64,000 nucleotides of DNA from Nocardioides plantarum (GTDB lineage Bacteria; Actinomycetota; Actinomycetes; Propionibacteriales; Nocardioidaceae), in NCBI RefSeq assembly GCF_006346395.1, contig NZ_VDMS01000001.1, positions 1 through 64,000 of the forward strand, read 5' to 3'. Every line of letters begins with the position of its first letter. Position 1 is the first letter of the stretch. Of the stretch, positions 1 to 64,000 are shown piece by piece. The notes below the pieces were generated by a model, which did no database searches, had not been told where the DNA came from, and saw only the letters and a list, made by a program, of their open reading frames with translations. Position numbers and translations under genes: made by a program.

Positions 1-179
1 TCCCGACAATAAACGATTACTAGCTATCGCCAGAATCATTGCCGAAAAAAACTAACCCATCAAAATCAATTGACGAGCAACAAACTAATTCGTCGACTAT
101 GACACACTGTTGAGTTCTCAAACATCAGATGCATACGCCCTCAAGATCCTTGCAGACCCGATCTGGCGCAACCTCGTAA
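1..179 (-). promoter_or_regulatory. Leader of a leftward rRNA operon (16S gene outside window)
   Basis: The first ~120 bases are AT-rich, unlike everything else here. On the minus strand positions 122-103 read TTTGAGAACTCAACAGTGTG, a segment that recurs in actinobacterial pre-16S leaders and 16S-23S spacers, where it belongs to the processing/antitermination region. It lies about 60 bases downstream of the promoter at 180-208. The mature 16S sequence is expected just left of base 1; this is inferred from family knowledge and no rRNA sequence is seen. Confidence 0.65.
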
Positions 180-208
180 ACATTACCGATCCGTGTCGTC
201 CGCGTCAA
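180..208 (-). promoter_or_regulatory. rRNA operon promoter (outward, leftward)
   Basis: Read leftwards, TTGACG (208-203) and TAATGT (185-180) are separated by exactly 17 bases, one of the closest matches to a housekeeping sigma promoter in the window. It points at a leader that looks like an actinobacterial rRNA leader. The transcribed gene itself lies beyond base 1. Bases 209-336 hold no gene that I can support. Confidence 0.7.
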
Positions 209-336
209 CTCGAGGAGCTGGGCGGCTACTGGAGCCGGTGCCGGGCATGCAGACTCCCGTTGAGCTTGGGCCCGAGGGCCCCGAGTGGGAGTCGCTTACC
301 GCGACAACCAGAACGTTAGAGCACGACATCCTGTGT

Positions 337-4647
<4,311 letters not shown>

Positions 4648-4651
<4 letters not shown>

Positions 4652-5577
4652 CGTGACTCCTCGAGCAGGAACGCCAGGACCGCCTTCTGGGCGTGGCGAC
4701 GGTTCTCGGCCTCGTCCCAGACCACGCTCTGCGGCCCGTCGATGACCTCGGCGGCGATCTCCTTGCCGCGGTAGGCCGGCAGGCAGTGCAGGGCGATCGC
4801 GTCGGGACGCGCCAGCGCCAGGAGCTCGGGGGTCAGCGAGTAGGGCGCGAACACCGCGGTCCGGGCGGACTCCTCGGCCTCCTTGCCCATCGAGATCCAC
4901 GTGTCGGTGACGACGACGTCGGCGCCGGCCACGGCGCTCTCGGGCTCGTCGTACGCCGTGGCGGATCCGCCGGTCCCGGTGCCGATCTCGGTGGCCCGCG
5001 CGAACATCTCCGCTGACGGCTGGAACCCCGCCGGGGCGGCGATCCGGACGTGCATGCCGGCGGTGGCGCCGGCGAGCAGCCACGAGTTGCCCATGTTGCA
5101 GGCACCGTCGCCGACGAAGGCCACGGTCAGCCCGGCCAGCGCGCCCTTGTGCTCGCGGACCGTGAGCAGGTCGGCGACCAGCTGGCACGGGTGGAAGTCG
5201 TCGGTGAGCGCGTTGACGACCGGGACGCCGGCGTGCGCGGCCATGGTGTCGAGATCGGCCTGGAAGAACGTGCGCCAGACGACGACGGAGACCTGGCGGG
5301 CCAGCACGCGGGCGACGTCCTCGACCGACTCGCGCACGCCGATGCCGGCCAGGCGTCCCTCGACGAGCATGGGGTTGCCGCCCAGCTCGGCGATGCCCGC
5401 CCCGAACGACACCTGGGTGCGCAGGGTGGGCTTGTCGAAGATCATCGCCACCGAGCGCGGGCCCTCGAGCGGGCGCCGCGAGTAGGGAGCGGCCTTGAGC
5501 TCGGCGGCCAGGTCGAGCAGGCGGCTCTGCTCGGCGGGGGTGAGGTCGTCGTCGCGCAGGAAGTGACGCAGGGTCAT
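4648..5577 (-). CDS. argF: Ornithine carbamoyltransferase with an altered phosphate-binding motif
   Basis: Makes citrulline from ornithine and carbamoyl phosphate. 309 residues with the carbamoyl-phosphate domain first and the ornithine domain second. DFHPCQ (about residue 127) and HCLPAYRG (about 266) are intact, as is [12 protein letters not shown] near the end. The carbamoyl-phosphate loop, usually STRTR, reads TLRTQ at residues 51-55: the central Arg-Thr is kept but the first Ser-Thr and last Arg are changed. The position between argD and argR and the HCLPA motif still support ornithine carbamoyltransferase. ATG 5577 shares TGATG with argD. Confidence 0.93.
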
Positions 5578-6794
5578 CAGGACTCCCCCATCGCGTCGTC
5601 GAGGATCGCGGGCCAGGCCTCGAGGAACGCCGCGGCATCGGCCTCGGACAGCACCAGCGGCGGGGCGAGCCGGATGCGGTGCGGGGTCGGGTTGTTGACG
5701 ATGAAGCCGGCCCGCAGGGCGGCGGCGGCGACGTCGGCGGACACGTCGGACGCCAGGTCGAGCCCGATCAGCAGCCCCTCGCCACGCACCTCGGTGACCC
5801 GCGGATCGGCCAGGAGGCCGTCACGCAGCTTCTGGCCCAGCACGGTCACGTGGTCGAGCAGGCCCTCGGCCTCGATCGTGTCGAGGACCGCGAGCGCCGC
5901 AGCGCACGCCACGGGGTTGCCGCCGAAGGTGGTGCCGTGGTTGCCGGGCTGGAGCAGGTCGCCGGCCGCACCCAACGCGATGCAGGCGCCGATCGGGAAG
6001 CCGCCGGCCAGCCCCTTGGCGAGCGTGACGACATCGGGCACGACGCCGCTGCGGTGGTGCTCGAGCCAGAGCCCGGTGCGGCCGACTCCCGTCTGGATCT
6101 CGTCGAACCAGAGCAGTGCTCCGTGTCGGTCGGCGACGGCACGGGCCGCGGCGAGGTAGCCCTCGGGCGGGACGACGACGCCGGCCTCGCCCTGGATCGG
6201 CTCGAGCAGGACGGCGGCGGTCTCGTCGGTCACGGCGGCGGCGAGCGCGTCGGCGTCGCCGTACGGGACGAAGGTGACGTCGCCGGGCAGCGGCTCGAAC
6301 GGCGTGCGGTAGGCCTCCTTGGACGTCAGCGCGAGCGCGCCCATCGTACGGCCGTGGAACCCGCCTGCGGCGGCGACGACGTGGGGGCGTCCGGTACGGC
6401 GGGTGAGCTTGAACGCCGCCTCGACGGCCTCGGTCCCGGAGTTGGTGAAGAAGACCTTGCCGGGTGACGGGGTCTCGAGGCTCGCTTCGCTCGCACCTCG
6501 ACCGCCGTCAGCGGTGACCAGCGCGAGGAGACGCTCGGCGAGGGTGATCTGCGGCTCGGAGGCGAAGAAGTTGGAGATGTGGCCCAGCGTCGACAGCTGC
6601 TCGGTCACGGCTGCGACGAGCGCCGGGTGGGCGTGCCCGAGGGCGTTGACGGCGATGCCGCCGAGCAGGTCGACGTACTCCTTGCCGTCGGTGTCCCAGA
6701 CGTGGGCGCCCTCGCCGCGCGCGAGCGTGAGCCTGGGCGGACCGAAGGTGTTCATGAGGGAGGCTGCGTAGCGCTCCTGGTGCGGGTCAGCCAT
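5577..6794 (-). CDS. argD: Acetylornithine aminotransferase with a repeat-encoded insert
   Basis: PLP-dependent class III aminotransferase converting N-acetylglutamate semialdehyde to N-acetylornithine. 405 residues. The PLP lysine is K260 in [14 protein letters not shown], the FFTNSGTEA motif is at about 115-123, and [12 protein letters not shown] at 230-241. About 15 residues before FFTNSG (residues about 96-111, [15 protein letters not shown]) have no counterpart in the family; they are encoded by the palindromic repeat at 6471-6503, inserted in frame. ATG 6794 overlaps the end of argB by 8 bases. Confidence 0.96.
6471..6503 (+). repeat. Palindromic repeat (short-core type) inside argD
   Basis: Thirty-three bases: left box GGTCTCGAGGCTC, core GCTTCGC, right box TCGCACCTCGACC. 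Both 13-base boxes are identical to those of the elements at 15083 and 51735; only the core differs. It sits in frame within argD. Confidence 0.85.
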
Positions 6795-7734
6795 GGCCGG
6801 TGTCCCTCGCCTTGCGGGTCAGGGTCTCGACGCCGGGCAGGACCTGGGTGCCGACGCCCTCCTTGGTGAACAGCTCGAGGAGCACGGCGTGCGGCTCGCG
6901 CCCGTCGACGACGGTCGCGCGGGGCACGCCGCCCTCGACGGCCTGCAGGCAGGCCTTCATCTTGGGCACCATGCCGCTGGCGAGCCCGGGCAGCAGCTCG
7001 GCCAGCGACTCGGGGCTGATCTCACCGATGACGTCGTCGGAGCTCGGCCAGTCGAGGAACAGGCCCTCGACGTCGGTGAGCACCAGGAGCTTCTCGGCGC
7101 CGAGCGCGATGGCCAGCGAGGCCGCCGCGGAGTCGGCGTTGACGTTGTGGATCACGCCGTCGGCGTCGGGGGCGACGCTGGAGACGACGGGGATGCGGCC
7201 GGCCTCGATGATGTCGAGCACCGCCTCGGGCCGCACGTGGGTGACCTCGCCGACCAGGCCGAGGTCGACCTCCTCGCCGTCGACGACGGTGTTGGTCTGG
7301 GTAGCGGTGAACAGCCCGGCGTCCTCGCCGGACAGGCCGACCGCGAGCGGTCCGTGGTCGTTGATCAGGCCGACCAGCTCGCGCTGGACCTTGCCGACCA
7401 GCACCATCCGGACCACCTCCATCGCCTCGGGCGTGGTGACGCGCAGGCCGCCGCGGAACTCGGACTCGATGCCGAGCTGGTCGAGCATCGCGGAGATCTG
7501 GGGGCCGCCGCCGTGGACGACGACGGGCTTGAACCCGGCGAGCCGCAGGAAGACGACGTCCTCGGCGAAGTCGCGCTTGAGCGCGTCGTCGGTCATGGCG
7601 TTGCCGCCGTACTTCACCACCACGATCTTGCCGTGGTAGCGCTTGAGCCACGGCAGGGCACCCGCGAGGGTGCGGGCCTTGGCCTGGTCGGGCTTGCTGG
7701 AGTCGAACGCGCCGGTGGCGCTGTCGTTGTTCAT
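6787..7734 (-). CDS. argB: Acetylglutamate kinase
   Basis: Phosphorylates N-acetylglutamate, the usual feedback-controlled step of arginine synthesis. 315 residues of the amino-acid-kinase fold: [11 protein letters not shown] (about residues 34-44, phosphate loop), [10 protein letters not shown] (about 70-79), [12 protein letters not shown] (about 185-196) and GGMVPK-like SGMVPKM (about 245). The N-terminal extension before the first strand is the kind that in arginine-inhibited hexameric enzymes forms the kinked helix, which suggests feedback inhibition (inferred). ATG 7734 shares ATGA with argJ. Confidence 0.96.
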
Positions 7735-8882
7735 GAGGAATAGGCGCTGTTCTCGTGGACGTAGGCGTGGGTGAGGTCGTTGGTCCAGACCGTGGCGCGC
7801 TCGGAGCCGGACTTGAGGTCGATGGTCACCGAGACCTCGCGAGCCTCGAGGTCGACGAGGGTGGGGTCCTCGTCGGGCGTCGAGCGACGGCAGACCCAGA
7901 CGCCGTTGATCGCGACGTCGAGGTCGGCGGGGTCGAACGCGGCGGAGGTGGTGCCGATGGAGGCCAGCACGCGGCCCCAGTTGGGGTCCTTGCCGAAGAC
8001 GGCGGCCTTGAAGAGGTTGCTGCGTGCCACGCTGCGGCCGACCTCGACGGCGTCGTCCTCGCTGGCCGCGTTGAGCGTGGTGATGGCGATGTCGTGGTCG
8101 GAGCCCTCGGCGTCGCGGAGCAGCTGCATGGCCAGGTCGGTGCAGAGCTGGGTCAGCGCCTCGGTGAAGTCGGGCAGGGCCGGCGTGATGCCGCTGGCCC
8201 CGCTCGCCATCACGGTCACGGTGTCGTTGGTCGACATGCAGCCGTCGGAGTCGAGCCGGTCGAAGCTGACCCGGGTCGCGGCGCGCAGGGCCTGGTCGAG
8301 GTCGGCGGCGGGGACGACGGCGTCGGTGGTGATGACGACGAGCATCGTGGCGAGGGCCGGTGCGAGCATGCCGGCGCCCTTGGCCATGCCGCCGATGCTC
8401 CACCCGGCGCCCTCGACGACGGCCTGCTTGCTGACCGAGTCGGTGGTCATGATCGCGTGGGCCGCCGCGTCGCCGCCGTCGGCGGCGAGGGCGGCGGCAG
8501 CGGCGTCCACACCGGCGAGCACCTTGTCGCGCGGGTTGGTCAAGCCGATCAGGCCGGTCGAGCACACGACGACGTCGACGGCGCCGATGCCGAGGTGCTC
8601 CCCCACGCGCTCGGCGACGGCGTGGGTCGTCTGGAACCCCTCGGGCCCCGTGTAGCAGTTGGCACCGCCGGAGTTGAGGACGACGGCGCGCACGACGCCG
8701 TCCTTGACGACCTCCTTGCTCCACAGGACCGGATTGGCCTGGCAGCGGTTGGCGGTGAAGACCGAGGCCGAGTCGAAGGTCGGGCCCTGGTTGACGACCA
8801 GGGCGACGTCGTCGCCGCCGCTGGACTTGAGGCCTGCGGCGACGCCGGACGCGGTGAAGCCGGCGGGGGTGGTGACGGACAT
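7731..8882 (-). CDS. argJ: Bifunctional ornithine acetyltransferase / N-acetylglutamate synthase
   Basis: Recycles the acetyl group from acetylornithine to glutamate and may also use acetyl-CoA. 383 residues, self-cleaved into two chains. The cleavage motif is [14 protein letters not shown]; Thr179 is the predicted new N-terminal nucleophile. [10 protein letters not shown] (about 70-79), STGLIG (about 108-113, oxyanion hole) and the C-terminal [16 protein letters not shown] are all typical. ATG 8882 has AGGAG 8 bases upstream and lies 31 bases after the ACT-domain gene. Confidence 0.97.
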
Positions 8883-8913
8883 GGGGTGCTCCTGGGCTGG
8901 GCTGGGATCGCGA

Positions 8914-10454
<1,541 letters not shown>

Positions 10455-10467
10455 CTACGGTGCCGGC

Positions 10468-11286
10468 ATGACTGGCACCCGTCTGAGCCCCGCGTCCTAC
10501 CTCGACCACATCCAGGCCGAGTCCGCCCGCTTCGCCGCGGTCTTGAGCGACTGCGATCCCACCGCCCGGGTGCCGGCGTGCCCGGACTGGGACGCCGCCG
10601 AGCTGGTGTGGCACCTCGCCGGGGTGCAGTGGTTCTGGAGCGAGGCGATGACCCACCGTCCCGACGGGCCACCCGACGAGGAGCGCCGCCCCGCGCGCGC
10701 CGACTCCTACCCCGGTCTGATGGAGCAGTACGCCGACCTCTCGGCCGGCCTGGTCGACGCGCTCACCGGGCTAGACCCGGACGAGCCGGCCTGGTCGTGG
10801 GCCGACCACGTCCCCGACGGGCGGACCGTGGCCTTCACCCTGCGCCGCCAGGCCCACGAGGCGCTCATCCACCGCCTCGACGCCGAGCAGACCGCCGGTG
10901 CCGTCACCCCGCTCGACCCGGCCCTGGCCGCCGACGGCGTCGCCGAGCTGCTCGAGGTGATGTACGGCGGGGCGGCGCCTGCGTGGGGTCGCATCGAGCC
11001 GGGGGCGTACCTCGTCCGGGTCGACCTGACCGACGTCGCGACGTCGCTGTGGGTCCGCCCCTGCACCTTCCTGGGCACGCACCCGGAGTCCGGCAAGCGC
11101 TACGACGGCCCGCACCTGCTCGTGGTCGACGACCCGGGCACCGCGCCGTCGGCCGTCGTCAGCGGCAGCGGGGCCGACCTCGACGCGGCGTGGTGGAAGC
11201 GGCGCGGCCCCGAGGGGATCCAGGTCGGTGGCGACCGGGCGGCGTACGACGAGCTGGCCGCCGCCCTCAGCCCGCCGCTCGACTGA
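10468..11286 (+). CDS. Maleylpyruvate isomerase family mycothiol-dependent protein
   Basis: 272 residues. An N-terminal DinB-like four-helix domain (MDMPI_N) with ACPDWDAAELVWHLAGVQWFW (about residues 32-52) and HEALIHRLDAE (about 131-141) provides the two His and the acidic residue that would bind a metal; a C-terminal MDMPI_C-like domain follows from about residue 180. Enzymes of this family use mycothiol for isomerisation or thiol transfer; the actual substrate is unknown. It is divergent from argC by about 100 bases. TACGGT lies 6 bases before ATG 10468, so the mRNA is probably leaderless. Confidence 0.82.
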   Translation: MTGTRLSPASYLDHIQAESARFAAVLSDCDPTARVPACPDWDAAELVWHLAGVQWFWSEAMTHRPDGPPDEERRPARADSYPGLMEQYADLSAGLVDALTGLDPDEPAWSWADHVPDGRTVAFTLRRQAHEALIHRLDAEQTAGAVTPLDPALAADGVAELLEVMYGGAAPAWGRIEPGAYLVRVDLTDVATSLWVRPCTFLGTHPESGKRYDGPHLLVVDDPGTAPSAVVSGSGADLDAAWWKRRGPEGIQVGGDRAAYDELAAALSPPLD

Positions 11287-11386
11287 TGCGCAGGACGCAC
11301 GACGCGGCCATTCCTCCGGTTTCGAGGACAGGCACCGGTCCCGCCGCCTAGCGTCACGGGACCCGTCCCACAGAACCGGAGATCCC

Positions 11387-13108
11387 GTGCCCGCCGTGCC
11401 CCTTCGCCCTCCCACTGCCCGCGGCCTGCGAGCCGCCCTCGTGCTCGTGCCGGTGGCACCGCTGCTGGCGCTGGCCGGACTGGGCGGCAACCCGGCCCAG
11501 GCCGACCCGGCGCCGTACGTCCCGGCCGACGGCCCCCACTACGTCACGGCCGACTTCGGCTACACCGGCGCACCGGACAGCTTCATCGTTCCCGCGGGCG
11601 TCACGTCGCTCGAGGTGAGCGCCTACGGCGCCTCCGGCGGCAGTGCCACCCCCAACGACGGCTCCGGCCTCACCGCGCTGGGCGGACGCGGCTCGGTGGT
11701 GTCGACGGTCCTCGACGTCGTGCCCGGCACCGTCTACAGCGTCAACGTCGGCGGGCGCGGCGGCGACAACGGCGACGGCGGCGGTGCTGCGGGCTGGAAC
11801 GGCGGCGGTGCCGGCGGCGGGGCCAGCCGGGTCGGCGCGGGCGGCGGCGGCGCGACCGACCTGCGCAGCTGCGCACCGGAGGATTCCGGGTGCGACTCCC
11901 TCGCCTCGCGAATCCTCGTCGCGGCCGGCGGAGGCGGGGCGGGATTCGGCTACGACAACGTCATCCCGGGCGCCGACGCGGACGCGGCCGGCGGCGGCTA
12001 CGCGGGCAGCCGCGGCGCGGTGGACGGCGGCCAGCCCGGTACGGCGACCGCCGGCGGCGCCGGTGGGGCAGCCAGCGACGGCTTCGACCGGATCTCCCGG
12101 GGTGGCGACGGCATGCTCGGCAGCGGCGGGGTCGGTGGCGGGCGCACCGGACCGGACTACGTGCCTACTGTTCAGGAGAACGCCGGTGCCGGCGGCGGGG
12201 GCGGTGGCCTGTACGGCGGGGGCGGTGGCGGGGACAACCGCTACTACGGCGCCGCGGGCGGCGGCGGCTCGACGCTCGCACCCCCCGGTGGCGGCCAGGG
12301 CCTGGCCGAACCCGACACGGACGGCTTCCTCCAGCTCACCTACGACCTCGGCCCGATCACCTCCGTCGGCGTCACGCTCGGCTCCGTCGAGCTGCCGGCC
12401 AGCGGCACCGCCACCACGGTGGTGACGGTGTCCCCGCGCACCAGCGGTAGCACGGGGCTCCCCGGGCTGCACGTGACCCTGTCGAGCACGGACCCCGGCC
12501 AGAGCCTCGGCCCGGTGACCGACCTCGGCGACGGCGACTACACGGCCGTGCTCCACGGCTCGACCACGGTCGGCACAGCGTCCCTCCTCGCCACGGTCGA
12601 CGGCGACGACATCAGCCCCAGCGGGGCCACCACCGTCGAGACGGTCTCCTACACGGCCCCGGCGATCAGGGCGACGCTCACCAGCGCGAAGCCGCGCTCG
12701 GGCGGCTGGTACCGCACCCCGGTGCGGGCGTCGTTCACGTGCAGCGGGAGCCGCCCGGTCACCTGCCCGGCACCCACGACCCTGTCCGCCAACGGCCGGA
12801 GCCAGGTCGTCACCCGCACGATCACCGATGATCAGGGGCGCTCGGCCACCGCGCGCGTCACGGTCAGCATCGACCGGACCAAGCCGGTCGTCAGGGTGAC
12901 CGGTGCCCGCAACGGGGCGACGTACACCGCGAAGCGGAAGCTGACCTGCAAGGCCACCGACACGCTGTCCGGCGTGGCGTCCTGCAAGGTCACGACGCGG
13001 TCGCGCAAGGCCGGTCGGTCGACCGTGGTGACCTGGACGGGGACCGCCTACGACCGAGCCGGCAACAAGGCGACCACGACCGGGCGCTACACGATCAGGG
13101 CCCGCTGA
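11387..13108 (+). CDS. Secreted glycine-rich protein with Ig-like C-terminal domains
   Basis: 573 residues. A Sec signal peptide (hydrophobic stretch about 15-33, cleavage likely after AQA before DPAPY) is followed by a short beta domain (about 45-85), then a very glycine-rich region (about 85-320) with many GGGG runs, resembling the Gly_rich family found in bacterial surface proteins. After that come two Ig-like modules: about 340-430 and, from GWYRTPVRASFTCSG (about 445), a Cys-containing cadherin/Big-type pair ending in DRAGNKATTTGRYTI. No LPXTG or anchor is present, so it is probably released or loosely wall-bound. GTG 11387 has CGGAG 5 bases upstream. Function unknown. Confidence 0.75.
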   Translation: MPAVPLRPPTARGLRAALVLVPVAPLLALAGLGGNPAQADPAPYVPADGPHYVTADFGYTGAPDSFIVPAGVTSLEVSAYGASGGSATPNDGSGLTALGGRGSVVSTVLDVVPGTVYSVNVGGRGGDNGDGGGAAGWNGGGAGGGASRVGAGGGGATDLRSCAPEDSGCDSLASRILVAAGGGGAGFGYDNVIPGADADAAGGGYAGSRGAVDGGQPGTATAGGAGGAASDGFDRISRGGDGMLGSGGVGGGRTGPDYVPTVQENAGAGGGGGGLYGGGGGGDNRYYGAAGGGGSTLAPPGGGQGLAEPDTDGFLQLTYDLGPITSVGVTLGSVELPASGTATTVVTVSPRTSGSTGLPGLHVTLSSTDPGQSLGPVTDLGDGDYTAVLHGSTTVGTASLLATVDGDDISPSGATTVETVSYTAPAIRATLTSAKPRSGGWYRTPVRASFTCSGSRPVTCPAPTTLSANGRSQVVTRTITDDQGRSATARVTVSIDRTKPVVRVTGARNGATYTAKRKLTCKATDTLSGVASCKVTTRSRKAGRSTVVTWTGTAYDRAGNKATTTGRYTIRAR

Positions 13109-13181
13109 CACCAGCACGTGAGACCGCGCCGTGAAACCGGCGTGAAGGCGGTCTGAAACCGCCCGGGGCGAGAGTCGTGGC

Positions 13182-14192
13182 ATGACCACACTCCACGTCC
13201 CGGGCGGCGACCTCGCCGTCCACGCCACCGGGCTCGTCAAGACCTTCGGCAGCTCCCGCGCTGTCGACGGCGTCGATCTCGACGTACGCCGCGGCGAGGT
13301 GTTCGGCGTGCTCGGCCCCAACGGGGCCGGCAAGACCACGATGATCCGGATGCTCGCGACGTTGCTGCCGATCGACGGCGGCCACGCCGAGATCTTCGGG
13401 GTCGACGTCGCGAGCCGCGCCCACGAGGTGCGCCAGCTGGTCGGGGTCACCGGGCAGTACGCCTCGGTGGACGAGAACCTCACCGCCCGCGAGAACCTCT
13501 GGCTCTTCGGTCGGCTCCAGGGCCTCACCTCGCGCCGGGCCAAGGCCACCGCCGCGGAGCTGCTCGGCAGCTTCGGGCTCGAGGAGGCCGCGAACCGGCC
13601 CATCTCGCGGTTCTCCGGCGGCATGCGCCGTCGTCTCGACCTGGCGGCCAGCCTGATCACCCGTCCGCCGCTGATCTTCCTCGACGAGCCCACCACCGGC
13701 CTGGACCCCCGCACCCGCGGCCAGATGTGGGACACGATCCGCTCCCTCGTCGCCGACGGCTGCACGGTCCTGCTCACGACCCAGTACCTCGACGAGGCCG
13801 ACCAGCTCGCCGACCGGATCGCGGTGATCGACCGCGGCCGGACCGTCGCCGAGGGCACCCCCGACGAGCTGAAGTCGTCGGTCGGCACCTCGACGCTGCA
13901 GCTGCGGCTCACCGACCGGAGCCGGATCGCCGAGGCCGCCGACGTCGTACGACGCCTGCTCGGCGAGGAACCGGTCCTCACCCCCGAGTCGGGCGGGCTC
14001 AACGTCGCCCTCACCGACGCCGACCGGGCGGCCGACGTCCTCATCGCCCTGCGCCAGGCCGAGGTCTCGATCGCCTCGGTCAGCGTCGCCAAGCCCACCC
14101 TCGACGAGGTGTTCCTGGCCCTGACCGGGCACGGCACCGACGCCGACACCGACGCCGACACCGACACCGACACCGTCAAGGAAGCCTCCTGA
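13182..14192 (+). CDS. DrrA-type ABC transporter ATP-binding protein
   Basis: 336 residues. Walker A GPNGAGKTT (about residues 44-52), Q-loop GVTGQYASVDENLT, signature FSGGMRRRLDLAASL (about 145-159), Walker B LIFLDEPTTGLDP (about 168-180) and the H-loop position occupied by Gln (TTQYLDEAD) are as in daunorubicin-resistance DrrA ATPases, including the C-terminal domain with PTLDEVFLALTG. The last 15 codons are a run of Asp-Ala/Thr built from a 6-12 base repeat (GACGCCGACACC) at about 14139-14175. It shares TGATG with the permease gene. An export role is expected; the substrate is not evident. Confidence 0.92.
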   Translation: MTTLHVPGGDLAVHATGLVKTFGSSRAVDGVDLDVRRGEVFGVLGPNGAGKTTMIRMLATLLPIDGGHAEIFGVDVASRAHEVRQLVGVTGQYASVDENLTARENLWLFGRLQGLTSRRAKATAAELLGSFGLEEAANRPISRFSGGMRRRLDLAASLITRPPLIFLDEPTTGLDPRTRGQMWDTIRSLVADGCTVLLTTQYLDEADQLADRIAVIDRGRTVAEGTPDELKSSVGTSTLQLRLTDRSRIAEAADVVRRLLGEEPVLTPESGGLNVALTDADRAADVLIALRQAEVSIASVSVAKPTLDEVFLALTGHGTDADTDADTDTDTVKEAS

Positions 14193-15028
14193 TGAGCACC
14201 CTCCTCACCCCGGCCGTCGACGTCGACCGGGCCACCCACCCGGCCCGCGACCTCGCCCCGCACGTCTCGCTCCAGGACACCGTCGGCCAGACGCTGTCGA
14301 TGGCCTGGCGCGCGACCAAGAAGATGCGCCGCAACCCCGAGCAGTTCTTCGACGTCACGATCCAGCCGCTGCTCTTCACCGCGATGTTCGCCTACATCTT
14401 CGGCGGCGCGATCTCCGGTGACGTCGCGAGCTACCTGCCGATCATCATCCCCGGCATCCTGGCCCAGACCGCGCTCACGGCGTGCATGGCCACCGGGATC
14501 CAGCTGCGCGAGGACATGGACAAGGGCGTCTTCGACCGGTTCAAGTCCCTCCCGATCGCGCGGATCGCCCCGCTCGCCGGCCCGATGGTCGCCGACCTGC
14601 TGCGCTACGCCACAGCGGCCGTCCTGACCGTCGCCACCGGCCTGGCCATGGGCTTCCGCCCCGGCGGCGGGGTCCTCGGGACCCTGGCCGGCATCCTGCT
14701 CACCATCGCCGCCGGCTGGTCGCTCGCCTGGATCTTCACCTGGCTCGGCACCGTCGCTCGCACCGCGCAGAGCGTGCAGGGGATCTCGATGATGGTCATG
14801 TTCCCGCTGACGTTCCTGTCGAACGCGTTCGTCCCGTCGAGCACCCTGCCCGGCTGGCTCGCGGCGTTCGTGAAGGTCAACCCGGTCAGCCACGTCGTCT
14901 CGGCCGTGCGTGACCTGATGAACGACGGCCAGGTCACCGCCGAGGTCGGGTGGGCGCTGCTGGGCTGCGCGGTGGTCGTCGCGGTGTTCGCGCCGCTCGC
15001 CGTGAGGTCCTACTCGCGCAAGATGTAG
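14192..15028 (+). CDS. DrrB-type ABC-2 permease
   Basis: 278 residues, the membrane partner of the preceding ATPase. About six membrane segments of the ABC-2 type, with the DrrB hallmark TIQPLLFTAMFAYIFGGAI (about residues 48-66), IPGILAQTALT, ...GVFDRFKSLPIAR (about 110-122, the coupling helix), and the final NPVSHVVSAVRDLMN. It ends at 15028 just before a tandem-repeat array. Confidence 0.92.
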   Translation: MSTLLTPAVDVDRATHPARDLAPHVSLQDTVGQTLSMAWRATKKMRRNPEQFFDVTIQPLLFTAMFAYIFGGAISGDVASYLPIIIPGILAQTALTACMATGIQLREDMDKGVFDRFKSLPIARIAPLAGPMVADLLRYATAAVLTVATGLAMGFRPGGGVLGTLAGILLTIAAGWSLAWIFTWLGTVARTAQSVQGISMMVMFPLTFLSNAFVPSSTLPGWLAAFVKVNPVSHVVSAVRDLMNDGQVTAEVGWALLGCAVVVAVFAPLAVRSYSRKM

Positions 15029-15049
15029 CTGCCCCGGCGCCGACCTCCT

Positions 15050-15260
15050 GGCCGGGCGTGGGGTGGGTGCGTCGGCTGCGGCGGTCTCGAGGCTCAGGCC
15101 TGGCGGCCTTCGCACCTCGACCGGCGTGGGGGCGGCCTTCGCACCTGGCCGGGCGTGGGGTGGGTGCGTCGGCTGCGGTGGTCTCGAGGCTCAGGCCTGG
15201 CGGCCTTCGCACCTAGACCGACGTGGGGGCGGCCTTCGCACCTCGACCGACGGTGGGGGC
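15050..15260 (+). repeat. Tandem repeat: two 97-base units plus a partial copy
   Basis: Two 97-base units (15050-15146 and 15147-15243) differing at only a few bases, then a partial third start. Each carries one 40-base stem-loop element (15083-15122; 15180-15219): left box GGTCTCGAGGCTC, core stem AGGCC/GGCCT with a TGGC loop, right box TCGCACCTCGACC (one base changed in copy 2). The array fills the 239-base space between the convergent ABC permease and the lipoprotein gene. No gene or RNA is seen in it. Confidence 0.9.
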
Positions 15261-15267
15261 GGTCGGG

Positions 15268-15987
15268 TCAGGCCTGGTGGTAGGCGTGCTCCTTCTTGTC
15301 CCCGCCGTAGTCGAAGCAGGTCTGGCTGCCCAGCAGGAGGTCACTGGGCACGCGGTACTGCTTCAGCACTGCGCAGTCCCAGGTGTCCTGGGTGCCCTCG
15401 ATCTCGCGCCAGGCACCGTCGACCTTCGCCCACATCGCGGCGTAGCCCCCGCACTCGTTGACCGCACCGACCGCGTAGCCGTCGGTGCGCAGCGCGTCGA
15501 CCGTGATGCCGACGGCGGCCCCGTCGCAGTCGGCGCGCTGGTTGACCTTCTCCGCGGCGCGCCCGATGAAGTCCTGGAAGTCCTTCGGCGCCCCCGTGAG
15601 CCGACGCGCGTCGGCCCGGTTCTCGATGAGGGGCGGCTGGGCCTCGCCGCCGGCGTACGCGATCAGCTCGGGCTGCGGGTCCGGGTCCGTGGTCGCCGAC
15701 GAGGTCGGCTCGCTGGGCTCGCTCGGCGACTTGGACGGGCTGGAGGTGGACGTCGGCTCGCTCGGGCTCGGGTCGGTCGGCGGGTCGACCGTGGCCGGGG
15801 TGTCCGAGGCCGAGTCGGTGACCGCGGCCGGGTATCCCGGTCGGGTGCCGCCGTCGGGCTGGTCGGCCGTCTCGGGGGCGTCGTCGCCGCAGGCCCCGAG
15901 GACCAGCAGCGCTGCGGCTGCGACGGTCAGGCGGGCGGTCAGACGGACGGGCAGGAAGGGAAGGGTCGGGCGCTCCGAGTAGCTCAT
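15268..15987 (-). CDS. Putative lipoprotein with Ser/Pro/Thr-rich linker
   Basis: 239 residues. The signal sequence (hydrophobic about 16-33) ends in a lipobox, LVLGACGDD, with Cys about 33. A low-complexity linker rich in Ser, Pro, Thr and acidic residues spans about 35-110, then a compact C-terminal domain (about 110-239) with four cysteines (DCDG, NECGG, DCAVL, QTCFD) that could form two disulfides. I recognise no family. ATG 15987 has GAGGA nearby and shares ATGA with the upstream AfsR-type regulator, so the two are co-translated. Confidence 0.72.
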   Translation of the reverse strand: MSYSERPTLPFLPVRLTARLTVAAAALLVLGACGDDAPETADQPDGGTRPGYPAAVTDSASDTPATVDPPTDPSPSEPTSTSSPSKSPSEPSEPTSSATTDPDPQPELIAYAGGEAQPPLIENRADARRLTGAPKDFQDFIGRAAEKVNQRADCDGAAVGITVDALRTDGYAVGAVNECGGYAAMWAKVDGAWREIEGTQDTWDCAVLKQYRVPSDLLLGSQTCFDYGGDKKEHAYHQA

Positions 15988-18900
15988 GTCCTCTTCGACG
16001 CACCGAGCCGGGCGGAAGTTGCAGACCCGAGCTCGGAGATCGCCGCATGGGCCTCGTCGAGCACGCTGGCGCCGCGCCGGCCGTCGTACGACGCGACGCG
16101 GCGCTCGAGCTCCCCCGGAGCCAAGGCATCGGCCGCCGCGACCATGGACTCCCACGCCATCGACGGGGAGTAGCGGCTGTAGGCGAACCGCTCCGCGAGC
16201 GCCAGGAGGGTCAGCCCTCGGTCGACGGACCCCTCCCGCAGCAACGCCCACGCGCCGAGCCCGAACAGGACGCAGCCGACCACGGGGTAGTCGAGTCGCC
16301 CGCGCGTCGGGTCGAGGACGCCGGCGGCCTTGGCGCTCAGCACGCGGTGGAGGTCGTCACCGCCGGGCGCGCTGCCGTGGCGGGCTTGGGCGCTGACCGC
16401 GGCGCTCTCGGCGAACAGGGTCCACGGCTCGTAGCCGGCCGACAACGCGAAGCCCGGGAACCTCAGGACCCGCACGTGGGCGACCGCCTCGTCGAAGAGC
16501 GCCAGCCCACCGGGCACGTCTCCGCGGGCCAGCTGGAGCTCGGCGCGGGTGGCGGGGACGATGATGGTGCCTCCCCACATACCGGTGCTGCGGCGTGCGC
16601 TCATCTCGTCCAGCAGTCGCGCGGCGTCGCCGAGCCGGCCGTCGGTCATGGCCGCGAAGGCCAGGATGGCGCGCAGCTGGATCGCGTCGTCGTCGGCTGC
16701 GAGCGCGTCGAGGACCTCGAGGGCGGCGACGGCGTGCGGGGTGGCGAGCTCGATGCGGCCGAGCTGGGAGTAGATGCCGGCAAGCTGGGTGTGCTGCAGG
16801 GCCCGGGTCCAGACGCCGTCCTCCTCACGCCACAGGTCGATGGCCCGCAGCGAGGCGGCTGCCGCGCCCTCGGGGTCGCCGTTGTTCTCCAGCCCGTGGC
16901 TGGCCCACTGCAGCGCGAGCATCGCGACGTGCCGGTCGGGGTCGTCGGCGTAGGCCATCAGCTCGGGCGCCGCAACGGTGTCGGTCGAGGTCATCACCCG
17001 GGACAGCGCGCGGGTGCCGGGATCGCTCGACCGGGGACCGAGCTGGTCGAGCAGGGCACGCGCCCGGGCGGGCTGCACCATCTCGGCGACGGCGGTGTTC
17101 ATGACCAGCGCCGCGGCGGCCCGGCTGGTGGCGTCGGCGAGAGCCGGCGGCGGCTCCCAGGTCGCGACGAGCTCCTCGAAGGCCCCGAGCAGGGCGATGA
17201 CGCGGGCGTGCTCGCCGCGGATCGTCCAACAGGCACCCAGGGCGGCGAGCAGGACCACCACCGTCTCGGGGTCGTCGTGGACGAGCGCCTCGCGCAGCAC
17301 GTCGGCCAGGTTGTTGTCCTCGATCGCGAGGTGGCGCACCACGGCGATCTGGTCGAGGCCGTGGAGGCCGTCGAGCGACCTGGCTGCCAGGTCGGTCGCC
17401 CACGCCCGCAGCGTGGCCCGGGCGTCGTCCTCCTCGCCGCCCTCGACGAGGCGGGACCGCCCGAACTCACGGACGGTCTCGAGCATCCGGTAGCGCAGGG
17501 CGTCGGCACCGTCGGCTGCGTCGCGGACCGTGAGCAGGCTCTGGCCGGCCAGCGACTCGAGCGCACCGAGCGCGTCGTGGCCCAGCACGGCGTCGGCGCC
17601 GTCGAGCGCGAACCCGTCGTGGAAGACGGACAGCCGGCGCAGGGCGCGCCGGTCGGCCTCGCCGAGCAGGTTCCAGGACCAGTCGATGACGGCCAGCAGC
17701 GTCTGGTGCCGGTCGGGGGCGCCCCGGTCGCTCCCCCGCAGCAGCGCGAAACGGTCGTCGAGACGGCGGTCGATGTCGGCCACCGACATGGCCCGGACCT
17801 TGGCGGCCGCCAGCTCGATGGCCAGTGGCAGCCCGTCGAGCCGGGCGACCACGCGGCGTACGGCGTCGTCGTCGAGGCGTACGCCGGGGCGCGCGGCCTC
17901 GGCCCGTTGGCCGAAGAGCTCGACGCCGGCGTCGTCGGTGAGCTGGCCCAGGGCGAAGACCCGCTCGGCGGCGATGCCGAGCGGGGCACGGGTGGTCGTG
18001 ACGACGCGCAGGTCCCGGGTGGCGGCCACGAGCGGGGCGACGAGGTCGGCGACAGCGTCGACGACGTGCTCGCAGTTGTCGAGGATGAGCAGGGTGGGCA
18101 CCTGGTCGAGCTGCTGGGCGATCCGGCCGCGTACGTCGGCGCGCTGCTCGGCGGTGAGCACCCGGCGTCCGCTGACGGAGTCGCGCACGCCGAGCGCCGA
18201 GCCGACCTCACCGACCACGTCGTCGGGCGAGGCGACGCCGGCGAGCTCGACGAAGTGGACGACCGACTGGTCGGCCTCGCGACCGAGCAGGTGGGCCAGC
18301 CGGGTCTTGCCGAGCCCGCCCGGACCCAGGATCGAGGTCACCCGCGACTGGCGGACCAGCGCGCGCAGCCGGCGTACGTCGTCGTCGCGACCCACGAGCG
18401 GGGTCGCGTCGTAGTGGACGCCGCTGCGCACGGGGTTGTCGGCGGCCAGCAGCGCAGCGTGCACCGCCTGGAGGGCCGGACCGGTGTCGACGCCCAACCG
18501 GTCGCGCACCTCCCCGCGGTGCTGCTCGTAGCGGGCCAGGGCGACGGGAGCGCCATGGACCGCGGACTCGCTGCGCAGCAGCTCGGCGAGGGTCGCCTCG
18601 TCGGGGTCGGCGAGCGTCTCGAGGTGGGCGAGGGCCTCGTCGTGCTGGCCGAGCGCGGCCAGGGACCGTCCGAGCACGGCCGTGGCGGTGACCAGGTCGC
18701 GGCGGGCGTCGTCGCGCAGGTCGGCGAGCGGGGCCACCTCGGCGCCCCGGGCGACCGTCACGGCCAGCGCGGTCCGGGCGCGGTCGCGGGCCCCGGTGGC
18801 GTCGCCGGACGCCTCGGCCCGCACCGCGTCGCGCACGCGCTGGGCGAGGACCGCCACGTCGAGATCGTCGCCGGTGACGCCGAGGCGGTAGCCACCGTCG

Positions 18901-19127
18901 ACGCGTACGACGACCTCGGCCGCGGTCTGCGACCGGGTGCGACTGACCACGACCTGGAGGGCCTTGGCCGGGTTGGCCGGCACGTCGTCGGCCCACACCG
19001 CCTCGACCAGGTCGGACTCGACGACGGCACGCCCGCGGGCTGCCGCGAGGGCGGCGAGCAGCGCCTGGCTGCGCTCGCCGGTGACGGCGTGTCCGCCGTA
19101 GGAGACCTCGTCGAGCAGCCGCAGCAC
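15984..19127 (-). CDS. AfsR/SARP-type regulator with BTAD, NTPase and TPR regions
   Basis: 1047 residues. An OmpR-type winged helix (about 1-75, with LVEAVWADDVPANPAKALQVVVSRTRS) is followed by a bacterial transcriptional activation domain (about 85-215), a STAND/NB-ARC NTPase (Walker A ILGPGGLGKTRLAH about 260-273; Walker B LLILDNCEHV about 340-349; then TTTRAPLGI) and helical TPR-like repeats to the end. GTG 19127 is the only sensible start; it lies 19 bases after pheT. Such proteins usually activate secondary-metabolite or surface genes; here the only coupled gene is the lipoprotein. Confidence 0.87.
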   Translation of the reverse strand: MLRLLDEVSYGGHAVTGERSQALLAALAAARGRAVVESDLVEAVWADDVPANPAKALQVVVSRTRSQTAAEVVVRVDGGYRLGVTGDDLDVAVLAQRVRDAVRAEASGDATGARDRARTALAVTVARGAEVAPLADLRDDARRDLVTATAVLGRSLAALGQHDEALAHLETLADPDEATLAELLRSESAVHGAPVALARYEQHRGEVRDRLGVDTGPALQAVHAALLAADNPVRSGVHYDATPLVGRDDDVRRLRALVRQSRVTSILGPGGLGKTRLAHLLGREADQSVVHFVELAGVASPDDVVGEVGSALGVRDSVSGRRVLTAEQRADVRGRIAQQLDQVPTLLILDNCEHVVDAVADLVAPLVAATRDLRVVTTTRAPLGIAAERVFALGQLTDDAGVELFGQRAEAARPGVRLDDDAVRRVVARLDGLPLAIELAAAKVRAMSVADIDRRLDDRFALLRGSDRGAPDRHQTLLAVIDWSWNLLGEADRRALRRLSVFHDGFALDGADAVLGHDALGALESLAGQSLLTVRDAADGADALRYRMLETVREFGRSRLVEGGEEDDARATLRAWATDLAARSLDGLHGLDQIAVVRHLAIEDNNLADVLREALVHDDPETVVVLLAALGACWTIRGEHARVIALLGAFEELVATWEPPPALADATSRAAAALVMNTAVAEMVQPARARALLDQLGPRSSDPGTRALSRVMTSTDTVAAPELMAYADDPDRHVAMLALQWASHGLENNGDPEGAAAASLRAIDLWREEDGVWTRALQHTQLAGIYSQLGRIELATPHAVAALEVLDALAADDDAIQLRAILAFAAMTDGRLGDAARLLDEMSARRSTGMWGGTIIVPATRAELQLARGDVPGGLALFDEAVAHVRVLRFPGFALSAGYEPWTLFAESAAVSAQARHGSAPGGDDLHRVLSAKAAGVLDPTRGRLDYPVVGCVLFGLGAWALLREGSVDRGLTLLALAERFAYSRYSPSMAWESMVAAADALAPGELERRVASYDGRRGASVLDEAHAAISELGSATSARLGASKRT

Positions 19128-19146
19128 CGGGGTCAGGCCTCGGGCG

Positions 19147-21636
19147 TCATCGCTGGGTGGCCCCGGTGCGCTCGGTCGCCGCCGCCACCGCGGCATCGCG
19201 CGCCGCTGCGGTCTCGTCGTCGGTGAGCGTGCGGTCGGGAGCCCGGAAGCGCAGGGCGAAGGCCAGCGACCGGCGTCCCTCGCCGACCTGCTCACCGGTG
19301 TAGACGTCGAACAGTCGGATCGACTCGAGCAGGTCTCCGGCACCCTCGCGCAGCGCGCTCTCGACCTCGGCGACCGTCACCGAGGAGTCGACGAGCAGGG
19401 CGACGTCCTCCTTGGCCAGCGGGTACGACGAGAAGTCAGGCCCCACGACGGCCTCGGGGACCGCGGCCAGCAGGACGTCGAGGTCGATCTCGAGCGCGGC
19501 GCTGCGCGGCGGGAGGCCGGTGGCGCGGCAGGCGTTGGGGTGCAGCTCGCCGGCGTGACCCAGGCTCACCCCGTCGACGAGCAGCTCGGCGCAGCGACCG
19601 GGGTGCCACGGGGCGAGGGACCCGGCCCGGACCTCCAGCGTGACCCCCAGCTCGTCGGCCAGCCGACGTACGACGGCGATCGCGTCGGACCAGCCCACGT
19701 CGCGGCCCGCACCCCACCAGCCGGCGCGCTCGCGCTCACCGGCCAGCACGACGGCGAGGTGCAGCGGCTGACGCGGCAGGCTCTCGACGAGCTTGGCGAG
19801 CTCGGCCTCGGAGGGGCGCCAGTCGACGCCGTAGATCGGCGCCGGTCCACGGTCGACCGGGAAGGCGACGGTGCCGGTCTCGAAGAGCGCCACGCCCGGG
19901 GCGCCGCGGCCGAGGTTGCGCGCCGCGGCCTTGAGCAGGCCCGGCAGCAGCGTGGTGGTGTAGCCGGGCTCCTCGCTGCTGAGCGGGTTGGCCAGACGGA
20001 CGGTGTGACGGCGCGGGTCGTCGGCGGGCAGGCCGAGCTGGTCGAGCGCGGCGTCGCCGACGAACGGGAAGCTGATCACCTCGACGCACCCGGCACCGGC
20101 GAGCGTGCGGCCCACCCGTCGGCGCAGGCGCTGGTCACGGGTCAGACCTCGACCGGCACCGGGGGTCGGCAGCACCGACGGCACCTCGTCGTAGCCGACG
20201 ATGCGGGCGACCTCCTCGACCAGGTCGTAGGGGTCGGTGATGTCGGGGCGCCAGGGCGGCGGGGTGACGGTCAGGAGCCCGTCGCCCCCGCCGTCGCCCT
20301 CGACCCGGCACCCGACGGCGCGCAGGTGGGCGACGGTGGTCCCGGCGCTGATGGGCATGCCGCTGATGCGCGCCGGGAGGTCGGCGTGGAGGCAGATCGG
20401 GCCGGGCTGCGGAGCGGCTCCGACGACGGTGACGCCGGGTGCGGCCGTCGCGCCGCCGTGGGCCACCAGCAGCTCCACGACGCGGTCGGCCGCGGCCTCG
20501 GTGACCGTCGGGTCGGCCCCGCGCTCGTTGCGCTTGCCGGCCTCCGAGGAGATCTTGTGGCGCTTGCCGGTGCGGAACATCGACGTGGCGTCCCAGTGGG
20601 CCGCCTCGACCAGCACCCGCGTCGTCGTCGCCGAGATCTCGGTGGCCTGGCCACCCATCACGCCGCCGAGGCCGATCAGCCCCGAGTCGTCGGTGACGAC
20701 GAGGTCCTGGCCCGACAGGACCCGGTCGGTCCCGTCGAGGGTCGTCAGCCGCTCGCCCTCGCGCGCCCGGCGTACGACGATCGGCCCGGTGAGCCGGTCG
20801 GCGTCGTAGCCGTGGATCGGGCGCCCGATCTCGAGCATCACGTAGTTGGTGACGTCGACGGCCAGCGAGATGGGCCGCATGCCGGCCTGGGTGAGCCGTC
20901 GGGCCATCCAGTCGGGGGTGGGCGCCATGGGGTCGAAGCCCTCGACGAGGCGGGCGACGAACAGCGGGCAGCCCTCGGGGTCGTCGAGGACGACCGGGTA
21001 GCCGTCGCCGTCGGCAGCGGGGACCTCGCGGGCGGCGGGGTCGGTGAAGGCGACGTCGTAGGCGAGCGCGGCCTCGCGGGCGATGCCGCGCAGGCTCAGC
21101 GCGTAGGCGCGGTCGGGGTTGATCTCGAACTCGATCACGTCGTCGTGCAGCCCGAGCACCTCGAACGCGTCGTCGCCCGGTGCGCCGGCGTCGGCGGGCA
21201 GCACGATGATGCCGTCGCCGTCGCTGCTGAGGCCGAGCTCGGCGGCCGAGCAGATCATCCCGGCCGACATGTGGCCGTAGGTCTTGCGCGCACCGATGGC
21301 GAACCCGCCGGGCAGCACGGCACCCGGCAGGACCACGACGACGAGGTCGCCGACGTCGAAGTTGTGCGCGCCGCAGACGATGCCCTGGGGCTCACCGGTG
21401 CCGTTGGCGGCCCCGACGTCGACGGTGCACCAGTTGATGGTCTTGCCGTTCTTCTGCGGCTCGGGCTCGCGGGTGAGCACCCGGCCGAGCACCAGCGGCC
21501 CGGTGATCTGGTCACCGGGGCTCTCGATGGCCTCGAGCTTGAGCCCGAGCGCGGTCAGCCGCGCGGCGAGCTGCTCGGTGGTGACGTCGGCCGGCAGGTC
21601 GACGTAGTCCTTGATCCAGGAGACGGGGGCCTTCAT
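19147..21636 (-). CDS. pheT: Phenylalanyl-tRNA synthetase beta subunit
   Basis: Beta chain of the alpha2-beta2 synthetase. 829 residues: N-terminal B1 and tRNA-binding EMAP-like domain (WCTVDVG..., about 70-150, with GIVCGAHNF), the B3/B4 and B5 core domains (MRPISLAVDVTNYVMLEIG at about 252-270; PWRPDITDPYDLVEEVARIVGYDEV at about 465-490), the catalytic-like domain, and the ferredoxin-fold anticodon-binding domain with LFDVYTGEQVGEGRRSLAF near the C-terminus. ATG 21636 shares TGATG with pheS. Confidence 0.97.
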   Translation of the reverse strand: MKAPVSWIKDYVDLPADVTTEQLAARLTALGLKLEAIESPGDQITGPLVLGRVLTREPEPQKNGKTINWCTVDVGAANGTGEPQGIVCGAHNFDVGDLVVVVLPGAVLPGGFAIGARKTYGHMSAGMICSAAELGLSSDGDGIIVLPADAGAPGDDAFEVLGLHDDVIEFEINPDRAYALSLRGIAREAALAYDVAFTDPAAREVPAADGDGYPVVLDDPEGCPLFVARLVEGFDPMAPTPDWMARRLTQAGMRPISLAVDVTNYVMLEIGRPIHGYDADRLTGPIVVRRAREGERLTTLDGTDRVLSGQDLVVTDDSGLIGLGGVMGGQATEISATTTRVLVEAAHWDATSMFRTGKRHKISSEAGKRNERGADPTVTEAAADRVVELLVAHGGATAAPGVTVVGAAPQPGPICLHADLPARISGMPISAGTTVAHLRAVGCRVEGDGGGDGLLTVTPPPWRPDITDPYDLVEEVARIVGYDEVPSVLPTPGAGRGLTRDQRLRRRVGRTLAGAGCVEVISFPFVGDAALDQLGLPADDPRRHTVRLANPLSSEEPGYTTTLLPGLLKAAARNLGRGAPGVALFETGTVAFPVDRGPAPIYGVDWRPSEAELAKLVESLPRQPLHLAVVLAGERERAGWWGAGRDVGWSDAIAVVRRLADELGVTLEVRAGSLAPWHPGRCAELLVDGVSLGHAGELHPNACRATGLPPRSAALEIDLDVLLAAVPEAVVGPDFSSYPLAKEDVALLVDSSVTVAEVESALREGAGDLLESIRLFDVYTGEQVGEGRRSLAFALRFRAPDRTLTDDETAAARDAAVAAATERTGATQR

Positions 21637-22793
21637 CAGAGATCCGATCCGAAAGCGGTGGTGAAGCGGACGTCGCCCTCGAAGAGGTCGCGCAAGTCGG
21701 CGATGGCGTGGCGGAACATCAGGGTGCGGTCGATGCCCATGCCGAAGGCGAAGCCGGAGTAGCGGTCGCTGTCGATGCCGCAGGCGCGCAGCACCCGCGG
21801 GTTGACGATCCCGCAGCCGCCCCACTCGATCCAGCCCTCGCCGCGACACGTGCGGCACGTCTGCGGGCCGGTGTCGCCGCTGACCTGGCCCGCACCACGG
21901 CACACGAAGCAGACCAGGTCGACCTCGGCGCTGGGCTCGGTGAAGGGGAAGTACGACGGCCGGAAGCGGGTGATGATGCCCTCGCCGAACATCGCGGTGG
22001 CGAAGTGGTCGAGCGTGCCCTTGAGGTGGGCCATCGAGATGCCCTCGTCGATCGCCAGGCCCTCGACCTGGTGGAAGACGGGGCTGTGGGTGGCGTCGTA
22101 CTCGTCGGTGCGGAAGACCCGCCCGGGGCACACGACGTAGATGGGGGGCGTGCGCGTCAGCATGGTGCGGGCCTGCACCGGTGAGGTGTGGGTGCGCAGG
22201 ACGACGCCGCTGCCGGTATCGCTGGCGGTGTCGCTGGCGGTGTCGCCGCCGTCGCCCAGCTCGGTCCAGAAGGTGTCCTGCATGGTGCGTGCGGGGTGGT
22301 CGGGGCCGAGGTTGAGCGCGTCGAAGTTGAGCCACTCGGCCTCGATGACCGGGCCCTCGGCGACCTCCCAGCCCATCGCCACGAAGATGTCGGCGATCAG
22401 CTCGGACCCGGTCGTCAGCGGGTGCCGGGCACCTGCGGGGAACCGGTCGGTGGGCAGGGTGACGTCGACGGTCTCCTCGACGAGCATCCGCTCCTCGTGC
22501 TCGGCTTCGAGCACCGTCTGGCGGGCCGCGAGGGCCTTCGACACGGCACCGCGGGCCTGGCCGACCCGCTGCCCGGCCTCCTTGCGGGCCTGCGGCGGAA
22601 GGGCGCCGATCTCGCGGTTGGCCAGCGCCAGCGGCGAGCGGTCGCCGGTGTGGTCGATGCGCACCTGCTTGAGGGCGTCGAGGTCGGGAGCCGCGTCGAT
22701 CGCGGCGAGCGCGGCGTCGCGCGCGGCGTCGACCTCGTCGGGCTTCAAGGCGTCGACCTCCACAGGGTCGTAGTCGGTGTTGGGTCCGGACAC
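21636..22793 (-). CDS. pheS: Phenylalanyl-tRNA synthetase alpha subunit
   Basis: Catalytic alpha chain, 385 residues: an N-terminal coiled coil (about 10-100), then class II motifs 1-3, with [11 protein letters not shown] (about 165-175), [11 protein letters not shown] (about 236-246), and the [10 protein letters not shown] motif 3 near the end. A four-cysteine knuckle (CFVCRGAG...CRTCRGEGW, about 285-310) is normal for actinobacterial PheS. Three copies of a GDTAS-like unit (12-base repeat about 22209-22244) extend one surface loop. GTG 22793 has TAGACT (22806-22801) 7 bases upstream and no ribosome binding site, so the mRNA is probably leaderless. Confidence 0.96.
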
Positions 22794-22933
22794 GACGCTG
22801 AGTCTAGGAACGTCCGGCGGGTCGCGGCGACGGGGTTGCCGCCGGGACACCGCCGGAACACCGTCGGGACGCCGTCGACCAGTCGACACGGCACCGAAAT
22901 CCGGCGGGAACCCGCTCTCCCTAGGTTGCGACC

Positions 22934-23632
22934 ATGGAGATCGTGTCGGTGGGCTGGAGCACGGAGCTGGCCCTCCTCCAGGCACGGGGCAGCGTCGCCG
23001 AGCACCATCGGACCCACGTCGTCGTCTCGACCCCGGACCGGCCCGCGGACCGCACGGCCAACTTCGTGCTGCTGCGCCGTGCGCCGCGGGGTGCCGACGT
23101 GGCGATCGCCCTGCAGCGCTTCACCACGGCCTTCGGGCCCGCCGCACCGGTGTCGTTGGCGGTCGACGACCCGGAGGGCGCCCGGAGCGACCTGGAGCCC
23201 CTGGCCGCGCAGGGGCTGACCACGCAGGCGCCGCTGGTCCTGGTCGCCACCGAGGTCGTGCGTCCGGCCGCCGGGGACGTGGAGGTCCGCACCGTCGGGG
23301 ACGCCGAGGCCGGGGTCGACGTGCGCTTCCAGGCCACCGTCGGTGGGCGCCCCGCCGGCACGGCCGGCGTCAGCGCCGCGGGACCCGGCTGGTGACGGCT
23401 GCTCGCACCGCGCACCAGCGGCGCCGACCGGGTCGCCGGGATCACCCAGCTCCTGGTGTTCGCGGCGTACGACCACGCCGTGCGCGGGGGCGATGTCCGC
23501 GGTCTGGTCGTCGTCGCCGACGAGGGGCACACCGCGATCCCGCTCTACCTCTCGATCGGGTTCCGCGTCCTGGAGCGTCAGCTGCGCGCGTTCGCGCCGG
23601 AGGCCGCCGACACCGGGCGCGACGTACCGTGA
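22934..23632 (+). pseudogene. GNAT-type acetyltransferase interrupted by an in-frame TGA
   Basis: One reading frame of 233 codons with a single internal TGA at 23393-23395 (after GPGW). The downstream half continues in the same frame: RLLAPRTSGADRVAGI, then LLVFAAYDHAVRGG, LVVVADEGHTAIPLYLSIGFR, the last being the usual C-terminal GNAT segment (A..LY...GF). The acetyl-CoA loop, normally (Q/R)-x-x-G-x-(G/A), reads RVAGIT and is degraded. The adjoining TGG codon suggests a TGG to TGA change. The promoter-like TAGGTT 6 bases before ATG 22934 is intact. Without readthrough only 153 residues would be made. Confidence 0.7.
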
Positions 23633-23636
23633 CCGC

Positions 23637-24479
23637 GTGCGCGTCCTGACCCAGCTGCTGCGCTTCGCGTGGCTCGAGGCGCAGTCGTGCGTGTTCGCCG
23701 CGGCACTGTTCGCCGGGCTGCTCGTCGCCTACGTGGTGCCGCTGCCGGTCGCCCGCTACGACGCCCTGCTGGTCTGGTGCGTCGTGGTGACGCTGGGGTT
23801 CTGGGCGCTCGGCCTGGAGTCCTGGCGTGAGGTGCTGGTCATCGTCGCCTTCCACCTGCTGGGGCTCGGGCTCGAGGTGTTCAAGGTGCACGTCGGGTCG
23901 TGGTCCTACCCGGAGGACGCGGCCACCAAGGTCTGGGACGTCCCGCTGTTCTCGGGGTTCATGTACGCCGCGGTCGGCTCCTACGTGTGCCAGGCCTGGC
24001 GCCGACTGTCGTTGCGGGTGTCCGGCTTCGACGTCGGCCCCACCGCGGTGGTGGCCGTCCTGGTGTACGCCAACTTCTTCACCCACCACTGGATCGTCGA
24101 CCTGCGACTGCCGATCGCCGCGGTCGGGCTCGTCGTGCTGCGCCGCGCGTGGGTCCACTTCACGGTCGGTGGGACCGGGTACCGGATGCCGCTGGCCCTG
24201 TCGTTCCTGCTGATCGGGTTGTTCCTGTGGGTCGCCGAGAACGCCGCGACCTTCCTCGGCGCGTGGCGCTACCCCGGTCAGCTCGAGGTCTGGGAGGCCG
24301 TGCACGCCGCCAAGATCGGGTCGTGGGCGCTGCTGGTGACGATGAGCTTCGTGCTGGTCGCCGCGGTCAAGCGCTGGGAGGGCGTGCTGTACGCCGTGCC
24401 GTCGGGTCGGTCAGGCCCCGTGGCGGGCCAGGGCGAGGCGCCCGACCTCGACGAGCTCGGCTCGCAGGTCGAGCGGTGA
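23637..24479 (+). CDS. DUF817 family integral membrane protein
   Basis: 280 residues with about eight membrane segments. The DUF817 hallmarks are clear: HLLGLGLEVFKVHVGSWSYP (about residues 75-94), PLFSGFMYAAVGSYVCQAWR, NFFTHHWIVDLRLP (about 145-158) and WVAENAATFLGAWRYP (about 199-214). The role of the family is unknown. GTG 23637 begins 4 bases after the acetyltransferase pseudogene. The C-terminal ~20 residues run 69 bases into the convergent WYL regulator gene and are not conserved. Confidence 0.88.
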   Translation: MRVLTQLLRFAWLEAQSCVFAAALFAGLLVAYVVPLPVARYDALLVWCVVVTLGFWALGLESWREVLVIVAFHLLGLGLEVFKVHVGSWSYPEDAATKVWDVPLFSGFMYAAVGSYVCQAWRRLSLRVSGFDVGPTAVVAVLVYANFFTHHWIVDLRLPIAAVGLVVLRRAWVHFTVGGTGYRMPLALSFLLIGLFLWVAENAATFLGAWRYPGQLEVWEAVHAAKIGSWALLVTMSFVLVAAVKRWEGVLYAVPSGRSGPVAGQGEAPDLDELGSQVER

Positions 24480-25385
24480 GAGCAGCTCGACCTCGCCGCC
24501 GAAGGTGAGGACCAGCCCGAGCGCCTGACGCCGGGCCCGCACCACCAGGCGCAGTCGGACGCGGACGTCGCCCGGCACCGGTGGCAGCTCCTGCGGCGTC
24601 GTACCGGCGACGAGCTGGAAGGACGCCACCCGGCGAAGCCGGTCGAGAGCGCCGGGGTCCACCGCCACGTCGAGCTCCACCGACTCCCCCACCTCGAGCG
24701 CGCGCCGCGACTCGGCCCACTCGTGCGCCAGGTCGAGGTCGGCCGGGCGCCGCGCGGGCTCGTCGAGGACGACGGCGTCGACGATGCGCGAGACGCGGTA
24801 GGTGCGACGGTGCCCGCGGTGGGCGGCGAGGAGGTACCAGCGGCCGGCGTTCTCGACCAGTCCGTAGGGGTCGACGGTGCGGGTGGTCGGGGGCTCGCCG
24901 CCGGCGGTGCCGTAGCGCAGCCGGACCCGTCGAGCCGCGGACGCGGCCTCCCGGAGCACCGGCAGGACGGGGACCTCCTCGACCGCGGCGAACCACCGCC
25001 GCCGGTCGACGACGAGCACCGAGGCGAGCGCGTCGGCCTCCTCCATCGCCCCGCTGGTGACGGTCGCGGCGAGCTTGGCCAGGGCGTTGCCGAGCTCGGG
25101 CCCCAGCCCGAGCTCGCGCGTGGCGTCGCGGCTGCCCCAGAGGAACAGCGCCTGTGCCTCACCGACGGTCAGGCCGCTGACGTCGGTGCGGTAGCCCTCG
25201 ACGAGCCCGCAGCCACCGTGCCGACCGCGCACGGCGAAGACCGGGACGCCGGCCGCGGACAGGGCGTCCATGTCGCGCAGCACCGTCCGCTCGCTGACCT
25301 CGAGCTGCTCGGCGAGGCGGGCGGCGGGCTGGGTGCCGTGGCGCTGGAGCAGGTGCAGGAGGCGGAGGAGCCGGTCGGCGCGCAT
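24411..25385 (-). CDS. WYL-domain transcriptional regulator
   Basis: 324 residues. N-terminal helix-turn-helix of the HTH_11/DeoR type (LLRLLHLLQRHGTQPAARLAE, then VSERTVLRDMDALSAAGVPV, about residues 5-50), and a WYL domain (about 140-215) including ENAGRWYLLAAHRGHRRTYRVSRI split across the WYL and arginine-rich positions, followed by the WCX extension. WYL proteins bind nucleic-acid or other negatively charged ligands and usually act on the adjacent gene. It is divergent from the DinB-like gene with a palindrome (25408-25426) between them. Confidence 0.9.
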   Translation of the reverse strand: MRADRLLRLLHLLQRHGTQPAARLAEQLEVSERTVLRDMDALSAAGVPVFAVRGRHGGCGLVEGYRTDVSGLTVGEAQALFLWGSRDATRELGLGPELGNALAKLAATVTSGAMEEADALASVLVVDRRRWFAAVEEVPVLPVLREAASAARRVRLRYGTAGGEPPTTRTVDPYGLVENAGRWYLLAAHRGHRRTYRVSRIVDAVVLDEPARRPADLDLAHEWAESRRALEVGESVELDVAVDPGALDRLRRVASFQLVAGTTPQELPPVPGDVRVRLRLVVRARRQALGLVLTFGGEVELLSPLDLRAELVEVGRLALARHGA

Positions 25386-25407
25386 GTCTCAGATCGTCGC
25401 AGCAATA

Positions 25408-25426
25408 CCTGACACAAGATGTCTGG
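25408..25426. promoter_or_regulatory. Candidate operator of the WYL regulator
   Basis: An inverted repeat, CCTGACA-CAAGA-TGTCTGG (6 of 7 positions symmetric), centred between the divergent WYL regulator (start 25385) and the DinB-like gene (start 25448). Its place over both presumed promoters suggests joint repression or activation by the WYL protein. Confidence 0.5.
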
Positions 25427-25447
25427 TTCAGCTTGCAGGATGGAGGC

Positions 25448-26053
25448 ATGACCACGAACCAGGCCGTCCAGGCCGACCCCCGCCCCCTGCTCCTCGCCGC
25501 CGCCGCCCAGGTGACGACGTACGTCGACCGCGTGAGGCTCGACGACCTCGACCGGCCGACGCCCTGTGCCGGGTGGACCGTGCGCGACCTCCTGTCGCAC
25601 CTGGTCGCCGTGTCGGTCCGGGTGCCGCACGTGCTGCGAGGTGGGCACCCGTTCGAGGTTCCGTCCCAGGTCGAGGGGGTCGCCGACCGCGACTGGGCCG
25701 GTGCCTGGGCCGAGCGCCAGCCGGAGCTCGTGGCCGCCCTCGGGGAGGACGCGGTGCTCGAGCGGACCGTCCACCACCCGGCCGGGGACATGCCGGCGGC
25801 GGCGGCCATCGTCACCTACGTCAGCGAGCTGGTCACCCATGGCTGGGACCTCGCCGCCGCGCTGGGCGACACGTCCGGGCTCGACGACGCCCTCGCCGCC
25901 ACGTGCCTGGCTCCGCTGCAGGGCGCGCTGCCGGCCGGGATCCGTGACGAGGACCGGGTGCCGTTCGGTGCCGTGGTCCCCGTCCCCGACGACGCGCCCG
26001 CCCTCGACCGGCTGCTGGGCTGGGTCGGGCGCGACCCGCGCTGGACCCCCTGA
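25448..26053 (+). CDS. DinB-fold TIGR03086-like metal-binding protein
   Basis: 201 residues of the MDMPI_N/TIGR03086 type: TPCAGWTVRDLLSHLVAV (about residues 38-55) and ELVTHGWDLAAALG (about 129-142) supply the paired His ligands of the DinB-like metal site. Members are suspected bacillithiol/mycothiol S-transferases or isomerases; the substrate is unknown. ATG 25448 is the first in-frame ATG, with GGAGG unusually close (1-2 bases) upstream. Probably controlled by the divergent WYL regulator. Confidence 0.82.
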   Translation: MTTNQAVQADPRPLLLAAAAQVTTYVDRVRLDDLDRPTPCAGWTVRDLLSHLVAVSVRVPHVLRGGHPFEVPSQVEGVADRDWAGAWAERQPELVAALGEDAVLERTVHHPAGDMPAAAAIVTYVSELVTHGWDLAAALGDTSGLDDALAATCLAPLQGALPAGIRDEDRVPFGAVVPVPDDAPALDRLLGWVGRDPRWTP

Positions 26054-26087
26054 GTCCGGCGGGCTGAGTCCGGCGGGCCCCTGGACG

Positions 26088-27140
26088 TCAGCCGAAGATG
26101 TCGTCGGGGAGCCCGGGCCAGGTGCAGGACAGCACCGCTCCCCCGTCGGGCCCGTTGTCGACCGACACGGTGCCGCCGTGGGCACGCACGAGGCCGTTGA
26201 CGATGTAGAGACCGAGGCCTGAGCCGCCCGTGGTGCCGCCGGTCCAGAACTTGGTGAAGATCCGGCGCCGCAGCTCGGGTGGGATCCCGCCGCCCTCGTC
26301 GCTGACGGTCAGGCGCACCCCGTCAGGCGCGTCGGGATGGGGCTCGCGCTCGACGCGGACGGTGACCAGACCGTCGCCGTGGCGCACGGCGTTCTCGACG
26401 AGGTTGGTGGCGACCTGGGTGAACTTGTCGGGGTCGACGTGCACCTGAGGCAGGTCGGCGTCGGTGACGAGATCGATCTCGCGGGCCGTGCCGGCGCCGA
26501 CGGACTCGACGATCCGGCCGACGAGCACGCCGGCGTCGGAGGGACGCGGATAGAGCTGCAGGCGCCCGGTGTCGATGCGGGCGACGTCGAGGAGCTCGGC
26601 GATCAGCCGGCTCAGTCGGTCGGAGTCGGCGGCGACGGTGGTGAGCATCAGCTTCTTCTGCTCGTCGTTGAGCTTGTCCCAGCGGTTGAGCAGCGCCTGC
26701 ACGAAGCCCTTGACCCCCGTCAGCGGCGAGCGCAGCTCGTGGGCCACGGTCGCGACGAGGTCGGAGCGCTCGCGGTCGAGGCGTGCCCGGCCCCGTCCGG
26801 AGCGCAGCGTGATCGCCACCCGGGTCACCGGGCCCAGCCGCTCGGCGCGGTGCAGCCGCGCGGCCACGAGGACCTCGGTGCCGTCGGGCAGCAGCCACGG
26901 TTGCTCGGGCACCGCGGTGCGCGTGCGCAGCCCGGCGTACGGCGTGTTGGCGGCGGTCCAGGCCTGGGCGTCCTGGTCCTGGAGCCGCAGGACCTCGGCG
27001 AGAGGACGTCCCGGCTCGGCGCTCGGACCGAGCATCCGGCGGGCCAACGCCGACACGAGGGTGACCACGCCCTGCGCGTCGGCGAGCACGACGCCGTCGG
27101 GCAGCTCGTCGGCGAGCTCCTGCGCGGTCGCGTGCGGCAT
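26088..27140 (-). CDS. Soluble PAS-domain sensor histidine kinase
   Basis: 350 residues, no membrane segment. A PAS-like input domain (about 8-110) leads to a HisKA dimerisation helix with the phospho-acceptor His134 in TVAHELRSPLTGVKGF, and a HATPase domain: N-box NLVENAVRHG (N250), G1 DEGGGIP, F-box FTKFWT, G2 GGSGLGLYIV. No response regulator is adjacent, so it is an orphan kinase in this window. TAGGCT (27152-27147) lies 6 bases before ATG 27140, indicating a leaderless mRNA. Confidence 0.9.
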   Translation of the reverse strand: MPHATAQELADELPDGVVLADAQGVVTLVSALARRMLGPSAEPGRPLAEVLRLQDQDAQAWTAANTPYAGLRTRTAVPEQPWLLPDGTEVLVAARLHRAERLGPVTRVAITLRSGRGRARLDRERSDLVATVAHELRSPLTGVKGFVQALLNRWDKLNDEQKKLMLTTVAADSDRLSRLIAELLDVARIDTGRLQLYPRPSDAGVLVGRIVESVGAGTAREIDLVTDADLPQVHVDPDKFTQVATNLVENAVRHGDGLVTVRVEREPHPDAPDGVRLTVSDEGGGIPPELRRRIFTKFWTGGTTGGSGLGLYIVNGLVRAHGGTVSVDNGPDGGAVLSCTWPGLPDDIFG

Positions 27141-27172
27141 CCGGTCAGCCTACGGCGGCCGGCGAGCCGGGC

Positions 27173-27952
27173 TCAGCCGCGTCGGACGCGCGCCGACTCG
27201 TAGAGGCAGAGCGCCGCAGCGGTCGCGAGGTTGAGGCTCTCCGCACGACCGTGGATCGGGATCGACACGCGGTGGTCGGCGAGGGCGGCGAGGTCGTCGG
27301 GCAGGCCGTGGGCCTCGTTGCCGAACAGCCACGCCGTCGGCGCCCGGAGCAGGTCTCCGGCGTCGTGGAGCGCGACCTCGCCGTCGGCGGCGGTGGCCAG
27401 GACCGTCACGCCGGCCGCCTGGAGACGGCGTACGACGTCGGCCGGGTCGGGCTCGACCGCGACGGGCAGGTGGAACGCGCTGCCGACGGCGGCGCGCAGC
27501 GTCTTGGGGTTGTAGAGGTCGACCGACGTACCGGCCAGGACGACCGCGTCGGCCCCGGCGGCGTCGGCGGTGCGGATGACCGTGCCGGCGTTGCCGGGGT
27601 CGCGTACATCGGCGCACACCGCGACCAGTCGGGGCGCGGACTGCAGCAGGTGGGTGAGCGGCCGGTCGACGAACCGGCACAGCGCGACGACACCGGCCGG
27701 GGTGACCGAGTCGCTCAACGAGGCGAGCGCGCGGTCGTCGACGAGCGTGACGTCGACGCCGGACGGCACGAGGTCGGCGCCGGAGGCGGTCGCGAAGACC
27801 TCGACGACGCACCCGGGCACACCGAGCGCGCCCTCGACGGCCTTGGGGCCGTCGGCAAGGAAGAGCCGCCGCTCCGAGCGTTCGGAGCGGCGGCTCAACT
27901 TGCGGATCTGCTTGAGCCGGTCGTTGCCGGCTGCCAGCGGGACGACGCTCAG
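27173..27952 (-). CDS. SpoU/TrmH-family RNA 2'-O-methyltransferase
   Basis: About 259 residues from 27952, 241 from TTG 27898. SPOUT knot motifs are present: [20 protein letters not shown] (motif 1), [12 protein letters not shown] (motif 2) and [22 protein letters not shown] (motif 3, split around ESLNL). Family members carry an N-terminal helix (here [12 protein letters not shown]) that is only included if translation starts upstream of 27898; the only candidate is CTG 27952, which overlaps the rplT stop as CTGA with GAGG upstream. The start is therefore uncertain. A 15-base perfect inverted repeat (27863-27896) lies next to the TTG. The target is probably 23S rRNA. Confidence 0.88.
27863..27896 (-). 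other. Perfect 15-bp hairpin in the 5' part of the methyltransferase gene
   Basis: GAGCCGCCGCTCCGA (27863-27877), loop GCGT, TCGGAGCGGCGGCTC (27882-27896). In the transcript it is followed by TTCCTTG, so it could be a leaky terminator at the end of the ribosomal-protein operon, 52 bases after the rplT stop, or a translation brake. In the protein it encodes the repeated [10 protein letters not shown]. Confidence 0.6.
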
Positions 27953-28344
27953 GCCGAGACCTCGGCCTCGCGCGGGGCGTTGACGTCGGCGGGCAGGGCG
28001 GCCTTGGCGGCGGCGACCAGCGCGCTGAACGCGGTCGGGTCGCTGACGGCGAGCTCGGCGAGGATCTTGCGGTCGACCTCGATGCCGGCCAGGTTGAGGC
28101 CCTGGATGAAGCGGTTGTAGGTCAGGCCCTCCGCGCGCGCGGCGGCGTTGATGCGCTGGATCCAGAGGCGACGGAAGTTGCCCTTGTTCTTCTTGCGGTC
28201 GTTGTAGCTGTAGACCAGGGAGTGGGTGACCTGCTCCTTGGCCTTGCGGTAGAGGCGCGAGCGCTGGCCGCGGTAACCGGCGGCGCGCTCCAGGGTGACC
28301 TTGCGCTTCTTGTGTGCGTTTACTGCCCGCTTGACGCGTGCCAT
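27949..28344 (-). CDS. rplT: 50S ribosomal protein L20
   Basis: 131 residues. The N-terminal basic tail ([18 protein letters not shown]) and [17 protein letters not shown], then [20 protein letters not shown] (about residues 45-64) are diagnostic. It binds 23S rRNA early in assembly. The C-terminus has a ~12-residue acidic extension typical of actinobacteria. It lies 79 bases after rpmI in the infC operon. In other bacteria L20 represses its own operon by binding the leader. Confidence 0.98.
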
Positions 28345-28423
28345 GACTGACTCCTGACGACTGTGTTGCTCAGCAACTGAGAGTGGAACGGGGTGTGGGG
28401 CCAGGGCCCCGGGTGGTGCTGGC

Positions 28424-28636
28424 TCAGATGCCGAGCATCTTCTTGGCGCGCTTGACGTCGGCCTTCTCGAGCTCGACGGCGCCGGCGTTGCGGCGCATCT
28501 TCTTGCGGCTGCCGGTGGTGGGCTGCGAGGCGAACGCAGCGCCCGACTTGCGGCCGGCCTGCAGGCGCATGATCTTGCCGGAGCCGGTCACCTTGAACCG
28601 CTTCTTGGCACCGGAGTGCGTCTTGTTCTTGGGCAT
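28424..28636 (-). CDS. rpmI: 50S ribosomal protein L35
   Basis: 70 residues, very basic: [20 protein letters not shown] at the N-terminus and [11 protein letters not shown] near the middle are standard for L35. Second gene of infC-rpmI-rplT. Confidence 0.98.
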
Positions 28637-28725
28637 CGTGTTGTCTCCTCGGGGTGGTACGACGGGCAGCCCGGTGGGGCTGTCGTGTGGGTCGGTTCGA
28701 CCCGGGTCGGGCTGACCTGGTGGGG

Positions 28726-29409
28726 TCAGGCCTCGATCTCGGGGTCGAGGTTCTCGGAGCGGCCGCGCTCCTTCTTGGCGGCGACGGGGCCGGCGGCGTG
28801 CGCGGCGTCGCGCTCGGCCTGCTCCTCGGCCACGTGGGCGGCCCGCTCGGCCTCCTTCTCGGCCCGGACCACCAGGTGGTCGGCCTTGGCCTCGGCCTTC
28901 TTCTTGTGCGGGCCCAGGACCATGATCATGTTGCGGCCGTCCTGCTTGGGCGACGACTCGATGAAGCCCAGCTCGGTGACGTCCTCGGCGAGCTTCTGCA
29001 GCAGCCGGAAGCCCAGCTCGGGCCGGTGCTGCTCACGACCGCGGAACATGATCGTGATCTTGACCTTGTCGCCGGCCTTGAGGAACCGGATGACGTGGCC
29101 CTTCTTGGTCTCGTAGTCGTGGGCGTCGATCTTGGGACGAAGCTTCATCTCCTTGATGATCACGTTCGTCTGGTTGCGGCGAGCCTCACGGGCCTTCTGG
29201 GCGTTCTCGTACTTGAACTTCCCGTAGTCCATGAGCTTGCAGACCGGCGGGCGCGCCATCGGGGCGATCTCGACGAGGTCGAGATCGGCTTCCTGGGCAA
29301 GCCGCAGGGCATCGGCGGTGGGCACGATGCCGACGGTCTCGCCACTGGGGCCAACGAGCCGGACTTCCGATACGCGGATCCGGTCGTTGATGCGGTACTC
29401 GGTGCTGAT
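28726..29409 (-). CDS. infC: Translation initiation factor IF-3 (AUC start)
   Basis: Binds 30S subunits and checks initiator tRNA and start codon. With the start at ATC 29409 it has 227 residues and the correct N-terminus ([19 protein letters not shown]); GGAGG lies 6 bases upstream. Later GTG 29325 would delete the conserved first 28 residues. An AUC/AUU start on infC is the classic basis of IF-3 autoregulation. The N-domain ends at about 85 ([17 protein letters not shown]), and the C-domain includes [18 protein letters not shown] and MFRGRE (about 125-160). The C-terminal ~45 residues are an Ala/Glu-rich tail common in actinobacteria. Confidence 0.95.
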
Positions 29410-29456
29410 GTGTCCTCCAGGGGGTCAGACGCTAGGTCGATCACCTGCGGAGGCCT

Positions 29457-29500
29457 GGAAAAACAACGAGGGCTTCCGCAGAGGTGCGCAAGCGGAAGCC
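29457..29500 (-). terminator. Intrinsic terminator within the infC leader (attenuator)
   Basis: In the transcript GGCTTCCGC, a 12-base loop and GCGGAAGCC form a perfect 9-bp stem (29500-29492 with 29479-29471), followed by CTCGTTGTTTTT (29470-29459). It ends about 50 bases before the infC start codon and over 200 bases after the presumed transcription start, so it would stop transcription before the operon unless prevented. A second inverted repeat (GCCTCC 29549-29544 with GGAGGC 29527-29522) lies upstream, and GCCTCCGC follows downstream, allowing alternative pairings. Confidence 0.72.
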
Positions 29501-29720
29501 AGTCAACGACCATCTCACCCTGCCTCCGCGCATGGTGTGCACGGGAGGCGAGGCCGGAGCCTTGGACTAGACCCGACGACCTGTGTCCCGATGGTGCGGT
29601 GCTGCTGTGGTGCGGTGCTGCCTGGGACGGCGGCCGGTGCGGGTGGGAGACGATGGAGCTGGTCCCCGCTTGTCGATCGGTGCGGGCACGGGTGTGCCTG
29701 TACAGATCAGTCAACCACGG

Positions 29721-29750
29721 ACTCTAGGCCAGGATTCCCGACCTGACCAA
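29721..29750 (-). promoter_or_regulatory. Probable promoter of infC-rpmI-rplT
   Basis: TTGGTC (29750-29745), 18-base spacer, TAGAGT (29726-29721). Transcription would start near 29714, giving a leader of about 305 bases before the AUC start of infC, consistent with a regulated ribosomal-protein leader. Confidence 0.5.
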
Positions 29751-29774
29751 TCCGGGGCGCCCGGCGTCGCAGCG

Positions 29775-30284
29775 TCAGACGGACGTCGGGTCGAGCCACC
29801 CGAGGTCGTCGCCGACGCGGACCAGGCGCCACCCGGCGGCCAGCGCCCGCAGGTGGTCGCCCTCGACGGCCAGGGGCGCCGTACCGAGGTCGAGCAGCAG
29901 CGCCTCGGCGCCGTCCTGGAGAGCGGCGAGCGCCGCCTGCCTCGCCGGGACCGGCACGGGCCGGGCGGCGGGGTCCCAGGCGGCGAGGCTGTCGGTGCCG
30001 GAGAACGCCAGCAGCGCCCGCCGTCCGTCCTGCCCCTGGACCAGCACCGCGGCCATGTCGCTGGTCTTGTCGTGGGCGAGCCCCCGCTCGTCGAGCTCGA
30101 CGTCACCGGCGACCGCGACCACCGGCACCAGCACCCGGACCGTCTGCAGCGCGGCCAGGGCCGCGGGCAGGCCGGCGGGGTCGGTCGGGTCCGCGGCGTA
30201 CGCCGTCAGCGCCGCGGCGAGGGCCGGGTCGGCCGCGCCGGTGTCGTCGGGGTAGGCCGGCGCCAGCAGCTCACGTTCGGGCAT
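29775..30284 (-). CDS. SseB family protein
   Basis: 169 residues. The N-SseB pattern is visible: ALTAYAADPTDPAGLPAALAAL (about residues 24-45, split), VRVLVPVV, GRRALLAFSGTDSLAAWDP (about 89-107) and the final GDDLGWLDPTSV. Members are common next to translation or metabolic genes in actinobacteria and have no settled function. ATG 30284 lies 51 bases from the divergent membrane-protein gene. A weak -10 (GAGACT) lies 6 bases upstream. Confidence 0.8.
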   Translation of the reverse strand: MPERELLAPAYPDDTGAADPALAAALTAYAADPTDPAGLPAALAALQTVRVLVPVVAVAGDVELDERGLAHDKTSDMAAVLVQGQDGRRALLAFSGTDSLAAWDPAARPVPVPARQAALAALQDGAEALLLDLGTAPLAVEGDHLRALAAGWRLVRVGDDLGWLDPTSV

Positions 30285-30335
30285 GCGCCCAGTCTCCCAC
30301 CCACGCGCTGACCGCTGACGTGGGACGCTGGACCC

Positions 30336-30809
30336 ATGGACGACGTCAGCTACGGCGCACTGGCCCTGGCCCTCAGCCTCGTCGCGGGCGTCTACACGTG
30401 GTTCGCCTACCAACGACGGGGCCTCGGGGCCGGGCTCAAGGGCGCCGGCCTGACGCTGTTGCCGATCGCGGCCTACCTGACCCGCACGCTGCGCATGCTG
30501 GCCGAGATCGGCGACGCGATCGGCGACTGGGCGGTCCGGCTCGTCTTCAGCCCGGTGGTGTGGTCGGGCATCGTCCTGGCCGGCATCGCCGTCGTGCTCT
30601 ACGGCGCCGGTCGCGTCGTCGAGGCCCGCGGTGGTGGAGCGCCGGCGAAGGCTCCCGAGCGGCCCCGGCAGCGCGGGCCCGAGCAGCTGCCCCCGTCGAC
30701 ATCCACCGCGGCGCCCACCTCGCCGCGGCGGGCCGGCCGCTCCCCCGCGCCGGTCGACGACGAGTTCGCCGACATCGAGGCACTGCTCAAGAACCGGGGC
30801 ATCACCTGA
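30336..30809 (+). CDS. Small membrane protein with three predicted helices
   Basis: 157 residues. Hydrophobic segments at about 5-26, 30-51 and 67-92, then a charged, Pro/Arg-rich cytoplasmic tail (about 95-145) and a terminal DDEFADIEALLKNRGIT. I do not assign a family. Its stop overlaps the presumed start of the uridine-kinase-like gene (CTGA), so the two are probably co-translated. Confidence 0.65.
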   Translation: MDDVSYGALALALSLVAGVYTWFAYQRRGLGAGLKGAGLTLLPIAAYLTRTLRMLAEIGDAIGDWAVRLVFSPVVWSGIVLAGIAVVLYGAGRVVEARGGGAPAKAPERPRQRGPEQLPPSTSTAAPTSPRRAGRSPAPVDDEFADIEALLKNRGIT

Positions 30810-31369
30810 GCATCGCCGCGCCCGACCGGACCCTGGCGCTGCTCGCCGAGCGAGCGCCCACGCTCGGGGAGGCCCGGCTGCTGTGCGTCGACGGCCCGGG
30901 CGGGTCCGGCAAGACGACGCTGGCGCGGGCCGTCGCCGCCCGCACCGGCGCGCGCGTCGTGCACCTCGACGACCTCTACGACGGGTGGTCGGGCCTGGCG
31001 ACGGTTGCCGACCAGCTCGGCCCCCTGCTGCGCCCGCTGAGCGAGGGCCGGCCCGGGAGCTACCGGCGCTACGACTGGCACGCGGGCGCGTTCGCCGAGA
31101 CCGTCGAGGTCGACCCGCCCGGACCCGGCGGGCTGCTGGTGCTCGAGGGCGTCGGCGCCGGCACCGCGGCGTACGCCGACCTCGCGACGGTCCTGGTGTG
31201 GGTCGAGGTGTCGCGCGAGCTGCGGCTGGCCCGAGGGCTCGCCCGCGACGGCGAGCACCTGCGCGCGCAGTGGCTGGCCTGGCAGGAGTCCGAGGACGCC
31301 TCCTTCGCCTCCGACCGGACCCGCGATCGCGCCGACCTGGTGGTCGACGGGCAGGGAAACCTCCACTAG
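30806..31369 (+). CDS. Uridine kinase-like P-loop protein
   Basis: About 187 residues. Walker A DGPGGSGKTTLA (about residues 27-38), then VVHLDDLYDGWSGL (about 52-65) and YRRYDWHAGAFAE (about 87-99) are the phosphate-acceptor and nucleoside-site patterns of actinobacterial uridine kinase-like proteins; LLVLEGVGAG follows. No ATG, GTG or TTG lies in frame between about 30620 and the P-loop; the best start is CTG 30806, overlapping the preceding stop as CTGA. The start is therefore tentative, the coding frame is not. Confidence 0.75.
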   Translation: MSIAAPDRTLALLAERAPTLGEARLLCVDGPGGSGKTTLARAVAARTGARVVHLDDLYDGWSGLATVADQLGPLLRPLSEGRPGSYRRYDWHAGAFAETVEVDPPGPGGLLVLEGVGAGTAAYADLATVLVWVEVSRELRLARGLARDGEHLRAQWLAWQESEDASFASDRTRDRADLVVDGQGNLH

Positions 31370-31427
31370 CGGTGGCGCGTGCCCCGGACGAGGATCGACG
31401 GACGACCGTCCATCTCGGGAGACGACC

Positions 31428-32747
31428 TTGATCAAGCACGCCCTGCTCGCCCCGCTCGCGCTGGCCCTGCTCGCCCCGGCGCTGGTCGCCGTCCCGGCGG
31501 ACGCCCACGGCTCCCGCCACGGGCCGCCCGCGACCACTGACGGCTTCGACGTCACGCTGACCCGCTGGGACAGCTCCCGCGACTTCCGCGCCGGCCGCCT
31601 CGAGGGCCTGCGCGTGCGGGACGGGGCACTGGTGCTCGACCGCCGGGGGCTGGCGCGGACGTCGTACACCGATCCGTTCGGCGACGGCACAGCGCGCGAC
31701 TACGAGGTCGGCACGTGGACCTCGCCCGTCGTGCGGCTCGGCTACGCCGACGACGAGGCGATCTCGTCGTGGAACGCGACGACGCCGACCGGCACCTGGG
31801 TCGAGACGCTGTTCCGCGGCCGGCACCGCGACGGGACCTGGACCAGGTGGTACGTGCTGGGCCGCTGGACCTCGGGCATGGACTTCGCCGCCGGCGACAT
31901 CCACCGCACGTCGCTCGACGGGCAGCGCGACGACGACGGGACGGTCTACACCGACACCTTCAGCGCCAAGACCGGACGCGAGCCGGTGGCCTTCCAGACG
32001 CGGGTGCGGCTGCTGCGGCCGGTCGGTGGGCGGTCCCGGCCCTCGCTCGACGCGGTCACGACGATGACCAGCGAGCTGGTGCCCGACGCCGCGCCCCCGA
32101 CCAGCGCGTCGACCCTGGGCGGGCGGGCCGTCGAGCTGGCCGTGCCCCGCTACTCGCAGAACATCCACCGCGGCGAGTACCCCGAGTTCGGCGGCGGCGG
32201 GCAGGTCTGGTGCTCCCCCACGTCGACCTCGATGGCGATGCGGTGGTGGGGTCGTCGGCACGCCCCGACGGCCGCTGACGTCAGCGGCGTCGAGGCGCCG
32301 AACGGCGACCCCCAGGTGCCGTACGCCGCGATGCACACCTGGGACTACACCTACGACGGGGCGGGCAACTGGCCGTTCAACGCGGCGTACGCGCACACCT
32401 ACGGTCTCGACGCGACCGTCACCCGGCTGCGGTCGCTGGCCGAGGTCGAGCGGTTCGTCGCCGCCGGCATCCCCGTGGTCACCTCGCTCTCGTGGGACCT
32501 CGAGGACATGCCCGAGGCCGGCTACGCGACCGACGGGCACCTGATGGTGGTCGTCGGCTTCACCGCCGACGGCGACCCGGTCCTCAACGACCCGGCGTCC
32601 AGCAGCGACGAGGCGGTGCGCCACGTCTACACGCGCGCGAACTTCGAGAGGGTCTGGCAGCAGTCGACCGGCGGCGTCGTCTACCTCTACACCGCGCCCG
32701 GCACGCGGCTGCCGCGGAACGTGTCGGGATCGACGCCCAACTGGTGA
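31428..32747 (+). CDS. Secreted C39-type cysteine peptidase-like protein
   Basis: 439 residues. TTG start 31428 with GGGAGA 7 bases upstream. A signal peptide (hydrophobic about 4-25, cleavage likely after ADA) leads to a beta-rich domain (about 35-215) and a papain-fold Peptidase_C39_2 domain from about 235. The expected catalytic residues are Cys262 (QVWCSPTSTSMAMRWW), His371 (GHLMVVVGF) and Asp388 (VLNDPAS). Probably a secreted hydrolase; the substrate is unknown. Confidence 0.85.
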   Translation: MIKHALLAPLALALLAPALVAVPADAHGSRHGPPATTDGFDVTLTRWDSSRDFRAGRLEGLRVRDGALVLDRRGLARTSYTDPFGDGTARDYEVGTWTSPVVRLGYADDEAISSWNATTPTGTWVETLFRGRHRDGTWTRWYVLGRWTSGMDFAAGDIHRTSLDGQRDDDGTVYTDTFSAKTGREPVAFQTRVRLLRPVGGRSRPSLDAVTTMTSELVPDAAPPTSASTLGGRAVELAVPRYSQNIHRGEYPEFGGGGQVWCSPTSTSMAMRWWGRRHAPTAADVSGVEAPNGDPQVPYAAMHTWDYTYDGAGNWPFNAAYAHTYGLDATVTRLRSLAEVERFVAAGIPVVTSLSWDLEDMPEAGYATDGHLMVVVGFTADGDPVLNDPASSSDEAVRHVYTRANFERVWQQSTGGVVYLYTAPGTRLPRNVSGSTPNW

Positions 32748-32759
32748 CAAGGTGTGCGC

Positions 32760-33698
32760 ATGTCTGCGATCGCACCCAGTGGTGACCAGTTCCAGATCTC
32801 GGCCGGCGGGTACGACGCCGTCATCACCGAGAGCGGGGCGGCACTGCGGTCCCTGACCCACGCCGGTCGCCCGCTCCTGGACGGGTTCGCCGAGGACGAG
32901 ATGTCGTCCGGCGGGCGCGGGCAGCTGCTCATGCCGTGGCCCAACCGGATCCGCGACGGGCGGTACTCGTTCGGCGGACGCGACCTGCAGCTGCCGCTCA
33001 CCGAGCCCGAGCGCCACCACGCCTCGCACGGCCTGGCCCGGTGGGCGGCCTGGATGCCCGAGGAGCACTCGTCGGCGTCGGTGTCGCTGCAGTACCGGCT
33101 GATGGCGCAGTCCGGCTACCCGTGGATCGTCGACCTGCACGTGCTCTACGACCTGTCCGCCGACGGCCTCACCGTCACCCAGACCGCGACCAACCTGTCG
33201 CCGACGCCGGCTCCCTACGCCTGTGGGGCCCACCCCTACCTGTCGGTCGGCGCCGGCCCGATCGACACGTGGGAGCTGACGCTGCCGGCCGCGACCCGCT
33301 CGGTGACCGACGACGCGTTGATCCCGGTCGGGCGCGAGGCCGTTGACGGGACGGCGTACGACTTCCGGGTGGCGCGCCCGATGCGCGACACCGCCCTCAA
33401 CACCGGGTTCACCGACCTCGAGCGCGACGAGCGGGGCGTGGCGACCACGGTGCTGCGCGACCCGGCGTCGGGTCGCGCGGTCTCGATCTGGGTCGACGAG
33501 CACCACCGCTGGCTGCTGCTCTACACCGCCGACGACCGGCCCACGACGGCACGCCGGTCGTTGGCGATCGAGCCGATGACGGCCAACGCCGACGCGTTCC
33601 GCAGCGGTGAGGACCTGCTCACCCTGGCGCCGGCCGGCGAGCCGGGCGACGAGGTGTCAGTCTCCTGGGGCGTGCGCGCGGTCGACGAGGGCGCGTAG
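32760..33698 (+). CDS. Aldose 1-epimerase family protein
   Basis: 312 residues of the galactose mutarotase fold: LLMPWPNRIRDGRYSFGG (about residues 59-76), HHASHGLARW (about 88-97, with the conserved His), GAHPYLSVG (about 160-168, second His) and a late Glu in IEPMTANADAF (about 267-277). Such proteins interconvert anomers of aldoses; substrate specificity cannot be read. ATG 32760 has AAGGTG 7 bases upstream; a GTG two codons earlier is also possible. The last 42 bases overlap the convergent PH-domain gene. Confidence 0.88.
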   Translation: MSAIAPSGDQFQISAGGYDAVITESGAALRSLTHAGRPLLDGFAEDEMSSGGRGQLLMPWPNRIRDGRYSFGGRDLQLPLTEPERHHASHGLARWAAWMPEEHSSASVSLQYRLMAQSGYPWIVDLHVLYDLSADGLTVTQTATNLSPTPAPYACGAHPYLSVGAGPIDTWELTLPAATRSVTDDALIPVGREAVDGTAYDFRVARPMRDTALNTGFTDLERDERGVATTVLRDPASGRAVSIWVDEHHRWLLLYTADDRPTTARRSLAIEPMTANADAFRSGEDLLTLAPAGEPGDEVSVSWGVRAVDEGA

Positions 33699-34118
33699 CT
33701 GCCGCACGGCCTGCTTGGCGCGCGGCCCGTCGGAGGACTGGACCGCCATCACCGAGGCGGTCGTGCCGTCGGCGAGGTCGAGGGTCACCCAGGGCGCGCC
33801 GGGGTTGAGGCGCACCGCGACGATCTCGGCCCACACGTAGTCGTGGCGCCGGTAGCCGTTGACGACCTGGAGCCCGTCGGGGTGGGCGACGACGCGCGAG
33901 CGGGCCAGGGCGTAGAGGCACGAGAAGCCCAGCAGGAACATCGCGATCACGGTGCCGCGCTGGAACGGTGTCACGGAGTCGCGGACGTCCTGGTCGAGAC
34001 CGACCCACAGCAGCGCGGTGACGCCGAGCAGGGCACCGCCGGCCACCCCGCCGGCGATGCGGGGCCCGAGCGGACGCCAGGTGCGCGGCAGCGCCGGGAG
34101 GTCAGAGTCGGCAGGCAT
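33657..34118 (-). CDS. PH-domain membrane protein
   Basis: 153 residues: two membrane helices (about 20-43 and 56-75) and then a small beta domain (VVAHPDGLQVVNGYRRHDYVW, then IVAVRLNPGAPWVTLDLADG) of the bacterial PH_6 type. It overlaps hisG by 17 bases, so it is the last gene of hisE-hisG. This pairing is common in actinobacteria; the function is unknown. Confidence 0.8.
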   Translation of the reverse strand: MPADSDLPALPRTWRPLGPRIAGGVAGGALLGVTALLWVGLDQDVRDSVTPFQRGTVIAMFLLGFSCLYALARSRVVAHPDGLQVVNGYRRHDYVWAEIVAVRLNPGAPWVTLDLADGTTASVMAVQSSDGPRAKQAVRQLRALVDRAHAPGD

Positions 34119-34950
34119 GGATGTCGGTCTGCAGGATGCCGCGGGCGCCGAGGTCCCACAGCTGGTCCATCAGCCGCTGGGACCCGGCGCGGGGCACCAT
34201 CGCGCGGACGGCGACCCAGCCCTCACGGTTGAGCGGCGCGATGGTGGGGCTCTCGATGCCGGGGGTGAGCTCGACGGCGCGCTCGAGGTGGGCCTCGGCG
34301 ATGTCGTAGTCCATCATCACGTAGCCGCGGGCCACCAGGACGCCCTCGACGCGACGCCGGAAGACCTCGAAGCCGGCCGGGTGGTCGGCGCCGGCCCGCG
34401 TGATGAGCACGGCCTCGGACTGCAGCAGCGGCTCGCCGAAGGTCTCGAGCCCGGCCTGGCGCAGGGTGGCGCCGGTCTCGACGACGTCGGCGATCACGTC
34501 GGCGACGCCGAGCTGGATGCTGGTCTCGACCGCACCGTCGAGGCGGGTCACCGTGGCGTCGAGGCCGCGCTCCTCGAGGAACGCGCGCACGATGCCGACG
34601 TAGGACGTGGCGATGCGGGTGCCGGCCACGTCGGCAGCCTCGGCGTAGCGACCGACCGGGCCGGCGAAGCGGAAGGTGCTGCGGCCGAACCCGAGGGTCA
34701 GCGCCTCGTCGGCCTTGGCGCCGGAGTCGCGCAGCAGGTCGCGGCCGGTGATGCCGGCGTCGAGGGTGCCCTCGCCGACGTAGAGCGCGATGTCGCGCGG
34801 GCGCAGGTAGAAGAACTCGACGTCGTTGTCGGTGTCGATGAGGGTGAGCTGCTTGGGGTCGTCGCGCTGGCGGTAGCCCGACTCGCGCAGGATCTCGCTG
34901 GCCGCGATGGCCAGCGAGCCCTTGTTGGGGATCGCGATCTTGAGGGTCAT
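34102..34950 (-). CDS. hisG: ATP phosphoribosyltransferase (long form)
   Basis: First step of histidine synthesis: ATP + PRPP to phosphoribosyl-ATP. 282 residues, the long HisG_L type with a C-terminal histidine-binding ACT-like domain (about 210-282), so no HisZ is needed. IAIPNKGSL (about 5-13), GVGRSTF-like GFGRSTFRFAG, and DVVETGATLRQAGLE (the PRPP loop, about 153-167) are present. ATG 34950 has GGAG 8 bases upstream. Confidence 0.96.
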   Translation of the reverse strand: MTLKIAIPNKGSLAIAASEILRESGYRQRDDPKQLTLIDTDNDVEFFYLRPRDIALYVGEGTLDAGITGRDLLRDSGAKADEALTLGFGRSTFRFAGPVGRYAEAADVAGTRIATSYVGIVRAFLEERGLDATVTRLDGAVETSIQLGVADVIADVVETGATLRQAGLETFGEPLLQSEAVLITRAGADHPAGFEVFRRRVEGVLVARGYVMMDYDIAEAHLERAVELTPGIESPTIAPLNREGWVAVRAMVPRAGSQRLMDQLWDLGARGILQTDIHACRL

Positions 34951-34961
34951 CAGGTCTCCGG

Positions 34962-35225
34962 TCAGAGGTGCGAGTAGACATCGGCGGGCTCGAGGTCGAG
35001 GGCGAGCATCATCACCTGGAGGTGGTAGATCAGCTGGCTGATCTCCTCGGCGGCGCGCTCCTTGCCCTCGTGCTCGGCCGCCATCCACGACTCGGCGGCC
35101 TCCTCGACCAGCTTCTTGCCGATCGCATGGACGCCGGCGTCGAGGGCCGCGACGGTGCCCGAGCCCTCGGGTCGGGTGCGTGCCTTCTCGGACAGCTCGG
35201 CCCACAGACCGTCGAACGTCTTCAC
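34962..35225 (-). CDS. hisE: Phosphoribosyl-ATP pyrophosphatase
   Basis: Second step of histidine synthesis. 87 residues of the MazG-like all-alpha fold: [18 protein letters not shown] (about 37-54) and [17 protein letters not shown] (about 58-74) carry the Glu/Asp metal ligands. GTG 35225 has no ribosome binding site but TAGGCT (35238-35233) exactly 7 bases upstream, so the transcript is probably leaderless. hisG follows after 11 bases. Confidence 0.95.
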
Positions 35226-35353
35226 GGCGGCCAGCCTACGGGCGCTCGTTCTCGACGCCTCACCCCCGGGACCGTCCTGAGACCACGTCGCCAGGCGCGG
35301 GGTTTCGGGGCACCGCCGTCGACGGTGGTCGCGACGCGCGGATACTGGCCGGT

Positions 35354-36070
35354 ATGGCACTGCTCGAGGTTCGTGGACTGGCCCGGCGCTTCGGCGAGGC
35401 CACGGTGCTCGAGGGCTTCTCGCTCGACGTGAAGGCCGGGCGGGCGGTGGCGCTGGTCGGGGCCAACGGCGCGGGGAAGTCGACGGTCCTGCGCTGCGTG
35501 ACCGGGGCCGACGTGGCGACGGAGGGCACCATCACGCTGGACGGTGCTCCACTCGACGAACGGTCCGCCCGGTGCCGGGCGATGCTGGCCTCGGTGCTCG
35601 ACGACCTCGACTTCTTCCCCGACCTCAGCGTCGTGGAGCACCTCGACCTGGTGGCCCGGGCCCACGCGGTGCCCGACGCCGACGAGCTCGTCGACGACGT
35701 GCTGCACGAGCTGCGTCTCATCGGCCACTCCGGCCAGCTCCCCCACACCCTCTCCTCGGGCCAGCGGCGCCGCCTGGCCCTGGCGACCGCGTTCGTGCGG
35801 CCCCGCCGGCTGCTCGTGCTCGACGAGCCGGAGCAGCGCCTCGACACCGAGGGCCTGACCTGGCTCACCGCGCGACTGCGGGCCGAGAAGCGCGACGGCC
35901 TGGCGATCCTGTTCGCCAGCCACGACCAGGACCTCGTGGCGGCGGTCGCCGACCAGGTCGTGGAGGTCGGCGGAGCCGAGCCGGGCCGGCCGACCCCGAC
36001 GACCCCGCCGAAGCCGCCGAAGCCGCCCGCGGGCAAGTCGAAGCCGAGACCGAAGCCGAGGCGCAGGTGA
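35354..36070 (+). CDS. ABC transporter ATP-binding protein
   Basis: 238 residues. Walker [10 protein letters not shown] (about 37-45), signature [15 protein letters not shown] (about 133-147), Walker [13 protein letters not shown] (about 153-164), H-loop SHD (about 193). The C-terminal ~30 residues are a Pro/Lys-rich tail, beginning [22 protein letters not shown] overlap with the next gene makes a two-gene ABC system. GATACT lies 7 bases before ATG 35354. Confidence 0.9.
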
Positions 36071-37587
36071 CGCGCTCCGAGGCGCGCGAGCTGCGGCTGC
36101 AGGTCCGGTCGTGGCGCCGCGGCCGCGCCGACGCCCGGCTCGTGGACGTGCTCGGTGACGCCTACGTCGCGCTGTTCGCCACGGTGATGCTCGGCTCGAT
36201 CGCCGTCAACGTCGTGCTCGGCATCGGACGGCTGAGCGACGAGCGGTGCGCCGCCGGGGCGTGCGCCGGGTCACGGGCCCTGCTGCCGGTGCTGGTCGCC
36301 GTGGCGTTCGTGGCCGGCGTCGTCCTGGTCGCCCGGATGCTCGGGCCGGTCTTCGTCTCGCCGGCGGTCGGCAGCTGGCTGATGCCGACACCGGTGGACC
36401 GCCGTGACCTGCTCCGCCCGCGGCTGCTGGTCGGCCTGGTGGTCGCCGCGCTCCTGGGGGCGGTGGTCACCGCCGCCGGCGCGGTGCTCGGCGGCTGGTC
36501 GCCCGCCGGTGCGACCGCCCTGACCGGGGCGGTGGCGCTGGGCTCGGCGGGACTCGTCGCGGTCGGCGTACGCGCCCAGTCGCTGCCGGCCTCGAGCCGG
36601 GGCGCGCGGTGGGTCGGTGTCGCTGCCTGGCTTCCCGGGGTCCTGGTGTGGGGTGGCCTGCTCGCCGTCGCGCTCGACCTCACCACCGGGGTCCACCCTC
36701 CCGAGCCCGACGCGCACGTGGTGTGGCTGGTGCTCGGTGTCGCGGCGGCGGGGGCCTTCGCCGCGACGGCGTACGGCCTGCGCTCGCTGCCACGGCTGGC
36801 CCGCCGCGACGTCTCACGCGGCGGTGCGCTCGCTCCCGGCCTGTCGGGCGCGCTGTCGTCGCTCGACCTGGCACTCGCCTACGACGTGGTGCTGGAGCAC
36901 CGCTGGCGCGGCCACCTGCCGGTCCGCTCACGACGCGCCCGGCGCGGTCCTCGCACCGGGGCCGCGGCGCTCGTGCGTGCCGACCTGACCAGGGTGCGAC
37001 GCAGTCCTCGGCTGCTGGTGCTGCCGGTCGCCGCCGCCGTCGTGCCGTACGCCGCCGAGGCCGCGGGCGCCGGCCTCGTGGTCCTGCTGCTCGCGCCGCT
37101 GGCGGGGTTCCTGGCCGGGCTGCCCCTGCTCATCGGCCTACGGGTCGTCGAGCGGACCCCGAGCCTGTCGCGCCTGCTGCCCTTCCCGTCCGCCTACGCC
37201 AAGGGCGCCGCGACGGTCGTGCCCGGCGCCGTCCTCCTGCTGCTCGGGCTCCTGTGCGCGCCCGTGCTCGACACGGCGACCGGTGCGCCCCCGGGCGCGG
37301 CGGTGCTGCTCGGACTGGCCGTCGGCGCGTCCTCGACGGCGTCGGCGGTCCGTTGGGTGACCGGGCGTCCGCCCGACTACGGCCGGCCGATGGTCTCGAC
37401 GCCGGCAGGTGGCGTGCCGACGAACCTCTACGGCAGCGTCGTGCGCGGCTTTGACGTCCTGGTGCTCACGACCGCACCGCTGCTGCTGCTGGACGACCCG
37501 GTCCTGGCCGCGGAGATCTCGCTGCTGATCTCGGCGGTCGTGGTCGCCGCGTTGCTCGGGCGGCCCGACAAGTCTCAGGCGTCGTAG
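36067..37587 (+). CDS. Multi-helix membrane partner of the ABC ATPase
   Basis: 506 residues with about ten to twelve hydrophobic segments in two halves, joined by a basic cytoplasmic region (about 270-300). It resembles large actinobacterial membrane proteins always found beside such an ATPase; I believe these are catalogued as DUF6297, but cannot check. GTG 36067 overlaps the ATPase stop. Its 3' end overlaps convergent ribH by 13 bases. Transport direction and substrate are not apparent. Confidence 0.75.
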
Positions 37588-38063
37588 CCGCGCTTGATCC
37601 GCTTGATGGTCTGGGCGGTGACCAGGGCGGCGGAGGTGGCCTCGTAGCCCTTGTCCTCGCTGGAGCCCTCGAGACCGGCACGGTCCAGGGCCTGCTGCTC
37701 GGTGTCGCAGGTCAGGACGCCGAACCCGACGGCGGTCTGGTGGTCGAGGGCGACCCGGCCCAGGCCGTCGGTGGCGGCGGTGCACACGTAGTCGAAGTGG
37801 GGCGTCCCGCCGCGGATGACGACGCCGAGCGCGACGACCGCGTCGTAGCCCTGGGCGGCCAGGGCGCCCGCGACGACGGGCAGCTCGAAGGTGCCGGGCA
37901 CCCGGACGATCACGGGCGCCTCGACCCGGTAGGTGTCCAGCGCCCGCTGGGCGCCGGCGAGCAGGCCGTCCATGACGACGGTGTGCCAGCTGGCGGCGAC
38001 CACCGCGACCCGCAGGTCGTGGCAGTCGACGGGCTCGGCGCTGGGGGCTCCGTGGCCGCTCAT
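37575..38063 (-). CDS. ribH: 6,7-dimethyl-8-ribityllumazine synthase
   Basis: Penultimate step of riboflavin synthesis. 162 residues: [15 protein letters not shown] (about 21-35, usual N replaced by S/W region), VPGTFELPV (about 55-63), [15 protein letters not shown] (about 80-94, with the catalytic His) and [18 protein letters not shown] (about 113-130). Last gene of the rib operon; it overlaps ribBA by ATGA. Confidence 0.96.
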
Positions 38064-39340
38064 GAGAGGTCCTCCGTGCTGGGGTCGGTGCTGGGGTCGT
38101 GCAGGTCGGGGAAGTCGTGGCCCATCCGGTCACGCTTGGTCAGCAGGTAGGCGATGTTGTGGTCGTTGGGGTGGGGCGTGAGGCCCACCCGCTCGGCCAC
38201 GGGCACGCCGTACAGCTCGAGGTTGTGGACCTTGTCGGGGTTGTTGGTCAGCAGTCGCACGGACTCGACCTTGAGGTCCTTGAGGACCTGGGTGGCGGTG
38301 CCGTAGTGGCGCGCGTCGGCGGGCAGGCCCAGGTCGAGGTTGGCGTCGACGGTGTCGCGTCCGCCGTCCTGCAGCTGGTAGGCCTGCAGCTTGGCGACCA
38401 GGCCGATGCCGCGTCCCTCGTGGCCCCGGAGGTAGACGACGACGCCGCGGCCCTCGGCGACGATGCGCTCGAGCGCCTCGTCGAGCTGGGGACCGCAGTC
38501 GCAGCGGGCGCTGCCGAACACGTCTCCGGTCAGGCACTCGGAGTGCACGCGGGTCAGCACCGGCTCGGGGCCGCTGACGTCGCCGTAGACCAGGGCGATG
38601 TGCTCGGAGTCGTCGACGGTGACCTTGTAGCCGAAGGCGGTGAAGTCGCCGTGGCGGGTGGGCAGCCGGGTCTCGGCGACGCGCTCGATGAGGTTCTCGG
38701 TGCGGCGGCGGTGGCGGACCAGGTCCTCGATGGAGATCATCGCCAGGTCGTGCTCGTCGGCGAACGCGCGCAGCTCGGCGGCGCGCTTCATCGTGCCGTC
38801 GTCGTTGACGACCTCGACCAGGACGCCGGCCGGCGTGAGACCGGCGAGCGTCGCCAGGTCGACCGCGGCCTCGGTGTGACCGCGGCGGGCCAGCACTCCC
38901 CCGTCGGTGTAGCGCAGCGGGAAGACGTGCCCGGGGCGGGTGAGCTCCCACGGCTCGGTCGCGCTGTCGGCCAGCACCCGGGCGGTGTGGGCCCGGTCGG
39001 CGGCGCTGATGCCCGTGGAGACGCCGTCGCGGGCGTCGACCGAGATCGTGTACGCCGTACGCAGCTTGTCCTTGTTGTGCGGGGTCATCAGCGGGATCTC
39101 GAGCCGGTCGAGCATGTAGCCCGGCATCGGCACGCAGATCACGCCGCTGGAGTGGCGGATCGTGAACGCCATCAGCTCCGGCGTCGCCTTGCTGGCCGCG
39201 AAGATGATGTCGCCCTCGTTCTCCCGTCCCTCGTCGTCGACCACGACGACGGCCTTGCCGGCCGCGATGTCGGCGATCGCGCGCTCGACGCTGTCGAGGC
39301 GCACGCCGCCGTGCTGCTCGTCGATGCCGGGGTAGGTCAT
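38060..39340 (-). CDS. ribBA: Bifunctional DHBP synthase / GTP cyclohydrolase II
   Basis: 426 residues. The RibB half (about 1-205) has [16 protein letters not shown] (about 34-49), RHSSGVICV and [12 protein letters not shown] (about 152-163) for ribulose-5-phosphate. The RibA half (about 210-426) has [18 protein letters not shown] (about 266-283, zinc cysteines), [10 protein letters not shown] (about 303-312) and TNNPDKV. Supplies both precursors of the pathway. It shares ATGA with ribE. Confidence 0.97.
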
Positions 39341-39981
39341 GGCGTGACTCCTTCTGGTGCTGCGCTGTTCGTGGAGGGTGCGACGGCGTCGAGGCGGGCG
39401 GCCAGGAGCTTCTCGACGTGCTTGGCCAGCACGTCGACCTCGAGGTTGACCCGGTCGCCGGGCTGGCGCAGGCCGAGGGTGGTGCGGGCGAGGGTCTCGG
39501 GGATCAGGCTGATCGTGAACGACTCGGGCCCGGCCTCGACGACCGTCAGGCTCACGCCGTCGACGGTGACGGATCCCTTGTCGACGAGGTACTTGCCGAG
39601 GGCGGGCGGCATCGAGACCTCGACGAGCTCCCAGTGCTCGCTCGGCTGGCGGCGTACGACGTGACCGACGGCGTCGACGTGGCCCTGCACGATGTGGCCG
39701 CCGAGGCGCTTGTCGGCGGTGACGGCCCTTTCGAGGTTGACGCGGTCGCCGGGCGCGACGCCCTGCAGGCTGGTCTTGTCGAGCGTCTCCTGCATGACGT
39801 CGGCGGTCCAGAGCTCGCCGTCGTGGGTGGTCACGGTCAGGCAGCAGCCGTTGACGCTGATCGAGTCGCCGAGGCCGGCGTCCTCGAGCACGGTCGCGGC
39901 GCGGACGGTGAGGCGGATCGCGTCGCCCTGGTCCTCGACCGCCTCGACGGTGCCGAGCTCCTCGACGATTCCGGTGAACAT
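39337..39981 (-). CDS. ribE: Riboflavin synthase alpha chain
   Basis: 214 residues, two homologous lumazine-binding barrels: [10 protein letters not shown] at the N-terminus, [10 protein letters not shown] (about 41-50) and [10 protein letters not shown] (about 140-149) as the repeated ligand motif, and [13 protein letters not shown] (about 95-107) at the junction. Dismutates two lumazines to riboflavin. The last ~15 residues ([14 protein letters not shown]) are unconserved. ATG 39981 shares TGATG with ribD. Confidence 0.96.
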
Positions 39982-41054
39982 CAGGTCTCCTTCGGGTGGT
40001 GCGGGGTCTCGACAGGCTCGACCGCCGACATCGTGAAGCGGACGTTGGGCTCCTCGCCGTCGACGCCGGCCAGCACGGTCACGTCGGTGACCGTGGGGCG
40101 CAACGCCGCGGCGATGGTGGTGATTCCGAGGTCGGCCACCGAGGAGAGCCCGGACCCCAGGAACATCGGGGCGACATAGGCCACGACGCGGTCGACGAGA
40201 CCGGCGCGCAGGAACGCGGCGGCCAGGGTCGGCCCTCCCTCGAGGAAGACGTGCTGGCGGCCGTCGTCCCACAGCGTGGCGAGAGCGGCGTACGGGTCCC
40301 GGGTGCGCAGGTGGACCGTCTCGGCGTCGTCGTTGAGGACCCGACGGTCGGGCGGGAGGTCGCGCTCGCCCATCACGGCCCGCAACGGCTGGACGGCGGC
40401 CGGGCGCCCCTGGTCGTCGCGGACGGTCAGCAGCGGGTCGTCGACGGCGATCGTGCCGGTGCCGACGAGCATCGTGTCGCTCAGCGCGCGCAGCCGGTGG
40501 GTGTCGCGGCGCGCGGCGGTCGAGGACACCCAGCGCGAGGTGCCGTCGGCGGCGGCGCTGCGCCCGTCGAGGGTCGTCGCGAGCTTCCAGGTGACGAAGG
40601 GCCGCTGCTCGCGCAGCGCGACCCGGTAGACCTCCGCCAGCGACGCGGCCTCGTCGGCCAGCAGGCCGGCCTCGACCTCGATGCCCGCGGCCTCCAGGAC
40701 GGCCCGTCCACCGGCGGCCACCGGGTTGGCGTCGACCTCGGCGTAGACCACCCGGCGTACGCCGGCCGCGACCAGGGCCTCGGTGCACGGTCCGGTGCGC
40801 CCGGTGTGGTTGCAGGGCTCGAGCGTGACCACCGCGGTGGTGCCCCGGGCGGCAGCCCCGGCGCGGGCCAGGGCGTCGGCCTCCGCGTGGGGGGTGCCGG
40901 GACCGCGGTGGTGGCCCTCCGCGACCGTGCGTCCGTCGTCGTCCAGCAGCACGCAGCCGACCCGGCGGGTGTCGGCGACCATGGGGACGCCCGGGGTCGC
41001 GGCCAGCGTCAGCGCACGGCGCATCGCGTCGTGCTCGGCTGCCGTGGTCGGCAT
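39981..41054 (-). CDS. ribD: Bifunctional riboflavin biosynthesis deaminase/reductase
   Basis: 357 residues: deaminase domain (about 1-145) with zinc ligands in HAEADAL (about 56-62) and [13 protein letters not shown] (about 78-90), and reductase domain (about 150-345) with [11 protein letters not shown] and [18 protein letters not shown] [14 protein letters not shown]. The last 14 residues ([15 protein letters not shown]) are encoded by the palindromic repeat at 40005-40023 and have no family counterpart. ATG 41054 has GGAGGGG upstream. Controlled by the FMN riboswitch at 41152-41280. Confidence 0.96.
40005..40023 (+). repeat. Short palindromic repeat inside the 3' end of ribD
   Basis: GGTCTCGACAGGCTCGACC, a 19-base form of the dispersed repeat. 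An exact copy occurs at 41102-41120, and close relatives lie at 62835-62854 and 62870-62888. On the coding strand it specifies VEPVET at the RibD C-terminus. Confidence 0.85.
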
Positions 41055-41101
41055 CGGGCCCCTCCGGTCCGGTCGGGCTCACGGACTCCGGGGTCGACGG
41101 A

Positions 41102-41120
41102 GGTCTCGACAGGCTCGACC
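41102..41120 (+). repeat. Short palindromic repeat between FMN aptamer and ribD
   Basis: Exact copy of the 19-base repeat at 40005-40023. It lies in the riboswitch expression platform, 48 bases upstream of the ribD start codon, flanked by complementary GGTCGACG/CGTCGACC segments that could enclose it in a larger hairpin. Confidence 0.85.
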
Positions 41121-41151
41121 GAGAGGGCCGGGCACTGACGTCGACCGCCAC

Positions 41152-41280
41152 CTGCGTGCGCTTACCATCCGGACTTTCACCGTCGGTCCAGGATTTTCAC
41201 CTGGTCAACCGCTCACTGGCTGTGAGCGGGTCGCGGACTGTCACCGCCGGCTCGGAATTGCACCGACCCCAGAGCACGCG
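41152..41280 (-). ncRNA. FMN riboswitch (RFN element)
   Basis: On the minus strand, the conserved blocks appear in order: GGGGTCGGTGCAATTCCGA (41270-41252), CCGGCGGTGACAGTCCGCGA (41250-41231), a variable P4-P5 hairpin (CCGCTCAC...GTGAGCGG), GACCAGGTGAAAATCCTGG (41206-41188) and ACCGACGGTGAAAGTCCGGA (41187-41168). GCGTGC and GCACGC close P1. It precedes ribD by about 100 bases. Between them, GGCCCTC (about 41132-41126) could pair with the GAGGGGCC that contains the ribD ribosome binding site, so control is probably translational; no U-rich terminator is seen. Confidence 0.95.
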
Positions 41281-41352
41281 AGCAAGGTTCGCTCGTCTCC
41301 TCGATCGTGCCACACGCGTCGGTCGGGCTCGCCATGAGACGTGTCACGTGGC

Positions 41353-41380
41353 GAGACGGCCGCAGGCACGCGGCCGTCTC
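41353..41380. other. Perfect 11-bp hairpin upstream of the rib leader
   Basis: GAGACGGCCGC, loop AGGCAC, GCGGCCGTCTC. It lies between the DUF2510 gene (end 41625) and the rib leader. No U-tract on either strand, so a terminator function is uncertain. The rest of 41285-41624 (about 340 bases) shows no gene that I can support; the rib promoter must lie here, but I see no clear -35/-10 pair. Confidence 0.5.
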
Positions 41381-41624
41381 TGGGGGCAAGGCCCCGTCGG
41401 CACCGTCACGATCCGAATCGTCGTCGCTGGCCGCGGCGATACCCAGTGCGGGAGCCGTCCCACGACACGTGTGGGCTGGTCGCACTCATGTCCCGGCCCT
41501 CTGCGACACGTCCCTTCGCCTCGATCGTTCCTCGACCGACGGGGCGCGTCACTCAGGGAGGTCTCGGGGCGCCGACGTCCGAGACGCGCGCAACTTCCTG
41601 GTCACAGCCGCGGCTCAACGCTTG

Positions 41625-42359
41625 TCAGGGGCAGAGCTCGTCGAGCTTGACCACGTAGAACGTGATCGTCGAGTCGATGTCGACCTGGGTCCCACCGGCT
41701 GGCTCCTGCGAGCAGACCTGCCAGTTGCTGTCGAGCACCTGGAACCGCGCCGCACCGGTGGCGTCCTCCGATGCGGTGAAGAACAACGGGTTGCCGCTGA
41801 CGGCTTGGACGTCATCCTGAGCTGCTTGGAGCACCTTCCCCGTCTCGTCAGGCAAGCTGAAGGTGTCCGCCGCGACAGGCCCCTCGGTGCCGACGACTCC
41901 GGTGCCCGGGGCTTCCTTCTTCTTGGCGGGCTTCTTGGCAGGCTTCTTCGATGGCGTCTTGGCCGGTGCTGAGGTGGCCGCCCCCGAGGGCTCCTCGGCG
42001 ACGACGTCCTGCTCGTCGGCCACGGTGTCGCGCGTGTCAGCGGCCGCCGAGCTCGGGTCGGCCGACTGGTCGTCGGACCCCGACCCGCCGTTGCCGATAG
42101 CCGACCCGATCGCCAGCAGGGCAACCACAGCGCCTACCGCCAGGACCGGCTTCCGCTGGTACCAGGCAATGGTGGACCGGGCTTCGACGGGCAGGCGCTG
42201 GGTGGGAGGCGGCGGGTCGAGGCGCGCGGCCGAGTAGGCCGGTGCAGGAGCGACAGCGTGCTCGGGAGCCCGCGCGTCTGTCCATCCTTGTCCGTCCCAG
42301 TAGCGTTGCTGACCGGTGGCCTCGGGGTCTGGGTACCACCCGGCGGGAGTCGTCGACAT
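41625..42359 (-). CDS. DUF2510 membrane protein with PASTA-like C-terminus
   Basis: 244 residues. An N-terminal DUF2510 motif (GWYPDPEATGQQRYWDGQGW, about 7-26), a membrane helix (about 71-88), an acidic then Lys/Pro-rich extracytoplasmic linker (KKPAKKPAKKK, about 137-148), and a C-terminal domain (about 165-244) with a PASTA-like ending (LDSNWQVCSQEPAGGTQVD, STITFYVV). Probably a cell-envelope protein; role unknown. TAAGGT (42371-42366) lies 6 bases before ATG 42359, pointing to a leaderless mRNA. Confidence 0.75.
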   Translation of the reverse strand: MSTTPAGWYPDPEATGQQRYWDGQGWTDARAPEHAVAPAPAYSAARLDPPPPTQRLPVEARSTIAWYQRKPVLAVGAVVALLAIGSAIGNGGSGSDDQSADPSSAAADTRDTVADEQDVVAEEPSGAATSAPAKTPSKKPAKKPAKKKEAPGTGVVGTEGPVAADTFSLPDETGKVLQAAQDDVQAVSGNPLFFTASEDATGAARFQVLDSNWQVCSQEPAGGTQVDIDSTITFYVVKLDELCP

Positions 42360-42465
42360 GCCCGGACCTTAGGCGGGTCTTGACCGCGGCGAGGGCAAAC
42401 CGCCAGATGGGGGTGATCGGCGCAGTCCCCGCGACTCGGCGGCAGCTCTGGCTTCTACTGATCAA

Positions 42466-42915
42466 TCAGCGGGCGTCGCGGCCGTAGAGCGCGAGCACGC
42501 TCGCCTGACGGCCCACGTCGGTCGAGACCAGCATCAGCTCGAACTCGCCGTCGACGTAGAGCTGCTCCCCCGCGTCGACCGCGAAGGCCAGCAGGAAGTC
42601 GAGGGTGACGTCGTCGAGGTCGGCGCGCATGCCGCGGGCGCGGGCGACGTCCCACGCGTGCACGGTCAGCTCGACGGCCTCCAGGATGGCGCGCGGCTGC
42701 CGGGTGAGGTGCTCGTCGTAGGCCGCGAGCAGGTCGGCGGACTCGTGGTCGACCCCGTGTGCAGCCAGCACCGCGGCGTGGTTGTCGGCGACGTGGGTGA
42801 CCACGTCGGAGATCGTCCAGCCGGGGCACGACGGCACCGGCAGGTCGAGCTCGGCGGCGGTCAGGTCGGCCGTGGCGGCGCGGAAGAGCTCCACACCGCG
42901 GGAGTACGCCGTCAT
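42466..42915 (-). CDS. DinB-fold maleylpyruvate-isomerase-like protein
   Basis: 149 residues, only the MDMPI_N/DinB-like domain: [20 protein letters not shown] (about residues 27-46) and [13 protein letters not shown] (about 83-95) give the paired His of the metal site. Third member of this fold in the window. ATG 42915 overlaps the rpe stop (ATGA), so it is co-translated with rpe. Substrate unknown. Confidence 0.8.
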
Positions 42916-43586
42916 GCCCGGTCCCCGCGGGCCGCCTCCGCGGCGGCGCGCAGCTCGGCCACCATCCGGTCGGGGTCGTCGGCCGAGTAGACCGCGCTGC
43001 CCGCGACGAAGACGTCGGCGCCGGCCTCGGCGCAGCGACCGATGGTCTCGAGGGAGACCCCGCCGTCGACCTGGATCCACGTCTCGACGCCGTGCTTGGC
43101 GACCAGCTCGCGAGCCCGGCGGATCTTGGGGAGCACCAGGTCGAGGAACCGCTGGCCGCCGAACCCCGGTTCGACGGTCATCAGCAGGAGCATGTCGAGC
43201 TCGGGCAGCAGCGCCTCGTAGGGATCGATGGGCGTCGCCGGGCGCAGCGCCATGCTCGCCCGCGCCCCGGCGGCCCGGATCTCGCGGGCCAGCCGCACCG
43301 GCGCCGCGGTCGCCTCGACGTGGAAGGTCACCGAGGCGCACCCGGCCTCGACGTACGCCGGGGCGTGGCGGTCGGCGTCGGCGATCATCAGGTGGGCGTC
43401 GAGGGGGATGTCGGTGCTGCGCGCGAGCGCCTCGACCATGGTCGGGCCGAAGGTCAGGTTGGGCACGAAGTGGTTGTCCATCACGTCGACGTGCACCCAG
43501 TCGGCGCTGCCGATGCGGGCGACCTCGGCGCCGAGGGCGGCGAAGTCGGCGTTGAGGATGCTCGGGGTGATCTGGACGTGTCCCAC
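42912..43586 (-). CDS. rpe: Ribulose-phosphate 3-epimerase
   Basis: Interconverts ribulose-5-P and xylulose-5-P. 224 residues, TIM barrel: [13 protein letters not shown] (about 5-17), [18 protein letters not shown] (about 31-48, metal ligands), HLMI (about 66-69), [10 protein letters not shown] (about 138-147) and [10 protein letters not shown] (about 173-182). GTG 43586 gives the family N-terminus; GTG 43604 would add six residues. Neither has a ribosome binding site. Confidence 0.95.
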
Positions 43587-43610
43587 GGCGGTCGAGCCTG
43601 CCACACGTCG

Positions 43611-44105
43611 TCAGGCGACGACGTCGGGGTCGAGCAGGTCGACGAGGTCGCGGTAGGCGGCGTCGGGGTCGCCGTGCCGGGTGACGACGCGGTGGACGTC
43701 GGGACGCCGCTCGAGCACGTCGGCCAGGCCGTGGGCGTAGTCGACGAGGTGCTCGACGGCCTCGTCGGGGACCCGCGCCTCGACCACCCCGCCGTGGAGC
43801 ACCACGTGGACGAGCTCGGCGCCCGCGTCGGCGGCGACGCGCTCGAATCGCTCGAGCTGGTCGACGCGGGCCACGAGCTGGGGCACGACGACGTCGTACC
43901 CGGCCTCGAGGTGGGCCCGGGCCAGGGCGAGCGAGAGGTGGCGCGACGCCTCGGCGTGGTCGGCCGGGTCGCCCCCGATCCAGCGCCGCAACGCGTCGGC
44001 CTCCACGACCAGGACGCCGTGGTGGTCGGTGCGGTAGCGCTCGGCCAGGGTCGACTTGCCGGAGCCCGGCATGCCGTTGACGAGCACCAGACGCGCGTCG
44101 CTCAT
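43611..44105 (-). CDS. Zeta-toxin/AAA_33-like P-loop kinase
   Basis: 164 residues. VLVNGMPGSGKSTLAERY (about 7-24) is Walker A; VEADALRRWIGGDP (about 34-47) resembles the acceptor segment of small P-loop kinases; VVVPQLVARV and HVVLHGG follow. It shares ATGA with the upstream LigD-polymerase gene. The role could be nucleotide or nucleic-acid end phosphorylation; the substrate is not seen. Confidence 0.72.
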   Translation of the reverse strand: MSDARLVLVNGMPGSGKSTLAERYRTDHHGVLVVEADALRRWIGGDPADHAEASRHLSLALARAHLEAGYDVVVPQLVARVDQLERFERVAADAGAELVHVVLHGGVVEARVPDEAVEHLVDYAHGLADVLERRPDVHRVVTRHGDPDAAYRDLVDLLDPDVVA

Positions 44106-45079
44106 TCCGGCTCCGCCTCGGGCTCGTCGGGGGTCTCGGCGCCGGCGGCCTCGTCGCGGTCGGCCCACTCGAGCAGCGGCGCGAGGTCGAAGGTGGTCGC
44201 CGGGTCGTCGATGTCGGCGTGCAGGTCGCCGATCTCGGCGAACCGCGCCGGCATGGTGAAGATGGTGAAGTCGTGCGGGTCGGCGTCGTCGACCTCGTCC
44301 CAGCTCACGGGGGCGGAGACCCGGGCGTCGGGGAGGCCGCGCACGGAGTAGGCCGCCGCGATGGTGTGGTCGCGGGCGTTCTGGTTGTAGTCGACGAACA
44401 GGTGGTGGGGGTCGCGGTCCTTGCGCCACCAGGTGGTCGTCACGTCGTCGGGCGCGCGCCGCTCGACCTCGCGGGCGAACGCCAGGGCGGCCCGGCGGAC
44501 CGCCCGGTGGCCGTGGTCGGGCCGGATGCGCACGTAGACGTGGAGCCCGGAGCCCCCACTGGTCTTGGGGAACCCGACGGCCCCGAGCTCGTCGAGCACC
44601 TCGTGGGCGACCGCAGCCACCCGGCGTACCTGGGCGTAGTCGGAGAGCGGGCCGGGGTCGAGGTCGATGCGCCACTCGTCGGGCTTCTCGGGATCGGCGC
44701 GCCGGCTGTTCCACGGGTGGAACTCGACCGTCGACATCTGCACCGCCCAGATGACCGCCCCGAGCTCGGTGACGCAGAGCTCGTCGGCGGTCCGGTTCCA
44801 GCGGGGGAAGGTCAGCCGCACGGTCTCGACCCAGCCCGGGGCGCCGGGCGGGATCCGCTTCTGGTGGACCTTGTCTCCGGCCAGGCCCGTGGGGAAGCGG
44901 TGCAGCATCGTGGGCCGCTCGAAGAGGGCGTTGACGATGCCGGGACCGACAGCGAGGTAGTAGTCGACCAGGTCGTGCTTGGTCGCGCCGGACTCCGGGA
45001 AGTAGACGCGGTCGGGGTTGCTCACCCGGATCACGCGGTCGTCGACCTCGATCTCGACCGAGGGGGACTTCGACGCCAC
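44102..45079 (-). CDS. Stand-alone LigD polymerase domain (NHEJ-type primase-polymerase)
   Basis: 325 residues, matching only the polymerase domain of LigD. EFHPWNSR (about residues 119-126), the metal-binding DLDPGP (about 139-144), FPKTSGGSGLHVYV (about 170-183) and VDYNQNARDHTIAAAYSVRG (about 225-244) are intact. No ligase or phosphoesterase domain is attached, and no Ku gene is in the window. Such domains fill gaps and add nucleotides at DNA ends. GTG 45079 has TAGGTT 6 bases upstream, overlapping the promoter of the divergent ATPase. The C-terminus is an acidic tail. Confidence 0.9.
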   Translation of the reverse strand: MASKSPSVEIEVDDRVIRVSNPDRVYFPESGATKHDLVDYYLAVGPGIVNALFERPTMLHRFPTGLAGDKVHQKRIPPGAPGWVETVRLTFPRWNRTADELCVTELGAVIWAVQMSTVEFHPWNSRRADPEKPDEWRIDLDPGPLSDYAQVRRVAAVAHEVLDELGAVGFPKTSGGSGLHVYVRIRPDHGHRAVRRAALAFAREVERRAPDDVTTTWWRKDRDPHHLFVDYNQNARDHTIAAAYSVRGLPDARVSAPVSWDEVDDADPHDFTIFTMPARFAEIGDLHADIDDPATTFDLAPLLEWADRDEAAGAETPDEPEAEPE

Positions 45080-45085
45080 GAGCCC

Positions 45086-45095
45086 AACCTAGTCT
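45086..45095. promoter_or_regulatory. Overlapping divergent -10 elements
   Basis: TAGGTT on the minus strand (45091-45086) and TAGTCT on the plus strand (45090-45095) share their first TA. Each is followed after 6 or 7 bases by a GTG start codon (45079 leftward, 45103 rightward). RNA polymerase could probably open only one at a time. Confidence 0.55.
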
Positions 45096-45102
45096 GACTC
45101 CC

Positions 45103-45828
45103 GTGGACTTCGACCAGCCTCCCGTCGTCCGTGTCGAGGTCGGGGTCTCCGAGGACGTCCTGCCCGGCGAGTGGCCGATGACGATCCCGGCGGTGGGGCA
45201 GCTCGAGCGGGACGGGTTGGACCTGCCGAAGGGCGTGACGTTCCTGGTCGGCGAGAACGGCTCGGGCAAGTCGACGCTCGTCGAGGCGGTCGCGATCGCG
45301 TTCGGGCTCTCGCCCGAGGGCGGGTCGACCCACAGCGACCACGCCACGCGCGGCACCGAGTCGGGGCTGTCCTCGGCCCTCCGGCTGCAGCGGGGCATCG
45401 GTGCCTCGCGCTGGGGCTTCTTCTTGCGCGCCGAGACGATGCACGGCTGGTACACCTACATGGACTCCCACAGCGGGCCGCGAGACCCGGAGTACCACGC
45501 GATGAGCCACGGCGAGTCGTTCCTGGCGGTGCTCGAGGCCAAGTTCGACGGGCCTGCGTTCTACTGCCTCGACGAGCCCGAGGCCGCCTTGTCGTTCTCC
45601 TCCACGCTGGCCCTGCTGGGCCGCCTGCACGACCTGGCCCGCGAGGGCGCGCAGGTGCTCTGCGCCACCCACTCCCCCGTCCTCGCGTCGCTGCCGGGCG
45701 CCACGATCCTCGAGGTCGGCGAGTGGGGCTACCGGCGTACGACGTGGGCCGAGCTCGAGCTGGTGCAGCACTGGCGGGCCTACCTCGACGAGCCGGGGCG
45801 CTACCTGCGGCACGTGCTGGAGGACTGA
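45103..45828 (+). CDS. AAA family ATPase (ABC-like, AAA_21/AAA_23 type)
   Basis: 241 residues. Walker A FLVGENGSGKSTLVEAVA (about 46-63), a signature-like MSHGESFLAVL (about 145-155), Walker B YCLDEPEAALS (about 166-176) and H-loop ATHSPVLA (about 199-206). This is the compact RecF/SMC-like ATPase set without membrane domain. Divergent from the LigD-polymerase gene with a shared promoter centre; a DNA-repair link is inferred only from that. Leaderless GTG start at 45103. Confidence 0.85.
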   Translation: MDFDQPPVVRVEVGVSEDVLPGEWPMTIPAVGQLERDGLDLPKGVTFLVGENGSGKSTLVEAVAIAFGLSPEGGSTHSDHATRGTESGLSSALRLQRGIGASRWGFFLRAETMHGWYTYMDSHSGPRDPEYHAMSHGESFLAVLEAKFDGPAFYCLDEPEAALSFSSTLALLGRLHDLAREGAQVLCATHSPVLASLPGATILEVGEWGYRRTTWAELELVQHWRAYLDEPGRYLRHVLED

Positions 45829-45830
45829 CC

Positions 45831-47216
45831 TCAGTCGGTCCGCCGCAGGAGCGCCATGAACATGGCGTCGGTGCCGTGCCGGTGTGGCCACAGCTGCACC
45901 GTGCCGGGCAGCGGGCCCGCGCAGTCGGGGACGTCGGGCAGCAGCGCGACGGCGTCGTCGAGGACGACGTCGGTGCGCGTGTCGAGCACGCTGCTCACGA
46001 CCCCGGAGGTCTCGGCGAGGACCGGGGAGCAGGTCGCGTAGAGCACGACCCCGCCGGGACGCACGAGGTCGATGGCGCCGGCCAGGAGCGAGCGCTGCAG
46101 CAGCACCAGCTCGAGCAGGTCGTCGGGCTTGCGCCGCCAGCGCGCCTCGGGGCGCCGTCGCAGGGCACCGAGGCCGGTGCAGGGGGCATCGACCAGGACG
46201 CGGTCGACGGACCCCGGTCGCAGTGGTGGGCGACGCCCGTCGGCGACCACGACGCCGGACACCCCGGGAGCACCGCGCAGCGCCTGGGCGACCAGGCGGG
46301 CGCGGTGGGGGGCGCGCTCGGTGGCGACCAGGGTGGCTCCGCGCTCGGCGCCCAGCGCGGCGAGCAGCGCGGACTTGCCGCCCGGGCCCGCGCACAGGTC
46401 GAGCCAGAGCCGGTCGGGTCCGGGTCCGAGTTCGGCGCGGGCCAGAGCGACCGCGACCAGCTGCGAGCCCTCGTCCTGCACCCCGGCGCGGCCCTCGGCC
46501 ACGGCCTTCACGGCCTGCGGACGACCGCTCTCGAGCACGGCGCCGTAGGGCGAGTAGCGGGTCGGCTCGCCAGGCAGCTCGTCGCGGCTCGCCCGGCCGG
46601 GGCGCGCGACGAGCGTCACGCGGGGCGGCTCGTTGTCGGCGGTGAGCAGCGCGGCGAGCTCGGCCTCGGTGTCGGAGGGGGACGACTGCGCGGCCGGGCC
46701 GAGCGCGCGACGCAGCTCGGCCACGATCCAGGCGGGGTGGCTGTAGGCGATCTCGGCGTGCCGGGCTCCGGGCGGCGCCACCTGGACGACCCACGCGTCG
46801 CGGTCCTGGGCGGCGACCTTGCGCAGCACCGCGTTGGCGAACCCGGCGGCGCCGTCGTTGTTGGCGACCGCGCGCACCAGGTCGACGGTCGTGCTGATCG
46901 CCGCGTGGGTCGGCACCCGCATGGCCAGGAGCTGGTGGGTGCCGAGGCGCAGCGCGTCGAGGACCTTGGCCTCGACCCGGGCGAGCGAGCGGTCGATGCA
47001 GGCGGCGAGCACGGCGTCGTACAGGCCCTGCCAGCGCAGGGTGCCCGAGGCGAGCTCGGTCGTGAACGCGGCGTCGCGCACCTCGAGCTCGAAGTGGGAG
47101 ACGACGGCCGGGAGCACGAGGTTGGCGTAGGCGTCGTCGACCCGGACCGCCTTGAGCACCTCCCACGCCGCACGTCGCGGTGCGTCGACGGGTGCCGCCC
47201 GGCGACGCTCAGCCAC
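45831..47216 (-). CDS. rsmB: 16S rRNA m5C967 methyltransferase
   Basis: 461 residues. An N-terminal NusB-like RNA-binding domain (about 12-145, VDDAYANLVLP, VLRKV) and a C-terminal Rossmann methyltransferase with LDLCAGPGGKSALLAALG (about 260-277, SAM site), DAPCTGLG (about 335-342, catalytic Cys) and LYATCSP (about 394-400, second Cys). GTG 47216 overlaps the upstream gene by 8 bases. Confidence 0.95.
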   Translation of the reverse strand: MAERRRAAPVDAPRRAAWEVLKAVRVDDAYANLVLPAVVSHFELEVRDAAFTTELASGTLRWQGLYDAVLAACIDRSLARVEAKVLDALRLGTHQLLAMRVPTHAAISTTVDLVRAVANNDGAAGFANAVLRKVAAQDRDAWVVQVAPPGARHAEIAYSHPAWIVAELRRALGPAAQSSPSDTEAELAALLTADNEPPRVTLVARPGRASRDELPGEPTRYSPYGAVLESGRPQAVKAVAEGRAGVQDEGSQLVAVALARAELGPGPDRLWLDLCAGPGGKSALLAALGAERGATLVATERAPHRARLVAQALRGAPGVSGVVVADGRRPPLRPGSVDRVLVDAPCTGLGALRRRPEARWRRKPDDLLELVLLQRSLLAGAIDLVRPGGVVLYATCSPVLAETSGVVSSVLDTRTDVVLDDAVALLPDVPDCAGPLPGTVQLWPHRHGTDAMFMALLRRTD

Positions 47217-47640
47217 GGTCGGACCTGCCCTCGAGGTGCTCGCGCACGAGTCGCTTGGGTGCCGCCTTGGCCCAGGCGTCGGTGATGATCTCGGCCAGCT
47301 CGTCGCGGCTGATCTCGCCCAGCCGGGACTGCTGCACCAGCACGGCGCTGTAGTTGTTGAAGTGGTCGACGGTGAAGAACGGGGTGTCGGGGTCCTCGAC
47401 GAGCGCCGCCTTCTCGACCTCGGTCGGCGTGGTGATCACGAGCAGGTCGTCGTAGGGCTCACCGGTGTCGGGGTCGAGCGCCGTGGGGCTGGGCTTGCGG
47501 TAGAGCACGAACCCCTTGCCCTTCGGGCCGGCCGGCACCTTCCAGGTCGGCACGTCGCCCCACGAGGTGCCGAGCTCGGTCTCGGGCAGCGCGGCACAGA
47601 TCTTGTCGACGTCGTCGGCGTGGGCGGGACGACTGCTCAC
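47209..47640 (-). CDS. MmcQ/YjbR family protein
   Basis: 143 residues of the CyaY-like YjbR fold: [20 protein letters not shown] (about 14-33), [24 protein letters not shown] (about 68-83) and [16 protein letters not shown] (about 88-103). Possibly DNA-binding; function not established. Coupled to fmt by GTGA. Confidence 0.85.
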
Positions 47641-48566
47641 GCGGGGTCCCCGAGGCGGACGCCGGACTCGAGGCGCACGCCGCGGGCCCAGTCGGCCGCG
47701 ACCATCTGCTTCTTGCCGAACGGCTTGACCTCACCCAGGCGTACGGCGGTCGTGGCGGTGCCGACGAGGAGCTCGTGCTTGCGGACCTCGAGGACGCCCA
47801 CCGGGACGGTCTCGTCGGTGAGGGTGACCGGGCCGAGCTTGAGCCGCTCGCCCTCGTGCAGGGTCCAGGGGCCCGGTGCGGGCGTGCAGGCGCGGATGCG
47901 GCGGTCGACCGCGACGGCCGGCTCGCTCCAGTCGACCTCGGCGTCCTCGACGGTGATCTTGGGGGCCAGGCTGACGCCGTCGTCGGGCTGCTCTCGCGCC
48001 TCGATGGTGCCGGCCCCGAGGTGGTCGAGTGTCTGCACCAGCAGGCCGGCGCCGCCCTCGGCGAGCCGGCCGAGCAGGTCTCCGGCGGTGTCGGTCGGGC
48101 GGATCCGCTCGGTCATCACCCCGAACGTCGGACCGGCGTCCATCGCCTTGACGATGCGGAACGTCGTGGCCCCGGTGAACTCGTCGCCGGCCCACACCGC
48201 GTGCTGCACCGGCGCGGCCCCGCGCCAGGCGGGCAGGATCGAGAAGTGCAGGTTGACCCACCCGTGGGGCACCAGGTCGAGGGCCGACTGGGGCAGCAGG
48301 GCGCCGTAGGCCACGACGGGGCAGCAGTCGGGACGCAGCGCGGCCAGCGCGGCCTGGAACTCCGGGTCGCGGGGGTGGTCGGGCTTGAGCACGGGTACGC
48401 CGAGCGCCTCGGCACGCTGGGCGACCGGGCTCGCGACGAGCTTGCGTCCGCGGCCCGAGGGCGCGTCGGGCCGGGTGACGACCCCGACGAGCTCGTGGTC
48501 CGAGGCCGCGATGGCGTCCAGTGACGGGACCGCCACCTCGGGGGTGCCGGCGAAGACGAGGCGCAT
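47637..48566 (-). CDS. fmt: Methionyl-tRNA formyltransferase
   Basis: Formylates initiator Met-tRNA. 309 residues: [15 protein letters not shown] (about 5-19), [20 protein letters not shown] (about 103-122, formyl-folate loop and catalytic Asn/His), then the C-terminal OB-like tRNA-binding domain (about 205-309). The catalytic Asp position is within [11 protein letters not shown] (about 139-149). Shares TGATG with def, the expected partner. Confidence 0.96.
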
Positions 48567-49111
48567 CAGGTGTTCCTCCCCAGGGTCGGGTGTGGGCTGA
48601 TCCGCACCGTCGGTCGCTCGAGGCCGAACCACTCGGACTCGCGGATCTCCTTCATCGCCGCCTTGCGGGCGTCGCTGTCGAGCCGGTCGAGGAACAGCAC
48701 GCCGTCGAGATGGTCGGTCTCGTGCTGGATGGCGCGGGCGAGCAGCTCGGAGCCCTCGACGACCAGCGGCTCGCCGTGCATGTCCCAGCCCCGCGCGACC
48801 ACCGACCGGGCACGGCGGCAGTCGTAGCGCAGACCGGGGAGCGACAGGCAGCCCTCGGGACCGTCCTGGACCTCGTCGGAGAGCGTCAGGTCGGGGTTGA
48901 CGAGGTGACCGACCTCGCCGTCGACGTACCAGGTGAAGACGCGCAGGCCGACGCCGATCTGCGGGGCGGCGAGGCCGGCACCGGGTGCCTCGAGCATGGT
49001 GTCGGTCAGGTCGGCGACCAGGGTGCGCAGCTCCTTGTCGAAGTCGACCACCTCGAGCGCGGTCCGGCGCAGCACCGGGTCGCCGAAGAGCCGGATCGGC
49101 TGGATGGCCAC
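48566..49111 (-). CDS. def: Peptide deformylase
   Basis: Removes the N-formyl group from nascent proteins. 181 residues with all three motifs: [10 protein letters not shown] (about 44-53), EGCLSLPG (about 86-93, metal Cys) and QHETDHLDG (about 128-136, metal His pair and Glu). GTG 49111 has AGGAG 5 bases upstream. Confidence 0.97.
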
Positions 49112-49178
49112 AGAGCTCCTCGGACGTCGGCGATGAAGGTGTCAGTCTAGGGAACCGGGCGGTCGCGCCTCCGGGTGG

Positions 49179-51221
49179 TCACAGCACCACGGGGTCGACC
49201 TGCACACGGACGGCGTCGAGCTTGCGGCTGGACCGGATCCGTTGCAGCTCGCCGAGGGCGTGGGAGAGGTCGGCGCCGCGGGCCCGCGGGGTGCGTAGGA
49301 CCAGGCGCTCCTCGTCGGGTCCGGCCGGGACGGGGCCGAGCACCTCGACGTGCGGTGGCGGCGCGAGCAGGGTGAGGGCGTCGTCGACGGCTCCGGGCTC
49401 GCCGGTCACGGTGGCCAGCCGGGTGGTCGGCGGCAGCCGGGCCTCGCGACGCTCGTCGGCCTCGCGCCGGGCGAACCCGGACTGGTCCCAGCGCACGAGC
49501 GCCTGGACGGCGGGGTGGGTGGGGTCGCCCACGACGAGGACCCGGCCGCCGGGACGCACCAGGCCGACCGCGTTGCTCCAGCGGCGCAGGGCCTCCTCGG
49601 CGGCGCGCAGGTCGTCGCGCCCCAGCAGCAGCCAGGTGTCGAGCAGCACGACCGCGGCGTAGCCGCCCTCGGCGACCGGCTCGGCCCCGGGGGTGGCGAC
49701 GACGATGGCCGGGGCGTCGGGCACCTCGCTCAGCACGTGCTCCCCCGCCGACTGACGCACGCGGGTGCTCGGGAACGCCCGGCCCAGCTCCTCGGCCGTG
49801 CGCGCCTCGCCCAGCACGGGAGCGCGCATCCCGGCGGCCCCGCACTCGGGACAGGCCCAGCCGACCGCCGCAGTCGCGCACCAGCGGCACGCCGGGGGCG
49901 TGGTGGGCGAGGTGAGTGCGAGCGGCCCGGCGCACGCGGCGCAGCGGGCCGGCTCGCGGCAGCGCTCGCAGGCCAGGGCCAGGGCGTAGCCCGCACGCGG
50001 GGTCTGCACCAGGACGGGGCCCTCGGCGAGGGCGCGCTTGATGAGGGCGTGGACCTGGGAGGGCATGCGCGTGCCGAAGCCGCTGGGGTCGCGGGCACGG
50101 TCGTGGTCGGTGGCACCGGCGACCGCGATGGAGACCGCCGCACGCAGGCGCTCACGGGGGGCGGCGAGCTCGTGGGCCCAGCCGCCGCGGGTGAGGTGGC
50201 CCGCCTCGACGCTGCGGGAGAAGCCGCCGATCAGCGCCGCGGCGCCTTCGCGCTCTGAGCGCAGCAGCAGCACCTCGCGGGTGTGGGGGTAGGGCGCGCG
50301 CGGCTCGGCATGCAGGTCGTCGCCGTCGTCCCAGCACACGACCAGGCCGAGGTCGCGCACCGGGGCGAACGCCGCCGCCCGGGTGCCGACCGCGATGCGA
50401 CGGCTGCCGCGCAGGACCGCGAGGAAGTCGCGGTAGCGCGCGGCCGGACCGGCATCGGCGGTGAGGGTCACGTGGTGCCCCGGGCCGAGCGCCGCGGTGA
50501 GGGCGGCGTCGACGCGGGCGACGTCCTTGCCGTCGGGAACGCAGACCACGGTGCCCCGCCCCGCGCGCAGCGCGGCCCCCGCCGCCTCGGCCACCAGGGC
50601 CGGCCAGTCGTCGCCCGGGGCGACCGCCCACACCGCACGCGGGCTCCCCCCGTCGGCGAGGTGGGCCAGGAACGCCTCGCCGGGTGCGTAGCCGTCCCAG
50701 CCGGCCGCCTGCGGCACGGTCGGCGGCTCGGCCGGGGCCGCGGCGGGCGGCTTCTTCTCGGTCGTGGCGTGCCGGGGCGGTATGGCGAGCCGCAGCACGT
50801 CGGACCGCACCCCGGCGTAGCGCTGCGCGACGTCGCCGACCAGCCCGGCCACCTGGGGGGTCAGCACCGGCTCGGCGCTCACCACCCGCCGCAGCGGCGC
50901 CAACCGGCCACCGTGGTCAGTGTGGTCGGTGCGCTCGAGGACGTAGCCGTCGACGTCCTGACCTGCGAACCGCACCTTGACCCGCACCCCTGCCACGGCC
51001 TCGGCCGCCATCGACTCGGGCACCGCGTAGTCGAAGGGACGGTCGAGGTGGGCCAGGGGTACGTCGACCAGCACCCGCGCGACCGGGTCGACCTCGGTGA
51101 TCGTCGCCTCGGCCGCCTTGCGCGACCGCGTCGCACGCGCCTTGGCCTGCGACTCCTTGAGCGTCGCGCGCACCAACCCCGGCAGCAGCTCGGGCTGCTC
51201 GTCGGGCGGGCGTGGGCTCAT
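49179..51221 (-). CDS. priA: PriA-like primosome protein lacking helicase motifs
   Basis: 680 residues. The N-terminal DNA-binding domain (VARVLVDVPLAHLDRPFDYAVP, about 50-72; VRVKVRFAGQDVDGYVL) and a zinc-binding block of eight cysteines (CERCREPARCAACAG, then CRWCATAAVGWACPECG, about 410-455) are typical of PriA. The Walker A GxGKT is absent (region of about 190-230 reads DDWPALVAEAAGAALRAGRG) and the DEEH box is replaced by WDDGDDLH (about 293-300), as known for mycobacterial and other actinobacterial PriA. It may recruit the replisome without unwinding. ATG 51221; an apparent upstream extension is only repeat sequence. Confidence 0.9.
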   Translation of the reverse strand: MSPRPPDEQPELLPGLVRATLKESQAKARATRSRKAAEATITEVDPVARVLVDVPLAHLDRPFDYAVPESMAAEAVAGVRVKVRFAGQDVDGYVLERTDHTDHGGRLAPLRRVVSAEPVLTPQVAGLVGDVAQRYAGVRSDVLRLAIPPRHATTEKKPPAAAPAEPPTVPQAAGWDGYAPGEAFLAHLADGGSPRAVWAVAPGDDWPALVAEAAGAALRAGRGTVVCVPDGKDVARVDAALTAALGPGHHVTLTADAGPAARYRDFLAVLRGSRRIAVGTRAAAFAPVRDLGLVVCWDDGDDLHAEPRAPYPHTREVLLLRSEREGAAALIGGFSRSVEAGHLTRGGWAHELAAPRERLRAAVSIAVAGATDHDRARDPSGFGTRMPSQVHALIKRALAEGPVLVQTPRAGYALALACERCREPARCAACAGPLALTSPTTPPACRWCATAAVGWACPECGAAGMRAPVLGEARTAEELGRAFPSTRVRQSAGEHVLSEVPDAPAIVVATPGAEPVAEGGYAAVVLLDTWLLLGRDDLRAAEEALRRWSNAVGLVRPGGRVLVVGDPTHPAVQALVRWDQSGFARREADERREARLPPTTRLATVTGEPGAVDDALTLLAPPPHVEVLGPVPAGPDEERLVLRTPRARGADLSHALGELQRIRSSRKLDAVRVQVDPVVL

Positions 51222-51246
51222 GGGTCGTTGTCTACCAGCGACCACC

Positions 51247-51486
51247 GACCCCCACGTCGGTCGAGGTGCGAAGGCCGCCAGGCCTGAGCCTCGAGACCCC
51301 TGCAGCCGACGTACCCCACCCGACCCGACCCCCACGCCGGTCGAGGTGCGAAGGCCGCCAGGCCTGAGCCTCGAGACCCCCGCAGCCGACGTACCCCACC
51401 CGACCCGACCCCCACGCCGGTCGAGGTGCGAAGGCCGCCAGGCCTGAGCCTCGAGACCCCCGCAGCCGACGTACCCCACCCGACCC
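51247..51486 (-). repeat. Tandem repeat: three 80-base units
   Basis: Three nearly identical 80-base units (51247-51326, 51327-51406, 51407-51486). Each contains the same 40-base stem-loop element as the array at 15050, in the opposite orientation (51259-51298, 51339-51378, 51419-51458), plus the flanking GTCGGCTGC segment. It begins 26 bases upstream of the priA start. The units follow directly on each other with no unique spacers. Confidence 0.92.
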
Positions 51487-51535
51487 GAGTCCTGCCGCGA
51501 TCGGGGTCCTCGGCCCGGGGGCGCATGACGGGTGG

Positions 51536-51680
51536 GCGGTGACACAGCGACCGAACCCCGTCACGGACACGTCGGCCAGCCACCGCCCCCTCGCCCGGGC
51601 GGTGGTACGGCGACCGAACGCCGGCCCGAGAAGGTCGCCAACTCACCCCTCGATCCGCGAGCGGTGACTCAGCGACCCGA
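51536..51680 (+). repeat. Three degenerate direct repeats spaced ~62 bases
   Basis: Related 20-base segments start at 51536 (GCGGTGACACAGCGACCGAA), 51599 (GCGGTGGTACGGCGACCGAA) and 51661 (GCGGTGACTCAGCGACCCGA). The sequence between them is not conserved. They fill the space between the 80-base array and the metK-proximal stem-loops; I see no gene in 51487-51710. Confidence 0.65.
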
Positions 51681-51710
51681 CCCCGACATCTACGACGACA
51701 GAAGACGTCG

Positions 51711-51804
51711 CTCGAGACCGCAGGACCCTGCGGCGGTCTCGAGGCTCGGCGCTAGCGCGCCTCGCACCTCGACCGACGTGGCGCCTCGCACCTCGACCGA
51801 CGTG
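51711..51804 (+). repeat. Stem-loop repeats downstream of metK
   Basis: First, CTCGAGACCGC (51711-51721 region) pairs with GCGGTCTCGAG (51733-51743), with CCGCAGG/CCTGCGG continuing inwards. Overlapping it, a 40-base element (51735-51774) has left box GGTCTCGAGGCTC, core stem GGCGC/GCGCC with loop TAGC, and right box TCGCACCTCGACC. The right box is repeated at about 51783-51797. The first hairpin could end metK transcription, although no U-tract is present. Confidence 0.8.
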
Positions 51805-51837
51805 TGGTGACCGACCCGGCCGGCGTACGACGAGAGG

Positions 51838-53040
51838 TCAGACGCCCGCAGCAGCCTTCAGCGCGTCGGCGCGGTCGGTCCTCTCCCAGGTGAACTCGGG
51901 CAGCTCGCGACCGAAGTGGCCGTAGGCCGAGGTCTTGGCGTAGATCGGGCGGAGCAGGTCGAGGTCGCGCAGGATGGCGGCGGGGCGCAGGTCGAAGACC
52001 GACAGCACGGCGGCCTGGATCTTCTCGTCGCTGACGACACCGGTACCGAAGGTCTGCACGAAGACGCCGACCGGCTGGGCCTTGCCGATGGCGTAGGCGA
52101 CCTGGACCTCGCACCGGCGGGCCAGGCCCGCGGCGACGACGTTCTTGGCGACCCAGCGCATGGCGTAGGCGGCCGAGCGGTCGACCTTCGAGGGGTCCTT
52201 GCCGGAGAAGGCGCCGCCACCGTGGCGGGCCATGCCGCCATAGGTGTCGACGATGATCTTGCGGCCGGTGAGGCCGGCGTCGCCCATCGGTCCGCCGACG
52301 ACGAAGCGCCCGGTCGGGTTGACGAGCAGCCGGTAGCCCTCGGAGGGCAGGTCGAAGGTGCTGAGCACCGGGTCGATCACGTTCTGCTGGATCTCGGCCT
52401 GGAGCTTGTCGAGGTCGGTGTCCTCGGAGTGCTGGGTCGACAGCACGACGGTGTCGATGCGGACGGGGCGGTCGGCATCGTCGTACTCGATGGTGACCTG
52501 GGTCTTGCCGTCGGGGCGCAGGTTGGGCATGGTGCCGTTCTTGCGGACCTCGGTGAGCTTCTCGGCCAGGCGCTGGGCGATCACGATGGGGAGCGGCATC
52601 AGCACGTCGGTGTCGTCACAGGCGTAGCCGAACATCAGGCCCTGGTCGCCGGCACCGCGGGCGTCGAGCTCGTCCTCGGAGGAGCCGACGCGCTGCTCGA
52701 TGCCGGAGTCGACGCCCTGGGCGATGTCGCTGGACTGGGCACCGATGGCGACCTGGACGCCGCAGGTGAGGCCGTCGAAGCCCTTGTCGGAGGAGTCGTA
52801 GCCGATGTCGAGGATGGCGCCGCGCACCAGGTCGGCGACCGGGGCGTACGCCGTGGTGCGGACCTCGCCGGCCACGACGACCAGGCCGGTGGTGATCAGG
52901 GTCTCGACCGCGACGCGGAGCTTGTCGGTGTCGGGGTCGTTGGCCATCAGGTAGTCGAGCACCGTGTCGCTGATGCGGTCGGCGATCTTGTCGGGGTGAC
53001 CCTCGGTCACGGACTCAGAGGTGAACAGGCGTCCGGCCAC
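51838..53040 (-). CDS. metK: S-adenosylmethionine synthase
   Basis: Makes SAM from methionine and ATP. 400 residues: [18 protein letters not shown] (about 5-22), [12 protein letters not shown] (about 129-140), [18 protein letters not shown] (about 275-292, including the GGGAFSGKD phosphate loop) and the C-terminal [15 protein letters not shown] 53040 gives the standard N-terminus; no strong ribosome binding site. It follows coaBC after 103 bases with a possible -10 TAGGAT near 53087. Confidence 0.97.
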
Positions 53041-53142
53041 GGTGGAACTCGCTCTCGATCGGGGTGAAACTACAGGGGAATCCTAGACAACGACCAGGAT
53101 GCAAGACGCGTGTCTCACGGTGCGAATCCTGGCGATCGACGC

Positions 53143-54420
53143 TCACAGACGCCGCGCGACCTCGTCCCAGATGACGTGCGCCAGCGCGGTCTTGGTGCCG
53201 TGGGGCACCTCCCGGGCCGACCCGTCGGCGGCCAGGACCACGGCCTCGTTGTCGGAGCTGCCGAAGACGGCTCCGCCGCTGACGTCGTTGACGACCAGGA
53301 GGTCGCAGCCCTTGCGGGCCAGCTTGGCGCGGGCCAGCTCGAGGACCGAGCCGGTCGCGTCGCCGGTCTCGGCCGCGAACCCCACCACCACGGTGCCGGG
53401 TCGGGCCCGCTGGGTCGAGATCTCGAGCAGGATGTCGGCGTTCTGGACCAGCTCGATGGCCGGCGCCGAGCCGTCGGCGGACTTCTTGATCTTGTCGCCG
53501 CTGACGGCGGACGGACGGAAGTCGGCAGGCGCGGCCGCCATGACGACCGCGTCGGCCGTGGCGGCCAGGGCCACCACGGCGTCGTGGAGCTCGGCGGTCG
53601 TCTCGACCCGCACGACCGTGACGCCGGCGGGGTCAGCGAGCTCGACGTTGGCCGCGACGAGGGTCACCTCGGCGCCGCGGGCGGCGGCGGCCCGGGCCAG
53701 GGCGTGACCCTGGCGTCCCGAGGAGCGGTTGCCGAGGTAGCGCACGGGGTCGAGGGGCTCACGGGTGCCGCCGGCGGAGACCACGACGTGTCGGCCCGCC
53801 AGGTCGAGGGACGCCGCGGCCCCGCGAGCGAGGACGTCGACGCACACCTCGAACAGCTCGGCCGGGTCGGGGAGCCGGCCCTTGCCGGTGTCGGCACCGG
53901 TCAAGCGACCCTCGGCGGGCTCGACCACCAGCACCCCGCGTGAGCGCAGGGTCGCCACGTTGGCGCGGGTGGCCGCGTGCTCCCACATCTCGGTGTGCAT
54001 CGCCGGAGCGAGCACGACGGGACAGCGCGCGGTGAGGAGGGTGTTGGTGAGCAGGTCGTCGGCCAGGCCGTGGGCCGCCTTGGCGAGCAGGTCGGCGGTG
54101 GCCGGCGCGACCACGACGAGGTCGGCGGTCTGGCCGATGCGCACGTGCGGGACCTGGTGGACGTCGCTCCACACGTCGGTGTGGACCGGCTTGCCCGACA
54201 GCGCCGCCCAGGTGGGCGCGCCGACGAACTCCAGTGCGGAGGCCGTCGGGACCACGGTGACGTCGTGGCCGGACTCGGTGAGCCGGCGCAGCAGCTCGCA
54301 CGCCTTGTAGGCGGCGATGCCACCGGCCACGCCCAGCACGACGCGGGGCCGGTCGGCGGGTGCCGTGGCAGGGAGGGCGGGTGCGGAAGACGCATCGGGC
54401 CGTGACCCCGTCGGGGTCAC
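53143..54420 (-). CDS. coaBC: Bifunctional phosphopantothenoylcysteine decarboxylase / synthetase
   Basis: Two steps of coenzyme A synthesis. 425 residues: CoaC flavoprotein half (VVLGVAGGIAAYKACELLRR about 27-46, active-site PHVRIGQTADL, and APAMHTEMWEHAATRAN with the conserved Met/Trp region about 138-154) and CoaB half from about 205 (VVVSAGGTREPLDPVRYLGN, then SSGRQGHALA; later VAAPADFRP-like AAAPADFRPSAVSGDKIKK). GTG 54420 lies within a perfect palindrome, GTGACCCCGTCGGGGTCAC (54402-54420), which may limit ribosome access. Confidence 0.95.
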   Translation of the reverse strand: MTPTGSRPDASSAPALPATAPADRPRVVLGVAGGIAAYKACELLRRLTESGHDVTVVPTASALEFVGAPTWAALSGKPVHTDVWSDVHQVPHVRIGQTADLVVVAPATADLLAKAAHGLADDLLTNTLLTARCPVVLAPAMHTEMWEHAATRANVATLRSRGVLVVEPAEGRLTGADTGKGRLPDPAELFEVCVDVLARGAAASLDLAGRHVVVSAGGTREPLDPVRYLGNRSSGRQGHALARAAAARGAEVTLVAANVELADPAGVTVVRVETTAELHDAVVALAATADAVVMAAAPADFRPSAVSGDKIKKSADGSAPAIELVQNADILLEISTQRARPGTVVVGFAAETGDATGSVLELARAKLARKGCDLLVVNDVSGGAVFGSSDNEAVVLAADGSAREVPHGTKTALAHVIWDEVARRL

Positions 54421-54462
54421 GGCCTCGGTGGCGTCGCTGGTGGTCAGCGGGTCAGTCGCAGA

Positions 54463-54789
54463 TCACTCGGTGTAGCCGGCGTCGGCGGCCGCGGCCTTGG
54501 CAGCGGCCTCCTCGGCCGCGAGCTCGGCCGGGTCGACGTCGGTGCAGGTGAGCTTGTCCTCGGCGATCTCGCGCAGCGAGATCGACAGGGGCTTCTCCTG
54601 CACGTGGGTGTCGACCAGCGGGCCGACGTACTCGAGCAGGCCCTCGCCCAGCTGGGAGTAGTAGGCGTTGATCTGACGAGCGCGCTTGGCGCTGTAGAGG
54701 ACCAGCTTGTACTTGCTGTCGGTCTTGGTCAGCAGGTCGTCGATCGACGGGTTGGTGACGCCGACGGCATCGATGTTGGGCGCAGACAC
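54463..54789 (-). CDS. rpoZ: RNA polymerase omega subunit
   Basis: 108 residues. [20 protein letters not shown] (about 10-29), [16 protein letters not shown] (about 32-47) and the C-terminal [15 protein letters not shown] (about 66-80) are the actinobacterial omega pattern, with an Ala/Glu-rich tail. Helps assemble beta-prime. Sits between gmk and coaBC, the standard order. Confidence 0.96.
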
Positions 54790-54858
54790 GCGTGAGCCTC
54801 ACTCAAGGTGGTGGATGTGCTCGGAACGGATGGAGCCGCGCTCACCGCGCCTGAAGGG

Positions 54859-55446
54859 TCAGGCGTCGTGGCGCTCGGGACCGAGCATCATCAAGGCTAC
54901 CAACTCGTCGGCCGCAGCGTGAACTTCGTGGTTGACGATGGTCACGTCGAACTCACTCTCGGCGGCCAGCTCGTCGCGTGCGGTGTCGAGCCGACGGGCC
55001 CGCTCCTCGTCGTCCTCGGTGCCCCGACCGACCAGTCGGCGGACCAGCTCGTCCCACGACGGCGGCTTGAGGAACACGAAGACCGCGTCGGGCATCGTAC
55101 GGCGCACCTGCCGTGCGCCCTGCAGGTCGATCTCGAGCATCGAGGGCCGGCCGGCCGCGAGCGAGACGTCGACGGGGCCTCGCGGCGTCCCGTAGCGCGC
55201 ACGCTGGTGGACGACGGCCCACTCGAGGAGCTCGTCGTCGGCGACGAGCCGGTCGAACGTCGCGTCGTCGACGAAGTGGTAGTGCACGCCGTCGATCTCA
55301 CCGGGACGCGGCGCCCGGGTCGTCGCCGACACCGAGATCCACACGTCGGGGTGTCGCTCGCGCACCGCGGCCGCGACGGTCCCCTTGCCGACGGCGGTGG
55401 GGCCGGCCAGCACGACGAGCCGCGTGGGGGTGATCGGTCCGCTCAC
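54859..55446 (-). CDS. gmk: Guanylate kinase
   Basis: GMP to GDP. 195 residues: P-loop [16 protein letters not shown] (about 13-28), [20 protein letters not shown] (about 39-58, GMP-binding), [14 protein letters not shown] (about 74-87), [12 protein letters not shown] (about 103-114) and [17 protein letters not shown] 55446 overlaps the mihF stop (GTGA). Confidence 0.96.
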
Positions 55447-55766
55447 GGAGCGTCGGGCGCGAACTCGCGCTCCAGCGACGCGATCTGCTTGGTGCCCAGG
55501 CCGCGGACCCGACGCGACTCGGCGATGCCGAGGCGCTCCATCACCTGGCGGGCCCGGACCTTGCCGAGGCCCGGCATCGACTGCAGCAGGTCGACGACCC
55601 GCATCTTGCCGATGACCTCGTTGGTCTGGCCCTCGGTGACCACGTCGATGATCGAGGCACCGGAGTTCTTGAGCCGGTTCTTGACCTCGGCCCGCTCGCG
55701 GCGGGAGGCGGCGGCCTTGTCGAGCGCCGCCTGGCGCTGTTCGGGGGTCAACGGGGGCAGGGCCAC
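55443..55766 (-). CDS. mihF: Actinobacterial integration host factor
   Basis: 107 residues of the mIHF type: [21 protein letters not shown] (first helices, about 5-25), then a helix-hairpin-helix-like core with [22 protein letters not shown] (about 50-71, GxG loop) and [19 protein letters not shown]. Nucleoid-associated, essential in mycobacteria; unrelated to E. coli IHF. GTG 55766. Confidence 0.95.
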
Positions 55767-55823
55767 GTGCGGGGACTTCCTGGTGGGGTGGGCGGCGGGA
55801 GCAGAGAAGCCGCTAGCGGGTCA

Positions 55824-55853
55824 CACTAGCCAGGTGACTCCGCGAGGGGCAAT
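55824..55853 (-). promoter_or_regulatory. Probable promoter of mihF-gmk-rpoZ-coaBC
   Basis: TTGCCC (55853-55848), 18-base spacer, TAGTGT (55829-55824). Start would fall near 55817, giving a ~50-base leader before mihF. It lies in the 119-base gap after the lipoprotein gene that ends the pyrimidine operon. Confidence 0.55.
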
Positions 55854-55885
55854 GCACCCGTTGATGATGCGCTGAGGGGGTGGCG

Positions 55886-56350
55886 CTACGGGACCAGCGA
55901 GGTCCCGCAGACGTCCCTGGCCTGCTGCTGGACGTTGTCGAAGGCCTCCACCACGCCCTCGGTGGCCAGGCTGCCGGCCGCGAGCGAGATGGCCTCGCGC
56001 TCCTTGGCGGTGACGCCGTCGGGCGGGTCGACGGGGTCGTACGACGCCGGGTCGGCCCCGGCGTCCTCGAGGGCCTGGGACAGGCCCCGCAGGCGCTGCA
56101 CGACGACCGACCAGTCGTCGGCGATGTCGCGGGGTGCGGCGTCCTCGAGACGCTCGAACACCGGCAGGGCGGGAAGCAGCCCGGAGGACCCGCTGCCCTC
56201 GTCGAGGAGCTTGCCCAGCCCGGGCCGCTCCTTCTTCACCACCGCGCAGTAGGAGTCGACCGGGTCGTCGTCGCCGCAGCCGACGGTCACCAGCGGCAGC
56301 AGCAGGACGACGGACGCCAGCGCGCCGGCCCTGGCCCCCCGGGTGGTCAC
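55886..56350 (-). CDS. Putative lipoprotein
   Basis: 154 residues. Signal peptide (hydrophobic about 8-24) with lipobox TVGC (Cys about 25) and GDDDP after it. The mature part is mostly helical and acidic, with only two further Cys (SYCAVV, DVCGTS). No family recognised. GTG start overlaps the pyrF stop (GTGA), so it is the last gene of the pyrimidine operon. Confidence 0.72.
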   Translation of the reverse strand: MTTRGARAGALASVVLLLPLVTVGCGDDDPVDSYCAVVKKERPGLGKLLDEGSGSSGLLPALPVFERLEDAAPRDIADDWSVVVQRLRGLSQALEDAGADPASYDPVDPPDGVTAKEREAISLAAGSLATEGVVEAFDNVQQQARDVCGTSLVP

Positions 56351-57168
56351 CGCAGGCCGCGCAGGTCGTCGTTGGCCCGTCGTACGGCGTCCTGCATCGC
56401 GCCGTGGTCGGGCCCGGCCCGCAGCACCTCGCGCGACGAGCTCGCCGCGACCTGGCCCGCCGAGGCACCGAAGATGCGACGGATGTCGTCGACGGTGCCG
56501 CCCTGCGCGCCGAAGCCCGGCGCGAGGATCGGTCCGTTGAAGGCCAGGTCGGCCCCGGTCTCACCGATGGTGGCGCCCACCACCGCACCGAAGGAGCCCA
56601 GCGGGCTGGCGTCGGCGTTGAGCGCGCGGAGGTGGTCGAGCATCCGGTCGGCGACGGTCTCGCCGGTGTCGGTGCGGGCGTGCTGCACCTCGGGACCCTC
56701 CTTGTTGGAGGTGAGCGCGAGCACGAACAGACCGCCGTCGTGCTTGCGTGCGGTGTCGACGAACGGGTCGAGCGAGCCGAAGCCGAGGAACGGGCTGACC
56801 GTGACCGCGTCGGAGCCGAGCGGGCTCGCCGGGTCGAGGTAGGCGTCGGCGTAGGCCTGGGACGTGGTGCCGATGTCGCCGCGCTTGACGTCCATCAGGA
56901 CCAGCGCGCCGGCCGCACGGGACTCCGCGACGACGCGCTCGAGCACGGCGACGCCGCGCGAGCCGAACCGCTCGTAGAAGGCCGACTGCGGCTTGACCAT
57001 CGAGCACAGCGGCGCCACGGCCTCGACCACCGAGAGCGCGAAGGTCTCCAGGCCCGCGACGTCGTCGTCGAGGCCCCACTCGTGGAGCAGCGCGGCGTGG
57101 GGGTCGATGCCGACGCAGAAGGGCCCCCGCTCGGCGAGGGCGGCGACGAACCGGGCTCCGAAGGTCAC
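56347..57168 (-). CDS. pyrF: Orotidine 5'-phosphate decarboxylase (type 2)
   Basis: Last step of UMP synthesis. 273 residues, subfamily 2: FCVGIDPHAALLHEWGL (about 17-33), MVKPQSAFYERFGSRG (about 56-71), LVLMDVKRGDIGTTSQAYADAYL (split, catalytic Lys-Asp-Lys-like DVKRGD about 92-97) and GATIGETG. GTG 57168 has GGAGGTG 7-8 bases upstream; longer versions only read through the repeat at 57211-57249. Confidence 0.95.
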   Translation of the reverse strand: MTFGARFVAALAERGPFCVGIDPHAALLHEWGLDDDVAGLETFALSVVEAVAPLCSMVKPQSAFYERFGSRGVAVLERVVAESRAAGALVLMDVKRGDIGTTSQAYADAYLDPASPLGSDAVTVSPFLGFGSLDPFVDTARKHDGGLFVLALTSNKEGPEVQHARTDTGETVADRMLDHLRALNADASPLGSFGAVVGATIGETGADLAFNGPILAPGFGAQGGTVDDIRRIFGASAGQVAASSSREVLRAGPDHGAMQDAVRRANDDLRGLR

Positions 57169-57210
57169 CGCGCCACCTCCGAGCCTGCGAGGAGGTGGAC
57201 CACGCGGGGA

Positions 57211-57249
57211 GGTCGAGGAGTCGCGCGAGCGACGCAGGACCTCGCGACC
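57211..57249 (+). repeat. Stem-loop repeat between pyrF and the oxidase gene
   Basis: GGTCGAGGA at one end and CCTCGCGACC at the other pair with a 2-base bulge; inside, GTCGC-GCGA-GCGAC is a perfect 5-bp hairpin. The layout (bulged outer GGTC..GAGG/CCTCGACC stem around a variable hairpin) is that of the repeats at 15083 and 51735, with other bases, suggesting a sister family. It lies in the 97-base gap before pyrF. Confidence 0.6.
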
Positions 57250-57265
57250 GGCGTCTCGCGACCCA

Positions 57266-58435
57266 TCACGAGGACCTCCGGTGCTGGTCGACCAGCGCGT
57301 CACGGGTCAGGTCGGACAGCGTCGGGTAGCCGTCGACGCCCATGATCAGGTCGGCCTCGGCCTGCAGGGAGCGGATGACGTGGACGCCACCGGGGACCCC
57401 GCCGAGCGCGAGGCCGTAGACGTAGGGGCGCCCGACCGCCACCGCGGTGGCGCCCAGCGCGATCGCCTTGACGACGTCGGCGCCGGTGCGCACGCCGGAG
57501 TCGAAGACGACCGGGGCGCGTCCGTCGACCGCGTCGACGACGCCGGGCAGCCAGTCGAGGGCTGCTCCCCCGCCGTCGGCCTGGCGGCCGCCGTGGTTGG
57601 AGCAGTAGATGCCGTCGACGCCCTCGTCGATCGCGCGGCGTGCGTCGTCGGGATGGCAGATGCCCTTGAGCAGGATCGGCAACGAGGTCAGCGAGCGCAG
57701 CCACGGCAGGTCGTCCCAGGTGAGGGGGTTGCCGAAGGTGCCGGCCCACGTGAAGACGACCGTCGAGGGGTCGGGGTCGGGCCCGGTCATCTCCTGGAAC
57801 ACGGGGTCGGAGGTGTAGTTGGCCAGGGCCTTGCCGCGCAGCTGGGGGAAGTTGCCGCTGGCCAGGTCGCGCGGGCGCCAGCCGGGGACCCACGTGTCGA
57901 GGGTGATCACGATGGCGTCGTAGCCGGCGGCCTCGGCACGCGAGACCAGGCTGGCGGCGAGCTCGCGGTTCTTGGGCGTGTAGAGCTGGAACCACGCCGG
58001 GGTGTCGCCGGTGGCGACCACCACGTCCTCGAGCGGGTCGCTCATCAGCGTCGACCCGATGAGGGGTACGCCGGTCGCCGCGGACACCTCCGCGGCGTGG
58101 ATGTCGCCGTGCTGGTCGGGGGTGCAGAGCCCGACGACCCCGACCGGCGCCATCAGCAGCGGGCTGGTCAGGGCCTTGCCGAACAGCTCGATCGACAGGT
58201 CGCGCTCGGCGTGGGCGTTGAGCATCCGCGGCACCAGGGCCCACCGCTCGAACGCCGAGACGTTGGCCCGCTGGGTGCCCTCGGTGCCGCTGCCGCCGGC
58301 GACGTAGGTGCGCAGCTCGGGTGGCAGGGCCGCCAGCGCGTTGGCCTCGAGCTCGGCGTGGTCGAAGGGGTGCGGCGGGAGGGTGCCGCTCAGCGCCCCG
58401 AGGTAGAGCTCGAGCTGGTAGTCACCGAAGGCCAT
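57266..58435 (-). CDS. FMN-dependent alpha-hydroxy-acid oxidising protein
   Basis: 389 residues, TIM barrel of the lactate 2-monooxygenase/lactate oxidase family: [12 protein letters not shown] (about 62-73), [17 protein letters not shown] (about 95-111), [11 protein letters not shown] (about 148-158), [14 protein letters not shown] (about 251-264, catalytic Lys), [12 protein letters not shown] (about 277-288, catalytic His) and [18 protein letters not shown] (about 309-326). The length and the insertion around 190-240 favour lactate 2-monooxygenase-like enzymes. It overlaps pyrD by 14 bases, an unusual place within a pyrimidine operon. Substrate uncertain. Confidence 0.88.
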
Positions 58436-59470
58436 CGTCCAGTCCCTTCACGATGCGGCGGGGCCACGTCGGGCCCCCGTAGACGAACGCCGTGTAGGCC
58501 TGCAGGAGGTCGGCGCCGGCCTCCACCCTCTCTCGTGCGTCGTCGGCGGTCGAGATCCCCCCGACCCCGACCAGGGTGAGGTCGGGACCGACACGCCCGC
58601 GCAGCAGTCGGAGCACCTGGAGCGAGCGCGCGCGCAGCGGCCGGCCGGACAGCCCGCCGGCTCCGACGCCGGCGACCTGGTCGGCGTGGCTGCGCAGCCC
58701 CTCGCGACTGATCGTGGTATTGGTCGCGACGATGCCGTCGAGCCCGACCTCGAGGGCCAGGTCGGCGACCGCGAGCACGTCGTCGTCGGCGAGGTCGGGA
58801 GCGATCTTGACCAGCAGCGGGACCCGCGCGGTGCTGACCGCGTCGGCCACCCGGCGTACGTGGGCGAGGAGCGGGCCCAGCCGCTCGACGGCCTGCAGGC
58901 TGCGCAGACCGGGCGTGTTGGGGCTGCTGACGTTGACCACGAGGTAGTCGGCGTGGGGCGCGAGAAGGCGCGTCGAGAGCCCGTAGTCGGCCAGGACCGC
59001 TGCCTCGTCGTCCTCGGGCACGACCTTGGTCTTGCCGATGTTGATGCCGAGGACGGGTCCGGGTCTCGACGAGCCCGACCTCCGATGCCCGCGTCGGGCG
59101 AGCCGGTCGGCGACCGCCGGCGCCCCCTCGTTGTTGAAGCCCATCCGGTTGACGACCGCCCGGTCGGCGACGAGCCGGAACAGCCGCGGTGTCGGGTTGC
59201 CGGGCTGGGGCCGGGCGGTGACGGTGCCGACCTCGACGTGGCCGAAGCCCAGCGCTCCGAGGGCGTCGATGCCGACGGCGTTCTTGTCGAAGCCCGCGGC
59301 CAGGCCCAGCGGGTGGGCGAACCTCAGGCCCATGGCGGTGACCGGCGTCGAGCGCAGCGGGAACCGGGCCACGAGCGGCGCCCCGGCCCGGATCGCGCGG
59401 AACCCGAGGTGGTGCGCCCGCTCGGCGTCGAGCCGGCTCAGGCCGTGCTCGAAGGCCCGCTCGTAGAGCG

Positions 59471-59474
<4 letters not shown>
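58422..59474 (-). CDS. pyrD: Dihydroorotate dehydrogenase (quinone, class 2)
   Basis: Membrane-associated, uses quinone. 350 residues with the class 2 N-terminal helix pair (about 1-40). [10 protein letters not shown] (about 59-68), [17 protein letters not shown] (about 109-125, FMN and catalytic area), GINIGKTK (about 142-149), [14 protein letters not shown] (about 180-193, catalytic Ser) and [13 protein letters not shown]. Between LARR and GPVLG there are about a dozen unconserved residues ([10 protein letters not shown]) coming from a degenerate repeat (59062-59080). Starts GTG 59474, sharing GTGA with carB. Confidence 0.95.
59062..59080 (+). repeat. Degenerate short palindromic repeat inside pyrD
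   Basis: GGTCTCGACGAGCCCGACC differs from the 19-base repeat at 40005 in the core and one arm base. It lies in the coding region at a point where family members have a short loop. Confidence 0.5.
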
Positions 59475-62802
<3,328 letters not shown>

Positions 62803-62803
<1 letters not shown>

Positions 62804-63996
62804 CAGAGAGCCTTCCCGTCCACGTCGGTCGAGGGGATCTCGACAGGCTCGATCACCGAGCCCGTCGTCGGTCGAGCCTGTCGGGACCCCATCAGGTCGA
62901 CGAACCGGTCGAAGAGGTAGGCCGCGTCGTGCGGACCGGCAGCCGCCTCGGGGTGGTATTGCACGGAGAAGCTCTTGAGAGCACCGCTCTCGTCACGCAG
63001 CTCGAGGCCCTCGACGACGTCGTCGTTGAGGCAGACGTGGCTGACGGTCGCCACGCCGTAGGGCGTGGTCGTCGGGCCGTCGAGCGGCGCGTCGACGGCG
63101 AAGCCGTGGTTGTGGGCGGTCACCTCGACCTTGCCGGTGGTGCGGTCCATGACGGGCTGGTTGATGCCGCGGTGGCCGTACTTGAGCTTGAAGGTGTCGA
63201 AGCCGAGGGCACGACCGAAGAGCTGGTTGCCGAAGCAGATGCCGAAGTAGGGCAGGCCCCGGGCCAGGGCGCCCTGGAGCACCTCGACCTGGTGGGTCGT
63301 CGCGGCCGGGTCGCCGGGCCCGTTGGAGTAGAACAGCCCGTCGGGCTGGAGAGCGGTGATCTCGTCGAGGGTCGCCGTGGCGGGCACGACGTGGACCTCG
63401 ATCCCACGCTCGGCCATCCGGTGGGGCGTCATCGTCTTGATGCCGAGGTCGAGGGCGACGACGGTGAACCGCTTGTCGCCGAGCGCCGGCACGACGTAGG
63501 TCGACGGCGTCGAGACCTCGCTGGCCAGCTCGCTGCCGGCCATCTCGCCTGCGGAGAGGACGCGCTCGAGGAGCGCGGCCGGGTCGGTCTCGGTCGAGGA
63601 GATGCCGACGCGCATCGCGCCCCGCTCACGCAGGTGGCGGGTGAGCGCACGGGTGTCGACGCCGGAGATGCCGACGACGCCCTGGGCGCGCAGCTCGTCG
63701 TCGAGGGTGCGGACCGACCGCCAGCTCGAGGGGACCCGGGCGGGGTCGCGCACGACGTAGCCCGCCACCCAGACGCGGGAGGACTCAGGGTCCTCGTCGT
63801 TGACGCCGGTGTTGCCGACGTGGGGAGCCGTCATCACCACCACCTGGCGGTGGTAGGACGGATCGGTGAGCGTCTCCTGGTAGCCGGTCATGCCGGTGTT
63901 GAAGACCGCCTCGCCGAAGGTCTCGCCCTCGGCGCCGTAGCTGTCGCCACGAAAGGTGCGACCGTCCTCGAGGACCAGGATCGCGGGTGCATGCAC
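62803..63996 (-). CDS. carA: Carbamoyl-phosphate synthase small chain
   Basis: Glutaminase subunit. 397 residues: [16 protein letters not shown] (about 8-23), the class I amidotransferase domain from about 195 with [10 protein letters not shown] (catalytic Cys), HNHGFAVD and [11 protein letters not shown] (catalytic His-Glu). The last ~26 residues (after DLMGSRQA) have no family counterpart and are encoded by two repeats (62835-62888). GTG 63996 is 4 bases from the window edge and gives a normal N-terminus, but an earlier start cannot be excluded. Confidence 0.96.
62835..62888. repeat. Inverted pair of short repeats in the 3' end of carA
   Basis: GGATCTCGACAGGCTCGATC (62835-62854) and, inverted, GGTCGAGCCTGTCGGGACC (62870-62888), 15 bases apart. 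In the first copy the outer GGTC/GACC pair has become GGATC/GATC, still complementary. The pair can fold on itself as one long hairpin in the carA-carB mRNA just before the carB ribosome binding site. Confidence 0.8.
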
Positions 63997-64000
63997 GGGC

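Follow-up and report, generated by a model that had tools for sequence, protein, structure and literature searches.

Hairpins resembling REP elements border many repeated DUF222-HNH genes, whose nuclease is their probable spreader

We analysed a 64,000-nucleotide stretch of Nocardioides plantarum DNA (contig NZ_VDMS01000001.1, positions 1-64,000; hereafter the window), in which complete and right-half copies of a short hairpin element are interspersed. A preliminary description of this DNA had placed two 13-base boxes around a variable palindromic core at seven positions, and a pattern search recovered both boxes at all of them. The single base change described in the 15180 copy is present as well (right box at 15207, TCGCACCTAGACC), the cores had been given correctly, and the two 14-base cores differ at three of five stem pairs, all of which remain complementary by eye. 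The copies in the window are as follows:

6471..6507 (element 6471-6503), plus strand: 33-base element, core GCTTCGC, GCCG tail; in frame within an aminotransferase-like ORF, 5577-6794 (minus strand)
15083..15126 (element 15083-15122), plus strand: 40-base element, core AGGCC-TGGC-GGCCT, GGCG tail
15180..15223 (element 15180-15219), plus strand: 40-base element, core AGGCC-TGGC-GGCCT, GACG tail; right box with one change
15228..15252 (right half at 15236), plus strand: right-half copy, left box absent, GACG tail
51255..51298 (element 51259-51298), minus strand: 40-base element, core AGGCC-TGGC-GGCCT, with tail; first of a triplet at 80 bp spacing
51335..51378 (element 51339-51378), minus strand: second of the triplet, 80 bp spacing
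51415..51458 (element 51419-51458), minus strand: third of the triplet, 80 bp spacing
51735..51778 (element 51735-51774), plus strand: 40-base element, core GGCGC-TAGC-GCGCC, GACG tail
51780..51802 (right half at 51786), plus strand: right-half copy, GACG tail

The minus-strand orientation of the triplet (51259/51339/51419) is a point absent from the preliminary description, as is the in-frame position of the 6471 copy within an ORF. Positions 51255-51498 hold three units at 80-bp spacing, every one of them made up of a single element and a spacer similar to the others; since these units are nearly identical by eye and lie 80 bp apart, they are probably recent duplicates of one another. The element at 6471 is an in-frame 33-base insertion in a gene that we take to be argD-like, and it is missing from all 14 genus relatives that could be aligned (30 loci were fetched, and 15, including the window's own, passed the anchor). 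An Rfam search of the window matched no family to any element above the gathering score, its sole match being an FMN riboswitch at 41152-41281 (minus strand, 92.9 bits). No tRNA was found in the window, nor any T-run terminator-like site in 50800-52200. A reading as a known RNA family, a tRNA-linked sequence, or a terminator thus found no Rfam, tRNA, or T-run support in the stretches searched.

The hairpin comprises an outer GGTY/RACC stem, a two-base TC bulge, a GAGG/CCTC stem, an invariant internal loop (CTC / TCGCA), and the variable core. Among 306 distinct elements taken from fetched loci, the fourth outer pair is C-G in 223, T-A in 72, T-G in 2, and unpaired in 9. The same set revealed a conserved RNCG tail 3' of the right box, overlooked in the preliminary description, with CG in 284 of 306 elements; the tag on the other strand reads CGNY in 280. 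None of the bases 5' of the left box, before GGTY, is strongly conserved in these 306 elements; the tail is one-sided.

The stem covaries. In 84 distinct 40-base elements, 91.2% of structure cells were paired, compared with 81.5% after shuffling, and 108 cells carried a double change, compared with 38.9 after shuffling and a maximum of 51 in 500 shuffles. Counted by pair instead of by cell, double changes were ordinary: they affected 7 pairs in these elements, which is not unusual (170 of the 500 shuffles). The same pairing test on 45 hand-picked elements gave 91.3% pairing and 54 double-changed cells against 18.1, and sliding the partners reduced pairing in that set to 32-41%. Of the 335 stem pairs expected across 83 distinct cores, 267 are formed, and the best of 2,000 half-swaps reached 225. 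The earlier suggestion that paired changes preserve the fold is thus borne out by shuffling, sliding, and half-swapping. Cores that are not self-complementary, which the same description had held would speak against it, do occur in part: in the common GTCGC..GCTCC class two of five core pairs are open, and the TC/TC mismatch of this class leaves 45 of the 84 elements without pair 15-26 and 43 without pair 16-25. Short cores form one or two pairs only. The DNA folding energy of four example hairpins was no better than that of shuffles, and exceptional fold stability was not found in these four sequences. These data support an amplified, dispersed, structured element whose fold is kept by compensating changes.

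The amplification is genome-wide. A search for box pairs across the genome, which the preliminary description had suggested, found 135 exact copies of GGTYTCGAGGCTC-N4-30-CGCACCTCGACC in 4.68 Mb (nine contigs; genome G000) and no match to a reversed control pattern anywhere in that genome, so the window repeats exceed chance. Opening the pattern to the RACC end gave 150 copies, a set that overlaps the 135, and an outer-stem GGCY/AGCC pattern gave 36. Among the matches listed, the exact boxes occurred in named genomes of Nocardioides, Pimelobacter, Janibacter, Gordonia, and Amnibacterium. In twelve box-bearing genomes the pattern CGAGGCTC-N4-30-TCGCACCTCR occurred 6 to 230 times per genome, with no control match in any of the twelve. 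The element was present in 57 of 118 genomes of a genus sample and in 1 of 197 of a phylum sample, namely the window's own.

Copies also cluster. On contig 1, 19 neighbour gaps were shorter than 600 bp, compared with 1.2 expected, and 12 of these 19 close pairs were inverted. A rough survey of 30 of the 135 copies, made with a home-made ORF caller and including some overlapping loci, placed 6 in convergent gaps, 11 in tandem gaps, 1 in a divergent gap, and 3 in ORFs, with 9 unclassified; 18 of the 21 classifiable copies, and thus most, lay outside called ORFs. Half-elements were counted as 38 right-only and 53 left-only, and since many entries in these lists are full elements in variant form, we dropped this asymmetry as a clue to copying.

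The preliminary description had also raised the possibility that a REP-associated transposase-like enzyme moves the element. The Y1_Tnp profile (PF01797) was absent from the window's genome and from 14 other element-bearing genomes (0/15); 5 of 14 control genomes gave a match. We therefore reject a RAYT as the mover: the amplified structured element, likely served by a protein, stands, and the REP-associated Y1 transposase finds no support in these genomes. The gene physically linked to the hairpins instead encodes a DUF222-HNH protein ("13E12").

The window's genome contains 15 DUF222 (PF02720) matches, all above the cut-off; for the protein P0002 the score is 74.5 bits against 24.4. Nine of the 15 are close copies whose proteins are 84-91% identical, and six of these nine carry intact elements, one or two apiece, in antisense orientation at 100-220 bp ahead of the open frame. 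Twelve other genomes yielded 146 DUF222 matches, from which we examined 90 loci; 30 were assigned automatically and 60 were chosen by hand, with a preference for copies that are full-length and repeated; the choice preceded inspection of the flanks, but the element positions of G001 and G006 were already listed. Using the exact pattern, an element lay within a 1.3-kb interval around the DUF222 gene at 48 of the resulting 105 loci (15 own and 90 from other genomes), compared with 3.4 expected. The flanked loci are distributed as follows:

G000, 6 of 15; G001, 3 of 9; G002, 6 of 13; G003, 13 of 16
G004, 7 of 15; G007, 6 of 10; G009, 4 of 7; G012, 3 of 5

G005, G006, G008, G010, and G011 jointly gave 0 of 15 by the exact pattern. 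G055, apparently the same assembly as G011 judging by identical match places and scores, has an intact flanked copy (L309) that the family search did not list. The hairpins and DUF222-HNH genes are thus physically linked in several genera. Upstream hairpins are antisense in a ratio of 54 to 2, hairpins both precede and follow the gene in G002, G003, G004, G007, G012, and G107, and the spacing from hairpin to gene is nearly constant within several DUF222 families. In a tree of 104 proteins, flanked status is clustered and marks several separate subfamilies; the majority of these are repeated within a genome. A neighbour survey of 686 ORFs at 149 loci around elements, many of the loci overlapping, contained 5 DUF222-like ORFs, of which 4 lay no more than 12 bp from an element; the cases are too few, and their dependence on selection too strong, for the survey to carry weight. 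DUF222 is present in 117 of the 118 genomes of the genus sample, so its mere presence predicts nothing.

A looser pattern (GGTY-TC-GAG-N-CTC-RACC-RNCG) extends the link to hairpins with other inner arms, finding some hairpin at 14 of 15 DUF222 loci in G004 and beside DUF222 at 5 of the 6 loci examined in G107 (of 12 matches). At G107 L299-L304 a sister hairpin flanks DUF222 on both sides and is arrayed at some loci, its inner arms reading GGCCGC..GCGGCC and GGGTTGC..GCAACC. Amplified DUF222 families also exist in which no hairpin was found, with 0 of 10 units in G072 (L289-L298) and 0 of 4 in G061 (L305-L308), and these 14 loci count against the generality of the link. The G072 and G061 units have in common another 5' end, which is conserved, contains repeated motifs, and perhaps represents a border of a different type. 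In addition, some near-identical DUF222 copies had no standard hairpin in the search interval (L177 and L189 in G003; L174, L183, and L194 in G009); one variant hairpin lies 51 bp after L177.

Hairpins frequently mark the ends of the repeated units. When unit copies of one genome are compared in pairs, their homology often stops at the outer limit of hairpin and tail, and in a G001 pair it ends exactly there. In G007, 18 of 30 homology limits at the 5' end of the unit and 16 of 20 at its 3' end fall on this edge, and homology of the copy lacking the downstream hairpin halts just short of the position that the hairpin occupies in the others. In G002, 16 of 30 limits at the 3' end fall on the edge. 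In the window's genome, 5' limits cluster near -150 and at -209 to -230 or beyond, close to the inner and the outer, often partial, hairpin, and the 3' edge of homology is the stop codon. Limits are scattered in G003 and G004, where hairpins are grouped. Many DUF222 genes (L152-L160, L164, L216, and others) end in Arg-Thr-stop, often as CGCACCTGA or similar; this end resembles the right box CGCACCTCGA and in the window's genome coincides with the 3' homology edge.

One unit locus of the window's genome, L157, was compared with relatives and provides an empty site. The genes bordering this unit are separated by 9 bp in G055, by 7 bp in G129, and by roughly 350 bp in G078, with the left flank alone matching in G080; in the window's genome the distance is 4.85 kb, with the unit at the left end. 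A partial hairpin starts 5 to 20 bp past the end of homology and is followed by a full one. The unit was thus either inserted in the window's genome or lost in all four relatives. After it, about 3.3 kb of further sequence specific to this genome (L317 2571-5917) precedes the return of synteny.

AlphaFold models of two DUF222 subfamilies resemble a Noc/ParB DNA-binding domain joined to an HNH nuclease; the N-terminal half of DUF222 is accordingly predicted to adopt a Noc/ParB-like DNA-binding fold and the C-terminus to be an HNH nuclease. PF01844 or PF13391 matches many relatives, the Pfam HNH model was not reached by P0002, and HNH enzymes are among the fold matches of the structure aligner, from which a fold missing is not thereby excluded. 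A sequence search of the PDB returned a single irrelevant match. PADLOC and NCBIfam gave no match for two DUF222 proteins, and a link of these two to defence systems thus finds no support there.

Our preferred explanation, which we consider probable, is that REP-like hairpins border many multi-copy DUF222-HNH genes and that the encoded nuclease recognises and spreads both its own gene and solitary hairpins. We infer recognition, cleavage, and mobilisation in the following form: the invariant boxes would be bound by the ParB-like domain, and a nick would be made by the HNH domain at the hairpin foot, close to the RNCG tag (CGNY on the opposite strand). Replication or repair would then complete the copying into a new site. 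Hairpins that stand alone would in that case be non-autonomous copies, the role supposed for REPs relative to RAYTs, and the nuclease would be the likely spreader of the hairpin, as a different enzyme is believed to be for similar hairpins elsewhere. Two observations count against this reading: some amplified DUF222 families lack the hairpin (0 of 14 loci), and the folding energy is ordinary. We advance more tentatively, as an idea that falls somewhat short of probable, that DUF222-HNH proteins serve, as dedicated enzymes, a second class of REP-like elements that is independent of HUH. In such a system a ParB-like box reader fused to an HNH nickase would copy its own gene, and bare hairpins by the hundred, around actinobacterial genomes, hairpin letters and enzyme subfamily varying jointly between genomes. 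If true, this would give the widespread 13E12 family its function.

An unlikely alternative is that DUF222-HNH units move by other means and insert beside pre-existing hairpins that serve as landing sites. Some insertion sequences target REPs, hairpins are abundant here, an HNH enzyme would need a target, and hairpin-free DUF222 copies exist; against this, spacing is near-fixed within several families, homology between copies takes in the hairpin and frequently goes no further than its outer side, and the relatives at the L157 site lack hairpin and unit alike. The unit edges and the empty site therefore weaken the landing-site explanation. We regard as quite unlikely that the hairpins are cis-acting sites (an operator, terminator, or RNA processing signal), one of which the DUF222 leader carries, spread by recombination or another enzyme. 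The antisense orientation of 54 of 56 upstream copies near DUF222 would suit such a role, as would the survey of 30 copies, with its convergent and tandem gaps set against one divergent gap, three copies in ORFs, and nine unplaced. It is weakened by the six genomes named above, in which hairpins both precede and follow the gene, and the in-frame copy in the aminotransferase-like gene, the lack of a T-run site in 50800-52200, and the lack of an Rfam match on any window element also speak against it. That an unseen transposase moves the hairpins, with DUF222-HNH units as non-autonomous, hairpin-bounded passengers, is very unlikely: to our knowledge HNH nucleases are not classical transposases, and P0002 escapes the Pfam HNH model, but flanked DUF222 proteins are mostly long open frames and, in a weak test (149 loci, many of them overlapping; list of 25 families inspected), no other family recurred near elements at several separate sites.

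Spread by the DUF222-HNH nuclease would parallel REP/REPIN and RAYT systems, which, in the available parts of two sources (PMC3116915, PMC3733652), share with ours short imperfect hairpins in more than 100 mostly extragenic copies, a tag at one foot, frequent close neighbours, and flanking of the presumed enzyme gene. The differences lie in the enzyme and the tag: no Y1/HUH transposase was found in 15 of 15 genomes and the linked gene is DUF222-HNH, RAYT is described as single-copy in the accessible text of PMC3116915 whereas DUF222-HNH is multi-copy within a genome, and the tag is CGNY rather than GTAG. As the defining transposase was searched for and not found, the system is REP/RAYT-like in its working and not a REP/RAYT system. 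CGTC-tagged REPs (Di Nocera et al. 2013, PMC3733652) likewise have a CG-initial tag at one hairpin foot; exact CGTC occurs in 29 of our 306 tags, whose consensus is CGNY, and the distinction is drawn on the tag. The portion of that survey available to us names five phyla, Actinobacteria not among them, and leaves the enzyme of this class open.

The REP13E12 (13E12) family of mycobacteria, compared here by description only, also repeats a DUF222-HNH protein within a genome, and no link to dispersed stem-loops was seen in the available descriptions. REP13E12 regions are still without a defined biological function according to the accessible part of a recent preprint (PMC13061034). Searches of the open-access literature, outside which most subscription papers fall, turned up no title or abstract that joins dispersed hairpins to DUF222/13E12, and the available portions of PMC10589994, PMC13061034, PMC3733652, PMC9569102, and PMC3116915 do not join them either. 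DUF222-HNH (13E12) genes are repeated in many Actinobacteria, and the hairpin link bears on their function. It makes both that function and the mover of RAYT-less REPs testable with one protein and one short DNA; we know of no candidate enzyme so far for REP-like elements without a RAYT.

Hairpins also lie within DUF222 genes themselves. In G009, all four flanked genes (L249-L252) additionally contain one or two internal hairpins, which are translated in frame (VSRLAGARTSTTG) and separate the DUF222 part from the HNH part, as if the element had inserted into its own gene. Rickettsia palindromic elements are in-gene palindromes, and the copy at 6471 in the window and those in the G009 DUF222 genes resemble them as in-frame palindromes in protein genes, a likeness of placement.
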